This document shows positions 1 through 64,000 of a stretch of DNA of 64,000 nt, piece after piece. Position numbers and translations under genes: made by a program. Position 1 is the stretch's first letter; every line of letters starts with the position of its first letter. This DNA is from Kangiella marina (GTDB lineage Bacteria; Pseudomonadota; Gammaproteobacteria; Enterobacterales; Kangiellaceae). The notes beneath the pieces are model-generated. The model was not told the origin of the DNA. It saw only the letters and a list, made by a program, of their open reading frames with translations, and searched no databases. The stretch is taken from contig NZ_BAABFV010000002.1 of assembly GCF_039541235.1 (NCBI RefSeq), positions 186,001-250,000 of the forward strand. Direction: 5' to 3'.

Positions 1-1212
1 CAAGCCCAGGAAACTGATATCACCTCTGTACTCCATGAAGGGCAAAAAATTATTGTTCAGGTCATCAAAGATCCGATTAGCAGTAAAGGAGCGCGGTTAA
101 CGACGCATATCACGATTCCATCACGTTACTTAGTATTGATGCCAGATACTGAGCATGTCGGTGTCTCACAGAGAATTGATGACCACGACGAACGAGTACG
201 GTTACGTGAACTGTTAGAAGATCATGAAGACCTCGATAACGGTTTTATCATCCGAACGGCAGCAGAAGGTGCCACCGAAAAAGAGCTGGTCAGAGATGCA
301 CTGTTTCTGGCCAAGTTGTGGCACGGCATTACGGAAAAATCGAAGCAAGTGAGTGCACCCGGTTTGGTGCATGAAGATCTTGGATTAGAACTGCGCATCA
401 TGAGGGATATTTTTGAGGATGATGTAGAGCGCGTAAGAATTGATAATGAAGTCACCTTAGAGCGTATTCTTGATTTTGTTAGAGAGTTTTTGCCTGAGAT
501 GGAAAGCCGAATTGAGCTTTACCAAAGCGAACGTCCAATCTTTGACTTGTACAACGTTGAAGAGGAAATCAAAAAGGCTTTAGAGCGTAAAGTTCAACTC
601 AAGTCTGGCGGTTATTTAATTATTGATCAAACCGAAGCGATGACCACGGTTGACGTTAATACCGGCGCTTTTGTGGGGCACAAAAATCTTGAGGAAACGA
701 TTTTTAGGACGAACCTTGAGGCGGCAACGGCGTTGGCTCGTCAGCTAAGGCTGAGAAATTTGGGCGGTATTATTATTGTCGACTTTATCGACATGAAAGA
801 GGAAGAGCACAAACGTCAAGTGCTTCGGACCTTAGAAAAAATTCTAGAAAAAGATCATGTTAAAACTCAAATTACAGAAGTGTCATCATTGGGTTTGGTC
901 GAAATGACGCGCAAGCGTTCTAGGGAAAGCTTGGAGCGTTTATTATGTGAGCCGTGTCAGCAATGTAATGGTCGCGGCTACGTTAAAACAGCGGTCACCG
1001 TGTGTTATGAAATTTTTAGAGAATTAAGCCGAGCCGCTAGAACTTATGACGTACAAAAGTTTTTAGTCTTAGCTAGCCAGGAAGTGGTGGACTGTTTGTT
1101 AGATGAAGAGGCAAGCAGTTTAGGTGACTTGGAAGTTGATATTGATAAGCCGATCAAGCTGCAGGTTGAAAGTCTATATTCACCCGAGCAGTTTGATGTT
1201 GTTCTAATGTAA
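1..1212 (+). CDS. rng: Ribonuclease G, 5' end outside window
   Basis: This is the C-terminal 403 codons of RNase G, the RNase E-family endoribonuclease that matures the 16S rRNA 5' end and cleaves some mRNAs. The frame is open from base 1, so the first roughly 85 residues (start and first half of the S1 domain) are missing. The remaining S1 segment includes KGARLTTHITIPSRYLV, then HVGVSQRI, the DNase I-like catalytic part with Asp in TTVDVNTG (bases 652-654) and a second Asp in IIIVDFIDM (781-783), and the zinc-link cysteines CEPCQQCNGRG. The short length after the zinc link indicates RNase G and not RNase E. yhdP begins 14 bp downstream, as in the mreBCD-maf-rng-yhdP order common in this class. 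Confidence 0.95.
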   Translation, partial: QAQETDITSVLHEGQKIIVQVIKDPISSKGARLTTHITIPSRYLVLMPDTEHVGVSQRIDDHDERVRLRELLEDHEDLDNGFIIRTAAEGATEKELVRDALFLAKLWHGITEKSKQVSAPGLVHEDLGLELRIMRDIFEDDVERVRIDNEVTLERILDFVREFLPEMESRIELYQSERPIFDLYNVEEEIKKALERKVQLKSGGYLIIDQTEAMTTVDVNTGAFVGHKNLEETIFRTNLEAATALARQLRLRNLGGIIIVDFIDMKEEEHKRQVLRTLEKILEKDHVKTQITEVSSLGLVEMTRKRSRESLERLLCEPCQQCNGRGYVKTAVTVCYEIFRELSRAARTYDVQKFLVLASQEVVDCLLDEEASSLGDLEVDIDKPIKLQVESLYSPEQFDVVLM

Positions 1213-1225
1213 AACTGGTTTCTTA

Positions 1226-4200
1226 ATGGCGAAATCTTTGACAAGACTTTTTAGACGATTCTTAACCTACATTCTGTGGTTAGTGTCCCTGCTTGTCATT
1301 GTATTTGTTCTCGTCGTTTCTGTTATTAAATTAAGCCTGCCCTATTGGACTGAAAACAAAGATCGAATGATCGCTTTGTTGGAAGATAAAGTTGGTGGTG
1401 ATTTTAATTATTCGAGTCTTGAAGTTGATTGGTCTGAATTTAAACCGAGTATTTTTGTCAATGGTATAAGTTGGAGTAGTGAAAGCAAAGACCAGTCATA
1501 TCGGGCGGGCAAGGCTCATGTGGTTCTTAACTTTTGGGAAAGTTTATTCAAAGGGTATTTGGTAACAGAAAGCGTAGACCTCAATTCGGTTAATGCAGAA
1601 ATTATGCTGCCGCAATTGGCTGGTCAAGAAACCCCCTTATCCACTGACTTTGGAATTCTTCTTAAACGTTATCCTGAAATGATTGATCAGGAATCCATCA
1701 GTATTACTGACTTTAGTATTAACCTTCATAAAAAAGATGAAACTCGAAAAATCCAAATTAGTGACTTATCTTTTACTAAGCGAGGTAAGCAAAGACAGTT
1801 AATTGTAGAGTCGCAAAGCGCCTTTGCCTCTCAAGCTCGTCTAATTATAGAAAGTAAAGGCCAACCTTTTGTTGGAAACAGCCCGATCAAAATTTACGGT
1901 TTATTGCGAGATTTTGATGTGGTCGATAGCACCAGCTTTTTTGAATTACCACAGGGCATCCCCGTAGAATTAGCCGACAGTGAGTTTTGGGTAAGTTATC
2001 AAGGCGAAGATCCTGTTTCAGGAAGACTTATTTTTTCTGCAGACAGCAGCAGCTCAAAAGTCGCGGCGTTGAATTCTGAAATCAATTATCAGGTTGATGG
2101 GGCCTTATCCATTTTTTCCAGTGACCAGTTCCACGTTGTCGAACGAACCGAATCGGGTGAGTTACGAAGTTATGATAGTTTCTTCAAGCTTGTCCGCCAT
2201 CAAAAAGAGAGCAATACGACAGACTGGATCCTTGAAGCTGAAAATACACCGATAGGATATTTTTCAGCATTAGTATCCCCATTTTTGCCTTCAGACTTGC
2301 GTAATACCTTGAATCAAGTTCAACCAACGGGTGAATTGGTTTCTTTAGATATGGAGGCGACTCAGTCTGAGCATGGCCTAGTTCCTAAGTTTGGTTCTGC
2401 AGAAATTATTAACGTTCAAACGCAGCAAAGCAGATTGTCGCCTAGGATGAGTTTAGATCGAATACTCATTAATAACGAAGGCGAAGGTTGGCGTCTAAAG
2501 GCTGACAGCAAGAATAGCGAGCTTCAATGGGACAAGGAGTTGAAAGGCATTATTCCCGTCAAACAACTGACGCTTGATGCTTGGGTGAGTTATATTGACA
2601 CCCCCTATATTGATATTAATGGATTAACCTTTACCACTCCCGATCTCGATGTTGCTGTCAATGGTTCCGTCAGGATAATAGATGAGGACGCCGAGTTATC
2701 AATCTATGCAGAAGCCAAAAATATCAATATTGCTAAGCTAGAAGATTACTGGCCTAGAAGTCATATTGAAGACGATGTGTTGGATTTTTTAGATATGGCT
2801 TTAGTGGCGGGCCGTGTTGATTTTGCTAAGTTAACTTGGCGTGGCAACTTTGAACAGTTTCCCTATCAAAATAATACTGGTCAATTTGATATCAAAGCTC
2901 GTGTGGTTGATAGCCAGTTCCGCTTTGATGAAGCCTGGCCCATTGTCGATGGGTTATCGGCTTCTGTTCACTTTACCAATAATGAAGTGTTGATGACTGC
3001 CCATCAAGGCTCGATCATGGGGAATACTGTCGAGCAAGCGAAAGGTGTTATCGAATCACTCTTCACAGAAGGCTCAGTATTAACCTTAGACGTCAGCAAT
3101 AGAGTGGCTTTTGATAGTTACAAGCAGTTGTTTTTAAACTCACCGCTAAAAGAGTGGTTGGGCGAAGAGCTGTTGGACTTAGAGTTTTCGGGAAGTCTTA
3201 AGAATCAGCTATCAGCGACAGTGCCTTTGAGTGAGAACAGTGATGACATTACTTTAAATGGTGAGATCGAATTTGCTGGAGAAAGTGTTGAATTAAAAAG
3301 TTATCAGTTGGCGCTTAATAATCTTAGAGGGATTTTAAATTACTCGGAGCGTGGTGCATCGGCTAAACAGCTTAACGCTAGCTTATGGCAGAGCCCTGTG
3401 ACAATTGATATTGCTGTCGATGAATACACCAACAATGACGACTTAGTTAACATTGATGCGAACTCTAATTTTGATTTGGCTAAAGCCGTGGCTTCGCTCG
3501 ACATACAGTTACCGATATACGTTGAGGGCAAGAGTCAGGCTAACCTACATTATCGACAAGATAGCGAAGGGTCTGAGTCATTAATTGTACGTAGTGATCT
3601 AGCCGGGACAGAAATCAAAGGACCTTCTTGGGTCAGCAAAGAAAAAGATGCGCAAAGCTCCTTCTTAGCGACACTCTATAGAAAGAAAAATAGAATTCAT
3701 GCGAGAACCATCTATCGCGATACGGTTTCCTCGCAACTCGACTTTGGCGTTGATACACCGAACGACATCAATGGTGTTATTGCGCTTGGTGACTTAGCCA
3801 CTCATTCAATAAAGGTACCTGCAAAAGGGGTGGCGATTGAAGGTTTCTTTGCAGAAATTCACAGTGCAGAGTGGCTCAACAGTCTACAAGTAAAAAAAGA
3901 GGGTGAGTTTTTCTGGCCTGAGTGGATTGACCATATCTCTATTCAAACCGCACTTTTTACTATTGGCGGTCAATCGTTACACGATGTTGTGTTCACAGAT
4001 TCGTTGTTGGCGGATGAAAGCATCAGGTTCAACGTCAAGGCGCGTGAAGGCCTGGGTAACTTAACCTTGCACAACGATGGTCGCAAGCATGTCACCATTG
4101 AAAAACTCGAAATTGAATTGGATACGTTTTCCGAGCTTTCTGATACAGAAGTGAATATCAGTAAGTCAGCGCTGGATAATTGGCAGTTAGAGTGTTTAAG

Positions 4201-5128
4201 CTGCAAAATTAATGGTATTGATATAGGGCGGTTAACACTGTTATCCAAGTTAGAGAATGGTGCCGTTAAGCTTCAAGGTGATACCAAAATTGACGGCCAG
4301 TTGAGCGCTTACTTAGAGGGGCTTTGGGCTGGTGATAAAAGCTCGGTAGATTTGACTTTTGACACGCAAGACACCGGCAAATTATTAAAACGCTGGGGAT
4401 ATGGCGATGGTATTTCTCAAACCAAAGCCTCAGGGAGTGTCAAACTTAATTGGACCGGGGGCTTCCATGAGTTCAGCTTACCGCAATTAAACGGTCAGGT
4501 TAAATTAGAAACTGGTGAGGGTGCTGTTAAAGAGTTGAGCGACAGACAGGCCCGTGTTTTTAGTTTGTTTTCGCTACAAAGTGTCCGCAGACGTTTGTCA
4601 TTAGATTTTAGTGACTTGTTTGAAGACGGCTTCTTCTATGACAAAATGAATGGTGAGTTTACGGTCAAAAATGGCGTTGTTCACAGCGACAATGTGTTTA
4701 TTGACGGTACTGCAGCTGACGTCAGAGTGAAAGGCTCAATTGATCTGGTGAAGCAAACGGTAAACCAAAATGTTACGGTCGTGCCCAAGTTGGGTGCGAG
4801 TTTACCGGTCCTAGCAGGTTGGGCAGTAGAGCCAACGACTGGTTTGATTATGCTGCTCGTTAATAAAATCTTTGAACCCGTGATCGATGTTGTGGTGAGT
4901 ATTGAGTATAAAGTCAGCGGCAACTTGGCTAATCCGAGCGTCGTAGAGGTTAGCAAAAAATCAAAAGAGGTTGCGGTGCCTGATACAGAGGATGAGACCG
5001 AAGAGGTTGAAAACACTGACAAGGTCGATAAGACTGATGAGGTAGATATGTCTGACAAGGTAAAGAGTGAAACCAATTCAATGCCGCCACAAGAGCAAGA
5101 GAACAAGCTTACGGAAGGTGATCAATAA
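1226..5128 (+). CDS. yhdP: YhdP, AsmA-like intermembrane phospholipid transport protein
   Basis: This is a 1300-residue AsmA/TamB-superfamily protein of the YhdP type (DUF3971). Family members are anchored in the inner membrane, span the periplasm as a long beta-groove and help move phospholipids to the outer membrane. One N-terminal membrane segment (about residues 11-36) is followed by a very long beta-rich periplasmic region; the conserved AsmA-like C-terminal part runs to about residue 1245. The last 45 residues are an acidic tail with repeated short DK-V-D units. The length matches the family. The stop overlaps the next start (TAATG), which suggests translational coupling with the nitrilase gene. 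Confidence 0.93.
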   Translation: MAKSLTRLFRRFLTYILWLVSLLVIVFVLVVSVIKLSLPYWTENKDRMIALLEDKVGGDFNYSSLEVDWSEFKPSIFVNGISWSSESKDQSYRAGKAHVVLNFWESLFKGYLVTESVDLNSVNAEIMLPQLAGQETPLSTDFGILLKRYPEMIDQESISITDFSINLHKKDETRKIQISDLSFTKRGKQRQLIVESQSAFASQARLIIESKGQPFVGNSPIKIYGLLRDFDVVDSTSFFELPQGIPVELADSEFWVSYQGEDPVSGRLIFSADSSSSKVAALNSEINYQVDGALSIFSSDQFHVVERTESGELRSYDSFFKLVRHQKESNTTDWILEAENTPIGYFSALVSPFLPSDLRNTLNQVQPTGELVSLDMEATQSEHGLVPKFGSAEIINVQTQQSRLSPRMSLDRILINNEGEGWRLKADSKNSELQWDKELKGIIPVKQLTLDAWVSYIDTPYIDINGLTFTTPDLDVAVNGSVRIIDEDAELSIYAEAKNINIAKLEDYWPRSHIEDDVLDFLDMALVAGRVDFAKLTWRGNFEQFPYQNNTGQFDIKARVVDSQFRFDEAWPIVDGLSASVHFTNNEVLMTAHQGSIMGNTVEQAKGVIESLFTEGSVLTLDVSNRVAFDSYKQLFLNSPLKEWLGEELLDLEFSGSLKNQLSATVPLSENSDDITLNGEIEFAGESVELKSYQLALNNLRGILNYSERGASAKQLNASLWQSPVTIDIAVDEYTNNDDLVNIDANSNFDLAKAVASLDIQLPIYVEGKSQANLHYRQDSEGSESLIVRSDLAGTEIKGPSWVSKEKDAQSSFLATLYRKKNRIHARTIYRDTVSSQLDFGVDTPNDINGVIALGDLATHSIKVPAKGVAIEGFFAEIHSAEWLNSLQVKKEGEFFWPEWIDHISIQTALFTIGGQSLHDVVFTDSLLADESIRFNVKAREGLGNLTLHNDGRKHVTIEKLEIELDTFSELSDTEVNISKSALDNWQLECLSCKINGIDIGRLTLLSKLENGAVKLQGDTKIDGQLSAYLEGLWAGDKSSVDLTFDTQDTGKLLKRWGYGDGISQTKASGSVKLNWTGGFHEFSLPQLNGQVKLETGEGAVKELSDRQARVFSLFSLQSVRRRLSLDFSDLFEDGFFYDKMNGEFTVKNGVVHSDNVFIDGTAADVRVKGSIDLVKQTVNQNVTVVPKLGASLPVLAGWAVEPTTGLIMLLVNKIFEPVIDVVVSIEYKVSGNLANPSVVEVSKKSKEVAVPDTEDETEEVENTDKVDKTDEVDMSDKVKSETNSMPPQEQENKLTEGDQ

Positions 5129-5949
5129 TGTCAGATAAACGAAGTATCACTATCGGATTGATTCAGATGTCTTCATCGAGCTGTGTCGAGGACAACTTAA
5201 AGCAAGCCGAGGCTCTGATTAAAGATTCTGTTGCAGATGGCGCAGAGATGGTCATACTGCCAGAAACTTTTGCGCTAATGGAAAAATATAATGGTCAAAA
5301 ACTGGATTTTGTCGAGCAACACTTAGAAGGGCCAATCCAGCATTGGATGCAGCGAGTCGCGAAAGACAATAACGTGATGATTGTTGGTGGCACCATTGCT
5401 ATTGCTTCTGGTCTTGAAAAGCGCCCCGTTGCACGTTGCTATGTCTATGATAAGCAGGGCGACTTGATCACCTTCTATGACAAAATACACATGTTTGATG
5501 TCGCTGTGAAAGAAGATGAAGTCTATTCCGAGTCCGATAATACCCTTGCGGGTGATGATATAAAAACCTTTGAATACAACGGTATTACTTTTGGTTTATC
5601 GGTTTGCTATGACTTGAGATTCCCGGAGCTTTACCGTGAATATCAGAAGCTTGGTGTCGATGTGATACTGGCGCCATCGGCGTTTACGTTAAAAACGGGT
5701 GAAGTCCATTGGCAGCTGTTGCTGCAGGCAAGGGCGGTGGAAAATCTTGCTTTTGTAGCCGCGTCTAACCAAACCGGCGAGCATGACAATAAACGAAAAA
5801 CCTATGGTCATAGTATGTTTGTCGGACCGTGGGGAGACGTACTCGGAGCAATGGGGAGTGACGTTGGCTTCATTAATCGCCAACTTAATATCGCGCAAAT
5901 TGAATCAATCCAAAAACGTTTTCCAGTGCATACGCACAGAAAATTATAA
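5128..5949 (+). CDS. Carbon-nitrogen hydrolase (Nit1/YbeM-type deaminated glutathione amidase)
   Basis: This 273-residue nitrilase-superfamily amidase has the full catalytic set: Glu46 in LPETF, Lys119 in FYDKIHMFDV and Cys160 in SVCYDLRFPELYRE. Its similarity to Nit1/YbeM suggests a metabolite-repair role, hydrolysing deaminated glutathione, but the substrate cannot be read from sequence. No signal peptide is visible, so it is cytosolic. It overlaps yhdP by one base and lies 8 bp before tldD, the same order as in pseudomonads. Confidence 0.9.
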   Translation: MSDKRSITIGLIQMSSSSCVEDNLKQAEALIKDSVADGAEMVILPETFALMEKYNGQKLDFVEQHLEGPIQHWMQRVAKDNNVMIVGGTIAIASGLEKRPVARCYVYDKQGDLITFYDKIHMFDVAVKEDEVYSESDNTLAGDDIKTFEYNGITFGLSVCYDLRFPELYREYQKLGVDVILAPSAFTLKTGEVHWQLLLQARAVENLAFVAASNQTGEHDNKRKTYGHSMFVGPWGDVLGAMGSDVGFINRQLNIAQIESIQKRFPVHTHRKL

Positions 5950-5957
5950 GGTAAAGC

Positions 5958-7400
5958 ATGTCAGAAGTGATACAGAGCGTTGAGCAGCACCTATTTAACG
6001 ATAGTGATCTGTCCGTAGATGCTATAAAAAAAGCCATAGAATCCATGAGTCGTTTCCAACAAGATTATGCGGATATTTTTCTGCAGGAAGTGGTTATGGA
6101 GTACTGGCAGCTGGAAGATGGATTGGTAAAAGATGCCAGTTTTAACTTAAATAAAGGTTTAGGCATTCGCAGTATCGACGGTGAAAAAACTGGTTTTGCT
6201 TACGCCAACCAATTTGAGCAAACTGCACTTAATAATGCGCTGACTGCTGCGACCAGCATCAGTCGAGCGGGCCAGTCAAAGACAGTTAGCTTTAATCAAG
6301 CCAGTGCACAGCACCGCCTGTACACCGACAATAAAACCTTAGGTGATATTGAGCAATCGCATAAGATTGCCCTGTTGCGTCAACTGGATGCACAGGCGAG
6401 ACAGTTAGACGAAAAGGTTCAGCAGGTTATTGTCAGTCTGTCAGCCGCCGATGAACATATGTTAGTGGCGGCCATTGACGGTACTTTAGCGGCAGATATT
6501 CGTCCGATGATTCGACTGAATGTTACGGTGGTTGCTGAGCACGCCGGTCGTCGTGAACGGGGGAGTGCGGGTATGGGTGGCCGTTATGATTGGCATCATT
6601 TGATGTCCCTGGATCTCGAGCAGTTGGCTAAGAAAGCGGTACAGCAAGCGATCATCAATTTAGATGCTGTCGAAGCACCAGCAGGAACTATGCCTGTGGT
6701 TTTGGGCAATGGCTGGCCTGGAGTTTTGTTGCACGAAGCGGTTGGACATGGCCTAGAAGGCGATTTTAACCGTAAAGGTTCGTCAGCCTACGCAGGACGG
6801 ATTGGTGAGAAGGTTGCTTCGGATTTATGTACTGTTGTGGATGATGGCACTCTGGAAGGGCATCGCGGTTCTTTAAATGTGGATGATGAAGGAACGCCAA
6901 CCCAATCCAATGTGTTAATCGAGAACGGTATCCTTAAAGGGTATATGCAGGATAAACACAATGCTCGACTTATGGGTCAACAAGCAACCGGCAATGGTCG
7001 TCGCGAATCTTATGCTCATTTGCCGATGCCGCGCATGACCAATACCTTGATGTTAGGTGGCAGCTCCGATCCTGAAGAGATTATCCGCAGCGTGAAAAAA
7101 GGGATATACGCCCCTAACTTTGCTGGTGGTCAAGTGGACATCACGTCGGGCAATTTTGTGTTTAGCGCCAGTGAGGCCTATTTGATCGAGGATGGCAAAT
7201 TGACTTCTCCGATCAAGGGGGCGACATTGGCGGGTAATGGCCCTGAAGTCTTAAAATATGTCAGCATGGTGGGCAATGATAGCCAACTCGATCCAGGAAT
7301 CGGTGTTTGTGGTAAAGATGGGCAAAGCGTTCCTGTATGCGTAGGGCAGCCAACTTTAAAAGTTGATAAATTGACCGTTGGCGGAACGCAGGCAGGCTAA
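5958..7400 (+). CDS. tldD: Metalloprotease TldD
   Basis: TldD is the zinc-protease subunit that forms a heterodimer with PmbA/TldE. In Enterobacteria the complex processes modified peptides such as microcin B17 and degrades CcdA. The 480-residue protein has the HEAVGH metal-binding motif (His259, Glu260, His264), the following [14 protein letters not shown] segment and the glycine-rich C-terminal region with [17 protein letters not shown]. Its partner pmbA is close by at 8081, separated only by darP on the opposite strand, so both subunits are present. Confidence 0.95.
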
Positions 7401-7415
7401 CGTTGGTGGTTATGC

Positions 7416-7937
7416 CTACGGGCTTTGGAATTGAGCGTTATCTCTAAGGTAGCGATACAGCTCTCTTTGATATTTTGGTGGTTTGTCTTGTTGCTGTTCT
7501 TTAGTGGCGTTTCGAACCAGTTGACGCAGTTGTTGGCGATCCAGGTTCGGAGCTGCTTGTAGCAGTTCAAACGTGGCGTCATCACCCTCTTGTAGCAGTC
7601 GGTTGCGCCAGTGCTCACAGAGTTTCTCGCGTTGGACTTCAAGTGTGTGTTGTTGATTGTCTTGCAGTAATTGTTGCTCAATAGCTTCAACATCCTCATT
7701 TCGGAGGAGCTTGCCGATGTATTTGATGTGACGCTTGAGGCCAATGTGATGATTGATTTTTGAGACTTCGTTTAGCGCGTGTTTTAGCGTATCCGAAATA
7801 GGTAACGCCTGCCATTGGTGCTTTGGCAGTTTAGCGAGCTTATCGCCTAAAGCGGTAAGTTCTAACAACTCTTTTTTGATTTGTGATTTAGACTTATCGT
7901 GTTCAAAGTCATCATGCTCATCAAAGTTATCAATCAT
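7416..7937 (-). CDS. darP: DarP/YjgA, ribosome biogenesis factor (DUF615)
   Basis: This 173-residue, highly charged all-helical protein belongs to the DUF615 (YjgA) family. The E. coli member associates with late 50S subunit precursors and helps shape the peptidyl-transferase centre. Seen here are an acidic N-terminus, the SKSQIKKELLELTALG segment, the KHIKYIGKLLRNEDVE-like core (spelled RHIKYIGKLLRNEDVE) and a basic, Gln-rich C-terminal half. It converges with tldD (15 bp between stops) and is divergent from pmbA. The darP-pmbA pairing is widely conserved. Confidence 0.9.
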   Translation of the reverse strand: MIDNFDEHDDFEHDKSKSQIKKELLELTALGDKLAKLPKHQWQALPISDTLKHALNEVSKINHHIGLKRHIKYIGKLLRNEDVEAIEQQLLQDNQQHTLEVQREKLCEHWRNRLLQEGDDATFELLQAAPNLDRQQLRQLVRNATKEQQQDKPPKYQRELYRYLRDNAQFQSP

Positions 7938-8029
7938 GGAGTCAGCTGGTTATTGGGTTCCGGTTTATGATAACGTTTTCCGATGATGAGTGGTAGCAAG
8001 CAAGTAAATAAATAATAAATGGGTCGGTG

Positions 8030-8058
8030 TTGGCCTAGTTTATTCAACTCAATATTAA
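8030..8058 (+). promoter_or_regulatory. Candidate sigma70 promoter for pmbA
   Basis: TTGGCC (8030-8035) and TATTAA (8053-8058) are separated by 17 bp in the 143-bp divergent gap between darP and pmbA, leaving a 5' leader of about 15-17 nt. Both boxes are imperfect, so this is a pattern match only. Confidence 0.35.
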
Positions 8059-8080
8059 GTGATTTAAAGTGGTGAATTGA

Positions 8081-9451
8081 TTGACTCAAAGTGACAATAA
8101 ACAGTTAACGTTAGCGCAAATTGCCGAGCAGCAAGAGCAAACTTCTGCAACCATGAAGCAGATCGCTGAGACAGTGATCGCTAAAGCCAAAAAAGCTGGC
8201 GCGGATGCTGCCGAGATCTGGAGTTATAACACTATCGGCAACAGTGTCGAAGTGCGTAATGGTGATCTGGAAACGTTAGAGTTTAACCAAGACAGCCACC
8301 TGGGCATTAATGTCTACTTTGAGCAGCGAAAAGGCACGGTTTCAGTCAATGACTTAACCGAAGCTGCAGCAATGCAAGGGTTAGAAGCCGCCTGTGATAT
8401 CGCTAAGTTTACGGAACCTGACCCTCATGCTGGGTTGGTTGATAAATCTCGCATGGCAACTGAGTGTCGAGATCTGTCGCTAGATCATCCGGCTCAATTA
8501 ACGATTGAGGATATGGTTGCTTCGGCTAAAGAAGCTGAGGCGACAGCGCTACAAAGCCAATACATTAAACAGTCAGAGGGAGCGAACTTCTACAGTCATC
8601 GCTCCGTATCCTGTTACGCCAATAGCCATGACTTTTGCGGTTTTAATCGAACCACTCGCTATAGTTTATCCAATGTTTTGATCGGTCAGACTGAAAAAGG
8701 CATGGTACGAGATGGTTATTATACCTTGGGTCGGGAGTTTTCAGATTTACTAGAGGCTAAGTCAGTTGGCGAGGAAGCTTCCCACAGAATTGAACGCAAG
8801 TTAAAGCAAGGAAGTTGTACCTCTGGCAAGTTTCCAGTGGTTTTCAGTCCTGAAGTCGCGCGAGGTCTATGGTCGCATTTGTTTGGAGCCTTGAAAGGTG
8901 GCGCGCTGTATCAGCGTTCGTCGTTTATGCTGGATAAGTTGGGGGACATTATTCTGCCTCAATCAATTTCCATCATTGAAGATCCATTTATCGCTAAGGG
9001 ACTCGGTAGTTCGAATTACGATAGTGATGGTGTGGCTACCGCCAAGCGTACCATTGTCGATAAAGGCCAGCTGGATGGTTATTTCTTAAGTGGTTACTCG
9101 GCACGACGGCTAGGTATGGAGCCGACAGGTAACGCTGGCGGTATTCATAACATTTCGATTGATGGCGATAAGCAGCCGCTAGATGAAATACTCAAAGAGT
9201 TGGGCACGGGCTTATTGGTTACAGAGGTTATGGGGCAGGGCGTTAATATTGTTACCGGAAACTATTCGCGAGGTGCCAGCGGCTTTTGGTTTGAACATGG
9301 TCAAATAAAACACTATGTCCAAGAAATCACCATTGCCGGTAACCTTGAGCAGATGCTGCAGGATATTGTTGCTTTGGGGGATGATCTCGATAAGCGCTCT
9401 AGCATTTTAACCGGCTCGGTCGCGTTGAAAGCGATGACGGTAGCGGTTTAA
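8081..9451 (+). CDS. pmbA: Metalloprotease-associated protein PmbA/TldE
   Basis: PmbA (TldE) is the non-zinc partner of TldD in the heterodimeric protease. The 456-residue frame has the family fold with EVRNGDLETLEFNQD near the N-terminus, LGINVYFEQRKGTVS, and the C-terminal GNYSRGASGFWFEHGQI and EITIAGNL motifs. The HExxH motif of TldD is absent, as expected. The start shown is TTG at 8081, which gives an N-terminus slightly longer than the E. coli protein; an in-frame ATG at 8153 is the alternative but would cut into the first conserved helix. Confidence 0.92.
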   Translation: MTQSDNKQLTLAQIAEQQEQTSATMKQIAETVIAKAKKAGADAAEIWSYNTIGNSVEVRNGDLETLEFNQDSHLGINVYFEQRKGTVSVNDLTEAAAMQGLEAACDIAKFTEPDPHAGLVDKSRMATECRDLSLDHPAQLTIEDMVASAKEAEATALQSQYIKQSEGANFYSHRSVSCYANSHDFCGFNRTTRYSLSNVLIGQTEKGMVRDGYYTLGREFSDLLEAKSVGEEASHRIERKLKQGSCTSGKFPVVFSPEVARGLWSHLFGALKGGALYQRSSFMLDKLGDIILPQSISIIEDPFIAKGLGSSNYDSDGVATAKRTIVDKGQLDGYFLSGYSARRLGMEPTGNAGGIHNISIDGDKQPLDEILKELGTGLLVTEVMGQGVNIVTGNYSRGASGFWFEHGQIKHYVQEITIAGNLEQMLQDIVALGDDLDKRSSILTGSVALKAMTVAV

Positions 9452-9457
9452 GCTAGT

Positions 9458-10837
9458 TTAAGCGAAAAAGTAAGTCGCTAAACCGAGTAACGCAAAGAAG
9501 CCTGCGACATCAGTCACGGTGGTTAATACAACGCCACCGGCAATGGCTGGATCGATATTGAGCTTTTTCAAAATAAGCGGAATACTAGCGCCACTTAACA
9601 CACCAGTCACTAAATTGATAAGCATGGCGCCACCTATGGTGATGGCTAGATGTAAGTGATTGACTCCTGACTCTTTGTAGTAGGAGAAAGCATAGACTAA
9701 AGAAGCGATGGTTATCGCCCAAAGGATGCCGTTGATAACACTAACGGCGAGCTCTTTTTTCAGTAAATAGGATTGGTTACCGTCACTAATGTGTCCAAGC
9801 GACATACCACGGATCACCAGTGTTAGCGTCTGAGTACCGGCAATACCGCCCATGCTTGGAACAATTGGTAGCAGTACGGCCAACAACGTAACTTTAGCAA
9901 TAGTGCTCTCGAAAATGCCAATAACCAATGCTGCCAAAATAACGGTCAGTAAATTAATCCCCAACCAAATGGCACGCTTTCTGGCGGTAACCATCACCGG
10001 ACCGAAGGTATCAGCCAACTCGTCCAAACCTGCCATCGACATCAATGAGTGATCCGCTTCTTCACGGATAACGTCTACCACGTCATCAATGGTAATACGG
10101 CCTAATAGTCGGCCTTCTTCGTCTAGCACCGGCGCAGAAACTAAGTCATGACGCTCGAAGATTTGAGCCACTTCAGTGTCTTTCATATCCGCTGGGATGG
10201 TAAACATCTCTTCATCAACAATTTGCGTAATGGAAGTGTCAGGATCACACGTTAAGATTGAACTAATAGGTACCGATCCGATCAAGACATCACGCGAGTT
10301 GACGACGTAAAGGTGGTCAGTATTGGGTGGCATGCTACCGCGAATACGCAAATAACGCAGTACCACTTCAACCGATACTCGTGGGCGAATCATGATGGTA
10401 TCAATATTCATCAAGCCGCCAGCGGTATCTTCTGGATAGGTTAATGCGTGCTCAATCAAGGCACGATTCTGCTCATCTAAAAGACGCAAAACTTGATTAC
10501 TGACGTTATTGGATAGATCACCTAGGATGTCTACCACGTCATCGGTATCAAGATCAGAAAGAGCATTAGCCAGCTCTTGTGGCTGCATGTTTTCGATGAA
10601 GTTTTGACGAATTTCATCGTTTAAGTGCTGTAGGACATCACCTTCGCGCTCTTTGTCGAGCAATTGCCATATGACGTTACGAACACGAGGGGGCGTCGAT
10701 TCTAGAAGGTGGGCAATGTCCGCTGAGTGCAACTCTTCGAGCAGGTTGCGAACGGGAATAAGGTGGCCACTATCCAGTGCGGAGTTAAGTAGCTGTAGCT
10801 GCTCTTGACGAGTCTGATTGTTTTGATTCTCAGCCAT
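9458..10837 (-). CDS. mgtE: Magnesium transporter MgtE
   Basis: MgtE is a Mg2+-gated Mg2+ channel/transporter of the inner membrane. The 459-residue protein shows the order of the family: helical N-domain (residues 1-130), paired CBS domains (about 135-260, beginning EDTAGGLMNID), a plug helix and five C-terminal membrane segments. The pore signature PSMGGIAGTQTLTLVIRG is intact. A clear GGAGAAG ribosome site precedes the ATG. It lies 100 bp downstream of rapZ, where many relatives carry npr. Confidence 0.95.
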   Translation of the reverse strand: MAENQNNQTRQEQLQLLNSALDSGHLIPVRNLLEELHSADIAHLLESTPPRVRNVIWQLLDKEREGDVLQHLNDEIRQNFIENMQPQELANALSDLDTDDVVDILGDLSNNVSNQVLRLLDEQNRALIEHALTYPEDTAGGLMNIDTIMIRPRVSVEVVLRYLRIRGSMPPNTDHLYVVNSRDVLIGSVPISSILTCDPDTSITQIVDEEMFTIPADMKDTEVAQIFERHDLVSAPVLDEEGRLLGRITIDDVVDVIREEADHSLMSMAGLDELADTFGPVMVTARKRAIWLGINLLTVILAALVIGIFESTIAKVTLLAVLLPIVPSMGGIAGTQTLTLVIRGMSLGHISDGNQSYLLKKELAVSVINGILWAITIASLVYAFSYYKESGVNHLHLAITIGGAMLINLVTGVLSGASIPLILKKLNIDPAIAGGVVLTTVTDVAGFFALLGLATYFFA

Positions 10838-10898
10838 AGCTCTTCTCCGTTAGTATTTGATTTTATTGCTTATTCTAACGTAGCTAGAGGGCCTTATC

Positions 10899-10922
10899 CA
10901 GCGAGATTTGGTTACCTCGCTG
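10899..10922. repeat. Inverted repeat between rapZ and mgtE
   Basis: Perfect 7-bp arms CAGCGAG and CTCGCTG enclose 10 bases. There is no T-run after the stem on either strand, so it is more likely an mRNA hairpin at the rapZ 3' end than a terminator. Confidence 0.4.
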
Positions 10923-10937
10923 ATTCTTTATCAAGAT

Positions 10938-11786
10938 TTACATTTTGTTGAGTCGACTGTGCTCTACCGAGATGTTGGGGTAGTGCTGCTTTAAGTATTG
11001 TCCCAAAGTTTCGACCATGTAGACTGAACGGTGCCGGCCACCGGTACAACCAATCGCACAAGTAAAATAACTGCGATCTTGCTTACTGAATTCTGGAATC
11101 CAGGTGGTGAGGAAGACTTTCAACTGCCATGTATACTCCATGACCATTGAGCTTGAGGATAAATAATCGATAATCTCTTGGTCTTTTCCCGTAAACTCGC
11201 GAAGCTCTTCAACCCAGTAGGGGTTGGGCAGACAGCGTACGTCAAACACAAAGTCAGCGTCTTTAGGCGCACCATGTTTGAAGCCGAAAGATACCAGTCG
11301 AATATCCATTTGTGGCGCTTTGTTGGCACTGACACGCTCTCTGACACGCTCGCGTAACTCATGTGGCGTAAGCTCTGAGGTGTTCACGACTAAGTCAGCC
11401 AGTGCTCTGACTGGTGCTAATAGCTTGTTTTCTTCCTTAATGGCATCTCGAAGCGAGTAGCCCTCTTTGGTTAAAGGGTGTCGGCGACGAGTTTCACTGA
11501 ACCGTTTCAGTAAAATATTTTCATCAGCATCAATGAAGAGAATACGGGCATGGGGCGCGGCAGCTTTAATTTTTTCCATTTCGTCAGAAAACGTTTCCAA
11601 GTCGGAAGGGTTCCTGGCATCGACGCTGATGGCGATAAGCTCATTTTTTAAGATGTGATCGTTGATCACGTTAAGGGTTAAAATGAGTGGCAAGTTATCA
11701 ATGCAATAGTAGCCGGCGTCTTCAAGCGCTTTCAGTACCACTGACTTTCCTGATCCTGAACGTCCGCTAACAATAACAAGTTTCAC
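10938..11786 (-). CDS. rapZ: RNase adapter protein RapZ
   Basis: RapZ binds GlmZ/GlmY small RNAs and, in E. coli, delivers GlmZ to RNase E to control glucosamine-6-phosphate synthase. The 282-residue protein has the N-terminal P-loop GRSGSGKS (residues 8-15) and the conserved C-terminal RNA/metabolite-binding part CAIGCTGGRHRSVYMVE. The start is GTG at 11786, overlapping the ptsN stop in a GTGA junction, so the two are probably translationally coupled. Only RapZ is visible here; whether the organism has GlmZ-type RNAs is unknown. Confidence 0.95.
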   Translation of the reverse strand: MKLVIVSGRSGSGKSVVLKALEDAGYYCIDNLPLILTLNVINDHILKNELIAISVDARNPSDLETFSDEMEKIKAAAPHARILFIDADENILLKRFSETRRRHPLTKEGYSLRDAIKEENKLLAPVRALADLVVNTSELTPHELRERVRERVSANKAPQMDIRLVSFGFKHGAPKDADFVFDVRCLPNPYWVEELREFTGKDQEIIDYLSSSSMVMEYTWQLKVFLTTWIPEFSKQDRSYFTCAIGCTGGRHRSVYMVETLGQYLKQHYPNISVEHSRLNKM

Positions 11787-12289
11787 GAAGCTTCATCCTT
11801 AGTGCTGTATTCTTTGATGGCGTGCTCAATAATATCAAATAATGCCTCATCGTTGTGGGCATTTCTTATCTGAGCACATAACGTTTTGTTATCAAAAATG
11901 GCTTTTACGAGTTCAATTCCTTGAAGATCCCTAAAGTCGAGGTCATGAGGAATCAGTAACGCAAAAATGATATCCACATTTTCTTTATCAGAAGCGAAGA
12001 AATCAACGCCCTTTTCTAAAGTAGTTAAGATGGCAACAGGCTTTTCGCAGTTTTTTAAGCGCCCATGAGGTAAGGCGATACCATGCCCAATCGCCGTACT
12101 GCCCAGCTGTTCTCTTTCAGTGAACGCCTGAAGGATTTCAAAAGAGACCAGCTTAAGGTTGTCTTTACTGAATTGGTTGGCTATCGCTTGTAAGGCTTTT
12201 TTTCGACTGGTGGCTTGTAGACCTAACTTACAACGCTCTGGCGCAATGGTATCTAATATGTGCATTGATTGGGTCTTTGATTCACTCAT
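11783..12289 (-). CDS. ptsN: Nitrogen PTS enzyme EIIA-Ntr
   Basis: EIIA-Ntr is the terminal phosphoacceptor of the regulatory PTS-Ntr, which adjusts potassium uptake and other processes. The phosphorylated His is H75 in GHGIALPHGRL (E. coli His73). I chose the ATG at 12289 (MSESKTQ, 168 aa) because it has a nearby GAGA ribosome site and matches the family length; an upstream in-frame start at 12328 would add 13 residues that run through a hairpin sequence. It overlaps rapZ by 4 bases. The usual neighbours rpoN and npr are not in this cluster. Confidence 0.93.
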   Translation of the reverse strand: MSESKTQSMHILDTIAPERCKLGLQATSRKKALQAIANQFSKDNLKLVSFEILQAFTEREQLGSTAIGHGIALPHGRLKNCEKPVAILTTLEKGVDFFASDKENVDIIFALLIPHDLDFRDLQGIELVKAIFDNKTLCAQIRNAHNDEALFDIIEHAIKEYSTKDEAS

Positions 12290-12300
12290 AAAGCATCTCT

Positions 12301-12324
12301 GCTGGGCGGAAAAAAAGCCCCAGC
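12301..12324. repeat. Inverted repeat in the ptsN leader
   Basis: GCTGGG (12301-12306) pairs with CCCAGC (12319-12324) around a loop rich in A on the plus strand (T on the ptsN-sense strand). It ends about 12 nt before the chosen ptsN ATG and could fold in the mRNA leader. Confidence 0.4.
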
Positions 12325-12411
12325 CCATTTGGGGGAGTAGGGGTGAGGCTTAGCTAAGGTCATTCTTCGTTGTAAGCTATTGATTTAGAATGACTCAATA
12401 GTACCATCTTA

Positions 12412-12448
12412 CGCCTCTGTTGACGATATTTTAGGCGCAACAGAGGCG
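12412..12448. repeat. Perfect 11-bp inverted repeat between hpf and ptsN
   Basis: CGCCTCTGTTG (12412-12422) and CAACAGAGGCG (12438-12448) are exact complements around a 15-base loop, 21 bp after the hpf stop in the direction of transcription. No T-run follows on the minus strand, so it looks more like an mRNA-stabilising or processing hairpin between hpf and ptsN than a Rho-independent terminator. Confidence 0.6.
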
Positions 12449-12469
12449 AGCCTGAATCGGCTATAGGGA

Positions 12470-12757
12470 TTAGTGTCGAGTGATCTTTTCCTTATGCTTG
12501 ATAACTTGTCGGTCTAACTTATCAATCAATAAATCAATAGCAGCATACATATCTTCGGATTCACTATTGGCGAAAATCTCTGCGCCATTGACATGGACGG
12601 TAGCCTCAGCAATTTGACGAATTTTCTCGACGCTTAAAATAACGTAAACATTATTGATGTGGTCAAAGTGTCTCTCCAGTTTTGAGAATTTCTCGTCAAC
12701 AAATTGTTTTAATGGTTCTGTTATATCTAAATGACGCCCTGTTAGATTGATTTGCAT
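12470..12757 (-). CDS. hpf: Ribosome hibernation promoting factor (short HPF)
   Basis: This is a 95-residue short-form HPF/YfiA-family protein, which binds the 30S decoding channel and promotes 100S dimer formation in stationary phase. It starts MQINLTGRHLDIT, with the AEATVHVNGAEIFAN core strand and C-terminal helix DMYAAIDLLIDKLDRQ. The length equals E. coli HPF. The ATG at 12757 is preceded by GGAAAG at good spacing and is preferred over an in-frame start 21 bp upstream. In most relatives rpoN lies directly upstream; here there is a 479-bp gap and then lptB. Confidence 0.95.
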   Translation of the reverse strand: MQINLTGRHLDITEPLKQFVDEKFSKLERHFDHINNVYVILSVEKIRQIAEATVHVNGAEIFANSESEDMYAAIDLLIDKLDRQVIKHKEKITRH

Positions 12758-13236
12758 AATATACTTTCCTTCTATCATTGATTTAATGGAATAGTGGTAG
12801 TCGTTCTAATCGATGACTACTTGGTCTAGGGTGGGAAGGTTCCACGCATAGACGGTAAGGTTGATGTTGTATTGCAATAGGTTTGATGTTGAGACTTATT
12901 GATAGTTCACCTCCTGAGTTATGTTGGAGACAACTTGTTAGAAAATCTTTTAGGGTAAACGTAAGACGTTTGAAGGGAGATGTCATTGGCTTAAACCATG
13001 TCTTTGGTTTTGATAGGAACCAAATATGAAGGGGAGTGAGTTGTAGGCGTTTAGTCGTTACCACGTAAGCCAATCGTTTCCTTTTTATTACCCTTTAATT
13101 ACAAGTTACCTTGAGATGAGTGATCTTGCAAGGCTTATTATAAATCTGGGGATTGGCTTAACATTTTCAATGATTACGGTTGTTTTTTGAGCAAAAAATT
13201 ATAGATTTCTGGAGTGAAGCTTTTAATAAGCTAGCG
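12758..13236. other. 479-bp gap at the usual rpoN position
   Basis: No convincing gene is seen between hpf and lptB. A 96-codon open frame on the minus strand (12783-13073) has no recognisable domain and no RpoN motif such as the C-terminal RpoN box. A minus-strand AGGAGGTGAA sequence near 12905-12916 is not followed by a start codon. The segment probably holds the hpf-ptsN-rapZ promoter, but no box pair was good enough to call. Confidence 0.6.
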
Positions 13237-13962
13237 CTACATTTTAAAGTGTTCACCGAGGTATCGCTGCCTAACTACAGGATTTTCAAGGATGGTGTCC
13301 GTATCACCATCAGCGATAATGCTACCACTATCAACAATATAAGCTCGCTCACACACATCCAGAGTCTCACGAACATTGTGGTCAGTGATTAAAACCCCTA
13401 AACCGCGTTCTTTAAGCTGCATAATGATGCTTTTAATTTCGATTACCGAGATAGGATCAACGCCTGCAAAAGGTTCGTCCAATAAAATAAACTTGGGGTC
13501 GTTGGCAAGGGCTCGGGCAATCTCTACGCGGCGACGTTCACCGCCGGATAAGCTCATGCCCATACTCAGGCGAATGTGCTCAATATGAAACTCGGCCAAC
13601 AGCTCATCAAGTTTGTCTTCACGCTGCTGCTCATCCAAATCTTTGCGCAACTGCAAGATTGACATGATGTTGTCTTGCACCGAGAGCTTTCTAAAAATTG
13701 AGGCTTCTTGAGGTAGGTAGCCAATGCCTTTTTGAGCGCGCGAGTGCATCGCAGCGCCAGTGATATCTTCGCCCGCTAAAAAGATTTGGCCGGCATCAGA
13801 TGGAACTAGGCCGACGATCATATAAAAGGAGGTTGTTTTACCTGCGCCGTTAGGGCCTAAAAGGCCGACGATGGAGCCTTGCTCAACATCGAGAGAAACG
13901 CTTTCGACGACTTTACGTGCCTTGTAACTTTTCGCCAAGTTCTTTGCTTGAAGGGAGCTCAT
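13237..13962 (-). CDS. lptB: LPS export ATP-binding protein LptB
   Basis: LptB is the ATPase of the LptB2FGC complex, which extracts LPS from the inner membrane. The 241-residue protein shows Walker [10 protein letters not shown], the ABC signature [15 protein letters not shown] and Walker [14 protein letters not shown], followed by the H-loop [11 protein letters not shown]. The start at 13962 ([13 protein letters not shown]) lies one base after the lptA stop and matches the family; a longer upstream frame of 12 residues overlaps lptA and is not needed. It is the last gene of the kdsD-kdsC-lptC-lptA-lptB run. Confidence 0.96.
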
Positions 13963-13963
13963 G

Positions 13964-14791
13964 TTACTGTTCACCTTCTCCAGTTTCAGGGCTTTCATCG
14001 GCGCGTTGGTCAGAGTTTTCTACAGACGCTTCTGACGTGCTTTGAGAGGTTTGCTCAAGCGCTTTTTCGGTTTCTGTTTTCTCAGTGTTAGGCTCTTCCT
14101 GCCAGTAGAATTCGGTGACCACTTGCTGGTTACTGTTGTCGCTTTGTCCCGCTGAAATGCGCTTTGTCTGCCCATCGTAGGTCAAAAGAGCTGCTGAGGT
14201 ATTGGAGGAACCTTGGCTTAGCTTAACGGAGCCCACAAGCTGGGTTTGTCTATCCTTGCCGTTCGAACGAAGCGTATCTGCGACGGCAGTGATTTCAGCT
14301 TGATTTGGTTGCTTTAAAATAAATGTAGTTGGGTTGCCAGTTAGTACGAAGCTGAAGCCATTGGTGATACGTTGGTTGGCACGCAGTTTATTGCCTAGCA
14401 GCGTCAGTTGATCTTGCTCAGAAGTTTGGATGATTTGGATATCACCATCGGCTGCCAGCTCACCAGTTTGTTGTTCGTAGCTGATGCTGGGGGCTTCTAT
14501 ATCAGTAGTTTCACCCAGTTCATCGATATAATGAATTTTCACTGGCGAACCTTCTGCTGTGATGGTGCCTGCATCCTCGCCTTGCTTAATGAGCTTTTGT
14601 GCATGAATCGTCATTTGGCCGTGCTGATACACAACATTGTTTTCATACACGACGGTAGGCGTTCCTTTTGATGCATCGAGATAAGAGTTGTCAGCTTTTA
14701 AACGCGACTTTTCAAATTGTGCGGCATAAAGCGGCTGGCTCAAAAGAGCACTGCTGCATAAAAGGATGATTGAATAAATCAATGTTTTCAT
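13964..14791 (-). CDS. lptA: LPS transport periplasmic protein LptA, with long acidic tail
   Basis: LptA polymerises into the beta-jellyroll bridge that carries LPS across the periplasm. A Sec signal peptide is visible ([17 protein letters not shown] to about residue 23), then the OstA/LptA domain (about residues 25-215). At 275 residues it is much longer than E. coli LptA (185); the excess is a C-terminal low-complexity tail rich in Glu, Thr, Ser and Gln (about residues 225-275), probably disordered. It overlaps lptC by 4 bases and is followed immediately by lptB. Confidence 0.9.
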
Positions 14792-15342
14792 AGTTCTTCT
14801 GAAACGACCTGAGATTTAAATTCTATAGTATTGGATTTTAAGTCAGCGCTCATGCCTTTGGCAGTCTGCTTGAAAATCGTGTTGGTTAACTCTACTTCTG
14901 CGTCCGTAAATGCGGTTTGGGTGGCAAAGTCCACCGTGAGTACTGGCATGGATAGGGTCATTGGCGGACGTTCATCGCTGGAGTTCATCTTGATGGTAAC
15001 ATCGCCATCAAGATCCAGTTGCTCACTCAGCTCATTACTGACGGCGAAATCCGCTGAGACTTGCCAGTTTTGCTCTGGAGTCATCATCTTGAAAACAGGT
15101 TTTTCAAGGCGAGTCTGCATGATGTCCTTAAAATGCGAGGTTTTCTCGCTGGTAAATTTCCGGACGCGCTGACCGTCAGTATTAAACTCTAAAGTCGAAG
15201 TCTCAACCAGGTAATAGTCAGGGTTATTGTCGGCTTCAACAAAGCTTGGTTTTTCTTGGACTGAACTGTCCCATAGAAAGGCCACTACAAAAGTAGCTGG
15301 AACCAGTAACCATAATATCTGGCGACCTTTCAAAAATGTCAT
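14788..15342 (-). CDS. lptC: LPS export protein LptC
   Basis: LptC is a bitopic inner-membrane protein that passes LPS from LptB2FG to LptA. The 184-residue protein has one N-terminal membrane segment (about residues 7-25) and a periplasmic beta-jellyroll with YYLVETSTLEFNTDGQ and DGDVTIKMNSSDERP strands. The length matches the family. It is tightly packed, overlapping kdsC by one base upstream and lptA by four downstream. Confidence 0.9.
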   Translation of the reverse strand: MTFLKGRQILWLLVPATFVVAFLWDSSVQEKPSFVEADNNPDYYLVETSTLEFNTDGQRVRKFTSEKTSHFKDIMQTRLEKPVFKMMTPEQNWQVSADFAVSNELSEQLDLDGDVTIKMNSSDERPPMTLSMPVLTVDFATQTAFTDAEVELTNTIFKQTAKGMSADLKSNTIEFKSQVVSEEL

Positions 15343-15881
15343 TAACAGTACTCCTGATGAAGCTTTTCTAACACGCCTTTGCTTTCTAAAATCAGATCAG
15401 TAATTTCGCGAACGGCACCAAAACCACCGTTGCTCTGAGTGACCCAGTCTGCTTTTTGACGGACGAACCAGTGTCCATCTGCTACTGTAACACCAAGGCC
15501 TGAACGGCGCATTAACGGCAAGTCCGGTAAGTCATCACCAACGTGGCATATTTGGCTCGGCTCTAACGACAATCGTTCGCAAAGCTCTTCATAAGCTGCA
15601 ACTTTGTCGCTTTGGCCTTGATAGCAATGTTTGATCGACAGTTCTCGGCAACGTTTTTCAACGATTTCAGAGCGCCTACCAGTAATAATCGCGACCTCAA
15701 CCCTATGTTTCATCAAGCTTTTTAGACCGAGACCATCTTTAATGTTGAAGGTCTTTAACTCTTCACCTTGGTTGCCAATGATCACTTGGCCATTACTTAA
15801 GACGCCATCGACATCACAAATTAAAAGTTTGATATCTTTTGCTTTACGCAGTAAGTCTTGTTTATAGCTTGGTTTGCTCAT
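15342..15881 (-). CDS. kdsC: KDO 8-phosphate phosphatase KdsC
   Basis: KdsC is a C0-type HAD phosphatase that removes phosphate from KDO 8-phosphate in LPS inner-core synthesis. Its 179 residues include the nucleophile motif CDVDGVLSNG (Asp23, Asp25), motif II IITGR and motif IV GDDLPDLPLM. No cap domain is present, as expected for the tetrameric KdsC type. It lies directly after kdsD with no gap, so the two KDO enzymes are co-transcribed with the LPS-export genes. Confidence 0.95.
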   Translation of the reverse strand: MSKPSYKQDLLRKAKDIKLLICDVDGVLSNGQVIIGNQGEELKTFNIKDGLGLKSLMKHRVEVAIITGRRSEIVEKRCRELSIKHCYQGQSDKVAAYEELCERLSLEPSQICHVGDDLPDLPLMRRSGLGVTVADGHWFVRQKADWVTQSNGGFGAVREITDLILESKGVLEKLHQEYC

Positions 15882-16862
15882 TTAGACCACTCCCGCTTTT
15901 AATAAGTCATGCATGTGCACCGCGCCAACCGGTTTGTTCTGGGTGTTCACAACGATTAAACAGGTGATGCTGTTACGCTCCATAAGCCCTACCGCATCGA
16001 CGGCTAAAGCATCGGAGGTGATGGTCTTACCGCCTGTGGTCATCACTTCTTTAATAGGCGTATCAACATTGATGCCTTTTTCAAAAGCGCGTCGAAGGTC
16101 ACCATCGGTAAAAATACCTAAGAGGTGCTTGTGCTCATCAAGGACAGCGGTCATACCCAAACGTTTATCAGTGATTTCCAATAAAGCATCCTTGACCGAC
16201 GTGTTAGGAGATACGGCAGGAAAATTTTCAGCGGTATGCATTAAGTCACCGACATGAAGCAATAGGCGCTTACCTAAGCTACCGCCTGGGTGTGATAAAG
16301 CGAAATCATCGGGCGTAAACCCTTTGGCTTCAAGCAGACTGACAGCGATAGCATCGCCTAATGCTAAAACGGCTGTGGTTGATGCCGTCGGCGCGAGGTT
16401 GTGTGGACAAGCTTCTTGTTCAACCTTGACGGTTAAGTGGATTTCGCTGGCTTTGGCAAGACTCGAGTCAGGGTTGCTGGTAATACTAATCAGCGGAATA
16501 TCACGGCGTTTGATAACAGGGATTAGGGAGGTGACTTCGTGTGTTTCGCCAGAGTTGGAAAGAGCGATGACCACGTCTCGCTCTTCAATCATGCCCAAAT
16601 CGCCATGGCTGGCTTCAGCCGGATGGACAAAAAATGCTGGGGTGCCGGTACTGGCGAGAGTTGCCGCCATTTTGCCGCCAATATGTCCTGACTTACCCAT
16701 GCCGATGACAACCACTTTTCCGCGACATTCAAGCAATCGATGACATGCCGCAACAAAGTTATCATTAAGTTGTGTTTTCAGCTGCTCTACGGCTTGGCTT
16801 TCAATACTAATCACGCGATCAGCACTTTTCAATAACTGCTCTTTGGTGGCCTTTTGAGTCAA
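15882..16862 (-). CDS. kdsD: D-arabinose 5-phosphate isomerase KdsD
   Basis: KdsD converts ribulose 5-phosphate to arabinose 5-phosphate, the first step of KDO synthesis. The 326-residue protein has the SIS sugar-isomerase domain (about residues 40-180, with GMGKSGHIGGKMAATLASTG and the HGDLGMI active-site loop) and a C-terminal pair of CBS domains (about 205-326). It is the first gene of the block leading to lptB, 43 bp after the exchanger gene in the direction of transcription. Confidence 0.95.
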   Translation of the reverse strand: MTQKATKEQLLKSADRVISIESQAVEQLKTQLNDNFVAACHRLLECRGKVVVIGMGKSGHIGGKMAATLASTGTPAFFVHPAEASHGDLGMIEERDVVIALSNSGETHEVTSLIPVIKRRDIPLISITSNPDSSLAKASEIHLTVKVEQEACPHNLAPTASTTAVLALGDAIAVSLLEAKGFTPDDFALSHPGGSLGKRLLLHVGDLMHTAENFPAVSPNTSVKDALLEITDKRLGMTAVLDEHKHLLGIFTDGDLRRAFEKGINVDTPIKEVMTTGGKTITSDALAVDAVGLMERNSITCLIVVNTQNKPVGAVHMHDLLKAGVV

Positions 16863-16905
16863 ACTAAGCTCCCTAACTATTTGGCTTTAAAGGGTTTTTA
16901 TGCAA

Positions 16906-17895
16906 TTAAAGCACAAAGAACCGAACTATATAATACCCTAGGAAGACCGCAACTAAAATAGTGCCCTCAATGCGGTTGATTCTGCCTGGACCGCGGAAAC
17001 CATAGGCCATAATTGCCATAGCGATAATTAACCCTAGCATTAACGGGTAGTCGATATGCAGTATGTTCTTTTCGATGACGGGCGCTGCAATCGCGGCAGG
17101 AATGCCAAGTACACCTAATAAGTTAAAGATATTTGAGCCAATGACGTTACCAATAGCAATTTCGTGCTCGTTCTTTAACACACTGGCGACGGATGCGCCA
17201 AGCTCTGGAAGACTCGTCCCTAAAGCGACGATGGTTAAGCCGATCACGGTTTCTGAGACGCCAAAAGTTGAAGCAATACCGCTGGCGCCTTCAATCAATA
17301 ATTTTGAGCTACCTACCAGCAAGACCAAGCCTAGTATGACCCAGAAGGTCGCTTTGCCTGTCGGCATCCCTTCGGGGAGTTCATCGATCATTTCATCGAC
17401 CATCGGGTCATGTTCTTTTCTGGATTGTATGCCGACTCGAACCAACCAGAAGAAATAGAACACTAAACCGGTCAGTAAAATAAAACCTTCGGTATGGCTT
17501 AGACGGTAATCCCAGAAGAACACGAACGCCGCTGCCGAGCTCAGAAAAAGAATCGGGATTTCACGTTTTAGGAGTCCCGAATGGATCATGAGCGGGCGTA
17601 CCAAGGCGGTGATACCGAGCACTAAAGCAATGTTGGTAATGTTTGAGCCGAGGGCATTACCTATGGCAACTTCTGGGCCACAGTCAGGCTTATCCGGAGC
17701 ACATGTTTTTAAAGAGTCCAAGATGGAAACGAAAATCTCAGGAGCGGAAGAGCCGATGGCAACAATGGTTAAGCCGACGATTAAACGCGACACACCCAAG
17801 TTGCGCGCTATGGCTGCTGCGCCGTCGGTGAAGCGATCTGCGCTCCACACCAAGAGAGTAATACCGATAACGATAAACGCTATATTTTCTATCAT
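16906..17895 (-). CDS. yrbG: Na+/Ca2+ exchanger family protein (YrbG-like)
   Basis: This 329-residue inner-membrane antiporter of the CaCA superfamily has about ten membrane segments in two inverted halves. Both alpha-repeats are visible: GLTIVAIGSSAPEIFVSI in the first half and GLTIVALGTSLPELGASV in the second, each followed by a GNxxGSNITN/GSNIFN element. The acidic ion-binding residues in SAPE and SLPE are kept. It is the first gene of the minus-strand operon with kdsD. The mla genes that often diverge from it are not here. Confidence 0.92.
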   Translation of the reverse strand: MIENIAFIVIGITLLVWSADRFTDGAAAIARNLGVSRLIVGLTIVAIGSSAPEIFVSILDSLKTCAPDKPDCGPEVAIGNALGSNITNIALVLGITALVRPLMIHSGLLKREIPILFLSSAAAFVFFWDYRLSHTEGFILLTGLVFYFFWLVRVGIQSRKEHDPMVDEMIDELPEGMPTGKATFWVILGLVLLVGSSKLLIEGASGIASTFGVSETVIGLTIVALGTSLPELGASVASVLKNEHEIAIGNVIGSNIFNLLGVLGIPAAIAAPVIEKNILHIDYPLMLGLIIAMAIMAYGFRGPGRINRIEGTILVAVFLGYYIVRFFVL

Positions 17896-18348
17896 GAGGA
17901 CCTTAATGAATTCTTTAGATGACCATTATAGGGTGAGCAAGTCGTAAGTTTACAGTTGCAAAATGTAACCAAGCTTTGCTTTCAACCGCTTAGAATCCCT
18001 AATTTAGCGGGCTATTGTACTAGGTCGCCGGAAGCTTGTCATTACAAGTGAGGTGCAGGAAGGCGGCGCGGGCGTCAAGCAAGCTCTGAGTGGTTTTATT
18101 GAGAGCTTGCAGCTGCTTGCCACTGGGTTTTCCGATCCTTTGTTTTGCGTGTTAAAGCATCATGCCAAATCGGGTTTATGGTAAAGATAAACCGCTAATA
18201 GTGTTTATTATCTCAAATTGAGGTAAAATCGCGCCACTTTACAGTCATATTTGATAGCTCCAAGGCCGCTTTCGGGCTTTAATTCGTCAACATCTGGCGT
18301 CATACTGTGGGCTAATCAGTCATTTATCAGCAAACAAAGAATTTCCTA
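17896..18348. other. 453-bp divergent intergenic region with a 9-bp hairpin
   Basis: This gap separates yrbG (minus) from ibaG (plus), where mlaFEDCB usually lies. No gene or clear mla remnant was found. A perfect inverted repeat GCAAGCTCT (18079-18087) / AGAGCTTGC (18102-18110) sits in a locally GC-rich patch. A TAAAAT box at 18224-18229 could be a -10 element for ibaG-murA but lacks a good -35. Confidence 0.5.
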
Positions 18349-18594
18349 ATGATAGAAGAGATTAAAAAATTAATTGAGCAAGACATTAAGACTACTGAAT
18401 TACGTGTCGACGGCGACGGTAGCCATTACCAAGTGATCGTTGTGAGTGAGGAGTTCGATGGCTTGCGTGCAGTCAAGAAGCAACAGATGGTATACGCAGC
18501 GGTGAATGAACATATCGCCAGTGGTGAGATCCATGCCCTAACCATTAAAGCTTACACTCCTGCTGAGTGGGAAAAAGCGAAATTATTCGTGTAA
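18349..18594 (+). CDS. ibaG: BolA-family protein IbaG
   Basis: This is an 81-residue BolA/YrbA-type protein. IbaG works with monothiol glutaredoxin in [2Fe-2S] handling and is acid-inducible in E. coli. The compact class II KH-like fold is recognisable from IEEIKKLIEQDIKTTELRVDG, HYQVIVVSEEFDG and the closing IHALTIKAYTPAEW, which is the YrbA rather than BolA pattern. It sits 37 bp before murA, the widely conserved pairing. Confidence 0.93.
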   Translation: MIEEIKKLIEQDIKTTELRVDGDGSHYQVIVVSEEFDGLRAVKKQQMVYAAVNEHIASGEIHALTIKAYTPAEWEKAKLFV

Positions 18595-18622
18595 AGCGGT
18601 TTTTTATTTGCAAACGTACTAA

Positions 18623-19891
<1,269 letters not shown>

Positions 19892-19912
19892 ATCATCGGT
19901 TATTTGAAAATC

Positions 19913-19939
19913 AAAAAGGCGCCAGTTGGCGCCTTTTTT
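19913..19939. terminator. Bidirectional Rho-independent terminator, murA/degS
   Basis: AAAAA, then GGCGCC (19918-19923), AGTT loop, GGCGCC (19928-19933) and T6. It is symmetric and lies between the convergent murA and degS stops, so it can serve both strands. Confidence 0.9.
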
Positions 19940-19969
19940 GTGTCTTGAATAGCAACAAATGAGTTTTCG

Positions 19970-21151
19970 TTATGGGCGCTGCCCTAACATTACGTCTACT
20001 GTCTGCTGCTGACCATCACGCATGAACATCACCTCGACGGAGCTGTCTGGTGGTAAGTTCCAGATTGCTGAAATTAGGTCGACGGTGTTGTAAATCGGTT
20101 TGTCGTTTACATTGGTGATGATGTCCAGCGGCTGCAAGCCTGCGGTATCTGCGGGGCCGTCAGGGTTGATACCTGTTACAACGATACCTTTACCATAAGG
20201 TAATTGACTAATGCGGTTTTGGAGTTGCTGGCGTTGTTCAGAAGTAAGACTGAGTTCCATGCTGATGGAATCAAGGTTTATCGTCATATCGCCATCTAGC
20301 CCGAGCCAGCCACGGTGAACTTCGCCATGCTGCTTCAGTTGCTCAACGATGTGCGCAACATTGCTGGAGACGATGGCATAGCTTTGATAAAGCTTTTCCC
20401 CTTGCTCACTTTGAGAGCTGAGGGAGGTAATGCCAACCAGCTCACCGGTAGCATTGACCAGTGCGCCACCTGAATTGCCAGGACGTAATGAAGCGTCAGT
20501 TTGAATATAGTGGGTCACGCGAGAGAAAAACTTGGCACTGATAATACCCTGAGTTACGGTTTGGTTGAATGCCATGTTAGGGGTACCGATGGCGAAGACC
20601 CAATCTCCAACCCGTGTAGGATCAGTTTGAGGTAGTGGTAAATAGTGGTTCGGTGTTACATTCACTTTGAGTAACGCAATATCTGAATCAGCATCAATGC
20701 CGACTACGGCGGCTTTCAGTTGCGGGCCATCTTTAAGCTCGACGATAATGGTTGAGGCTTTATCAAGAACGTGCGCATTGGTCACGATATGACCTTCTTC
20801 ATCAATGAAAACTCCCGAGCCATTATTAAGAAAAGCGCAGGCATTGGTTTCAGGCGGTAACGCCTGGAGTCGGGAGCTACAAGCTTCACTGTTTAGAGGG
20901 AATGCTTGAGAGCGTGCCTTGATGGCGACTACTGCCGGCGTTACTTTCGCCAACATGTCAGCGTAACCATTTTTTTGGCTGGTTCGATGTTCCGCTTGGT
21001 GCGGCTCTACCGTATTTTGTGTCTGTGATTGCGGCTGCGTCTGCGTCTGTTGCGAAAAGCGGTCCGGCATAAAGACAATGAATAGTGCAGCGATGCCTAA
21101 GCCAATCAATAAATACTTAACGATGAATCCTAAAAATTCCAGTAATTTCAT
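19970..21151 (-). CDS. degS: Periplasmic serine endoprotease DegS
   Basis: DegS is the membrane-anchored HtrA protease that senses unfolded outer-membrane proteins and cuts RseA to release sigma E. The 393-residue protein has an N-terminal membrane anchor (about residues 9-28), a Gln-rich linker, a trypsin-like domain with His127 (TNAHVL), Asp157 (SDIALL) and Ser227 (RPGNSGGALVN), and a single PDZ domain (about 285-390). One PDZ domain and an uncleaved anchor favour DegS over DegP/DegQ. The linker and an insert around residues 84-106 make it somewhat longer than the E. coli protein. zapG is 14 bp upstream. Confidence 0.92.
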   Translation of the reverse strand: MKLLEFLGFIVKYLLIGLGIAALFIVFMPDRFSQQTQTQPQSQTQNTVEPHQAEHRTSQKNGYADMLAKVTPAVVAIKARSQAFPLNSEACSSRLQALPPETNACAFLNNGSGVFIDEEGHIVTNAHVLDKASTIIVELKDGPQLKAAVVGIDADSDIALLKVNVTPNHYLPLPQTDPTRVGDWVFAIGTPNMAFNQTVTQGIISAKFFSRVTHYIQTDASLRPGNSGGALVNATGELVGITSLSSQSEQGEKLYQSYAIVSSNVAHIVEQLKQHGEVHRGWLGLDGDMTINLDSISMELSLTSEQRQQLQNRISQLPYGKGIVVTGINPDGPADTAGLQPLDIITNVNDKPIYNTVDLISAIWNLPPDSSVEVMFMRDGQQQTVDVMLGQRP

Positions 21152-21165
21152 TCTATTCTCAAAGG

Positions 21166-21903
21166 TTATGCTTTTGTTGTGGTGTTATTTGATTCCGATG
21201 GTTCGGTCTTGTCACTCTTATGGCCACTGGCATTGGTTGTGTCTGCTTTTTCTTTCGCCAGATCGGCAAATTCGGACTCTTCGCCCTTAGAACCATTCGG
21301 GTGATAATCATCATCCATATCACCATCGGCCCAATCTCGAGGTGGTGATACCTCGATATCCAGATCCGGTTTATCTTTATCCAGAGGCTTATCATTGGTG
21401 TCTGCCAATGTTTGGGTGTCAGTATCAGTGTCCGTCTCTTCAGCTTCAAGTGCGTCAGAGCTGTCATCTTTGCGGATGAAGGACTCTTCTTCATGTTGCT
21501 GACTGTCAGTTGCTTGCTTGTTTGAAGCTTCTTTGCTTAAGTGCTCCTCGGCATCAATAACGTCTGTTGCACTGGCTTGTGAGGCTGATGACTCAGACGG
21601 CAGAGCGCCCGCGCCAACAGGAGCCGACAGCTTTAATTTAAACTCTTTATTCGAAAGCGTGTTGGCACCGGTGGCGAGGTGTTGATAAAGCGTCTTGTAC
21701 TCTTCCGTCAGGTTAGAGAAAAGGCGGGCTGTTTCATCAAAGTGCTCATTGACCCCAGACTTTAATGCTTCAAGCTCTTTATCTTTAGACTCAAGTTCTT
21801 TGGTCAGCTCTTTGCTGCCTGTTGAAAGTCCGTGCCAACGTCCGACGAAAAATGCAGCGACGGCGGCAAGCAGGATGAGAACAATGGTAAGAACTGCTGA
21901 CAT
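21166..21903 (-). CDS. zapG: ZapG/YhcB family protein (DUF1043) with long acidic C-terminus
   Basis: This is a bitopic inner-membrane protein of the YhcB family, linked in E. coli to cell division and coordination of envelope synthesis. Residues 1-22 form the membrane segment with the conserved FVGRWHG ending, followed by a coiled coil and the family motif LTEEYKTLYQHLA. Conserved sequence stops near residue 90; the remaining 155 residues are low-complexity, rich in Asp, Glu, Ser and Thr, including a TDTDTDT run. The E. coli protein is only about 130 residues. It is transcribed with degS. Confidence 0.85.
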   Translation of the reverse strand: MSAVLTIVLILLAAVAAFFVGRWHGLSTGSKELTKELESKDKELEALKSGVNEHFDETARLFSNLTEEYKTLYQHLATGANTLSNKEFKLKLSAPVGAGALPSESSASQASATDVIDAEEHLSKEASNKQATDSQQHEEESFIRKDDSSDALEAEETDTDTDTQTLADTNDKPLDKDKPDLDIEVSPPRDWADGDMDDDYHPNGSKGEESEFADLAKEKADTTNASGHKSDKTEPSESNNTTTKA

Positions 21904-22035
21904 TCAGAATATCCTTTTTTAACGATGTGTATTGCCCATGAGAATTCTGCAACTCACGCGATTCACGTAAAATTGCAGAAATCTGTACTTTACGCTTATG
22001 ATACACAAATTATAAGCTAAAGTTCGAGTAGAATA
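21904..22035. promoter_or_regulatory. Divergent promoter region with 8-bp inverted repeat
   Basis: Between zapG (minus) and the yjdF-like gene (plus), TTCTGCAA (21945-21952) and TTGCAGAA (21973-21980) form a perfect inverted repeat 28 bp centre to centre. Downstream, TTTACG and TATAAG are 16 bp apart and could drive the plus-strand gene. This is a motif reading only. Confidence 0.35.
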
Positions 22036-22734
22036 ATGACACACAATAGTCGTTTTTTGATGATACTTGGGGTTCTATTCAGTATCGTCTTTATTATCTG
22101 TGCAATTAACCCTCATGACCGAGCAGACTGGGCGCTTGAGAACGTTTTAACGGTTCTCTTTGTGATTGGACTCGCGGCTACTTATAAAATTTTTCCGTTA
22201 TCGAAAATCTCTTACAGTTGTATTTTCATCTTTTTGTGTTTGCATGAAATTGGCTCACATTATACTTACGCCAAAGTCCCCTATAACGATTGGACCCTGG
22301 CCGTTTTCGGCTCAGAGCTGAACAGCTGGTTTGGGTGGGAGCGTAACCACTTCGACCGCTTGGTGCACTTTTTATACGGTTTCCTGTTCGCCTATCCGAT
22401 CCGTGAAGTGTTTATTCGGGTGGGTAATGTTAAAGGTTTCTGGGGCTATTTTTTACCGTTGGATTTGACCATGTCCACTTCCATGATCTTTGAGTTAATT
22501 GAATGGGGCGCGGCTGAATACTTTGGTGGCGATTTAGGAGTGGCATACTTAGGAACGCAAGGCGATGTATGGGATGCCCACAAGGATATGGCGCTCGCCA
22601 GTATCGGCGCTTTAATCACCATGCTACTGGTGGCGGCGATTAACTTTAAGTGGCAGCGCGACTTTGCCAAAGAATGGAGTGACTCTTTTCGTGTTAAAGA
22701 TAATCGCCCTTTGGGGGAACACGATAAAATTTAA
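22036..22734 (+). CDS. yjdF: YjdF-like DUF2238 integral membrane protein
   Basis: This 232-residue inner-membrane protein with about six hydrophobic segments belongs to DUF2238 (YjdF). Family-typical motifs are LHEIGSHYTYAKVPY, the FGWERNHFDRLVHFLYGF stretch and a C-terminal DVWDAHKDMALASIGA helix. Conserved His, Asp and Glu residues in or near membrane segments suggest metal or proton handling, but no function is established for the family. It is a single gene; the next gene is 186 bp away. Confidence 0.8.
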   Translation: MTHNSRFLMILGVLFSIVFIICAINPHDRADWALENVLTVLFVIGLAATYKIFPLSKISYSCIFIFLCLHEIGSHYTYAKVPYNDWTLAVFGSELNSWFGWERNHFDRLVHFLYGFLFAYPIREVFIRVGNVKGFWGYFLPLDLTMSTSMIFELIEWGAAEYFGGDLGVAYLGTQGDVWDAHKDMALASIGALITMLLVAAINFKWQRDFAKEWSDSFRVKDNRPLGEHDKI

Positions 22735-22830
22735 TCAAGTCATTGATAAATAAGGCTATTGTAAGAATGGTTTAGTGAACTGTGACGTTATTCACGAAAC
22801 CTTTGAATTGTATTAAAAAGTGTAAAAGAT

Positions 22831-22874
22831 GGCTGTTATCAGCCTCAATCGCTAGATGGATATTAGCGGTTGAG
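22831..22874 (+). repeat. Two adjacent hairpins in the leader of the charged-helix gene
   Basis: GGCTG-TTAT-CAGCC (22831-22844) is followed by CTCAATCGCTA (22844-22854) pairing with TAGCGGTTGAG (22864-22874), an 11-bp stem with one G-T pair. They lie 46 nt before the ATG at 22921 and may structure the mRNA 5' end. Confidence 0.5.
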
Positions 22875-22920
22875 CTAGCCTGATAGTCCACATTGAGCAA
22901 AAACATAGCAGGTGTTGATT

Positions 22921-23265
22921 ATGAAAACACAATTAGCAATTGCAACGATTATCGCAATGACCTTATCAGCTGGTGCTTCAGCGGTGGGCGTTAAAAGCCA
23001 AGTTGAAGTTGAGAAAAAGCTGGAAGTCCAAGAGTCGACTGAAAAGGCGATGGAAAAAGCTCAGGAAGAGCGTGAGGCCGCTCGTGAGCGTGCTGAAGAA
23101 GCTAAAGAACGTGCCGAGCGTGCGAAAGAACGCGCTGCTGAAGCTAAAACCAAGGCCGAAGTTAAGTCCGAGACAAAAGCCGAGGTATCCGAAGAAGAAA
23201 AGGATGCTCGAATTAAGGCTGAAGTAAAAGCCGAATCAGAGACTCGCTTAGAAGATGATAAGTAG
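22921..23265 (+). CDS. Secreted charged-helix (Glu/Lys/Arg/Ala-rich) protein of unknown function
   Basis: This is a 114-residue protein with a Sec signal peptide (MKTQLAIATIIAMTLSAGASA) and a mature part composed almost entirely of Glu, Lys, Arg and Ala in short repeats such as EERE-AARERAEEAKERAERA. The pattern predicts one long, highly charged single alpha-helix or coiled coil in the periplasm. I chose ATG 22921, which has AGGTG six bases upstream, over in-frame GTG and TTG codons just before it. I do not recognise a family; low-complexity makes homology calls unreliable. It is monocistronic, with a strong terminator after it. Confidence 0.75.
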   Translation: MKTQLAIATIIAMTLSAGASAVGVKSQVEVEKKLEVQESTEKAMEKAQEEREAARERAEEAKERAERAKERAAEAKTKAEVKSETKAEVSEEEKDARIKAEVKAESETRLEDDK

Positions 23266-23302
23266 CGAGTGATAACCAGTCATGGTGGCTCTCTCGTAGA
23301 GC

Positions 23303-23328
23303 AAGGAGTCCTTCGGGACTCCTTTTTT
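23303..23328 (+). terminator. Rho-independent terminator
   Basis: AAGGAGTCC (23303-23311), a TTCG tetraloop, GGACTCC and T6. The stable UUCG loop and U-run make a textbook terminator for the gene ending at 23265. Confidence 0.93.
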
Positions 23329-23430
23329 GTTTTAGCCCATTTGCTTTCGTTTGGCGTTGCTTGCCTTATGGTTCCATGACCAAGCAAAACATGCGAAAAT
23401 ACTGACATAAGTCCTTATTCTTACATCATT

Positions 23431-24069
23431 TTGAGCAAAGACAAGTTTTTGATTGATGGTGCTATTGGTGCTATCGAGGCCACGTTAGATACTCCTAATG
23501 GCGATGAGCGCAATGCTGTGGCCGTCTGTTGTCACCCACATCCTGTGCATGGTGGGGCCATGACCAATAAAGTCATTCACACCGTGTCGCGGACGCTGGC
23601 GAGCCTTGGTATTCCTTCTATTCGATTTAATTTCCGTGGCGTTGGTGCTTCGGAGGGCAGCTATGATGAAGGCGAAGGCGAACAGCAAGACTTACTCAAG
23701 GTGATTGAGTGGGCGCAGAAAGAGTATCCTGGCCGACCATTATGGTTAGCGGGTTTTAGTTTTGGTTCTTGGATTGCAGCGCTTCAAGCAAAGTCTCACA
23801 ATGCGGCGCAGCTTATTTCGATCGCTCCGCCGGTCAATCGTTTTAGCTTTGATAACTTTGAAATTCCAGATTGCCCTTGGTTAGTCGTGATGGGCGATGC
23901 TGACGAAGTGGTTGATCCTGAAGCTGTGTTTAATTGGATAGATGAGCTTAAACCTCAGCCAGAGCTGATCAAGATGCCGGAAGCGGGACATTTCTTTCAT
24001 GGTCGTTTAGTAGAGCTGCGTGAAGAGCTCGAGGCCGCACTAAAACCACAGTTGCCTGAAGCGTTGTAA
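23431..24069 (+). CDS. Alpha/beta hydrolase of the YheT/dienelactone-like small family
   Basis: This 212-residue cytosolic alpha/beta hydrolase starts with the characteristic CCHPHPVHGGAMTNKV loop, followed by FNFRGVGASEGSYDEG, the nucleophile elbow GFSFGS, a likely acid in GDADEVVDP and the catalytic His in GHFFHGRL. Proteins with this pattern are annotated as alpha/beta hydrolases without a known substrate. The best start is TTG at 23431, with no clear ribosome site and no in-frame ATG nearby, so the start is uncertain. It ends 3 bp before zapE. Confidence 0.85.
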   Translation: MSKDKFLIDGAIGAIEATLDTPNGDERNAVAVCCHPHPVHGGAMTNKVIHTVSRTLASLGIPSIRFNFRGVGASEGSYDEGEGEQQDLLKVIEWAQKEYPGRPLWLAGFSFGSWIAALQAKSHNAAQLISIAPPVNRFSFDNFEIPDCPWLVVMGDADEVVDPEAVFNWIDELKPQPELIKMPEAGHFFHGRLVELREELEAALKPQLPEAL

Positions 24070-24072
24070 GCC

Positions 24073-25161
24073 ATGACGCCACTTGAAAAGTATCACCACG
24101 ATCTGGCCAACGGGTTCAGCAAAGACCCTGCGCAGGAAGAGGCCGTTAAAGCTTTGCAAAAAGTTTACGATGACTTGATGCAAGTGCGCCCAGATTCGGG
24201 CTTTATGCGAAAACTCACACGCTGGTTGTCGGGCGACAGTCAGCCGGTTAGAGGCCTGTACATGTGGGGTGGTGTCGGCCGTGGTAAAACCTATCTGATG
24301 GACACCTTTTTTAATGTTCTGCCTTTGAACGCTAAGATACGGTTGCATTTCCATCGCTTTATGCACGAAGTTCACAATGAACTGAAAACCTTAGCGGGTG
24401 AAAAAAATCCGCTGATTAAAATCGCCGATCAGCTCGCCGAGCGCGCCAAAATCATCTGTTTTGATGAGTTTTTTGTCACTGACATTACTGACGCCATGAT
24501 CTTGGGAAGTTTGTTTGAGGAGCTTTTTAAGCGGCACGTGGTCTTGGTGGCGACCTCGAATATTCCCCCTGATCGCCTGTACTGGAATGGCCTTCAACGT
24601 GAGCGGTTCCTGCCAGCCATTGAGCTGATCAAAGAAAATTGCGAAGTGCTCAATGTCGATGCCGGTATTGATTACCGGATGCGAACTTTAGAACAAGCCG
24701 AAATTTATCATTACCCATTGGACAGTGACGCTAACGCCAATATGCGCGAATACTTCAAGCAACTGGCGGCAACCGAAGGCCAAGATAACTGCAAGCTGAA
24801 AGTAGAAGGTCGATTAATTGACACAGTAAAACTTTCGGACAGCGTGGTTTGGTTTACCTTTGATGCCATTTGTCGCACCGAACGATCGGCATCGGATTAT
24901 ATTGAAATTTCACGTGGGTACCACACCGTCTTTGTCGGACAAGTGCCACAAATGGACGACTCCTTAAATGACGCGGTTCGCCGCTTTATCGCGCTGATTG
25001 ATGAATTCTACGAGCGCCACGTCAAGCTTATCATCTCAGCAGAAGTGCCAATGGAAGAGCTCTACACCGGCAAAGGACTCGCTTTTGAGTTTAAAAGGAC
25101 CTTAAGTCGACTGCAGGAAATGCAGAGTACCGATTACTTAAGTCTAGAGCATTTAGCATAA
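24073..25161 (+). CDS. zapE: Cell division ATPase ZapE (AFG1 family)
   Basis: ZapE is an AFG1-like AAA ATPase that in E. coli associates with the Z-ring during late constriction and is needed under low oxygen or heat. The 362-residue protein has the P-loop GGVGRGKT (residues 66-73), Walker [17 protein letters not shown] and sensor-type [14 protein letters not shown]. It follows the hydrolase by 3 bp and lies near zapG and rplM, as in many gammaproteobacteria. Confidence 0.95.
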
Positions 25162-25167
25162 CGATCA

Positions 25168-26007
25168 CTACCAATAAGTACTTATCCATTTATTAAACGG
25201 TAGGGTGTAAGTTTTGCACCCTAATAGACTTGCAAGTTCTTGTGCTTTTTCTTCTACTTCCAGCCAGCTCTTACTCTCCAGAAAGAGGATTGGACTTGTG
25301 TTATACGGTTTGATGTAAATATAGTACATGTAAGTTTTATTGTGCTTGCCGCCATAACTCACTTGAAATGCAACGTATCTGTTCATGAACTTTCGAGGTG
25401 ATGGAATAACGTATTGCACATCATCAAAACTGTAGGTGGCGCTAGTCGACCAAAATAAGAAAGACCTTTCGTGAATCAACACATTCAATAGAGGGTCAAT
25501 GGTAACTGTGTATTGATAAAAGGCCGCTTTGAGTGTTGAAATCGTGCTCCATAGCATGACGGTTACAAAAATTATCGAGAACAGGAGTGTTTCTAACGGC
25601 GGCATATGATCTTCAGTTTGCCCCGTAGCCATCATGTAAATCATGGTAGGAAAAAGCACTGTGGACAGTACTGCTAATAGTAAAAAAATGGTTTTGCCTA
25701 GAACGCCATATTTACTACTGTATTGCTTAATAATTAAATCGGTGGGTATTTCTTCTGCCTCGGCCAGTGGCTTAAATGTGGGGTGATAGACTCGATAAAT
25801 GCCGTAGCAGGCCCACAAAATAATACCGAGACAAAAGACGCTAAAAATTTGATTCTCTGTGTCTTGCCCCAAAAAAACCAGTTTCCCACGATCCATGTCG
25901 TATAGGCTCAAGACGATAAATCCAGTGAATATTGCCATGATCAGCAGTAATGGGATCAGTTTGTAGGTATTGTTAGTGTTTTTCGAGTTGCTTGGGGGGC
26001 GCTTCAT
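25168..26007 (-). CDS. Unknown four-helix membrane protein
   Basis: I do not recognise this 279-residue protein. It has four hydrophobic segments (about residues 16-36, 46-66, 98-124 and 132-152) and a soluble C-terminal part of about 125 residues with alternating beta-strand-like stretches (YQYTVTIDPLLNVLIHERS, TYSFDDVQYVI, MYYIYIKPYNTSPILFL) that would suit a small PH- or beta-sandwich-like domain. It is unusually rich in Tyr, Phe and Ser. It converges with zapE (6 bp between stops) and is a single gene; a terminator separates it from the HU-like gene upstream. Confidence 0.7.
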   Translation of the reverse strand: MKRPPSNSKNTNNTYKLIPLLLIMAIFTGFIVLSLYDMDRGKLVFLGQDTENQIFSVFCLGIILWACYGIYRVYHPTFKPLAEAEEIPTDLIIKQYSSKYGVLGKTIFLLLAVLSTVLFPTMIYMMATGQTEDHMPPLETLLFSIIFVTVMLWSTISTLKAAFYQYTVTIDPLLNVLIHERSFLFWSTSATYSFDDVQYVIPSPRKFMNRYVAFQVSYGGKHNKTYMYYIYIKPYNTSPILFLESKSWLEVEEKAQELASLLGCKTYTLPFNKWISTYW

Positions 26008-26047
26008 TTTGATGTTGTTTTTTAAGCTTAGGACTTTGTAATGTAAG

Positions 26048-26075
26048 AAAAAGCCGGCTCATAAGCCGGCTTTTT
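26048..26075 (-). terminator. Rho-independent terminator after the HU-like gene
   Basis: A perfect 12-bp inverted repeat, AAAAAGCCGGCT (26048-26059) and AGCCGGCTTTTT (26064-26075), has a 4-base loop. It is symmetric, but the only gene ending next to it is the HU-like gene on the minus strand. Confidence 0.9.
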
Positions 26076-26095
26076 GGAATCTTTAGGAGTACTTA

Positions 26096-26437
26096 TTACT
26101 TCGCCATATCCTTTAGCTTTTTAAGAGGACGAACTTTAACTGCTGTTGAAGCTGGCTTAGCTTTGAATGTGGTTTCTTCACCAGTGAAAGGGTTGATGCC
26201 TTTCCGTGCTTTCACAGCAGGTTTTTTCACTGTACTAATCTTTAATAGTCCTGGAAGTGTAAACTCACCCACTGAACGCTTTTTGATGTGACGCTCAATA
26301 ACAATCCCTAGTTCATCAATGACGGCACCTACGTCTTTCTTGGTAAGGCCTGTCTGAGCAGCGATTTCGTTTAAAATTTGGGTTTTGGTGAACTTCTCTT
26401 TGACCGCAGTAATCTTGCGAGTTTTATTATCTGCCAT
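26096..26437 (-). CDS. HU-like DNA-binding protein with basic extensions
   Basis: This is a 113-residue member of the HU/IHF superfamily. The HU fold begins at FTKTQILNEIAAQTGLTKKDV, and the beta-arm region carries KARKGINPFTGEETTFKAKPA, with the conserved Arg-Lys-Gly-Ile-Asn-Pro and the intercalating Pro. Compared with HU (90 aa) it has an N-terminal Lys/Arg extension of about 15 residues and a basic C-terminal tail. It probably bends or compacts DNA non-specifically. An AAGGAAAAA ribosome site precedes the ATG. It diverges from rplM. Confidence 0.9.
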   Translation of the reverse strand: MADNKTRKITAVKEKFTKTQILNEIAAQTGLTKKDVGAVIDELGIVIERHIKKRSVGEFTLPGLLKISTVKKPAVKARKGINPFTGEETTFKAKPASTAVKVRPLKKLKDMAK

Positions 26438-26636
26438 TTTTCCTTTGCCTCTTGGGTTGTTTGACTGTTAAAATAGTTACTTGTCTTGGCGAGCAATGCA
26501 AAATTGACTCTCCCAACGCAGTTTTATTTATAGCGTTAAAAGCCCCGTAAATAAAGTCTTTTTGAAAGGATTTGTTTGAAAATTCGTAAATTTGCCCAAG
26601 ACGAAATATAAATTTAGTAAATCCTTCGCCTGCCAC

Positions 26637-26665
26637 TTGTAATATAGGGGCGGGTTCTGTATGAT
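26637..26665 (+). promoter_or_regulatory. Sigma70 promoter for rplM-rpsI
   Basis: TTGTAA (26637-26642), a 17-bp spacer and TATGAT (26660-26665), followed by a GC-containing discriminator (TTGCGC), as is common for ribosomal-protein promoters under stringent control. The start would be near 26672, giving a leader of about 112 nt. Confidence 0.65.
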
Positions 26666-26680
26666 TTGCGCTCTTTTTTC

Positions 26681-26742
26681 TGAGCCGCTGAAGGCTCATA
26701 TAAGAGATGTTAACGGCTGAATAGGTTCGCTAACGCCTCTTA
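26681..26742 (+). promoter_or_regulatory. Structured mRNA leader of rplM-rpsI (candidate L13 autoregulatory element)
   Basis: Two hairpins are adjacent. TGAGCC (26681-26686) pairs with GGCTCA (26693-26698). Then TAAGAG (26701-26706) pairs with CTCTTA (26737-26742), extended inward by GTTA (26709-26712) with TAAC (26731-26734). The E. coli rplM-rpsI operon is known to be repressed at translation by L13 through its leader; that this leader does the same is inference. Confidence 0.5.
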
Positions 26743-26783
26743 TTTGTTTGCGAGTGCAAATGGCTTTTTGGAGCTTAACGAAT

Positions 26784-27212
26784 ATGAAAACATTTAGTGC
26801 AAAGCCGGAAACTGTTAAGCGCGACTGGTATGTCGTCGATGCAGAAGGCAAAACATTAGGTCGCTTGGCGACTGAAGTCGCTCGCCGTCTAAAAGGCAAG
26901 CATAAGGCTGAATATACACCTCACGTTGACACTGGCGATTACATCGTTGTTATCAACGCTGAGAAAGTTACTGTAACGGGTAACAAAGCGGAAAATAAAA
27001 TGTACTACCGTCACTCTGGCTACCCAGGTGGTATCAAAGAGACTAACTTCAATAAACTTCAAGCTGAAAAGCCTGAAATGATTATTGAGAAGGCGGTTAA
27101 AGGTATGTTACCTAAGAATCCATTAGGTCGTGATATGTTCCGCAAATTGAAAGTTTACGCAGGCTCTGAGCATAACCATGCCGCTCAGCAACCTATTAAA
27201 TTAGATATTTAA
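26784..27212 (+). CDS. rplM: 50S ribosomal protein L13
   Basis: This is ribosomal protein uL13, 142 residues, the same length as in E. coli. It starts [20 protein letters not shown] and contains [16 protein letters not shown], the [12 protein letters not shown] strand and [20 protein letters not shown] near the C-terminus. I chose ATG 26784, with GGAG upstream, over an in-frame start 36 bp earlier that would fall in the leader. rpsI follows 11 bp later. Confidence 0.98.
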
Positions 27213-27223
27213 GGTAGGAAATC

Positions 27224-27613
27224 ATGGCTGAACAATACTACGGTACAGGTCGTCGTAAAAGCTCAACAGCTCGCGTATTCTTGCGTCCTGGTGGCGGTGA
27301 AATTACCGTTAACCAAAAGAGCTTAGACCAATATTTTGGTCGCGAGACGTCACGTATGGTCGTTCGTCAACCACTAGAGTTGACTGAACTTCTTGAAAAA
27401 TTCGATGTTTACGTTACTGTTTCTGGTGGCGGTGGTACTGGTCAAGCGGGTGCAATCCGCCACGGTATTACTCGTGCACTTATGGAATATGATGAAGAGC
27501 TTCGCGCACCACTACGTCAAGCGGGTTATGTGACTCGTGATGCACGTGCTGTTGAGCGTAAGAAAGTTGGTCTTCATAAAGCACGTAAACGTCCTCAGTT
27601 CTCTAAGCGTTAA
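27224..27613 (+). CDS. rpsI: 30S ribosomal protein S9
   Basis: This is ribosomal protein uS9, 129 residues. It has the N-terminal [19 protein letters not shown], the Gly-rich [17 protein letters not shown] and the basic tail ending QFSKR, whose last Arg contacts P-site tRNA. It is co-transcribed with rplM and followed by a terminator. Confidence 0.98.
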
Positions 27614-27656
27614 TTTTTACGCGCTTCTTTTCGGGAAGCGAGAATCGTTGGATTAC

Positions 27657-27685
27657 AAAACACCTGCCTCTTGGCGGGTGTTTTT
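27657..27685 (+). terminator. Rho-independent terminator after rpsI
   Basis: CACCTGCC (27661-27668), TCTT loop, GGCGGGTG (27673-27680, one G-T pair) and T5, ending the rplM-rpsI operon. Confidence 0.88.
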
Positions 27686-27748
27686 GTTTTAAGTATTTAT
27701 TTTCAAATAGTTAAATCTCTTCATCCTAAATAACCCATTTAGCGCTGA

Positions 27749-27791
27749 GTGGTCTGACCACATTGTAATAACCCCACATTTCCTATAAGAT
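27749..27791 (+). promoter_or_regulatory. petABC promoter with an upstream 13-bp palindrome
   Basis: TTGTAA (27763-27768), a 17-bp spacer and TAAGAT (27786-27791) form a good sigma70 promoter. Directly upstream, GTGGTC-T-GACCAC (27749-27761) is a perfect palindrome touching the -35 box, a position suited to an activator or repressor site. The binding protein is unknown. Confidence 0.6.
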
Positions 27792-27870
27792 ATGCGCCCA
27801 GTAACCTGCCACTGACACCGTGTGTGTTTCTAGCGGCTTTGAGCAGTTTATTTATCAATATTGATTTTGT

Positions 27871-27899
27871 CCCACGTGTTGTTGTAACAGGTGGGTTTT
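27871..27899 (+). promoter_or_regulatory. Hairpin in the petA leader, attenuator-like
   Basis: CCCAC-G-TGTT (27871-27880) pairs with AACA-G-GTGGG (27886-27895), interrupted by a G-G mismatch and followed by TTTTC. It ends about 10 nt before the petA GGGGAG ribosome site. It could act as a weak intrinsic terminator or influence initiation. Confidence 0.45.
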
Positions 27900-27920
27900 C
27901 TTCGTGGGGAGACTATTCGA

Positions 27921-28508
27921 ATGAGTAATCAGGGCGTTAACAAAGGACGCAGGAATCTCCTAATCGGGGCTACTTCAGCAGTAGGCGCGGTTGGTGTGAT
28001 TGGTGCGGCTGTACCTTTTGTCCGTTCTTGGGCACCGAGTGCGAAAGCACAGTCGGCCGGTGCGCCAGTAGAGTATGACTACACTAAATTAGAAGTGGGT
28101 CAGCAAATGACACTAAAGTGGCGTGGAAAACCTGTATGGGTTATTCGCCGTGATAAGAAAATGCTTGGCAGCATTTCTAAAAGTGAAGAAAAGGTAGCCG
28201 ATCCAAACTCTGAAGCAGACCAACAACCAGAATATTGTAAAAATGAATATCGTTCTGTTGAGCCGGAAATCTTCGTGGCAGTTGGCTTGTGTACGCACTT
28301 AGGCTGCTCGCCAACACTTTATGCGGAGCCTGGTTCATTTGAGAATGACTGGCTTGGTGGTTTTTACTGCCCATGTCATGGTTCTAAGTTTGATTTGGCT
28401 GGTCGAGTTTACTCTGGCGTACCAGCGAACGCGAATTTAGAGGTCCCGCCTTATTCAATTAACACAACGAGCAAAGTTATCGTTGTGGGCGAAGATGGAG
28501 GTGCCTAA
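27921..28508 (+). CDS. petA: Ubiquinol-cytochrome c reductase iron-sulfur subunit (Rieske)
   Basis: This is the Rieske subunit of the bc1 complex, which carries electrons from ubiquinol to cytochrome c1. The 195-residue protein has a twin-arginine-type N-terminus (KGRRNLLIGA) with one membrane helix (about residues 12-33), and the cluster ligands Cys124-His126 (CTHLGC) and Cys150-His153 (CPCHGS), with the disulfide cysteines Cys129 and Cys152. I chose ATG 27921 because GGGGAG lies just upstream. The stop overlaps the petB start (TAATG). Confidence 0.97.
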   Translation: MSNQGVNKGRRNLLIGATSAVGAVGVIGAAVPFVRSWAPSAKAQSAGAPVEYDYTKLEVGQQMTLKWRGKPVWVIRRDKKMLGSISKSEEKVADPNSEADQQPEYCKNEYRSVEPEIFVAVGLCTHLGCSPTLYAEPGSFENDWLGGFYCPCHGSKFDLAGRVYSGVPANANLEVPPYSINTTSKVIVVGEDGGA

Positions 28509-29719
28509 TGTTTAAAAGTTTTATGACATGGCTTGATGCACGTTTTCCTGCGACAAAAGTATGGAACGAGCATTTAGCTGAATACTACGCACCAAAAAAC
28601 TTTAACTTTTGGTACTTCTTCGGTTCATTAGCACTTTTGGTGCTGGTTAACCAATTATTAACCGGTATCTGGTTGACCATGTTCTACAGCCCAAGCGAGC
28701 CGTTCGCGTCTGTAGAGTACATCATGCGTGATGTGGACATGGGTTGGATTATCCGTTATTTACACTCGACCGGGGCATCTGCCTTCTTCGTGGTGGTCTA
28801 TCTTCACATGTTCCGTGGCATTATCTACGGCTCATACAAGAAGCCACGTGAGTTAGTGTGGATTTTCGGTATGATCATCTTTGTACTATTAATGGCTGAA
28901 GCATTCATGGGCTATTTATTGCCATGGGGTCAGATGTCATTCTGGGGTGCTCAGGTAATTATCAACCTGTTCGGTACTATTCCTGTGATCGGTCCTGATT
29001 TGGTTGAGTGGATTCGTGGTGACTTTACCTTGTCGCTAGCGTCTCTTAACCGTTTCTTCGCGTTACACGTTGTCGCTGTGCCTTTGGCGTTAGTTGCGAT
29101 GGTGTTCTTACACATTGTTGCGTTACACAAAGTAGGCTCTAACAACCCTGACGGCGTAGAAATTAAAGAGAAGAAAGATGAGAACGGTATTCCACTAGAC
29201 GGCATTCCTTTCCACCCATACTACACCGTAAAAGACATCGTGGGTGTGGTGGTCTTCTTAATGATTTTCTTAAGCATCGTGTTCTTTGCTCCAGACTTTG
29301 GCGGCTACTTTTTAGAGCGTCCAAACTTTGAGCCTGCGAACCCGCTTAAAACGCCTCCACACATTGCGCCAGTTTGGTACTTTACGCCGTTCTATACGAT
29401 GTTGCGTGCGGTTCCAGATCCGTTTGGTGGCTTTGTGGTGATGGCATTGGCAATCGTGATTTTGTTCTTGTTGCCATGGCTTGATCGTCAAAAAGTGAAG
29501 TCAATCCGTTACCGTGGTTTGTCGTTCAAAGTACTTCTGTTCTTCTTTGTTGTGTCGTTCATCATCTTAGGTGTGTTAGGTGTGGTTCCAGTAACACCAA
29601 CGACAGCATTGCTAGGTCAAGTTTGTACGGCTTACTATTTCTTCTTCTTTATCGCGCTTTGGTTCTTACCGAAGTTCGAGAAAACGAAGCCAGTACCAGA
29701 GAGGGTAACAGACAAATGA
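28508..29719 (+). CDS. petB: Cytochrome b of the bc1 complex
   Basis: This is the 403-residue membrane core of the bc1 complex with eight or nine transmembrane helices, binding two b hemes and both quinone sites. Heme-ligand histidines appear as the HSTGASAFFVVVYLHMFRG pair and later HVVAVPLALVAMVFLHIVALH. The Qo-site PEWY-type motif reads PVWYFTPFY. It overlaps petA by one base and petC by four (ATGA). Confidence 0.97.
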   Translation: MFKSFMTWLDARFPATKVWNEHLAEYYAPKNFNFWYFFGSLALLVLVNQLLTGIWLTMFYSPSEPFASVEYIMRDVDMGWIIRYLHSTGASAFFVVVYLHMFRGIIYGSYKKPRELVWIFGMIIFVLLMAEAFMGYLLPWGQMSFWGAQVIINLFGTIPVIGPDLVEWIRGDFTLSLASLNRFFALHVVAVPLALVAMVFLHIVALHKVGSNNPDGVEIKEKKDENGIPLDGIPFHPYYTVKDIVGVVVFLMIFLSIVFFAPDFGGYFLERPNFEPANPLKTPPHIAPVWYFTPFYTMLRAVPDPFGGFVVMALAIVILFLLPWLDRQKVKSIRYRGLSFKVLLFFFVVSFIILGVLGVVPVTPTTALLGQVCTAYYFFFFIALWFLPKFEKTKPVPERVTDK

Positions 29720-30603
29720 AAAAGTTAATTTCAGCTATTTTATTCCTGCTACCCGTCGCAGCCTTTGCTGCGGGTGGCGGCACGACTTATCCGAACGATA
29801 AGGCTAACGTGAACTATGGTGATAAGGCGTCGATCCAAAACGGCGCCAAGTTATTCGTTAACTATTGCCAAGGGTGTCACTCAATGGAGTACGTGCGTTA
29901 TTCACGTATTGCTCAAGACTTAGACTTAACTGAAGATCAAGCATCAGCGCTTATCTTAGGTGACGGTAAGCTTGGTGATACGATGGATAAAGCGATGGAT
30001 GCAGGGCTTGCAGAAAAATGGTTTGGTGTGAACCCACTAGACTTATCTTTGGTAGCTCGCGTTCGTGGTAACGATTGGGTTTATAACTACCTTCGTGCAT
30101 TCTACCTCGATGACTCACGCCCGTATGGCGTTAATAACACTGTCTTCCCAAGTGTTGGTATGCCTCACGTTTTGGCGGACCTGCAAGGTCTACAAGTTAA
30201 AAGTGATGAGTTAGTGGCTGCGGAAGAGGCGATTACTAGTGGAAAAGCTCGTATCGAACAATTAAAAGCGACTTTGAAAGATGCTGATGCGTCTGCTGAA
30301 GCAGTAGCAAAAGCAGAAGAAGGTGTTGCTTTGCTTGAAGAAGAAGTTCATGACGCTGAGCTTGAAATCGCGAAGATTGCTCGCGAAGGTAAAATGTTCA
30401 CCATCGTTGAAGAAGGTGACATGACGCCACAAGAGTACGACCACGCCGTTCGTGACTTAGTCGCTTTCATGGCTTATACCGCTAACCCAGTAAAACTGAA
30501 AAGTAAGGCAATTGGTCTATGGGCCTTGTTGTTCTTACTCGTCTTACTGGTATTAGCATACTTCTTGAAGAAAGAGTTCTGGAAAGATATCAAGAAGAAG
30601 TAA
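29716..30603 (+). CDS. petC: Cytochrome c1 with a coiled-coil insertion
   Basis: This is the c1 subunit of the bc1 complex, 295 residues. It has a signal peptide (residues 1-19), the heme-attachment motif CQGCH (51-55), a probable axial Met149 in PSVGMPHVL and a C-terminal membrane anchor (about 267-284). Residues about 160-223 form a Glu/Ala/Lys-rich helical insertion (DELVAAEEAITSGKARIEQL and onward) between the conserved LQGLQ and MTPQEYDHAVRDLVAF; most homologues have only a short loop there. It should sit on the periplasmic face. Start ATG 29716 overlaps the petB stop. Confidence 0.95.
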   Translation: MKKLISAILFLLPVAAFAAGGGTTYPNDKANVNYGDKASIQNGAKLFVNYCQGCHSMEYVRYSRIAQDLDLTEDQASALILGDGKLGDTMDKAMDAGLAEKWFGVNPLDLSLVARVRGNDWVYNYLRAFYLDDSRPYGVNNTVFPSVGMPHVLADLQGLQVKSDELVAAEEAITSGKARIEQLKATLKDADASAEAVAKAEEGVALLEEEVHDAELEIAKIAREGKMFTIVEEGDMTPQEYDHAVRDLVAFMAYTANPVKLKSKAIGLWALLFLLVLLVLAYFLKKEFWKDIKKK

Positions 30604-30614
30604 ATCGGTTTGAT

Positions 30615-30634
30615 GGGCCTCATCCCAGAGGCCC
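30615..30634 (+). repeat. Hairpin between petC and sspA
   Basis: GGGCCTC (30615-30621) and GAGGCCC (30628-30634) enclose a 6-base loop. Only a weak T-containing tract follows, so it may be a partial terminator between petABC and sspAB. Confidence 0.55.
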
Positions 30635-30654
30635 TTACTGTTTAGGAGAAAAAT

Positions 30655-31287
30655 ATGGCCGTAGTTGCCAAACGTTCGGTAATGACCCTTTATTCAGGTA
30701 ATGACGTATACAGTCATCAGGCGCGCATAGTGCTTGCTGAGAAAGGTGTCAATTATGAAGTGGTTGAAGTAACGTCTGATAAAGTTCCAGAAGACTTGAT
30801 GGATCTGAACCCGTATGGCTCAGTCCCTACTCTAATCGATCGTGACTTAGTGCTTTATGAAGCGAGTATTGTCATGGAGTATCTTGATGAACGCTTCCCA
30901 CACCCGCCATTGATGCCTGTTTACCCAGTCACTCGCGGACGTAGCCGATTAATGATGCACCGTATCCACAAAGAGTGGTACAGCCAATATGAAATCATTG
31001 TCAACGGCACTGAAGCAAAGGCTAAGAAAGCCCGTAAAGAGCTTCAGGAAAGCATCTTGGCGCTATCTCCAGTATTTGCTAGTAATCCTTACTTCATGAG
31101 CGAGGAGTTCTCTTTAGTTGACTGTGTCATTGCTCCACTTTTATGGCGCGCAGATCAGCTAGGTATTGAAATCAGTGGCCGTGGTAGTAAAGCCATTCAC
31201 GAGTATATGGAACGTATCTTTGAGCGCGAATCATTTAAGGTCAGTTTGACTGAAGAAGAGCGTGAAATGAAATTAGGTCTTATGTAA
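30655..31287 (+). CDS. sspA: Stringent starvation protein A
   Basis: SspA is a GST-fold protein without GST activity that binds RNA polymerase and modulates transcription in stationary phase and acid stress. The 210-residue protein shows the thioredoxin-like half with LYSGNDVYSHQARIVLAEKG and NPYGSVPTLIDRDLVLYEAS, and the helical half ending KLGLM. An AGGAG ribosome site precedes the ATG. The stop overlaps the sspB start. Confidence 0.96.
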   Translation: MAVVAKRSVMTLYSGNDVYSHQARIVLAEKGVNYEVVEVTSDKVPEDLMDLNPYGSVPTLIDRDLVLYEASIVMEYLDERFPHPPLMPVYPVTRGRSRLMMHRIHKEWYSQYEIIVNGTEAKAKKARKELQESILALSPVFASNPYFMSEEFSLVDCVIAPLLWRADQLGIEISGRGSKAIHEYMERIFERESFKVSLTEEEREMKLGLM

Positions 31288-31727
31288 TGGCGGATGTTTC
31301 GCCATTACAACCTTACCTGCTTATTGCTTACTATGAGTGGATGATTGATAACGGTTGGACGCCACAGGTTCTAGTCGACTGCTCCCACCCAGAAGTGGAT
31401 GTGCCTCAGCAGTTTGCCAATGATGGTAAAATTGTGCTCAATATTGCACCGAGTGCTGTTGCAAATTTTGAGTTAAATCATGATTACTTAAGTTTTAGTG
31501 CTCGCTTTTCTGGCAAGTCACTTGATATTTATATTCCGATGAACTCTATTGTTGCTATTTATGCTCGTGAAAACGATCAAGGCATCATGTTCTCACCGAA
31601 TATGTACGGTGTTGGTGATGCGCCACAATTAAAAGATTCAAACTCTGAGTCTGATGATGGTGATGGTCCAGATGATGAGCCTCCAACGCCACCAAAAGGA
31701 CGGCCGAATTTAAAAGTCGTGAAGTAG
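31287..31727 (+). CDS. sspB: ClpXP protease specificity-enhancing factor SspB
   Basis: SspB delivers ssrA-tagged proteins to ClpXP. The 146 residues include an N-terminal substrate-binding domain (YLLIAYYEWMIDNGWTPQ, IVLNIAPSAVANFEL, FSARFSGKSLDIYIPM), a flexible acidic linker with DDGDGPDDEPPTPP, and the C-terminal ClpX-binding tail RPNLKVVK. It overlaps sspA by one base and is followed by a terminator. Confidence 0.96.
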   Translation: MADVSPLQPYLLIAYYEWMIDNGWTPQVLVDCSHPEVDVPQQFANDGKIVLNIAPSAVANFELNHDYLSFSARFSGKSLDIYIPMNSIVAIYARENDQGIMFSPNMYGVGDAPQLKDSNSESDDGDGPDDEPPTPPKGRPNLKVVK

Positions 31728-31730
31728 CAT

Positions 31731-31764
31731 AAAAAAGCCCAGCATCTGCTGGGCTTTTATTTTA
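31731..31764 (+). terminator. Rho-independent terminator after sspB
   Basis: AAAAGCCCAGC (31733-31743), ATCT loop, GCTGGGCTTTT (31748-31758) and a T-rich tract. It is nearly symmetric and lies between the convergent sspB and dolP, so it may work for both. Confidence 0.9.
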
Positions 31765-31785
31765 GGGAGTTTTATTACAGATGCA

Positions 31786-32313
31786 CTAGTTTATATACTC
31801 GAATATCTTTACGACTTTTTGGACGCCAGAGATATTTCGCGCCACTAATGCAGCTTTATCGCCTTCTTCGCGCGTTACGAGTCCCATCAAGAAAACTTCG
31901 CCTGCTTCGGTTGTAACATTAATGCGTTTTGAGTCGAGTCCTTTTTCAGCAGCTAAACTGGATTTAACCTTGGTGGTAATCCATGAATCAGACATGGTAC
32001 TGACATCATCCGGGTTTGCGACCCTTAACTCATTAAATACTTTGCGTATTTCAGGTATACCCTTAACTTCGTTGGAAACTTGGTTAATGATTGCCTGATT
32101 AGGCACTTGGCCATAGATCAGTACGTATAAGTTGTGGCTATCGACGCCAATAAATGAGGGAGGGTTTTTAGCCTCAATAGCATCTGTGATTGTGTAAACG
32201 CGGCTTTCGATGCTGTTATCTTCAGCCATGGTGCCAAAAGTTGTACACGCAGGTACAACGGTCAGCGTTACGAATATAAGACTCAATGTGCGCAAGGTTT
32301 GTCTAAAAGTCAT
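31786..32313 (-). CDS. dolP: BON-domain outer-membrane lipoprotein DolP
   Basis: DolP (YraP) is a dual-BON lipoprotein that supports outer-membrane integrity and BAM function. The 175-residue protein has a lipoprotein signal with lipobox Cys23 in VVPAC, BON1 (about residues 40-105, ending VFNELRV) and BON2 (about 108-173, with VKSSLAAEKGLDSKRINV and EGDKAALVARNISGVQKVV). It sits 5 bp after diaA, matching the rsmI-lpoA-yraN-diaA-dolP order of E. coli. Confidence 0.92.
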   Translation of the reverse strand: MTFRQTLRTLSLIFVTLTVVPACTTFGTMAEDNSIESRVYTITDAIEAKNPPSFIGVDSHNLYVLIYGQVPNQAIINQVSNEVKGIPEIRKVFNELRVANPDDVSTMSDSWITTKVKSSLAAEKGLDSKRINVTTEAGEVFLMGLVTREEGDKAALVARNISGVQKVVKIFEYIN

Positions 32314-32318
32314 GGTAT

Positions 32319-33292
<974 letters not shown>

Positions 33293-33342
33293 ATCAATCC
33301 TTGATAGTGATTTTGACTGTTGCCAGCCTTAAAGTTCCCGCG

Positions 33343-35190
33343 CTAGTTATTTGCCCCAGCAGGGGTCATTTGACCGCCTCTAAATAAGCCCCAGGAAAGT
33401 TGTCGCACAAACTGGCCATAGGCATCCATTGTCAAACCACCGGATAAGCCTTGGATTTGATGGTTGGGATTACGGGCAAACTCCTGAAGTTCGGGAATAA
33501 TGGCGAAGGCGTCGTGACCTAACGCAAAAAAACGTGCCAAAGTATTGGTTGAGTTAGGCACCAGCTGTTGCATTTTGCGGCGACTATCGCGTAATTCTTC
33601 GGTGCTCCCTAGCATCCAAGGGGCATCGGTAAACGATATTCCATCCAAGTCATTGTCACGGGTTGGGTTGGTATACCCTTCATACACTGCAGAGGTTGCA
33701 TAAACCGGCAGATCATACGCGTAATAATAATTAAGGTAAGGTTTGATAATGCGTGCCTTTTCAACTTTTGAGATCATAAAAATGAAGTCTGCTGTGGCTG
33801 AGCCTTGGCCGCTGGCTTCAATTGGAATATTGAGGAAGTTTTGCAGATCTTGTGCACGTTTTTCAGCTTGATCTGCGCCAAGCATGGTCATAACTGCTGC
33901 TTTGACATTTTGGTTGTGGGCAATGTTGGCGGTTTTGACAATGTAGCCGCCAAGTTGCTCAAACTCCTCGGTAAAAGCATCTACTGCCCGTTTGCCTAAC
34001 GATGAGTCAGCGTTAATGATAAAAGCACGATCCTGCCCTTGTCGTATGGCATGGCGAGCTATTTGCTTTGCTTCGTCTTCAATCGGTAACCCAAACTGGA
34101 AAAAGTTACTGGGTGCATAATACGAGTCTAGGCGGTTTAGAGCCAAAGTTGGAATCGGAAGATTGGGCTGAGCCGCGAGCTCCTCCATATTTTGCTTAAG
34201 TAAAGGCCCAACAATAAAGTCGACACCTTCTTCGAAAGCTCGCTGATAAAGCGTTTGCATATCAATACCATGGGTATCGTAAACAGCCACATCCGCAGCT
34301 TCAAAGCGATTGGGTTGTTGGTAATAACCAGCCATGAATCCATCACGTATTAACTGTCCGACAGGCGCTAAGTTTCCTGACATGGGGACAAACAAGCCGA
34401 TTTTAGTCGGAGCTGACGCGGTGAAATCAAAAGACCCCATTTGGCTCATATCGAGATAATCAATGGCAGGGTGTTCAGGGTAAATGTGTGACCATTCTTC
34501 CATCGCTGTCGACATATTGGAGGCATTACGCATGTAGCGGTGACGGATAATCGCCATGTCGAGCCAACCCAAGACGTGGTGACTAGAAGCCCGCGAGCGT
34601 TTTAACTCGATTGCGCCCAGTGGTGATGCTAACAGCTCCTGCCAAGCTCTTTCGAACTGCGCTTCAGCAATTCGACTATCGTTAAGGTAACCATTAAAAA
34701 GAGGCTCAGCTTCAAGGCGAACAACGGCGGCGTCGGCAAGGCGATTATTGGCAGCTAAGCTATCCGCGAGTGTTATTGCATAATGAGCTTGCCAGTTAAC
34801 ACTGTGATCTTGAGGGTTGCCAACGGAGTGTAAGGCTCGGATGGATTCGAATGGCTTATCCTGAGTTAATGCAACTTCACCGAGCAAAAGATAGTACCCA
34901 TCGCGTTGTTCTAGCGGGAGTTCGGTCGGCTGGAAACTACGCAATAATGCGTAAGACTCAGCGGGATTGCCCATTTCGTGATAGGCGATTGCGGCTTTTA
35001 ACTTAAAGGGAGCTTGAGCTGTGCCCTGATATTGCTCAGCTTGAGCAAGATAATAGTCGGGAGACTCTGCCACACGATCACGGATACCCGAGTCTTGGCT
35101 CGATGAGCGAGGTTGTGTCGTGACACAAGAGACCAGCAAAAAACTGCATATTGCTAAAGATAGGTTCTTGTTCAAGGACTTTTTTGTCAT
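33343..35190 (-). CDS. lpoA: Penicillin-binding protein activator LpoA
   Basis: LpoA is an outer-membrane lipoprotein that reaches through the periplasm to stimulate PBP1A. The 615-residue protein has a lipobox Cys22 in LLVSC, an N-terminal TPR-like helical domain (about residues 35-255) and a C-terminal periplasmic-binding-protein-like domain starting at KIGLFVPMSGNLAPVGQLIRDG (about 263). It diverges from rsmI over 65 bp, as in many relatives. Confidence 0.95.
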   Translation of the reverse strand: MTKKSLNKNLSLAICSFLLVSCVTTQPRSSSQDSGIRDRVAESPDYYLAQAEQYQGTAQAPFKLKAAIAYHEMGNPAESYALLRSFQPTELPLEQRDGYYLLLGEVALTQDKPFESIRALHSVGNPQDHSVNWQAHYAITLADSLAANNRLADAAVVRLEAEPLFNGYLNDSRIAEAQFERAWQELLASPLGAIELKRSRASSHHVLGWLDMAIIRHRYMRNASNMSTAMEEWSHIYPEHPAIDYLDMSQMGSFDFTASAPTKIGLFVPMSGNLAPVGQLIRDGFMAGYYQQPNRFEAADVAVYDTHGIDMQTLYQRAFEEGVDFIVGPLLKQNMEELAAQPNLPIPTLALNRLDSYYAPSNFFQFGLPIEDEAKQIARHAIRQGQDRAFIINADSSLGKRAVDAFTEEFEQLGGYIVKTANIAHNQNVKAAVMTMLGADQAEKRAQDLQNFLNIPIEASGQGSATADFIFMISKVEKARIIKPYLNYYYAYDLPVYATSAVYEGYTNPTRDNDLDGISFTDAPWMLGSTEELRDSRRKMQQLVPNSTNTLARFFALGHDAFAIIPELQEFARNPNHQIQGLSGGLTMDAYGQFVRQLSWGLFRGGQMTPAGANN

Positions 35191-35255
35191 AATTCCGTTC
35201 TCAAGAAATAGTTAGTGTTATTCTAAGCGCTCGGGCACAACAAGGCAAAGAACCA

Positions 35256-36155
35256 ATGGCAGATTTGACAGATTCTAACAAGGAAAATTCACAACAAATC
35301 AATCAGTTCCATCCTGGCAGTGGAACCTTGTATGTTGTGGCAACGCCGATTGGCAATATCAGCGATATGTCTTACCGTGCTATAGAAACATTACAACAGG
35401 TTAGCTTAATTTGTGCTGAAGATACGCGCCATAGTCAGAGGCTCATGGTGCACTATCATATTGGTACGCCAATGATATCCCTGCACGAGCACAATGAAGA
35501 GGCCCGCCTAGGGCAGATTGCGGAAAAACTCAGCTCGGGGCAGTCGATAGCACTAATTTCAGATGCTGGCACGCCATTAATCAGTGATCCTGGCTTTAAA
35601 CTGGTTCGAGGATTACGACAGCAAGGCTTTAAGATTAGCCCAATACCCGGGGCCAGTGCGTTGATTTCAGCTTTGTCGGTAGCTGGATTAGCTACCGACA
35701 GCTTTAGTTTCTGGGGATTTTTGCCGGCAAAATCAAAAGCTCGTCAAGAGCGTTATCAACAGCTTTTAGATAATAAGGAAACTCTGGTATTTTATGAATC
35801 TTCACACCGTATCGCAGATAGTTTAAAGGATTTAAGCGACGTTTTTGGAGAGCGTCAGGTCGTTATTGCCAGAGAAATCACAAAAAACTTTGAAACTATT
35901 TTGTCAGGAACTACGTCTATAGTACTACAACAAGTTATTAACGACCCGAATCAGCAAAAAGGTGAGTTTGTGGTGATGGTCGAAGGTGTGGCAAAAAACG
36001 CCGCTGATCAAGAAATCAGTAGCGAAGCTAAAACGGTAATGTCACACCTGATGACAGAGTTACCGCCCAACAAGGCGGCGAAACTAACGGCACAAATCAC
36101 AGGTGCAAAAAAGAAAGACTTGTATCAATGGGCGTTAGATCAGAAAGCAGATTAA
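35256..36155 (+). CDS. rsmI: 16S rRNA 2'-O-methyltransferase RsmI
   Basis: RsmI methylates the 2'-OH of C1402 in 16S rRNA, close to the decoding centre. The 299 residues include TLYVVATPIGNISDMSYRA, CAEDTRHSQRLM, ALISDAGTPLISDPG and PGASALISALSVAG, all signatures of the tetrapyrrole-methylase-like RsmI fold. An N-terminal extension of about 20 polar residues precedes the domain. The next gene starts 11 bp after the stop. Confidence 0.96.
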   Translation: MADLTDSNKENSQQINQFHPGSGTLYVVATPIGNISDMSYRAIETLQQVSLICAEDTRHSQRLMVHYHIGTPMISLHEHNEEARLGQIAEKLSSGQSIALISDAGTPLISDPGFKLVRGLRQQGFKISPIPGASALISALSVAGLATDSFSFWGFLPAKSKARQERYQQLLDNKETLVFYESSHRIADSLKDLSDVFGERQVVIAREITKNFETILSGTTSIVLQQVINDPNQQKGEFVVMVEGVAKNAADQEISSEAKTVMSHLMTELPPNKAAKLTAQITGAKKKDLYQWALDQKAD

Positions 36156-36166
36156 GCGGAGGTTTT

Positions 36167-36697
36167 ATGAAAAACTATAGAAGTATGTTAATCAGTGCAG
36201 TGAGTGTCTTAGCATTAAGCTGGGCCGGAATGAGCGCTGCTAACCCGAACGATGAGTCCGCTCAATCTAAAGCGGGTATCGTCGTAGAGTGGAGCGATTT
36301 TGATGATTATCGCGATGTACGCCCAGCCACTGAAGCAAAAGGTGTATTTCACAAGCGCGTCAAGAAAAGCTTTGACAAGTTTTTCAGTGAATACAGTTCG
36401 GAATTACCCGATGGCCAAAGCTTGTCTATTAAGATCAATGATTTAGATCTTGCGGGCAACATTAAGCTAGAGGCAACCAGAAGCATCCGCGTGATGAAAG
36501 ATATTGACTTCCCACGCATGGAGTTTAGCTACAAGCTTGTTGGCGCTGATGGAAGTGTGATAAAGCAGGGCGAAGCAAGCTTAAAAGATATGAACTACCT
36601 TTATCATGAAAAAACCTGGAAACGTTATAAAGAAGGTTTTTACTATGAAAAACACATGTTCCGAGAGTGGTTTGAAGACACGATTAAGAAAAGCTAA
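36167..36697 (+). CDS. DUF3016 domain periplasmic protein
   Basis: This is a 176-residue exported protein of the DUF3016 family, function unknown. It has a signal peptide (about residues 1-25, ending MSAANP), then the family features VEWSDFDDYRDVRP, LPDGQSLSIKINDLDLAG and RMEFSYKLVGADG, and an aromatic and basic C-terminus with EWFEDTIKK. GGAGG precedes ATG 36167. It is probably co-transcribed with rsmI and ends at a strong terminator just before rnpB. Confidence 0.85.
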   Translation: MKNYRSMLISAVSVLALSWAGMSAANPNDESAQSKAGIVVEWSDFDDYRDVRPATEAKGVFHKRVKKSFDKFFSEYSSELPDGQSLSIKINDLDLAGNIKLEATRSIRVMKDIDFPRMEFSYKLVGADGSVIKQGEASLKDMNYLYHEKTWKRYKEGFYYEKHMFREWFEDTIKKS

Positions 36698-36720
36698 TCG
36701 CTTAATGTAACAACACCAGA

Positions 36721-36753
36721 GGCAAGGAAATTAAGTTTTCCTTGCCTTTTTTT
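36721..36753 (+). terminator. Rho-independent terminator before rnpB
   Basis: GGCAAGGAAA (36721-36730), a 6-base loop, TTTCCTTGCC (36737-36746) and T7. Confidence 0.93.
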
Positions 36754-36776
36754 GTGCGAAGACTAAACTTGCTGCA

Positions 36777-37133
36777 AAGCTGGCCAGACAGTCGCTGCCT
36801 ATGTTTCATAGGGAGAGGAAAGTCCGGACTTCATAGAGCAGGGTGCCAGGTAACGCCTGGGCGGCGCAAGCCGACGGCAAGTGCAGCAGAAAGAAGACCG
36901 CCGATGGTTCTTAGTTCGCTAAGTTCACAGGTAAGGGCGAAAGGGTGCGGTAAGAGCGCACCGCGCTTCTGGTAACAGAAAGCGGCGAGGTAAACCCCAC
37001 CCGAAGCAAGACCAAATAGGGTTCCGTACGGCGTTGCTCGCGTTGGAACCGGGTAGGTTGCTGGAGCCATCGAGTGATTGATGGCCTAGACGAATGACTG
37101 TCCACGACAGAATCCGGCTTATCGGCCAGCTTT
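36777..37133 (+). ncRNA. rnpB: RNase P RNA, bacterial type A
   Basis: This is the catalytic RNA of RNase P, about 357 nt. Conserved regions are in order: the P1 strand AAGCTGGCC at the start pairing with GGCCAGCTT at the end; GAGGAAAGTCCGG (CR-I); GCAGGGTGCCAGGTAACGCC; GAAAGGGTGCGGTAAGAGCG; ACCAAATAGGG; and near the 3' end GACTGTCCACGACAGAA and the CCGGCTTATCGG segment. The order and close similarity to E. coli M1 RNA give type A. Ends are placed by the P1 helix. A T-rich tract follows. Confidence 0.97.
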
Positions 37134-37150
37134 TCTTATTTTTTATTTTT

Positions 37151-37346
37151 GTCATTCAAAACTTGATTTGGAATCTATCATCTTCGTCATACCGTGGCGC
37201 CAAAGGCACTTCCTTCGGTCGCTTACTACGGTATCTAGCGACTTTCTATAGGTTGGGTTAGCCGCTAGGCGTAACCCAACAGTTGCTTAAGTCTTGTCAT
37301 TCCAAATGGTAACCACAGGGAATGCCTTTAGGTAATTTGGAATCTA
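37151..37346. repeat. Cluster of GTCAT...ATCTA palindromic repeats and a REP-like hairpin
   Basis: Three units share the frame GTCAT at the left and ATCTA at the right with complementary inner arms: 37151-37177 (ATTCAAA/TTTGGAAT, one base missing), 37186-37237 (ATACCGT/ACGGTAT) and 37296-37346 (ATTCCAAAT/ATTTGGAAT). Between the last two lies GTTGGGTTA (37252-37260) with TAACCCAAC (37272-37280), a 9-bp hairpin. Such units look like dispersed bacterial intergenic repeats. No protein is encoded. Confidence 0.7.
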
Positions 37347-37381
37347 GGTTTATTTTTAGTATTTATTTCGCTTTATAGCGA

Positions 37382-37838
37382 GCTACTTTTCTTGCTTGTC
37401 CAAGAAAAGTAGCCAAAAGAAAGACACCCCGATATTGAGGTTATTTTTCAAATAACTTCCTTCACTTCATTCAAGTCATTTAACGCACCATGAAATACAG
37501 CCCATCCATGGTCTGGATTTCATTATTCAAATCTTCCACGATTTGAATTGCTATGCCTTTCATTTCGATCAGCTCAATATAAGGGGGAATCGGTGCAGGC
37601 TTGTGCTTTTAGTAGCCCCTTAAAGTTAGCCGAGAGAGAAAAAGTTATAGCGTAAATTAGGCATGGAGCCTAATTTAGCTAAGACGAAACAGGGAGGTTT
37701 CGTTTAGCGGCGCGTAAGTAACTTTAATGAGCGAGGGAAGTCCGAAGGACCTAACGGTCTGGGGTGCCTTTTCTTTTGGTTCGTTTTTCCCTAAAGGGAT
37801 TCCCTTCGGTCACTTAGGCAAGCAAAGAAAATGAACGT
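37382..37838. repeat. Composite element with related inverted ends and internal hairpins
   Basis: The left end is a perfect 13-bp hairpin, GCTACTTTTCTTG/CAAGAAAAGTAGC (37382-37413), followed by CCAAAAGAAAGACACCCC. The right end, read in reverse (37787-37761), gives CCAAAAGAAAAGGCACCCC with an adjoining imperfect hairpin reaching 37838. Between them are further perfect hairpins: ATTCAAATC/GATTTGAAT (37525-37548), TAAATTAGGC/GCCTAATTTA (37653-37677) and ACGAAAC/GTTTCGT (37684-37703). No open frame of useful length is present. It resembles a non-autonomous, terminally inverted intergenic repeat. Confidence 0.65.
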
Positions 37839-37843
37839 CTAAA

Positions 37844-38371
37844 TTAAATAGCTGCTAAAGTAAGACCATAAACCGCTATCCCACAGGCAGTGGCGACGTT
37901 CATGGAGGAGTTTTTGCCGAGCATGGGGATGTGGGTGGTGATGTCGGCTAACTCTAATAGTTTTTTGCTGACGCCGGTGTTTTCTGAGCCGAGTATCAAG
38001 CAAACTTTTTGTTCTTTTTCTAGTTGTAATTCTTGTAGTGGAGTGCTGTCGCTGGTGATTTCTAGGGCGATGATGGTGTAGTTTTCTTCTTTTAATCTTT
38101 TTATTAATTCAACAGGGTTTTCTGCTGTTTCATACGGCACGTATTTTTCGGTGCTGCGTGATGTTTTACGGATTTTGTTGTTGGGTGGTACTGGTGTATC
38201 GCCGGATAAATAGATTTTTTCGATGCCGAGCGCATCAGAAATACGGAAAAGGCTTCCGACGTTCATGGGTACGGTGATGTTGTGGGCGAGTAGGCTGATT
38301 GGGCGTGTGCTTTTCTTTGTTCTATTTTGGATTTCTAAGTGATCAGCGTGTTCGAGTTGTCTGTTGCTCAT
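37844..38371 (-). CDS. SpoU-type (TrmH family) RNA methyltransferase
   Basis: This is a 175-residue SPOUT-fold RNA 2'-O-methyltransferase. The three SpoU motifs are present: motif 1 NITVPMNVGSLFRISDA, motif 2 KVCLILGSENTGVSKK and motif 3 IPMLGKNSSMNVATACG, which together form the knotted SAM site. It is short and lacks an extra RNA-binding domain, like TrmL or TrmH-like minimal proteins; the RNA target cannot be told from sequence. Its codons look more AT-rich than those of its neighbours, and it sits beside the repeat cluster. Confidence 0.85.
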   Translation of the reverse strand: MSNRQLEHADHLEIQNRTKKSTRPISLLAHNITVPMNVGSLFRISDALGIEKIYLSGDTPVPPNNKIRKTSRSTEKYVPYETAENPVELIKRLKEENYTIIALEITSDSTPLQELQLEKEQKVCLILGSENTGVSKKLLELADITTHIPMLGKNSSMNVATACGIAVYGLTLAAI

Positions 38372-38466
38372 TGTGGGGTTGGGTTTATTCAGTTGTGATT
38401 AGTTTGCCTGAGCCGACATACTTTGGCAAACAGTGACTTGGTCAAGTCTAGAATCTAGAATATTTT

Positions 38467-38541
38467 TGAAAAAAAACAGTCAGCGCGAAGGTTACTAAGG
38501 GGTAGTTAGGTGTCTTGGGTTAAAACACTGCGCTGACTGTT
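38467..38541 (-). terminator. Long-loop Rho-independent terminator or structured 3' end
   Basis: AACAGTCAGCGC (38541-38530 read on the minus strand as the same 12-mer) pairs perfectly with GCGCTGACTGTT (38486-38475), followed by a run of eight T. The 43-nt loop can itself fold into GTGTTTT/AAGACAC and CTAA/TTAG hairpins, giving a branched structure. It starts 31 nt after the stop of the 76-codon gene, so it terminates that transcript. Confidence 0.75.
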
Positions 38542-38572
38542 ACACTGAAGTAAAGCTGACTTGGTAAATGAA

Positions 38573-38803
38573 CTATGATTCTTCTTCACCCGTTTCTTCT
38601 GACTGTGTTGTGACGAGTGCTCGGGTATGGTCGCCGTAGACGGGTTTTTCATTGCGTAGCATGTCCATCATGATTTGAAATTCTGGAGCATCTACATAGA
38701 CGCTTCTTTCGCGAGTATTATCGTAATAGGTAAACCAGAAGTGACCACGGTTTTGACTAGAGTCCCACCAGCCTTGGTATTTTTGAATCAGTTTGATCGC
38801 CAT
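38573..38803 (-). CDS. Small protein of unknown function (76 aa)
   Basis: I do not recognise this protein. It is compact and aromatic-rich at the N-terminus (YQGWWDSSQNRGHFWFTYYD), with a middle helix (PEFQIMMDMLRNEK) and an acidic Ser/Glu/Thr tail. No signal peptide or membrane segment is seen. The AAGGAA ribosome site sits in the loop of a small hairpin GAAAA/TTTTC (38819-38804) directly before the ATG. It lies downstream of the GGA-rich RNA region on the same strand and upstream of a terminator, so it may share that transcript. Confidence 0.7.
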   Translation of the reverse strand: MAIKLIQKYQGWWDSSQNRGHFWFTYYDNTRERSVYVDAPEFQIMMDMLRNEKPVYGDHTRALVTTQSEETGEEES

Positions 38804-39061
38804 GAAAAGTTCCTTTTTCAGTATTTCCGTAAATGTTCAATCCCTGAAACAGTGTCTCTATGTGACTTTGATGTTGAAAGGGGAGTGCACATCCTGTGCC
38901 GTTCCCCTTTTTCATCAACATGCTCATCATGAGCAAGCTCTTTCCCTAGAGATCTCTTCCTGAGATTTGTCCTTAAAGGGATCCTCCTTGAGATGACTCG
39001 TCCTGAGACATTCCCTTTCGCCCTTATCCTTAAAAGCGGAACCAGTCCGTCGGTTCACTTG
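38804..39061 (-). ncRNA. Candidate CsrB/RsmZ-family CsrA-binding small RNA (or CsrA-binding leader)
   Basis: The minus strand carries 14 GGA motifs in about 250 nt, most in predicted hairpin loops, the hallmark of CsrA/RsmA-sequestering RNAs. Examples, read on the minus strand: GAACC-GACGGACT-GGTTC (39056-39039), CGCTTTT-AAGGAT-AAGGGCG (39038-39019), ATCTC-AGGAA-GAGAT (38966-38952), CTCT-AGGGAA-AGAG (38951-38938), GCAC-AGGAT-GTGC (38899-38887) inside a GGGGA/TCCCC stem, ATTT-ACGG-AAAT (38834-38823). The 5' end is inferred from the promoter; no U-rich terminator is visible before the 76-codon gene, so the 3' end is uncertain and the RNA may continue into that gene. The plus strand has few GGA motifs here. 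Confidence 0.72.
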
Positions 39062-39068
39062 TAATTTA

Positions 39069-39100
39069 ATAATAAGTAGGAATTTGATGCTAGGTGTAAA
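39069..39100 (-). promoter_or_regulatory. Candidate promoter of the GGA-rich RNA
   Basis: On the minus strand, TATTAT (39074-39069) is a plausible -10, giving a start near 39061. A -35-like TTTACA (39100-39095) is 20 bp away, too far for a good sigma70 promoter, which suits an activator-dependent promoter. Confidence 0.4.
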
Positions 39101-39112
39101 CGATGAAGCTTT

Positions 39113-39130
39113 TGTGAGAGATTGACTACA
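39113..39130 (-). promoter_or_regulatory. GacA/UvrY-box-like site
   Basis: The minus strand reads TGTAGT-CAATCT-CTCACA. The upstream activating sequence of rsmX/Y/Z and related genes is TGTAAG-N6-CTTACA; nine of the twelve half-site bases agree. Its centre is about 60 bp upstream of the inferred start at 39061, a distance typical for GacA-dependent promoters. Confidence 0.5.
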
Positions 39131-39154
39131 CTTTGATGACGCAGTGGAGTACGA

Positions 39155-40105
39155 CTATTCGTATTCGAGTTCGTCAAACAAGGGAGAGGGGCCGAAGACA
39201 TTGGACTGTGTGATGGTTGTAAATATTTCTAAGGCTTTAATGCCTTTGCTGGAGTTACCTTTACTGTTGAGGCCTGGACTCCATACGGCGACACTGTACT
39301 GATCCGGGTAGATGGCAACGATGCCACCGCCGACACCACTTTTTCCGGGTAGCCCGACTTTAAAGGCAAATTCACCCGCTTCGTCGTAAAAACCACATAA
39401 CAGCATAATGGAGTTGATACGCTTAGTTTCGCGTGCTGTAAGAACGGTGTCATTATTGAGCGGGTTTTTGCCACTACGAGCGAGGAACATGAAAGTCTGT
39501 GCTAAGTCTTTGCAGCTCATCTCGATCGAACAAAGGTGGAAGTAAAAGTCTAAAACCTCCTCGACGTCATTCTCAATATTGCCATAGGATTTCATGAGGT
39601 TTATGTGTGCGTTATTTTTGAAGCCACACTCTTTTTCTGACTCTGCTGTTGTTACACAGTAATCAATATGTGGGTTTCCGGCTAACTCACGTACAAACTG
39701 GATGAAGTCCTGATAGGGGTTCTCGAGTTGGCTGACTAAAATGTCACAAACCACGATGGCACCTGCATTGATAAGCGGGTTTCGAGGAATACCTTGCTCA
39801 TATTCAAGCTGAACTAAAGAGTTGAAAGGGCTGCCCGATGGCTCGACACCAACGCGCTTCCATAAGTCAGTACCTACTAACTTGAAGGCGTATACCAGAG
39901 ACAAAACCTTTGAAATACTTTGGATGGAAAATGACTCGTCAGTGTCGCCATGCGCATATTCATGGCCTTCCTCCGTCACCAAATAGATCCCAAACTTGTT
40001 AGGATTGGCTTTAGCTAATGCTGGGATATAGGTTGCAACCTGGCCGATTTCATCAAAGCCTTTTAGCTCTTCACTAATTTGTTCAAAGATTTCTTTATAA
40101 TTCAT
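39155..40105 (-). CDS. glsA: Glutaminase
   Basis: This is a 316-residue serine-dependent beta-lactamase-like glutaminase, converting glutamine to glutamate and ammonia. The catalytic Ser63-Lys66 pair is in FSIQSISK, with NPLINAGAIVV, the EKECGFKNNAHINLMKSYG segment and GVGGGIVAIYP near the C-terminus. The length matches the YbaS/YneH family. It is a single gene with 49 bp or less between its stop and the candidate regulatory sites of the RNA downstream. Confidence 0.95.
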   Translation of the reverse strand: MNYKEIFEQISEELKGFDEIGQVATYIPALAKANPNKFGIYLVTEEGHEYAHGDTDESFSIQSISKVLSLVYAFKLVGTDLWKRVGVEPSGSPFNSLVQLEYEQGIPRNPLINAGAIVVCDILVSQLENPYQDFIQFVRELAGNPHIDYCVTTAESEKECGFKNNAHINLMKSYGNIENDVEEVLDFYFHLCSIEMSCKDLAQTFMFLARSGKNPLNNDTVLTARETKRINSIMLLCGFYDEAGEFAFKVGLPGKSGVGGGIVAIYPDQYSVAVWSPGLNSKGNSSKGIKALEIFTTITQSNVFGPSPLFDELEYE

Positions 40106-40496
40106 AGAGTTATCATGACATTAGTCTTAAGGACAGTCTAGGGCACTCCGCTCAGAAATACCACCTTAGATTTGTAGCATATGTCGATTGGTTATAACTG
40201 GGCTCGACACATAGCTGGCGTCAAGGTGTTACGTTTCTGTCCAGCAGAATAACAAGCTCAGAAGCGACCAATTGTAAAATTGTGTCACTAAAAACCTGCT
40301 ATTTGGGTGGTTTCAGGCTGGTTGAGACCTCCAAAATCCACCAAAACTGGCCTCTAACTTAAAGTAGTTTCTAACTTATAACGCTAATTTGATGAAAAGT
40401 CTCGCTTTTATTTTTAGGTGTTTGTTAGTGCCAACTAACCATTGCTAAGTGTTTGTCAAATAAGGACATTTTTCACATTTTACATGCAGATTTGCC
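40106..40496. other. Non-coding region upstream of glsA and the mraZ promoter
   Basis: About 390 bp with no gene. It must hold the glsA promoter (minus), but no convincing box pair was found. A perfect inverted repeat GTTAGT-GCCA-ACTAAC lies at 40424-40439, about 60 bp upstream of the mraZ -35 box. Confidence 0.5.
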
Positions 40497-40525
40497 TTGC
40501 AAAAATCATCCAAACTTCATATAGT
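40497..40525 (+). promoter_or_regulatory. Sigma70 promoter of the dcw cluster (Pmra)
   Basis: TTGCAA (40497-40502), 17-bp spacer, TATAGT (40520-40525). The start would be near 40532. No other promoter of this quality was seen before ftsI. Confidence 0.75.
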
Positions 40526-40530
40526 GTAGA

Positions 40531-40570
40531 GAAGTGGAGAAAAGTGTCGCAAAGTGGATCGTAAAGGATC
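40531..40570 (+). promoter_or_regulatory. Four 10-bp direct repeats, probable MraZ boxes
   Basis: Consecutive 10-mers GAAGTGGAGA, AAAGTGTCGC, AAAGTGGATC and GTAAAGGATC are in exact register just after the -10 box. MraZ is known to bind tandem GTGG/AAAGTGK repeats with 10-bp spacing upstream of its own gene, so this fits autorepression of the dcw cluster. Confidence 0.75.
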
Positions 40571-40750
40571 AGTGACGATCAAAACGATTTACTGAGCGTT
40601 GTAACAAACCATCATTACTGATGGCGAGCTTTAAAAAGAACCTTGAAAGAGCCTTGCTTTTACTCTCTCCTAGCAGTCCTCTTTCAAGCTTCTTTCCCTA
40701 AAGTGCCCTTAATGATGAACAGTCGAGTTAACTGGGGTTAAAAGAAGCCA
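40571..40750 (+). promoter_or_regulatory. mraZ leader with a perfect 10-bp inverted repeat
   Basis: The mRNA leader is about 220 nt. CTTGAAAGAG (40642-40651) pairs with CTCTTTCAAG (40679-40688); a smaller hairpin CATCA/TGATG lies at 40611-40624. No open frame with a ribosome site was found. Confidence 0.5.
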
Positions 40751-41206
40751 ATGTTTAGAGGCGCAACAGCAATCAATATGGACGCGAAAGGTCGTATCGC
40801 CATTCCGGCGAAGTACCGCTCGCGTTTTCATGATGTATGCGCTAATCAAATCGTGGTGACTATTGACCTCTTCGACCCATGTTTACTGCTTTTCCCGCTC
40901 CCCCAATGGGAACAACTCGAAGCGACTCTTGACACTTTTTCCAACACTGACCCTAATCAACGTCGCATAAAACGTATGTTACTTGGCCATGCTTCTGAGC
41001 ATGATATCGATGGTAACGGACGTATTCTACTACCACCGGTTCTTCGTGAATACGCACATCTTGAAAAAGAAGTGTTATTAGCTGGTCAAGGTAAAACCTT
41101 CCAAATTTGGAATGAAACCAACTGGCATAAGAAAATTGAAGACGATGTTACTGCGTTGGGCGAGGGTCCATTAGATACAGAGAACTTACCGGATCTGGCG
41201 TTTTAA
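40751..41206 (+). CDS. mraZ: Transcriptional regulator MraZ
   Basis: MraZ is the AbrB-like DNA-binding protein that represses the dcw cluster in E. coli. The 151-residue protein has two swapped-hairpin repeats: FRGATAINMDAKGRIAIPAKYR and, in the second half, EHDIDGNGRILLPPVLREYA. It is the first gene of the cluster, 2 bp before rsmH, with the probable binding sites at 40531-40570. Confidence 0.96.
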   Translation: MFRGATAINMDAKGRIAIPAKYRSRFHDVCANQIVVTIDLFDPCLLLFPLPQWEQLEATLDTFSNTDPNQRRIKRMLLGHASEHDIDGNGRILLPPVLREYAHLEKEVLLAGQGKTFQIWNETNWHKKIEDDVTALGEGPLDTENLPDLAF

Positions 41207-41208
41207 CC

Positions 41209-42141
41209 ATGAAAGACAAGGCGCATGACTCGGTTCTACTCGATGAAACAGTGGAGGCTCTGGTGATCAACCCTGATGGTATTTACATTGACTGCACTTT
41301 TGGCCGTGGCGGCCATAGTCGAGCAGTATTGTCGATGCTATCTGAACAGGGCCGTCTGATGGCTTTCGATAAAGATCCTCAGGCGATTCAAGAGGGCCAA
41401 GCTTTAGAACAAGAAGACTCTCGTTTTGAAATTATTCATGAGAGTTTTTCCCTGTTAGAACAAAAGGTTAGCGAAAAATCACTAGTCGGCGCTATTGATG
41501 GAATCATGATGGACTTAGGGGTCTCATCTCCACAACTGGATCAGGCGGAACGCGGCTTCAGCTTTATGCAAGACGGTCCTCTGGATATGCGAATGGACAC
41601 GACACGCGGGCAAACCGCAGAGCAGTGGGTCGCCAAAACCAGTGAAGACGATATGGTGTGGACGTTCAAAACCTTTGGCGAAGAACGTTACGCGAAACGA
41701 ATCGCGCGCGCGATCATTGAGAAGCGACAAAAAGCCTCTATCAACCGCACGTTACAGTTAGCGGAAATTATAAAAGAGGCACATCCGCGCTGGGAAAAAC
41801 ATAAACATCCAGCAACTCGCTGTTTTCAGGCGATACGAATCGCTGTTAACAGTGAGCTGGATGACTTGCAACACACTTTAGAACAGTCGTTGAAGTGCTT
41901 AAAAATTGGTGGTCGCTTGGTCGCCATCAGTTTCCATTCGTTGGAAGACCGAATGGTGAAACGATTTATACAGAAGCAGGAAAAAGGCCAGGATTTTCCA
42001 CCTGGCTTGCCGGTGACGGAAGACATGATTAACCGCCGAATGAAAAAAGTCGGCAAGTTCACCAAGGCCGGTGACGATGAGTTAGAACGAAATAACCGCG
42101 CGCGTAGCGCGGTTATGCGTGTTGCGGAGAAGATTTCTTGA
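41209..42141 (+). CDS. rsmH: 16S rRNA m4C1402 methyltransferase RsmH
   Basis: RsmH (MraW) adds the N4-methyl group to C1402 of 16S rRNA, the same nucleotide modified by RsmI at 35256. The 310-residue protein has the SAM-binding GIYIDCTFGRGGHSRAVL and FDKDPQAI, then DGIMMDLGVSSPQLD and the C-terminal AISFHSLEDRMVKRF. It overlaps ftsL by 4 bases. Confidence 0.97.
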   Translation: MKDKAHDSVLLDETVEALVINPDGIYIDCTFGRGGHSRAVLSMLSEQGRLMAFDKDPQAIQEGQALEQEDSRFEIIHESFSLLEQKVSEKSLVGAIDGIMMDLGVSSPQLDQAERGFSFMQDGPLDMRMDTTRGQTAEQWVAKTSEDDMVWTFKTFGEERYAKRIARAIIEKRQKASINRTLQLAEIIKEAHPRWEKHKHPATRCFQAIRIAVNSELDDLQHTLEQSLKCLKIGGRLVAISFHSLEDRMVKRFIQKQEKGQDFPPGLPVTEDMINRRMKKVGKFTKAGDDELERNNRARSAVMRVAEKIS

Positions 42142-42506
42142 GCGAAAGCAAGAAAGCCGCAGCTGGTAAAAAGGTTAGAGAAACCAATAGTTTATGGCCT
42201 TTTTATAGTTTGATAGCAGCTTTCGCAAGACGTTTTGGTGTGATTGTTTTAGGTGTGGTGGTGGTGATTTCAGCGATCACAGTGGCTTACCAAACACATC
42301 AATTACGTCAGGCAACGATAGCGTTAAAGGCGTTACAAGATGAGCAAACTGCGCTGGATTTGCAATGGCAGAAACTAAGGCTTGAGCAGAGCGCGCTGGC
42401 CGACCACAGCAGAATCGAGCGGCTGGCGGAAGAACAGTTACAAATGAAGCACACGGACAATGATGACGAAATCATCATGAAACCGGCGCTAAGAAATAAT
42501 GATTAA
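42138..42506 (+). CDS. ftsL: Cell division protein FtsL
   Basis: FtsL is a bitopic divisome protein that, with FtsB and FtsQ, activates FtsWI. The 122-residue protein has a cytoplasmic N-terminus, one membrane segment (about residues 34-53, FGVIVLGVVVVISAITVAY) and a leucine-zipper-like coiled coil ending LAEEQLQMKH. The start is TTG at 42138, overlapping the rsmH stop, with GGAGAAG upstream; a TTG may keep FtsL low. Confidence 0.93.
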   Translation: MSESKKAAAGKKVRETNSLWPFYSLIAAFARRFGVIVLGVVVVISAITVAYQTHQLRQATIALKALQDEQTALDLQWQKLRLEQSALADHSRIERLAEEQLQMKHTDNDDEIIMKPALRNND

Positions 42507-42536
42507 ACGCAGTTGATAGGTTAGGACCGATAACGA

Positions 42537-44300
42537 ATGAAGAAGGTTAGAAACCGCAAAGTTAAGACAGTACCACTCTGCACATGGCGTTTTTATGCCA
42601 TGAGCGTGGTATTGCTGTGCGGTTTTTTTGCCCTGTTAGGTCGCGCGGCTTACTTACAGGTTGTGAGCGCTGATGATTTAGCTAAAGCGGGTGACTCGCG
42701 TTCAGTCCGCGTCAAAGGTATCTCGAGTCACCGCGGCTTAATCCTTGATCGTAATGGAGTCGAGCTTGCGCGTTCAGTGCCAACTGAGTCTGTGTGGTTG
42801 GATATTAAAACCTTATTGCAGACACCAAAAGTCTTGCAGAGTGAAAAGTGGAAAGCATTCTCTGCTGCATTGAAACGCGATGAAGATGAATTAAATCAAT
42901 GGGTTATCAACCGCTCTGAGCGACAGTTCGTGTGGTTAGAGCGTCAGGTTGATCCTAACGTATCCTTGTATATCAAGCGATTAGATATTAAAGGCGTAAA
43001 CTTCAAAACCGAATACCGTCGTTATTACCCTAGTGCCGAAGTTGCGGCGCATGTCGTCGGCTTTACTGGGGTTGACGATAAAGGGTTAGAAGGGGTTGAG
43101 AAGGCATTCGATAGCTTTTTAACGGGTAAGCCGGGTAAAGAGCAAGTGGTTGTTGACTTGTACCGTCGCGTGGTTGAAGAGCGTGGTGTACTGGCTAAAG
43201 CTGAGCAAGGCAATGATCTACAGCTGAGCATTGATTCTCGAATTCAAGCCGCAGCTTATAAAGAGTTAAAGAAAGCAGTCTTGTCGAATGGTGCTAAAGG
43301 TGGCTCAGTGGTGGTGATGGATGTTGATACTGGCGAAGTGCTAGCAATGGCAAGCCAACCATCTTTTAATCCAAACCGTTCAGACAGTCGTTTGCCAGAG
43401 CTTACGCGTAACCGTTCGATTACGGATATGTTTGAACCCGGATCAACGGTCAAGCCTTTAACGGTGATTAGCGGATTAAGTAGCGGAAAATTCAGCGTTA
43501 ACAGTGAGATAGATACCTCACCTGGACGGATGTATTTGGATTACGCTTGGGTGCGTGATTCGCGGAATCACGGTGTGCTCGACCTGGATGGCATTATCAA
43601 AAAGTCGAGCAACATGGGCGTCTCAAAAATTGCACTAGAACTGACCGACGAAGAGTTCCTAAGAACCTTGTATGCGGTAGGTTTTGGCATTGATACCGGG
43701 CTTGGAATCCAGGGTGAAGCGGAAGGGCGTTTATCGCCTCGCCCAAATTGGTCACGTCATGAAAAAGCCACTTGGTCATACGGTTATGGCTTTATGGTGA
43801 CACCGATGCAGTTAGCGCAGGCTTACACTATTATCGGTACCGGTGGTATTCGACGTACGCCGACATTATTAAAGCGTCCAGAACATGAAGAAATTGACAG
43901 CGAGCGGGTTATCCAACCTGAGATCGCGTCAGCGGTACTCAACATGATGGAGCATGTGACCCAAGAAGGCGGTACTGGAACGCGTGCACGAGTCGATGGT
44001 TATCGAGTGGCAGGTAAAACAGGAACCTCTCGTAAAGCCATTCGTGGCGGTTACGGTGACGAATATGTGACCTATTTTGCGGGCTTAGTACCAGCGACTG
44101 ATCCAAAGTTTGCCATCGTAGTTATGGTGGACGAGCCTGCTGGTGATAGCTATTACGGCGGTACAGTATCGGCACCGGTATTTTCAGAAGTCGCTGATAC
44201 CGCTCTACACTTATTGAATGTTGCTCCAGATGGCGACATTAAGCGCCCAACTGTGGCGACAGCAACAGGCGCTATTGCCAAAGGAGCAAGCAATGACTAG
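42537..44300 (+). CDS. ftsI: Peptidoglycan transpeptidase FtsI (PBP3)
   Basis: FtsI is the division-specific class B PBP. The 587-residue protein has a short cytoplasmic region, one membrane helix (about 19-40), the pedestal domain with SSHRGLILDRNG, and the transpeptidase domain with Ser303-Lys306 (PGSTVKPL), the SSN motif (KKSSNMGVSK) and KTG (VAGKTGTSRK). It is 30 bp after ftsL, and its stop overlaps the murE start by 8 bases. Confidence 0.97.
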   Translation: MKKVRNRKVKTVPLCTWRFYAMSVVLLCGFFALLGRAAYLQVVSADDLAKAGDSRSVRVKGISSHRGLILDRNGVELARSVPTESVWLDIKTLLQTPKVLQSEKWKAFSAALKRDEDELNQWVINRSERQFVWLERQVDPNVSLYIKRLDIKGVNFKTEYRRYYPSAEVAAHVVGFTGVDDKGLEGVEKAFDSFLTGKPGKEQVVVDLYRRVVEERGVLAKAEQGNDLQLSIDSRIQAAAYKELKKAVLSNGAKGGSVVVMDVDTGEVLAMASQPSFNPNRSDSRLPELTRNRSITDMFEPGSTVKPLTVISGLSSGKFSVNSEIDTSPGRMYLDYAWVRDSRNHGVLDLDGIIKKSSNMGVSKIALELTDEEFLRTLYAVGFGIDTGLGIQGEAEGRLSPRPNWSRHEKATWSYGYGFMVTPMQLAQAYTIIGTGGIRRTPTLLKRPEHEEIDSERVIQPEIASAVLNMMEHVTQEGGTGTRARVDGYRVAGKTGTSRKAIRGGYGDEYVTYFAGLVPATDPKFAIVVMVDEPAGDSYYGGTVSAPVFSEVADTALHLLNVAPDGDIKRPTVATATGAIAKGASND

Positions 44301-45840
44301 CTTCCAAGGCGCAAGTTTTAAACCAAAAGCACTGGCCAAAGTGTTGAAAAGTCATATCAGTAAAGACCAGCTTGGTTCTTATGCTGATTTGGACGTTGCT
44401 GGAGTTTGCTTGGATAGCCGTGCCGTAACTGACGGGGTTGCATTCATCGCATACCCAGGACATCAATCGGATGGTCGCCATTACTTACAGCAAGCTGTCG
44501 ATTCTGGTGCTAGTGTCTTAATTGTTGAGAAAGTGGGTTTAGCAGAGTTTGCTCCTGCTGAGAGCGATGTCTGTAACTTTGCTGGTATACCGTTAGTTGC
44601 GATTGAAAACCTTGCACAAGCTTGTGGCGATATTGCTGCTCGTTTCTACGGAAACCCAACGCGAAAAATGTCGGTTACCGGCATTACTGGTACAAACGGC
44701 AAAACCAGTTGTTGCTACCTGTTAGCGCAGGCGCTCGAATTTTTGAATTACCCAACCTTGATGTTGAGCACGATTGGCAATGGAAATCCATCAGCGTTAC
44801 AGGCTACGTCAAACACCACGCCTGACGCCGTGTCGCTTCAAAAGATTTGTGCGGAATATTTACAGCATAAAAATCATTACATGACGATGGAAGTCTCGTC
44901 ACATGGTTTATTGCAAGGCCGCGTCAATGGCGTCGAGTTTACGGTGGCATTGTTTACGAATTTATCAGTTGATCACCTTGATTATCACGGTGATATGGAA
45001 TCTTACTTCCTAGCGAAGCGCGAGCTGTTCTTGAAAAAGGACTTAAAAGCCGCCGTTATTAATGCCGATGATGAATACGGACGTCGCTTATTAAACGATG
45101 AAAAAATTAAGTGCCAGAAAATTGCTTATAGCCAGTCAGGGCAAAATCCTGAACTGGATATCGAGCAATGGATTACTGCGGATAATACAGAGTTAAGTTT
45201 GAATGGGTTAAAGGCAGACCTGCACACACCTTGGGGTAGCGCAAAGTTGCACTCAGGGCTGCTGGGTGATTTTAACCTTTCGAATTTAATGGCGGTAGCA
45301 GGAGCCTTAGGTGTGATGCTGGGTGATAGTCATAAGTGGATTGTGGCATTGAATTCGGCGAATGCCGTGCCAGGGCGTATGCAACAGTTTAGTGCACATG
45401 ACAAACCAACCGTGGTGGTGGATTACGCTCATACCCCTGATGCTCTAGAAAAAGCGATTAAAGCACTCAAAGCTCATTGTGACACTGGAAAGGTTTGGTG
45501 TTTATTTGGCTGTGGTGGTGATCGTGATACATCTAAACGAGCGATCATGGGTGGTGTGGTTGAAGCTAACGCTGATTGCGTCATCATTACGGACGACAAT
45601 CCGCGTACTGAAGATCGCGATTCGATTGTGGCAATGATTCGTCAAGGGATGGAGAATCAAGAAACACCTTATATCAGTAGCCGTTTCGAAGCGATTAAAT
45701 ATGCCATCGAGCATGCGGAAGCGGATGACATGATTTTAGTGGCAGGCAAAGGCCATGAAGATTATCAGGTCATCGGCACTGAAAAAGTCGATTATAGCGA
45801 CCTTGAGTCGGTCAAGCAGTTGCTGGGGGAGCAGTCATGA
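44293..45840 (+). CDS. murE: UDP-MurNAc-tripeptide synthetase MurE
   Basis: MurE adds the third peptide residue to UDP-MurNAc-L-Ala-D-Glu. The 515-residue protein has the ATP loop TGTNGKTS (residues 132-139), the substrate-binding DYAHTPDALEKAI segment and the DDNPRTED motif, whose DNPR marks meso-diaminopimelate specificity, as expected for a Gram-negative. I chose ATG 44293 because AGGAG precedes it; a longer frame would run back into ftsI. It overlaps murF by 4 bases. Confidence 0.96.
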   Translation: MTSFQGASFKPKALAKVLKSHISKDQLGSYADLDVAGVCLDSRAVTDGVAFIAYPGHQSDGRHYLQQAVDSGASVLIVEKVGLAEFAPAESDVCNFAGIPLVAIENLAQACGDIAARFYGNPTRKMSVTGITGTNGKTSCCYLLAQALEFLNYPTLMLSTIGNGNPSALQATSNTTPDAVSLQKICAEYLQHKNHYMTMEVSSHGLLQGRVNGVEFTVALFTNLSVDHLDYHGDMESYFLAKRELFLKKDLKAAVINADDEYGRRLLNDEKIKCQKIAYSQSGQNPELDIEQWITADNTELSLNGLKADLHTPWGSAKLHSGLLGDFNLSNLMAVAGALGVMLGDSHKWIVALNSANAVPGRMQQFSAHDKPTVVVDYAHTPDALEKAIKALKAHCDTGKVWCLFGCGGDRDTSKRAIMGGVVEANADCVIITDDNPRTEDRDSIVAMIRQGMENQETPYISSRFEAIKYAIEHAEADDMILVAGKGHEDYQVIGTEKVDYSDLESVKQLLGEQS

Positions 45841-47219
45841 TTCCTTTAACACTTTCTGCGATTGCCGACTTCTGCGTTGGTGAACTTATCGGTGATGACT
45901 TAACCATTGCGAAAGTCATGACTGACAGTCGAGCTGATTGTAGCGGTGCTTTATTCGTGGCTTTAGTTGGCGAACGATTTGATGCGCATGAGTTTATTAC
46001 TACCGCTGAAAACCAAGGCGCGGTAGCCCTTATGGTCAGCCGTAAAGTGGATAGCCCGTTACCACAAATCATCGTACAAGATACTGAAAAAGCATTAGGC
46101 CAACTGGCTCGGTTCGTGCGTCAGGAAGTCAACCCAAAAGTGATTGGCATCACGGGGAGCGCAGGCAAAACGACAGTTAAAGAATTGGTCGCATCGATTC
46201 TGCGCCTGAAAGGGAAAGTGTTAGCTACAAAAGGCAACTTTAACAATCACATAGGTGTTCCACTGACGTTACTGGAGTTAGAGCAGGACCACGAGTATGC
46301 CGTCATCGAAATGGGAGCAAACCATAAAGGTGAAATTGCTTATTGTGCCAGCTTAGCCAAACCTGACGTCAGCGTGATAAATAATGTTGAGCCAGCACAC
46401 CTTGAAGGGTTTGGTTCGATTGAAGGCGTGGCCAAGGCAAAATCGGAAATATATCAGTCATTGGGCGAAAGTGGCACAGCGATCATTAACCTTGACTGTG
46501 AGTTTGCATCGCAATGGCTCGAAGAATTTATCGACTGTCATAAAGTTACAGTGTCTCGACATAATGATGCCCACTTTAGCGCGAATAATGTACACCTAAA
46601 CTCTGAAGGTTTGGTGACGTTTGACGTGATTAAAAGAAACTTAACGGGCAAAGAATCGACTACGGTAACGCTACAACTAGCGGGCTTACACAATGTATCA
46701 AATGCGTTAGTGGCAGCAGCGATTTGCACCCAGCTTGATGTTGACTTAGGCCTGATTAAAGACGGCTTGGAGCAAGCTGGAGCGGTTAAAGGTCGCTTGA
46801 ATATGGTGGCTGGTCAGCAAGGTAGTTTAATTATTGATGATACTTACAATGCCAGCGTCGGTTCGGTTAAAGCTGCCATTGATGTTTTGGTCAGTAAGCC
46901 CGGCGAAGCCATTTTTATTTTTGGTGATATGGGCGAGCTTGGTAACGAAAGCGCTCGATATCATCAAGAAATTGGCCAGTATGCCAAAGACAAGGGCGTC
47001 AAAAAATTATTCGCCACGGGGACTGAAGTCGAGCATACGGTGACAACATTTGGGGAAGGCGGCGAGTTATTCGCTGCAAAAGAGGCGTTGATAGAAGCCG
47101 TTAAAAAACAGCTTCAACCATCGCAAATTATATTAATAAAAGGTTCGCGCAGTGCTCGCATGGAACAAGTAGTACAAGCGTTACAAGAGCCGCAACAGAC
47201 TGAAAAGAGGGGAGGTTAA
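45837..47219 (+). CDS. murF: UDP-MurNAc-pentapeptide synthetase MurF
   Basis: MurF ligates D-Ala-D-Ala to the UDP-MurNAc tripeptide. The 460-residue Mur ligase has the ATP loop GSAGKTT (residues 107-113), [12 protein letters not shown], and the C-terminal [18 protein letters not shown] characteristic of MurF. It overlaps murE and ends 2 bp before mraY. Confidence 0.97.
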
Positions 47220-47221
47220 CC

Positions 47222-48301
47222 ATGCTAACCTGGTTGGCAGAATATCTATCACAATTTTACTCAGGCTTTAACGTTTTCCAATATTTAACGTTCCGTTCAA
47301 TATTGAGCGTGATCACGGCGTTGGGTATTTCGTTGATAGTGGGACCTCCGATGATTCGCCGTTTAAGCAGTTATCAAATTGGGCAGACGGTGCGTGATGA
47401 TGGCCCTAAAACCCACCTAAGCAAAGCCGGTACGCCGACCATGGGCGGTGCCTTGATTATCGTTGCCATTGTACTCGCATGCTTACTCTGGGGTGAGTTA
47501 GAAAATCGCTATCTGTGGGTTTGCTTATTTGCCATCGTGGGCTTTGGTTTAGTTGGGCTAGCAGACGATTACATTAAGTTGGTAAGAAAAGATCCTAAAG
47601 GTTTGATCGCGCGCTGGAAATATTTGTGGCAGTCAGTGATTGGCGCGGGCATTGCGATTTACTTGTTCTATACGGCGAGCCCACAAGAAACACAGCTGTT
47701 AATTCCATTTGTCAAAGATGTGATGCCACAGTTGGGCTTAATGTTCATTTTAGTGGCTTATCTGGTCATCGTAGGCACCAGTAATGCGGTGAATTTAACC
47801 GATGGTTTAGACGGCTTAGCGATATTGCCGACGGTATTGGTTGCGGGCGGACTTGGGATTTTTGCTTATCTTACTGGTAACCAGGTGTTTTCTGAGTACT
47901 TAGCGATACCATACATTCAAGGCGTTGGTGAGCTTGTGATTTTCTGTGCGGCTATCGTAGGAGCAGGTTTAGGGTTCCTATGGTTCAACACTTACCCAGC
48001 TCAAGTTTTCATGGGTGATGTGGGCGCACTAGGTCTAGGCGCAGCGCTTGGAACCATTGCGGTATTGGTTCGCCAAGAGTTAGTGCTCTTTATCATGGGT
48101 GGCGTGTTCGTGATTGAAACCGTGTCTGTGATGCTACAAGTCGGCTCTTACAAGTTGACTGGCAAAAGAATTTTTAAGATGGCGCCACTGCACCATCACT
48201 ATGAGTTAAAAGGATGGCCAGAGCCGCGAGTTATCGTGCGCTTTTGGATCATTTCATTGATTTTAGTATTGATTGGTCTAGCGACCCTAAAAATACGTTA
48301 A
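47222..48301 (+). CDS. mraY: Phospho-MurNAc-pentapeptide transferase MraY
   Basis: MraY transfers phospho-MurNAc-pentapeptide to undecaprenyl phosphate to make lipid I. The 359-residue polytopic protein has ten hydrophobic segments and the motifs [23 protein letters not shown] (catalytic Asp pair), TDGLDGLA, and [13 protein letters not shown], with [15 protein letters not shown] near the C-terminus. Confidence 0.98.
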
Positions 48302-48317
48302 GAGGCGATAAAGTTTA

Positions 48318-49643
48318 ATGCAACAACACGCAGTCGAACATAAAAATCGTTTGATTCTCGGTCTGGGACAGACCGGGCTGTCGGTTGCGCGTTATTTATC
48401 AGAGAATGATCAGCCTTTTAAAGTTATGGACACACGTGACCAAGCTCCCGGCTCAGAAGAGCTAGCGCAATTGGATCGCGATGCTTTGATTCCTTGGAAT
48501 GGGGAGCAGATGCTGGGGTATGAACAATTAGTGGTAAGCCCCGGTATCGCGGTAACACAACCTGATATAGCTCGTGCTGAAGATTTTGGCGTAGAAATTA
48601 TTGGCGATATTGAGTTGTTTGCCCGCGCTAATCAGTATCCAGTGATCGCTATTACAGGTTCAAACGGTAAAAGTACGGTCACAGAGTTAGTCGGAAAGTT
48701 GCTGCAAGCCGCAGGACTAAACGCATTGGTTGGTGGCAATATAGGGTTGCCCGCGCTTGATTTACTGAGCCAAGAAGCAGGCGACGCTGTGGTGGTATTG
48801 GAGCTCTCAAGTTTCCAACTGGAAACCACGCACTCGCTCAAACCTGTGGCAGCGACAATATTGAATGTCAGTGAAGACCACTTAGACCGTTACGCGGATT
48901 ACCAAGCTTACGTTTTAGCGAAACAGCGGATTTTTGATAACGCAGAAACCATTATTGAAAATTCAGAAGACGATTTAACACAGCCCGAAAAGGTAACGGC
49001 AAAGCGCTTATCATTCGGCTTTAGTAGCGAAAGCGACTGGCAGGTGGATGTTAACGCTGGGGTTTTACGTCGCAGTGAACGCACTGTCTTAGAGCTAAAA
49101 GATTTAAGGTTACAAGGCTCGCACAATGCAATGAATGTTGCCGCTGCTTTTGCCTTATTAGAAGGCGCAGGTGTGGTGATTGACTCGGCTGTTATCGAGT
49201 GTGCGAAAACATACAGCGGTATGCCGCACCGTAGCCAGTTAGTAGCGGTGAAAAACGATGTCACCTATATCAATGATTCTAAGGCGACCAATGTGGGAGC
49301 GACGGTTGCTGCGATTCAAAGTTTTGCACCTCGCTTTACCGGCCGCATTATTTTAATCGCGGGTGGTGATGCTAAAGGGGCAGAACTTGGCAGCTTAAAA
49401 GACAGTATCGAACAGCACGTTAAAACAGTCATTTGTTTTGGCAAAGACGGAAAAGCGATTGCTGACTTGGCTAAGAATAAGTCGATACAGGTGAGTAACT
49501 TAACAGAAGCAGTGGAGCAAGCTGTGGCGTCGAGTGAAGCCAACGATTGCGTGTTGTTATCACCTGCTTGCGCCAGTTGGGACATGTTCAAAAACTATAT
49601 TGAGCGTGGTGGACAGTTTGAACATTTGGTGGAGGCGCTATGA
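48318..49643 (+). CDS. murD: UDP-MurNAc-L-Ala-D-Glu ligase MurD
   Basis: MurD adds D-glutamate to UDP-MurNAc-L-Ala. The 441-residue protein has the N-terminal UDP-binding RLILGLGQTGLSVARYL, the ATP loop TGSNGKST (residues 113-120) and FINDSKATN-like YINDSKATNVGATVAAI. It overlaps ftsW by 4 bases (ATGA). Confidence 0.97.
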   Translation: MQQHAVEHKNRLILGLGQTGLSVARYLSENDQPFKVMDTRDQAPGSEELAQLDRDALIPWNGEQMLGYEQLVVSPGIAVTQPDIARAEDFGVEIIGDIELFARANQYPVIAITGSNGKSTVTELVGKLLQAAGLNALVGGNIGLPALDLLSQEAGDAVVVLELSSFQLETTHSLKPVAATILNVSEDHLDRYADYQAYVLAKQRIFDNAETIIENSEDDLTQPEKVTAKRLSFGFSSESDWQVDVNAGVLRRSERTVLELKDLRLQGSHNAMNVAAAFALLEGAGVVIDSAVIECAKTYSGMPHRSQLVAVKNDVTYINDSKATNVGATVAAIQSFAPRFTGRIILIAGGDAKGAELGSLKDSIEQHVKTVICFGKDGKAIADLAKNKSIQVSNLTEAVEQAVASSEANDCVLLSPACASWDMFKNYIERGGQFEHLVEAL

Positions 49644-50866
49644 GTAGTATTACCCAAGTATTGCGCCTCAACGATTTTGTTGAACAATTAAAACTGTCAG
49701 ATCCACGCACGCGATTGGACCCTTGGTTATTAGGTCCTGTAATAGCGTTGTTGGCGATTGGTGTCGTTATGGTGGCATCAAGCTCAATGCCTTATGCAGA
49801 AGATCACATGAAAGGGAATGAATTCTACTTTTTGATCCGTCACTGCATTTACTTGGCAATAGCCTTGGCTTCCGCAGTGTTCGCGCTGCAACTGGATACC
49901 CGCTTTTGGCAAGAAAATGGGCCAAAGTTCTTAGTGCTAGGAATCTTATTATTAGTCGCAGTATTGTTCATTGGACGAGAAGTTAATGGTAGTAAACGCT
50001 GGATTGGCGTTGGGCCATTAACGATACAACCCGCTGAACTGGTGAAGTTCTTTATTGTGATTTATCTCGCTGGTTACTTGGTGCGACGCAGCGATGAACT
50101 CCAGACTCAAATTAGAGGCTTCATCAAGCCGTTGTTCGTGATTGGTTTGGTGGTGGCTTTCTTATTATTGCAACCCGACTTCGGCACCTCTGCGGTGATC
50201 TTAGCCACAGCGTTAGCCATGCTCTTTTTAGCGGGAGCGCGATTGTGGCAGTTCATTACATTGACGGGGTTTGTGGGTATTGTCATGGGGTTAGTAGCAT
50301 GGCAGGAACCTTACCGCATGAAGCGTCTAACGAGCTTCTTAGATCCATGGGCGGATCAGTTTGGCAGCGGTTATCAGTTGGTTCAGTCCTTAATTGCATT
50401 TGGTCGCGGTGATTGGTTTGGCGCAGGGCTTGGAAACAGCGTACAAAAACTGTCGTATTTACCAGAGGCGCATACGGATTTTGTGTTCGCTGTCTTTGCT
50501 GAAGAATTTGGCTTTTTAGGAGTGGCGTTAGTGATTACCTTATTTGCCATCATCTTTATGAAGAGCCTAACTATTGGTCGCCGTGCTTTAAAGATGGAGC
50601 ACTATTTCGCCGCTTATATGTCGTACGGTTTTGGTTTTTGGTTGAGCTTACAGGCGTTAATCAATATCGGTGTAGCCAGCGGCTCATTGCCGACCAAAGG
50701 CTTAACCTTACCGTTTATTAGTTACGGCGGTAACTCGTTAATCGTCAGTTGTGTGGCGGTAGCGGTATTGTTACGCGTTGACTTTGAAGTTCGTCGAAAA
50801 GAGCACGAGTATTCAAGTGCAAAGCAGTCTTATCGCGGTAGAAGTAGAGGAGGTCGTAATGAATAA
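49640..50866 (+). CDS. ftsW: Peptidoglycan glycosyltransferase FtsW
   Basis: FtsW is the SEDS-family polymerase that works with FtsI at the septum. The 408-residue protein has ten membrane segments, the catalytic-loop pattern REVNGSKRWIGVGPLTIQPAE, LLQPDFGTSAV, and the large periplasmic loop with YQLVQSLIAFGRGDWFGAGLG. The C-terminus ends in a basic tail. It overlaps murG by 8 bases. Confidence 0.97.
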   Translation: MSSITQVLRLNDFVEQLKLSDPRTRLDPWLLGPVIALLAIGVVMVASSSMPYAEDHMKGNEFYFLIRHCIYLAIALASAVFALQLDTRFWQENGPKFLVLGILLLVAVLFIGREVNGSKRWIGVGPLTIQPAELVKFFIVIYLAGYLVRRSDELQTQIRGFIKPLFVIGLVVAFLLLQPDFGTSAVILATALAMLFLAGARLWQFITLTGFVGIVMGLVAWQEPYRMKRLTSFLDPWADQFGSGYQLVQSLIAFGRGDWFGAGLGNSVQKLSYLPEAHTDFVFAVFAEEFGFLGVALVITLFAIIFMKSLTIGRRALKMEHYFAAYMSYGFGFWLSLQALINIGVASGSLPTKGLTLPFISYGGNSLIVSCVAVAVLLRVDFEVRRKEHEYSSAKQSYRGRSRGGRNE

Positions 50867-52043
50867 AGCAAAGAAAACGATCTTATTAATGGCTGGTGGA
50901 ACTGGCGGTCATATTTTTCCGGCGCTAGCCGTGGGTAAAGAATTAGAGCAGCAAGGTTGGACACTGCATTGGCTTGGCTCTGAAGGTGGCATGGAAGAAG
51001 AATTGGTACCAAAACACGGTATTAAGATGACGCTTTTGCCAGTCAAAGGTGTTCGCAACAAAGGTTTGGCATCGTTGATCAAGGCGCCACTGCAATTGAT
51101 AAAAAGCGTGTTGCTGGCTCGAAAAGCGATAAAAAGAATTCAGCCTGACGTAGCGCTAGGAATGGGGGGCTTTGCAAGCGGTCCCGGAGGTTTAGCGGCA
51201 AAGTTATGTGGCGTTCCATTGGTTTTGCATGAGCAAAATGCCATTGCAGGGATGACTAACCAACAATTAAATCGTTTCAGCAAAATCACCTTGCAAGCTT
51301 ATCCCGGTGCGTTTGTTGATATGAAAAAAGTGGCGACGGTTGGTAACCCGGTGAGAACCGACTTGATGACAATATCGCCAGCAAAAGAACGAATTGTGGT
51401 TGAAGAAGGCAGTATAAATTTATTAGTGATTGGTGGCAGTCGTGGCGCTTTAGTTTTGAATCAAAAGATTCCAGCAATGCTTGACGTCATTAACGGCGGT
51501 TTAAAGGTGAATGTTCGTCATCAATGTGGGCGTGGCAATTTAGGCGATGTTGCGGCGCGTTATAAAGAGTTAAAGAACCCGCTGGTCAAGCATGATGTCA
51601 CAGAATTTATTGATGACATGGCTGAAGCTTATGAGTGGGCGGATTTAGTTATTTGTCGTGCCGGTGCTTTAACCGTGGCTGAAATAGCGATGGCTGGGTG
51701 TGCTGCGATCTTCGTACCATACCCTCACGCCGTAGATGATCACCAGACGCACAACGCGCGCTATTTGGCAAACCAAGGTGGCGCCTTAATTATCCAACAA
51801 CATGATTTGGATGAGCAAAAACTGGCCCATCAAATCACGGCACTAGCCAATGACAAAAGTCGAATTATTGAAATAGCCACCATCGCCAAAAGTTTGGCTA
51901 AGCCAAATGCGACAACTCAAGTAGCTGAGTATTGTAAGCGTGCTGCTATAGGCCAGTTTGAGATTATGAAGAATACATTAGAAAAAACCGCAATCGGTAC
52001 TTCTGATAAAGAAGCTGCGGAGAGTACAAATGAACAACGATAA
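50859..52043 (+). CDS. murG: UDP-GlcNAc transferase MurG
   Basis: MurG adds GlcNAc to lipid I, forming lipid II at the inner face of the membrane. The 394-residue GT-B protein has [47 protein letters not shown] and the C-terminal [18 protein letters not shown]. The last 25 residues are a polar extension. I chose ATG 50859, with GAGGAGG upstream, over a longer frame inside ftsW. It overlaps murC by 14 bases. Confidence 0.96.
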
Positions 52044-53484
52044 ATTACAGCAAGTAATTCCAGAGATGCGTCGCATTAAACGTATCCACTTTATTGGTAT
52101 TGGTGGCGCGGGGATGAGTGGTATTGCTGAAGTATTACTGAATTTGGGTTATGCCGTAAGTGGTTCTGACTTACGCCAAAGTCATGTCACTCAGCGATTA
52201 GAAAGTTTGGGTGCTGAAATTTTCTTAGGCCACCGTAGTAACAATATTTTGGATGTGGATGTTGTGGTGTGCTCAACGGCTATTCCAAAGCATAACCCAG
52301 AAATTGAAGCGGCGCGTGAACGTCGAGTGCCAATCGTTCGTCGTGCAGAAATGTTGGCGGAGCTAATGCGTTTTAGACACGGTATTGCAGTCGCCGGTAC
52401 ACATGGCAAAACCACGACAACCAGCTTGTTAGCAAGTATTTATGCGGAAGGTAATTGTGATCCGACGTTTGTGATTGGCGGCTTATTAAATAGTGCGGGC
52501 TCTAACGCCAAACTGGGTAGAAGTCGTTACTTCATTGCTGAAGCGGATGAAAGTGATGCATCGTTTTTACACCTTCAACCGATGGTTTCAGTGGTGACGA
52601 ATATTGAAGCTGACCATATGGATACTTACGGCGGCGACTTTAAGAATTTAGAAAATAACTTCATCGAGTTTTTACACAACTTGCCATTCTATGGTTTAGC
52701 GGTGATGTGTATCGATGATGAAACCGTTCAAGATTTGATATCAAGGATTTCGAGACCAACGGTTACTTATGGCTTTAGTAAAAAAGCGGATGTTCGAGCG
52801 ATTGATTTCGAGCAAAAAGGCACGAAAAGTTTCTTTAAAGTTGTACGCCGTGATTGTGTCGGTAACTTGGATATCGAGCTTAACTTACCGGGCATGCATA
52901 ACGTTCAGAATGCGTTAGCTGCGATTGCTGTGGCTACCGACGATGGTGTTAGTGACAAAGCGATTCAAAAAGCTTTGGCAGAGTTTGAAGGGATTGGTCG
53001 TCGCTTCCAGATGTATGGTGACTTTACAGTGAATGATAAGACGGTGACGTTAATTGATGATTATGGTCACCATCCGAGTGAAGTGAACGCCACCATTAAA
53101 GCGTTACGCAAAAGTTGGCCGGAGCGTCGATTGGTGATGGTCTATCAGCCACACCGTTATTCACGTACGCGTGATTTGTATGAAGATTTCTGCGGTGTTT
53201 TGTCTGAGGTTGATGAGCTGTTGATGCTAGAAGTTTATGCGGCAGGCGAAGATCATGTCCCTGGCGCAGACAGTCGTTCATTGTGTCGCAGTATCCGTCA
53301 ACGTGGGAAGATTGAACCAATCTTTGTTGAGTCGATTTTGGAGTTACCAGAAGCGTTACACCATGTTCTAGAAGATGGTGACGTGTTGGTAACGCAAGGC
53401 GCTGGCAACGTTGGCACTTTGGCACCTTCTTGGGTACAGGTTGGTTTGGACTTTGAACGTTTGATCCCAAAGGAGGAGCAATGA
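52030..53484 (+). CDS. murC: UDP-MurNAc-L-alanine ligase MurC
   Basis: MurC attaches L-alanine to UDP-MurNAc. The 484-residue Mur ligase has the Rossmann-like [19 protein letters not shown], the ATP loop AGTHGKTTT (residues 122-130), [10 protein letters not shown], and [17 protein letters not shown]. It ends with overlap into ddl (ATGA). Confidence 0.97.
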
Positions 53485-54485
53485 GCAACGACTTTTCTCC
53501 TGCAACACTATCGCCTAAAGACTACGGCAAAGTAGCCGTTGTTTATGGTGGTTTCTCTGCTGAACGCGAGATCTCTCTAATTTCTGGAGAGACAGTGTAT
53601 CAAGCATTGATTGGTGCTGGAGTTGATGCTCATAAAGTTGATCCAAAAACTGATGGTTTAAACGCGCTTTCTGAACAAGGTTTTGATCGGGTTTGGAATG
53701 CTCTGCATGGCCGCGGTGGTGAAGATGGTGTGATTCAAGGCTTCTTAGAGCTTCACCAAATTCCGTACACCGGCTGTGGGGTTATGGCATCGGCTATTGC
53801 TATGGATAAGCTGCGTACAAAATTGCTATGGAGTGCGCAAGATTTGCCAGTGGCAAAACACAGAATGGTCACGACAGGGGATTTGTCTCTGCAAGAGGCT
53901 GAAGCATTATTGGCCGAGTTAAACGGCTGCGTCATGGTGAAGCCGATTCATGAGGGATCGAGCGTTGGTATGGCGCGAGCTGATAGCGCAGAGCTGTTAC
54001 AAAAAGCGGTAGCTGATGCTAAACAGTTTGATACCGACATTATGTTAGAGCAGTGGATACAAGGCGACGAATACACGGTGTCGATTTTGAACGGCAAAGC
54101 TTTACCAAGTATTCGTGTTAAGACCCCACATACGTTTTATGACTTTACGGCAAAGTATAAAAGTAACAGCACTGAGTATCACTGCCCAAGTGGTTTGTCA
54201 GAAGTCGATGAAAAGAACTTAGCTGAATTGAGCGAAAAAGCCTTCAAGTCGTTAGGTTGTTATGGCTGGGGCCGAGTGGATTTTATGCGTGAACAACACA
54301 CTGGACAGTGGTTATTACTGGAAGTCAATACTGTACCTGGTATGACTCAAACTTCATTGGTGCCGAAGGCAGCAAAAGTTCAAGGTATGAGTTTTGAGCA
54401 GTTGGTATTGAGCGTGTTGGACACAAGTTTTGGACGCCAAGATGGTTTGTTCAAAGGTGGGTTGATGACGGAAGGAGCTAACTAG
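53481..54485 (+). CDS. ddl: D-alanine-D-alanine ligase
   Basis: This ATP-grasp ligase makes the D-Ala-D-Ala dipeptide used by MurF. The 334-residue protein has [17 protein letters not shown], the [15 protein letters not shown] substrate loop, [12 protein letters not shown], and the metal-binding [11 protein letters not shown]. It is the DdlB type by position in the dcw cluster; ftsQ starts 3 bp later. Confidence 0.97.
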
Positions 54486-54488
54486 TCT

Positions 54489-55274
54489 ATGGCTAAGATG
54501 GCAACTCGAAGCGACAAAAAACAGCGTTCATTGGAAGGTTTTGCAAAGCCTTTAAAGTGGGTGGCTGGTTTGCTTGCGGGATCGCTGGTTGCCGTAGCAT
54601 TGGTGTTTGGTGGGATTTGGGTATTCAGCATTAACACTGACAATGTCTTTCCGATTAAAAAGGTGGAATTGCAGAAGCATACGTTCACTGACGCGGTTGG
54701 CGTTTATGAGGTGTTGCGTAGCATTGAAGATCGCGGTTTCTTCACCATGGAAATGGAGCAGGTGGAAGTGAAACTGGTTGAGCTGCCTTGGATTAAGTCA
54801 GTGCAATTACGAAAAGTGTGGCCAGATACATTACAAGTCTCAGTGGTAGAGCATGAGCCGATGGCTTACTGGGGTGATGCCGGGGTGGTCTCGGTTGAGG
54901 GTGATGTTTTGTACCCCTCAGTGTTGCCAAAAGCGGAGTGGACACAGTTAAGTGGGCCGGACAAGTTAGCAAAAGATTTAACCGAACTCTTGAAACTGTA
55001 TCAACAGCAGTTGCTAGAGAAAAATATGATTATTGAGCGCATGGAATTAAGTCAGCGTGGTGCTATTAGTTTGGTACTAACCGATGGCTTAGAAGTTCGC
55101 TTAGGTAATGTTCATGTGGAAGAGCGTATAGAGCGATTTATGCAGTACATCGATAGTGTAAAACAACAAAAAGAAGCCACTTTGGCATACGTTGATCTGC
55201 GGTATCAAAATGGTATGGCAGCGCAATGGGTAGAGAATGAAACGTCAGTCATAAATGACGGAGGCAGTAGATAA
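54489..55274 (+). CDS. ftsQ: Cell division protein FtsQ
   Basis: FtsQ links early and late divisome proteins through FtsB/FtsL. The 261-residue protein has a cytoplasmic N-terminus, one membrane segment (about residues 25-46), the POTRA domain with FPIKKVELQKHTFTDAVGVY and the beta-domain with LPWIKSVQLRKVWPDTLQVS and YWGDAGVVSVEGDVL. It ends 4 bp before ftsA. Confidence 0.95.
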   Translation: MAKMATRSDKKQRSLEGFAKPLKWVAGLLAGSLVAVALVFGGIWVFSINTDNVFPIKKVELQKHTFTDAVGVYEVLRSIEDRGFFTMEMEQVEVKLVELPWIKSVQLRKVWPDTLQVSVVEHEPMAYWGDAGVVSVEGDVLYPSVLPKAEWTQLSGPDKLAKDLTELLKLYQQQLLEKNMIIERMELSQRGAISLVLTDGLEVRLGNVHVEERIERFMQYIDSVKQQKEATLAYVDLRYQNGMAAQWVENETSVINDGGSR

Positions 55275-55278
55275 GACT

Positions 55279-56505
55279 ATGTCGAAATCAACAGATAAAC
55301 GATTAATTGTGGGGCTTGATATTGGTACATCAAAAGTGGTGGCCATTGTTGGGGAAGTCGGCGCTGATGACACCGTCGATATTATTGGCATAGGTTCACA
55401 TCCATCGCGCGGTATGAAGAAAGGTGTGGTGGTGAATATTGAGTCTACTGTAGCCTCCATTCAGCGTGCAGTGGAAGAGGCTGAGCTGATGGCTGGCTGC
55501 CAGATTCATTCAGTCTATACCGGGATTGCAGGAAGCCATATCAAAAGCTTGAACTCTCACGGCATCGTGGCGATTAAAGATAACGAAGTCGCGCAGAGTG
55601 ATGTTGACCGAGTTATTGACGCTGCGAAAGCGGTGGCGATTCCCGCGGATCAAAAGATTATGCACGTATTGCCACAAGAGTTTGTGATCGATAACCAAGA
55701 AGGTATTCGTGAGCCGATTGGGATGTCTGGTGTTCGATTAGAAGCGAAAGTACATATGGTGACAGGCGCTGTTAGTGCTGCGCAGAACATTACTAAATGT
55801 GTAGCGCGTTGTGGACTAGAAACGGAAGACGTGATTTTAGAGCAGTTAGCATCGAGTTACTCCGTGTTAACTGAAGATGAAAAAGAGTTGGGTGTTTGCT
55901 TAATTGATATTGGCGGCGGAACAACAGACATCGCCATTTTTACTGGCGGCGCGATCCGTCACACAGCGGTTATTCCGATTGCTGGCGATCAAGTGACAAA
56001 CGATATCGCGGTTGCGCTTAGAACACCAACGCAACATGCGGAAGACATCAAAGTGAAATATGCGTGCGCATTGCGTCAGTTAACCAATCTGGATGAAACT
56101 ATTGAAGTTCCCGGTGTAGGGGAGCGTCAGCCGCGCAGAGTGTCGCGCCAGATTTTAGCTGAAGTGGTTGAGCCACGTTACAGCGAACTCTTTGAATTGG
56201 TTCACGCGGAAATTCGCCGTAGTGGATTCGAGAATTTAATTGCTTCGGGCATGGTCATCACCGGTGGCGGTTCGAAGATGGAAGGTTTGATGGAGCTGGC
56301 AGAGGAAGTGTTCCACATGCCGGTTCGTCAAGGGATGCCACAACACATCAAAGGTTTGGTCGATGTTGTGCGTAATCCAATTTATGCCACGGGCGTTGGT
56401 TTATTGATTTACGGTAAACAAGACGTAGGCCATCACCGTGAACGAAATGTGACTGGTTTTAATGGGCTCTGGGAGCGCATGAAAAGCTGGTTTAGTGGAT
56501 TTTAA
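55279..56505 (+). CDS. ftsA: Cell division protein FtsA
   Basis: FtsA is the actin-like protein that tethers FtsZ to the membrane. The 408-residue protein has the phosphate-1 motif VGLDIGTSKVVAIVGE, the 1C subdomain region, LIDIGGGTTDIAIF (phosphate-2), ITGGGSKMEGL (adenosine motif) and the C-terminal membrane-targeting helix GLWERMKSWFSGF. I chose ATG 55279; its GGAGG is 14 bases upstream, which is long, and an ATG at 55255 in frame inside ftsQ is the alternative. Confidence 0.95.
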   Translation: MSKSTDKRLIVGLDIGTSKVVAIVGEVGADDTVDIIGIGSHPSRGMKKGVVVNIESTVASIQRAVEEAELMAGCQIHSVYTGIAGSHIKSLNSHGIVAIKDNEVAQSDVDRVIDAAKAVAIPADQKIMHVLPQEFVIDNQEGIREPIGMSGVRLEAKVHMVTGAVSAAQNITKCVARCGLETEDVILEQLASSYSVLTEDEKELGVCLIDIGGGTTDIAIFTGGAIRHTAVIPIAGDQVTNDIAVALRTPTQHAEDIKVKYACALRQLTNLDETIEVPGVGERQPRRVSRQILAEVVEPRYSELFELVHAEIRRSGFENLIASGMVITGGGSKMEGLMELAEEVFHMPVRQGMPQHIKGLVDVVRNPIYATGVGLLIYGKQDVGHHRERNVTGFNGLWERMKSWFSGF

Positions 56506-56614
56506 TAACGACGTTCATTCGTCGTAATTAAAGTGGAGAAATCACTTAGGGTCTTTGAACTTTTAACGCAAGACTTAAGTGAACATTGGCTAAACAATCG
56601 AAGGGGATATAGTT
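56506..56614 (+). promoter_or_regulatory. ftsA-ftsZ spacer with two small hairpins
   Basis: ACGACG (56508-56513) pairs with CGTCGT (56520-56525) right after the ftsA stop, and AAGTG (56531-56535) pairs with CACTT (56543-56547). An ftsZ promoter may lie here, as in relatives, but no strong box pair was found. AAGGGG precedes the ftsZ ATG. Confidence 0.35.
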
Positions 56615-57784
56615 ATGCCTAATATGTTTGAACTCGTAGATAGCTGCCAAAATAGCGCAGTAATTAAGGTCATTGGTGTTGGTGGCGGCGGTGGTAACGC
56701 TGTCGAGCACATGGTGAAAGCTAACATCGATGGTGTTGAATTTATTTGTGCCAATACGGATGCACAGGCGTTGAACTCGTCGACAGCGAAGACAACAATC
56801 CAAATTGGTCAAAACATTACACGCGGCTTAGGTGCTGGAGCTAATCCAGACGTAGGTCGTCAGGCTGCATTAGAGGACCGTGAGCGTTTGATGGAAGTGC
56901 TGCAAGGCTCTGATATGGTATTCATTACCGCAGGTATGGGCGGTGGCACCGGTACAGGCGCTGCTCCAGTAATCGCAGAGATTGCGAAAGAAATGGGCAT
57001 CCTGACGGTCGCTGTGGTGACGAAACCGTTTAAGTTTGAGCGTAAAAAACGTATGAAACTGGCGGAAAACGGTATCGATGAATTACGCAATGTGGTTGAT
57101 TCATTGATTATTATTCCAAACGATAAGTTAGTGGCTCAGTTTGCTGGACTACGTTTAACGGAAGCGTTTGCATCCGCTAACTCGGTATTGCATGGTGCTG
57201 TACAAGGTATCGCCGAGTTGATTACTTGTCCTGGTTTAATCAACGTTGACTTTGCGGACGTTCGTACGGTCATGGCTGAGCAAGGCCAAGCGATGATGGG
57301 TACCGGTATCGCGTCTGGTGAAGGCCGTGCCCAAGTGGCTGCTGACATGGCGGTGGCGAGTCCACTGTTAGAAGATGTGGACCTTTCTGGAGCACGCGGT
57401 ATCTTGGTCAATGTGACAGCAAACGAAGAGTTCACGATTGATGAGTTTTCTGAGGTTTGTGAAGTTATCGAGGATATTGCCCATGAAGATGCTATCGTGG
57501 TCGTTGGTACTGCGATTGATGATTCGATGGGTGACGAAATGCGTGTAACCGTTGTTGCTACTGGCCTAGGTCAAGAAGCAGGTATGCGTCTAGTCGCTGA
57601 CAATAAAGAGAGAGAAGTCCGTAAACCAAGCGGTGAACTTGACTTTAACAAGCTTGATGTTCCACCTGCGGCACGTAAGCAGGCTGGCGTTGAAGAGTCT
57701 GAAAGAACGCAAAAAGTAGCCGTTGGAAGCGATGTTGATAACTTCTTGGATATTCCAGCGTTCTTGCGTAAGCAAGCAGACTAA
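56615..57784 (+). CDS. ftsZ: Cell division protein FtsZ
   Basis: FtsZ is the tubulin homologue that forms the Z-ring. The 389-residue protein has VIKVIGVGGGGGNAVEHM, the GTP signature GGGTGTG (residues 109-115), the T7 synergy loop NVDFADVRTVM and the C-terminal conserved peptide DIPAFLRKQ for FtsA/ZipA binding. The C-terminal linker is short, about 45 residues. Confidence 0.98.
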   Translation: MPNMFELVDSCQNSAVIKVIGVGGGGGNAVEHMVKANIDGVEFICANTDAQALNSSTAKTTIQIGQNITRGLGAGANPDVGRQAALEDRERLMEVLQGSDMVFITAGMGGGTGTGAAPVIAEIAKEMGILTVAVVTKPFKFERKKRMKLAENGIDELRNVVDSLIIIPNDKLVAQFAGLRLTEAFASANSVLHGAVQGIAELITCPGLINVDFADVRTVMAEQGQAMMGTGIASGEGRAQVAADMAVASPLLEDVDLSGARGILVNVTANEEFTIDEFSEVCEVIEDIAHEDAIVVVGTAIDDSMGDEMRVTVVATGLGQEAGMRLVADNKEREVRKPSGELDFNKLDVPPAARKQAGVEESERTQKVAVGSDVDNFLDIPAFLRKQAD

Positions 57785-58042
57785 CACAAGTTGAAAGCAG
57801 TAATGAACATTGGCAATGGAGAGAGATATGCCAACGCTAAGGAGTCAAGTGTTCTGATTCGATGAAACTAAACGCTTAACTCGCGTTCTAGAGCTAAGGA
57901 GGCACTCCCTTCGAGCCTCCTTAACTCACCTTGTTCTACATTCAGTGTTGATTAAGGGTGAACTTACGATAATCAGGGAATAGTGAGAATTTGTGTGGAA
58001 GATGCGAATTCAAACAAATGTTCAAAAAATGTTCAAAAATTA
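57785..58042. other. ftsZ-lpxC intergenic with a 9-bp hairpin
   Basis: TAAGGAGGC (57895-57903) and GCCTCCTTA (57915-57923) form a perfect stem with an 11-base loop, about 110 nt after the ftsZ stop. No T-run follows, so termination is not clear. No gene is seen. Confidence 0.5.
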
Positions 58043-58071
58043 TTCAAACAATAGAAATATTGTGGTAATAT
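58009..58071 (+). promoter_or_regulatory. lpxC promoter with phased TTCAAA repeats
   Basis: TTCAAA (58043-58048), 17-bp spacer, TAATAT (58066-58071). TTCAAA also occurs at 58009, 58021 and 58032, so four copies are spaced 12, 11 and 11 bp, the last being the -35 box. This looks like a helically phased site for a regulator or an A-rich upstream element. Confidence 0.55.
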
Positions 58072-58102
58072 GCGCTAAAATTCAGACATCTTTCACCCTA
58101 AA

Positions 58103-58120
58103 TTCTTGATTTATCAAGAA
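58103..58120 (+). repeat. Small hairpin before the lpxC ribosome site
   Basis: TTCTTGAT (58103-58110) and ATCAAGAA (58113-58120) are perfect complements just before GGAG (58124-58127). Confidence 0.5.
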
Positions 58121-58136
58121 GTTGGAGAAACACCGA

Positions 58137-59051
58137 ATGATACGACAACGTACGTTGAAAACAACCATTCGCGCCACTGGCGTAGGTTTACACACTGGAG
58201 ATAAAGTGTATTTGACCCTACGACCAGCACCAGTGGATACAGGGATTGTGTTCCGTCGCGTTGATCTAGACCCAATTGTAGAAATTGATGCTAAACCTGA
58301 AAATGTGGGTGATACCACGCTTTCCACCTGTTTGGTGAAAGGTGATGTGCGTATTTCTACTGTCGAGCACCTTTTATCAGCAATGGCTGGTTTGGGGCTT
58401 GATAATGCTTACATTGATGTGTCTGCGCCTGAAGTTCCGATTATGGACGGCAGTGCGAGCCCATTTGTTTTCTTGCTGCAATCAGCTGGCGTGACTGAGC
58501 AGAATGCACCAAAGAAATTTATTAAGATTAAGAAAAAAGTGACTGTCGAAGACGGTGACAAAAAAGCAACGTTCGAGCCATTTGATGGTTTTAAAGTCGC
58601 TTTTACGATCGATTTTGATCACCCGGTATTTAAGAAAAGCAGCCAGACTTCTGTGATCGACTTTTCTACGACCTCTTTCGTGAAGGAAGTGAGTCGAGCG
58701 CGTACGTTTGGTTTTATGAAAGACATTGAGTTCTTGCGTGCCAACAACCTTGCGCTAGGAGGAAGCCAAGATAACGCTATCGTGATGGATGATTACCGTG
58801 TTCTTAATGAAGATGGTTTACGTTATGACGATGAGTTTGTTAAGCACAAGATTCTCGATGCAATCGGTGATTTATTCTTATTGGGCCATAGCTTGATTGG
58901 TTCTTTCACAGGCTATAAATCAGGACATGCGCTAAACAACCAGTTAATTCGTACGCTAATGGCGGATGAGTCAACGTGGGAACTGGCGACGTATGAAGAT
59001 GCTAAAACAGCGCCAATTTCATACATCATGAACCCTGTGCTTTCTGTTTAA
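58137..59051 (+). CDS. lpxC: UDP-3-O-acyl-GlcNAc deacetylase LpxC
   Basis: LpxC is the zinc deacetylase that commits precursors to lipid A. The 304-residue protein starts [21 protein letters not shown], with the zinc ligand His in [14 protein letters not shown], further ligands in HKILDAIGD (His and Asp) and the C-terminal basic patch GHSLIG. GGAG lies 9 bases before ATG 58137; an upstream TTG in frame is less likely. In E. coli the level of LpxC is controlled by FtsH proteolysis; the C-terminus here ends in MNPVLSV. Confidence 0.97.
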
Positions 59052-59092
59052 TAAGAACTTAAACAAGTATTTAGCACCGGTATTTTTTACGA

Positions 59093-59476
59093 TCAGATTT
59101 GACTTGGCTTTACTTTTATCTGAATATTAGCCAATGAGTAGTGGCCAGCCTTTCGTAGGTTGGTCAGTAAATCTGAAGAGATATAACGAAGTCGTGTACT
59201 CCAAGCTGCATTTTCCGCAGTGATGATTAGACTGGTTTGATTATACTCAGAGACCATACAGTGGTCTTTTAGCTCGTCAGGCAGTAATTTTTGTACATCT
59301 TCGTTTATGGATTTGAGGCTGTTGGATTGTTTCAATAGCCCTTTAAGCAAGCTGTCTGGCTTGCTAAGAATGTCAGCCACGGACTTGGCTCGGGAAGGAC
59401 GCTTCATAAGCTTTATGCTTCTGGGCTTAGTGGGTGTTAGGTTACTATTGTAATCTGACGAACTTGAATTTGTCAT
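59093..59476 (-). CDS. dciA: DciA-family protein (DUF721), replicative helicase loader
   Basis: DciA is the ancestral loader of the DnaB helicase in bacteria that lack DnaC or DnaI. The DUF721 KH-like domain is seen in RAKSVADILSKPDSLLKGLL, LPDELKDHCMVSEYNQTSLI and ITAENAAWSTRLRYISSDL. Position between lpxC and secA is typical of DciA in gammaproteobacteria outside the enterics. I chose ATG 59476 (127 aa); no start has a strong ribosome site, and ATG 59407 is also possible. It is the only minus-strand gene in the 40-64 kb region. Confidence 0.88.
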   Translation of the reverse strand: MTNSSSSDYNSNLTPTKPRSIKLMKRPSRAKSVADILSKPDSLLKGLLKQSNSLKSINEDVQKLLPDELKDHCMVSEYNQTSLIITAENAAWSTRLRYISSDLLTNLRKAGHYSLANIQIKVKPSQI

Positions 59477-59555
59477 CCGGTACCGCGGATAAAACCGCAA
59501 AAGATTGTAAACACGAGTGTTACAATTTCGATGACTTGAGTAACTTTGGTTGATT

Positions 59556-60479
59556 ATGCGAATTACGATTATTAAAAGTGATCAGAAAGGAATCAAGGCT
59601 TTGGAATTAGGACGATCTAAGCTAGTGGTGACAGTACTACTGAGCATGCTCAGCTTGGTTGCTGTGGTTACTGCTACCTTCTATATCACTAAATGGGTTC
59701 TTCAGCAGGACTTAGTGAGTGAATCTGCGATCCAGAAATGGCAAGTCGAATTAACTCAGCAAAAAGAAGAGTTAGAGCGGGCTAAAAAATTATCGGAAGA
59801 TAAAGTACAGGCATTGTCGAGCCGTTTGGCTTCGATGCAGGCACACATCCTGCGGTTAGATGCAGCCGGTGCGCGTTTAGCAGAGGAAGCCGGAATCACA
59901 GAAGAGTTTGGCTTTGGTGCGGCTCCTGCGATGGGTGGTCCGTCTGAAGGCGATAGCGCCGACAAGGCAACCTACCATGATGTTGCTTCTTCGTTGGATA
60001 CGATTCAAAGTTCTATTGAAGCGAAAGAACAGCAACTCTTTGCGCTAGAGTCATTACTGCTTGATAAAAATATTAGTGCTGAGCAAAAAATTACTGGTCG
60101 TCCTGTTAATACAGGATGGTTATCATCGCCCTACGGTTATCGGGCAGATCCTTTCTCGGGTAAGCGTGCTTGGCATGCCGGGATCGACTTTTCAGCTTTA
60201 GCTGGCTCGGATGTGGTGGCTACCGCAGCAGGCGTAGTGACAACGGTTGAGCGCAAAGCGGGCTATGGAATTTTTGTTGAAGTTAGCCATGGTGATGGCT
60301 ACACAACACGTTACGGTCATAATAAAGCCGTGTTGGTGAAGAAAGGTGACCTTGTTGAAAAGGGTGAAACCATCGCAAAAGTTGGCAGCACCGGACGATC
60401 GACCGGACCTCATGTGCATTACGAAGTCACTCGAAATGGTAAACGCGTCAACCCATGGCGTTATCTCAAAGAGTCGTAG
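59556..60479 (+). CDS. M23-family peptidoglycan endopeptidase, membrane-anchored
   Basis: This 307-residue protein has a membrane helix (about residues 22-45), a coiled coil (about 55-105) and a LytM/M23 domain with the zinc ligands HAGIDF and HVHYE, plus YGHNKAVLVKKGDLVEKGETIA. All metal ligands appear present, so it may be active, or regulate amidases as EnvC does. It sits between lpxC and secA as in Pseudomonas. It diverges from dciA. Confidence 0.9.
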   Translation: MRITIIKSDQKGIKALELGRSKLVVTVLLSMLSLVAVVTATFYITKWVLQQDLVSESAIQKWQVELTQQKEELERAKKLSEDKVQALSSRLASMQAHILRLDAAGARLAEEAGITEEFGFGAAPAMGGPSEGDSADKATYHDVASSLDTIQSSIEAKEQQLFALESLLLDKNISAEQKITGRPVNTGWLSSPYGYRADPFSGKRAWHAGIDFSALAGSDVVATAAGVVTTVERKAGYGIFVEVSHGDGYTTRYGHNKAVLVKKGDLVEKGETIAKVGSTGRSTGPHVHYEVTRNGKRVNPWRYLKES

Positions 60480-60497
60480 ACTTGCATTATACAGCCT

Positions 60498-60525
60498 AAA
60501 GCCGAGCATCAAGCTCGGCTTTTTT
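60498..60525 (+). terminator. Rho-independent terminator after the M23 peptidase gene
   Basis: AAAGCCGAGC (stem from 60501), 5-base loop, GCTCGGC (60513-60519) and T6. Confidence 0.9.
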
Positions 60526-60829
60526 ATAGCTTCGCTTTTTTTCGTCATTCTTAAATAGCCACTCCCTAAGTCTTAACCCTTCAAATAGTTACTCGTCAAA
60601 TAGCCATTCCGAAATAGCAATGGATGCTATTGAAATTTCAGTTGATAACCCCCATAAGTTGGTGATACTTGCTCGAAAAGCCCGATCAGGCGTTTACAGC
60701 TTCTAGAATATCGGTACAATCGAGTGCTTAATGATAATTCCCTAAACAATTGTTGCTTCCTAGAACAAAGGTCTTGAGCCGAAAAAAGAGTCTACAGTTG
60801 TTTAATAACTTGATAAAAGAACCAATAGC
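60526..60829 (+). promoter_or_regulatory. secA upstream region with promoter and AAATAG repeats
   Basis: AAATAG occurs at 60553, 60583, 60598 and 60612, the last three spaced about 15 bp. TTTACA (60693-60698), 16-bp spacer and TACAAT (60715-60720) form a good promoter, giving a leader of about 100 nt. There is no secM-like frame. Confidence 0.6.
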
Positions 60830-63544
60830 ATGAGTCTTCTTAGCAAAATATTTGGCAGTCGAAATCAACGCACAATTAAACGTATGGGAAAGCAGGTTGA
60901 GCGTATCAACCAGCTTGAGGCTGAGTTTGAAGCTTTAAGTGACGAACAGGTTAAGGCTAAAACCGAGGAATTCAAGCAACGTCTTGAGCAGGGTGAAAGT
61001 CTTGATGACATATTGCCAGAAGCGTTTGCCGCCGTTCGAGAGGCCAGTAAGCGTACGCTGGGTATGCGCCATTTTGATGTGCAATTGATTGGTGGTATGA
61101 CTCTACACCAAGGAAAGATTGGTGAGATGCGAACTGGTGAAGGTAAGACGCTTGTGGCGACCTTGCCGGTGTATTTGAATGCTTTGTCAGGTAAAGGCGT
61201 TCACGTCATCACAGTGAATGATTATCTTGCACAACGTGATGCTGAGTGGATGGCGCCAGTTTATGATTTCCTTGGTATGTCTGTGGGGGTGATTTTATCA
61301 GGTCAAAGCCATGAGCAGAAAAAAGATGCTTATGGTTCAGACATTACCTATGGCACCAATAATGAATACGGTTTCGATTATCTTCGCGACAATATGGCGT
61401 TTGAGAAAGAACAGCGTGTACAGCGCGAACTCAACTTTGCCGTTATCGATGAGGTTGATTCGATTTTAATCGATGAAGCCCGAACACCTTTGATCATTTC
61501 TGGACAAGCTGAGGATAGCTCGGAAATGTATCGCGCCATCAATCAACTTATCCCCAAGCTCGAAGCTCAAGAGAAAGAGTCAGAGGAAGGCGAAGAAGAT
61601 ACGGGTGACTACACGATTGATGAAAAAGGCAAGCAAGCGAATCTGACAGAATTGGGTCAGGAGCGCATTGAAGACTTGTTGCGTAAAACAGGTTTGCTCC
61701 CTGAAGGGCAAAGTCTTTATAGCCCAGCCAGTATCATGTTGTTGCACCATGTTAATGCGGCATTGAGAGCGCATAAGCTCTTCAAAAAAGACGTTGATTA
61801 CGTGGTTAAGGACAACGAAGTGGTTATTGTTGATGAGCATACTGGACGTACCATGCCGGGGCGTCGTTGGTCTGATGGTTTACACCAAGCGATCGAAGCC
61901 AAAGAAGGTGTGAACATTCAGAATGAAAACCAAACGCTAGCTTCAATTACCTTCCAGAATTACTTCCGCTTGTACAACAAACTCTCGGGTATGACCGGTA
62001 CTGCAGATACTGAAGCCACCGAGCTTCATATGATCTACGGCTTGGAAGTTGTGGTTATTCCTACCAATAAGCCTATGCAGCGCTTAGACATGCCTGATTT
62101 GATTTACTTAAGCAAGGAAGAAAAGTACGCCGCAATTATTGAAGAGATTAAAGACCTGCAGGCGAAAGGCCAACCTATTTTGGTGGGTACTGTTTCTATT
62201 GAGTCTTCAGAGTTAATTTCTAAAGCGCTGAAAAAAGGCAAGATTAAGCACCAAGTCTTGAACGCGAAGTTCCATGCGAAAGAAGCCGATATTATTGCTC
62301 AAGCTGGTCGAGCTGGGTCAGTGACCATCGCGACTAACATGGCAGGGCGTGGTACCGATATCGTGCTTGGCGGTAACTTGCAGGCGGATATTGCTGCTTT
62401 GGGCGAAAACCCAAGTGACGATAAAATTGCTAAGGCTAAAGAAGAGTGGCAAAAACGCCATGATGAAGTGCTTAACGCGGGTGGTTTAGCGATTATTGGT
62501 ACTGAGCGACACGAGTCTCGTCGTATTGATAACCAGCTACGTGGTCGTTCGGGTCGTCAGGGTGATCCGGGTTTAAGTCGCTTTTATCTATCACTTGAAG
62601 ATGATCTGATGCGTATTTTCGCTTCAGAGCGTTTAGGCATGATGATGCAGCGTTTTGGGTGGGAAGAAGGCGAAGCGCTTGAACATAAAATGGTTTCTCG
62701 TGCTATTGAAAACGCTCAACGTAAGGTGGAGCAGCGTAACTTTGATATGCGTAAAAACCTGCTTGAATATGACGATGTGGCTAATGATCAGCGCCGAGTC
62801 ATTTACGAGCAACGTAATGAGTTGATGGAATCTGATGATATTCAGGAAACCGTTGAAGATATGCGCTATGACGTGGTGCAGGATATTATAAGCCAATATG
62901 TGCCGCCACAGTCTATTGAGGAAATGTGGGACATCAAAGGATTAGAGCAGCGCGTTGACCAAGAGTTTGATATTGAGCTACCGATTCAGAAGTGGCTTGA
63001 TGAGGACGACAAGTTTGCTGAAGAAGAGTTACGCGAAAAGCTTTACCAAGAAATCCAGTCTGGCTACGAAGCTAAAGAAGCAGCGCTGCCAGATCCAAAA
63101 ATGATGCGTCAGCTGGAAAAGCAAGTCATGCTACAGCACCTTGATATGCACTGGAAAGAGCATCTTGGTAACATGGATCACTTGAGACAAAGTATCCACT
63201 TACGCAGTTACGCGCAAAAGAACCCAAAGCAAGAGTATAAGCGTGAAGCGTTTGAACTTTTCTCTGGCTTGCTAGATAACCTTAAACACGATGTTGTGAC
63301 GGTGCTGTCGAAAGTTAAGTTCCGTATGCCTGAAGAAGTTGAAGCCATGGAGCGTCAACAGCGTGATTCATCACAGATGAATGCACAACACGATTCAGCT
63401 TCAGCGATGCCAGCAGAGCAAGAGAGTGAGACGCAGCGTCAGGCGGAAACCTTTGTTCGTGAGCAACCCAAGGTCGGACGAAATGAGCCATGCCCTTGTG
63501 GATCTGGTAAAAAATTCAAACATTGCCACGGAAAAGCCTCGTAA
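60830..63544 (+). CDS. secA: Preprotein translocase ATPase SecA
   Basis: SecA drives export of proteins through SecYEG. The 904-residue protein has Walker [25 protein letters not shown], the [19 protein letters not shown] motif (DEAD-like Walker B), [10 protein letters not shown], and the C-terminal zinc-binding tail [14 protein letters not shown] for SecB and phospholipid binding. The linker before the tail is rich in Gln and Ser. Confidence 0.98.
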
Positions 63545-63549
63545 GAAAT

Positions 63550-63927
63550 ATGGCAGTCATTAAAGTCGCGGTCGCAGTCATTATTATTGCCGACCGCGTG
63601 CTTATTGCTAAAAGGGCAAAAAGCCAACATCAAGGCGGGCTTTGGGAGTTTCCCGGTGGAAAGTTCGAAAATGGCGAGTCGCTAGAGCAGGCTGCTCAAA
63701 GAGAGTGCTTTGAAGAGCTGGATATCATCCCAGCAAGCGTGGAACCTTTGACGGTGATCGAGCATGACTATGATGATAAGTCTGTGCGCTTGGAAGTTTG
63801 TGTAGTCAAAGATTATCTAGGTGTACCTAACGGAAAAGAAGGCCAGCCTCTTATATGGTGTCCGCGTCACCGATTAAGCGATTACCAGTTCCCTGAGGCA
63901 AATCAAGCCATCCTTAAGCTAATCTGA
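63550..63927 (+). CDS. mutT: 8-oxo-dGTP diphosphatase MutT (Nudix)
   Basis: MutT hydrolyses 8-oxo-dGTP to prevent A-C transversions. The 125-residue protein has the Nudix box G-x5-E-x7-RE-x2-EE (residues 37-57) with the final consensus Gly replaced by Asp58 in EELDII. GLWEFPGGK precedes it. I chose ATG 63550 over a longer frame that overlaps secA. The secA-mutT adjacency is widespread. Confidence 0.93.
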   Translation: MAVIKVAVAVIIIADRVLIAKRAKSQHQGGLWEFPGGKFENGESLEQAAQRECFEELDIIPASVEPLTVIEHDYDDKSVRLEVCVVKDYLGVPNGKEGQPLIWCPRHRLSDYQFPEANQAILKLI

Positions 63928-64000
63928 ATTAGTATCCTCAGTTCTCGCCAATTCTTGTACTGTATTTGGGTCAAGTTGTTGTCCAGCAATTTTATGTCCT
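63919..64000 (-). CDS. Possible 3' end of a minus-strand gene
   Basis: Twenty-six codons are open from the window end to a TAG stop at 63921-63919, overlapping the mutT end by 9 bases. The peptide GHKIAGQQLDPNTVQELART plus a short tail looks protein-like but matches nothing I know; a stop-free run this short can occur by chance. Confidence 0.25.
   Translation of the reverse strand, partial: GHKIAGQQLDPNTVQELARTEDTNSD

Follow-up and report, generated by a model that had tools for sequence, protein, structure and literature searches.

A candidate CsrB/RsmZ-type RNA without its own terminator in front of a small gene in Kangiella

Introduction

RNAs that act as sponges for CsrA usually, but not universally, end at an intrinsic terminator of their own; RsmW lacks an independent unit. 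CsrB of Escherichia coli harbours 22 GGA motifs (PMC7652899, PMC11882849). In the same species, an inverted repeat of 18 nt that is located far upstream of csrB and csrC is bound by UvrY, and a second region crosslinks close to the promoter (PMC4682653). RsmW of Pseudomonas aeruginosa appears to originate from the mRNA of PA4570, a gene of 74 codons; the RNA lies on the 3' side of this gene, no terminator separates the two, and GacA does not activate RsmW (PMC4950607). In the marine gammaproteobacterium Pseudoalteromonas fuliginea, the clade-specific extra Csr RNAs Pf2 and Pf3 were found via their GGA motifs, and they have intrinsic terminators and experimental support (PMC11882849).

Here, we analysed a 64,000-nucleotide stretch of the Kangiella marina genome (the window). 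Very probably, its minus strand encodes, from about position 39061, a CsrB/RsmZ-type RNA that would be activated by UvrY and sequester CsrA. The open-access literature searched contained no such RNA for Kangiella. Like CsrB/RsmB (RF00018), its best Rfam match, it is predicted to form many GGA-loop hairpins, and its host has CsrA, UvrY and BarA. However, it is about 190 nt long with 11-14 GGA motifs, compared with a model of 356 positions, and it has no terminator of its own. It falls into the size class of PrrB/RsmZ (RF00166) and RsmY and likewise has a putative activator site, some 60 bp ahead of the predicted start, but in contrast with these RNAs it lacks its own terminator and has no listed match to the RF00166 model. 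As in RsmW, an Rsm-type RNA would be part of a transcript shared with a small gene, but the Kangiella RNA is 5' of its gene and has a conserved promoter region of its own. Lastly, this candidate resembles Pf2 and Pf3 as a clade-specific RNA found through GGA motifs, but differs from them in the missing intrinsic terminator. It is a credible addition to the CsrB/RsmZ functional class, the lack of an own terminator being its unusual feature.

GGA motifs in predicted hairpin loops

The original prediction placed the RNA between glsA (glutaminase, 39155-40105) and a 76-codon gene, on the basis of 14 densely clustered GGA motifs on the minus strand and no enrichment on the opposite strand. Our recount agrees on both points, with 14 GGA in 267 nt of the minus strand (39070-38804) and three on the plus strand. 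When every 260-nt stretch of both strands was scored, this one ranked first in the window (14; runner-up 10; mean 2.4, sd 1.66). Of the 14 motifs, 11 belong to the structured part (39061-38869), and the spacer and ribosome-binding site of the 76-codon gene contain the other three. With local dinucleotide content preserved, the count by itself stands out only modestly (11 vs 7.9 in shuffles, p 0.07), and loop placement is therefore the stronger test. In the minimum-energy fold for this species, five GGA motifs are in hairpin loops, the value for shuffles being 0.67, with none of 300 reaching five. Each of the seven Kangiella species has five to seven in predicted hairpin loops; shuffled sequences give about 0.6, and none of the 300 per species attains the observed number. 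The same test applied to the minimum-energy fold of the reverse strand placed no GGA in hairpin loops. The small GGA-loop hairpins listed in the original prediction are present in the RNAfold structure. The predicted RNA is composed of the following elements:

38869-39061, minus strand: Csr/Rsm-type sponge RNA (candidate), structured part of about 190 nt with ~7 hairpins and 11 GGA (Rfam CsrB, loop test, covariation, seven genomes)
39039-39056, minus strand: hairpin 1, GAACCG-ACGGAC-TGGTTC (RNAfold; retained in the alignment)
39019-39038, minus strand: hairpin 2, CGCTTTTA-AGGA-TAAGGGCG (RNAfold; four pairs with double-sided changes between species)
38995-39009, minus strand: hairpin 3 of the consensus, around CTC-AGGAC-GAG (alignment consensus; the minimum-energy fold here prefers a different pairing)
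38952-38966, minus strand: hairpin 4, ATCTC-AGGAA-GAGAT (RNAfold)
38938-38951, minus strand: hairpin 5, CTCT-AGGGAA-AGAG (RNAfold)
38922-38934, minus strand: hairpin 6, GCTC-ATGAT-GAGC (RNAfold)
38873-38919, minus strand: hairpin 7, a long 3' stem capped by GCAC-AGGAT-GTGC (RNAfold; covariance model of the 3' domain)

The loop of hairpin 6 contains a GGA motif in five of the six other species, and it is devoid of it here and in G008.

Distribution and covariation

Searches at the DNA level and with a covariance model built on the 3' domain detected the RNA in single copy and at the same position in seven Kangiella genomes, with K. taiwanensis, K. spongicola and a Kangiella MAG among the sources of the orthologous loci. 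Apart from these seven loci, the covariance model yielded no convincing copy.

Covariation was assessed on the alignment of these seven sequences, which are few and related, with a consensus of 39 pairs. In total, 88% of cells are paired vs 36-52% with the partners slid, a comparison that favours the consensus since it was derived from the same alignment. Thirteen consensus pairs show double-sided changes and the covariation score is 0.322; of 500 shuffles, which ignore relatedness, none reached this score or the double-change counts. In this set of seven, the structure is thus conserved with compensatory changes, above both the slid and the shuffled controls. The RNAalifold covariation energy term is small (-0.46), and pair counts on the 3' domain alone are uninformative because this domain hardly varies.

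Alternatively, the locus might be a non-regulatory, hairpin-rich intergenic repeat, or code for a plus-strand RNA. Intergenic hairpin repeats do exist in Kangiella, including a 160-bp TwoAYGGAY-like element at 37.5 kb with nine matches in this genome. The plus strand also folds well, with a z-score even better than that of the minus strand, as expected of hairpin-rich DNA. Nevertheless, a single-copy RNA in the same place in seven species does not behave as a repeat, the GGA loops are confined to the minus strand, and the strand-specific covariance model scores 84.8 bits on the minus strand vs 12.1 bits on the plus strand. We regard these alternatives as highly improbable.

TwoAYGGAY, the RNA family that this repeat family matches, belongs to the CsrB clan. 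One copy, at 37478-37553 of the window (minus strand), scores 44.6 with the Rfam TwoAYGGAY model, above the gathering score of 43. It belongs to the ~160-bp intergenic repeat, which has up to 22 matches in other Kangiella genomes, and was rejected as a second unique Csr RNA on account of this dispersion. On the opposite strand, a TwoAYGGAY-like two-hairpin structure is found below threshold at 37648-37727 (plus strand, 30.7 bits).

Rfam matches and protein partners

The best Rfam family at the locus is CsrB (RF00018), which matches the right strand over the full model, 1-356, with 28.7 bits and an E-value of 8.5e-6 in 1.3 kb. Across the 2.5-Mb genome, this model has a single match, exactly at this locus (E 3.9e-6). 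In G001, G006, G014 and G018, its top genome matches are the orthologous loci. The score is far under the gathering score of 71, and the RNA is therefore not a formal member of RF00018. Among the matches listed at the locus (E up to 10, not counting a weaker, overlapping hit to some family of the same clan), none was to RF00166, PrrB_RsmZ.

The original prediction depended on the presence of csrA and gacA/uvrY. Both are encoded in the genome above curated cut-offs (CsrA, 92.7 bits; UvrY/GacA, 324 bits for a cut-off of 280), and this possible objection therefore falls away. BarA/GacS is encoded as well (917 bits, cut-off 890). UvrY and CsrA were identified in every near-complete Kangiella genome searched. 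Two neighbouring csrA genes are present in G009 (contig 1, about 1322444-1323100) and G018 (contig 26, about 77955-79335), and one in the others.

Putative promoter and activator site

Two elements precede the RNA:

39069-39074, minus strand: putative -10 box TATTAT, position kept in seven species, with transcription predicted to start near 39061
39113-39130, minus strand: putative UvrY/GacA site TGTAGT-CAATCT-CTCACA (alignment)

The -10 box reads TATTAT, TATAGT or TATTGT across the seven species. A scan for the sigma-70 consensus gave no site at the putative promoter, which implies a weak -35. The right half of the putative GacA site (CTCACA or CTTACA) and the adjoining AAAAGCTTCATC are near-invariant in the seven species, and the left half is degenerate. 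As previously noted, the site at 39130-39113 matches TGTAAG-N6-CTTACA in nine of twelve positions. However, the window contains 31 such sites vs 28.4 expected by chance, and the match alone therefore constitutes no evidence for a GacA box. The conservation of the promoter block supports the presence of a conserved activator site, but does not single out UvrY as the protein that it would bind.

The 3' end and the 76-codon gene

Downstream of the RNA, two features were found:

38573-38803, minus strand: 76-codon gene with no Pfam or NCBIfam match (codon changes relative to orthologues mostly synonymous)
38469-38541, minus strand: intrinsic terminator past the 76-codon gene, with a long stem, nested hairpins, an ACCCC loop and eight U (fold z -4.6)

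No intrinsic terminator, the usual end of such RNAs, was identified between the RNA and the 76-codon gene in any of the seven species. The A and T stretches of hairpin 7 pair within its stem, among them the T stretch that could have served as a U-tract, and no free U-tract follows. The first good terminator downstream is the one beyond the 76-codon gene. Each of the seven species has this terminator, even G018, where the gene is missing. Its conserved ACCCC loop resembles the C-rich seed loops of base-pairing sRNAs, and this region could be an sRNA derived from the 3' UTR. The simplest reading of this arrangement is that the RNA and the 76-codon gene form one transcription unit. Given that no terminator immediately follows the RNA, processing, termination by Rho, or a combined role as sponge and mRNA is the probable fate of the transcript.

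Synonymous and non-synonymous codon changes in the 76-codon gene amount to 28:2, 24:2, 23:2, 25:12 and 35:9 in the comparisons with the orthologues, and by this measure the gene is under purifying selection in six genomes. The 76-residue protein matched nothing in Pfam, NCBIfam or PDB sequences, it did not align with CsrA, and its predicted fold (pLDDT 84) had no significant structural match. Outside Kangiella, the sole relatives found, 42-48% identical and partly in tandem, are from cyanobacterial MAGs (Coleofasciculus, Symploca), a pattern suggestive of horizontal transfer.

The GGA-rich stretch might serve the 76-codon mRNA as a 5' leader and nothing else, with CsrA repressing the gene in cis and no sponge being made. 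The lack of a terminator separating the two and the purifying selection on the gene fit this explanation. So does the extension of the GGA motifs into the ribosome-binding site, where the AAAAAGGA sequence and the upstream ACGGA could be CsrA sites. Nevertheless, CsrA-repressed leaders usually have fewer than eleven GGA sites, and here there are eleven or more. Furthermore, the gene is destroyed in G018, in which only a ribosome-binding site and a C-terminal remnant are left, with no start codon. Yet the G018 RNA, 80% identical to that of G009, retains 12 GGA, the hairpins, the promoter and the terminator, and the RNA is therefore not merely the leader of the gene. This loss, which concerns one lineage only, argues for a role of the RNA of its own, and we consider the leader explanation very unlikely.

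A joint transcript, the 5' part of which would sponge CsrA in trans and the 3' part encode the 76-residue protein, is an option that overlaps with our preferred reading of a CsrA-sequestering RNA. It would account for the terminator shared past the gene in seven species and for the GGA motifs at the ribosome-binding site, and RsmW/PA4570 provides a precedent for a Csr-type RNA arising from the mRNA of a small gene (PMC4950607). However, a short RNA released by processing or Rho termination would give an identical sequence picture, and the gene is dispensable in the G018 lineage. We hold the joint transcript to be possible rather than probable. A more elaborate version, a dual-function transcript with a multi-site CsrA sponge at its 5' end and a protein under CsrA control at its 3' end, made only after CsrA has been titrated, is rather doubtful.

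A second Csr-like RNA upstream of carA

The original prediction that this locus is a CsrB/RsmZ-type regulator is supported by the Rfam match, the GGA loops, the covariation and the protein partners, but it overlooked a further Csr-like RNA. Of the 18 Kangiella carA loci fetched, 14, including that of this genome, have upstream of the gene a short RNA-like element that combines five to seven GGA motifs with a textbook terminator; in the remaining four, a simple terminator pattern was unmatched, which is no proof of absence. Its coordinates in this genome are as follows:

G000 contig 1, locus L089, about 2236-2358, minus strand: carA-upstream RNA (candidate) with 6 GGA and a terminator, GGGCGGGATTACCGCCC then TTTTT

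The carA-upstream RNA has weak matches to Rfam CsrB or RsmZ (RsmZ, 20.9 bits, E 0.33), and an UvrY-like box is visible upstream of it in several species. In G027, which belongs to a different genus of the same family, a CsrB-like RNA with a terminator precedes a carA-like start (L067). The carA RNA is a candidate for a second, more widely conserved Csr-like RNA in Kangiella. Given its wider retention and the CsrB-like RNA of G027, the RNA at 39061 is probably a later, clade-specific addition beside it. This pair is comparable to the multiple Csr RNAs per genome reported elsewhere (PMC11882849).

Proposed model and significance

In the circuit that we propose from these sequence features, BarA/GacS would phosphorylate UvrY/GacA, which would then switch on the promoter near 39061. 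The resulting RNA would offer five to seven GGA-loop hairpins, together with unpaired GGA motifs, and bind several CsrA dimers, and this sequestration would free CsrA-repressed mRNAs for translation. With no intrinsic terminator directly behind the RNA, transcription probably continues through the 76-codon gene to an end near 38469. The sponge part might then be processed out, be Rho-terminated, or be active while attached.

The candidate RNA would thus fill a gap in the Csr/Gac circuit of Kangiella, having been missed at the Rfam gathering threshold. It would represent a clade-specific second sponge alongside the more widely kept one at carA, and may provide a natural example in which a Csr RNA is linked to a small gene and, in one lineage, has outlasted it.
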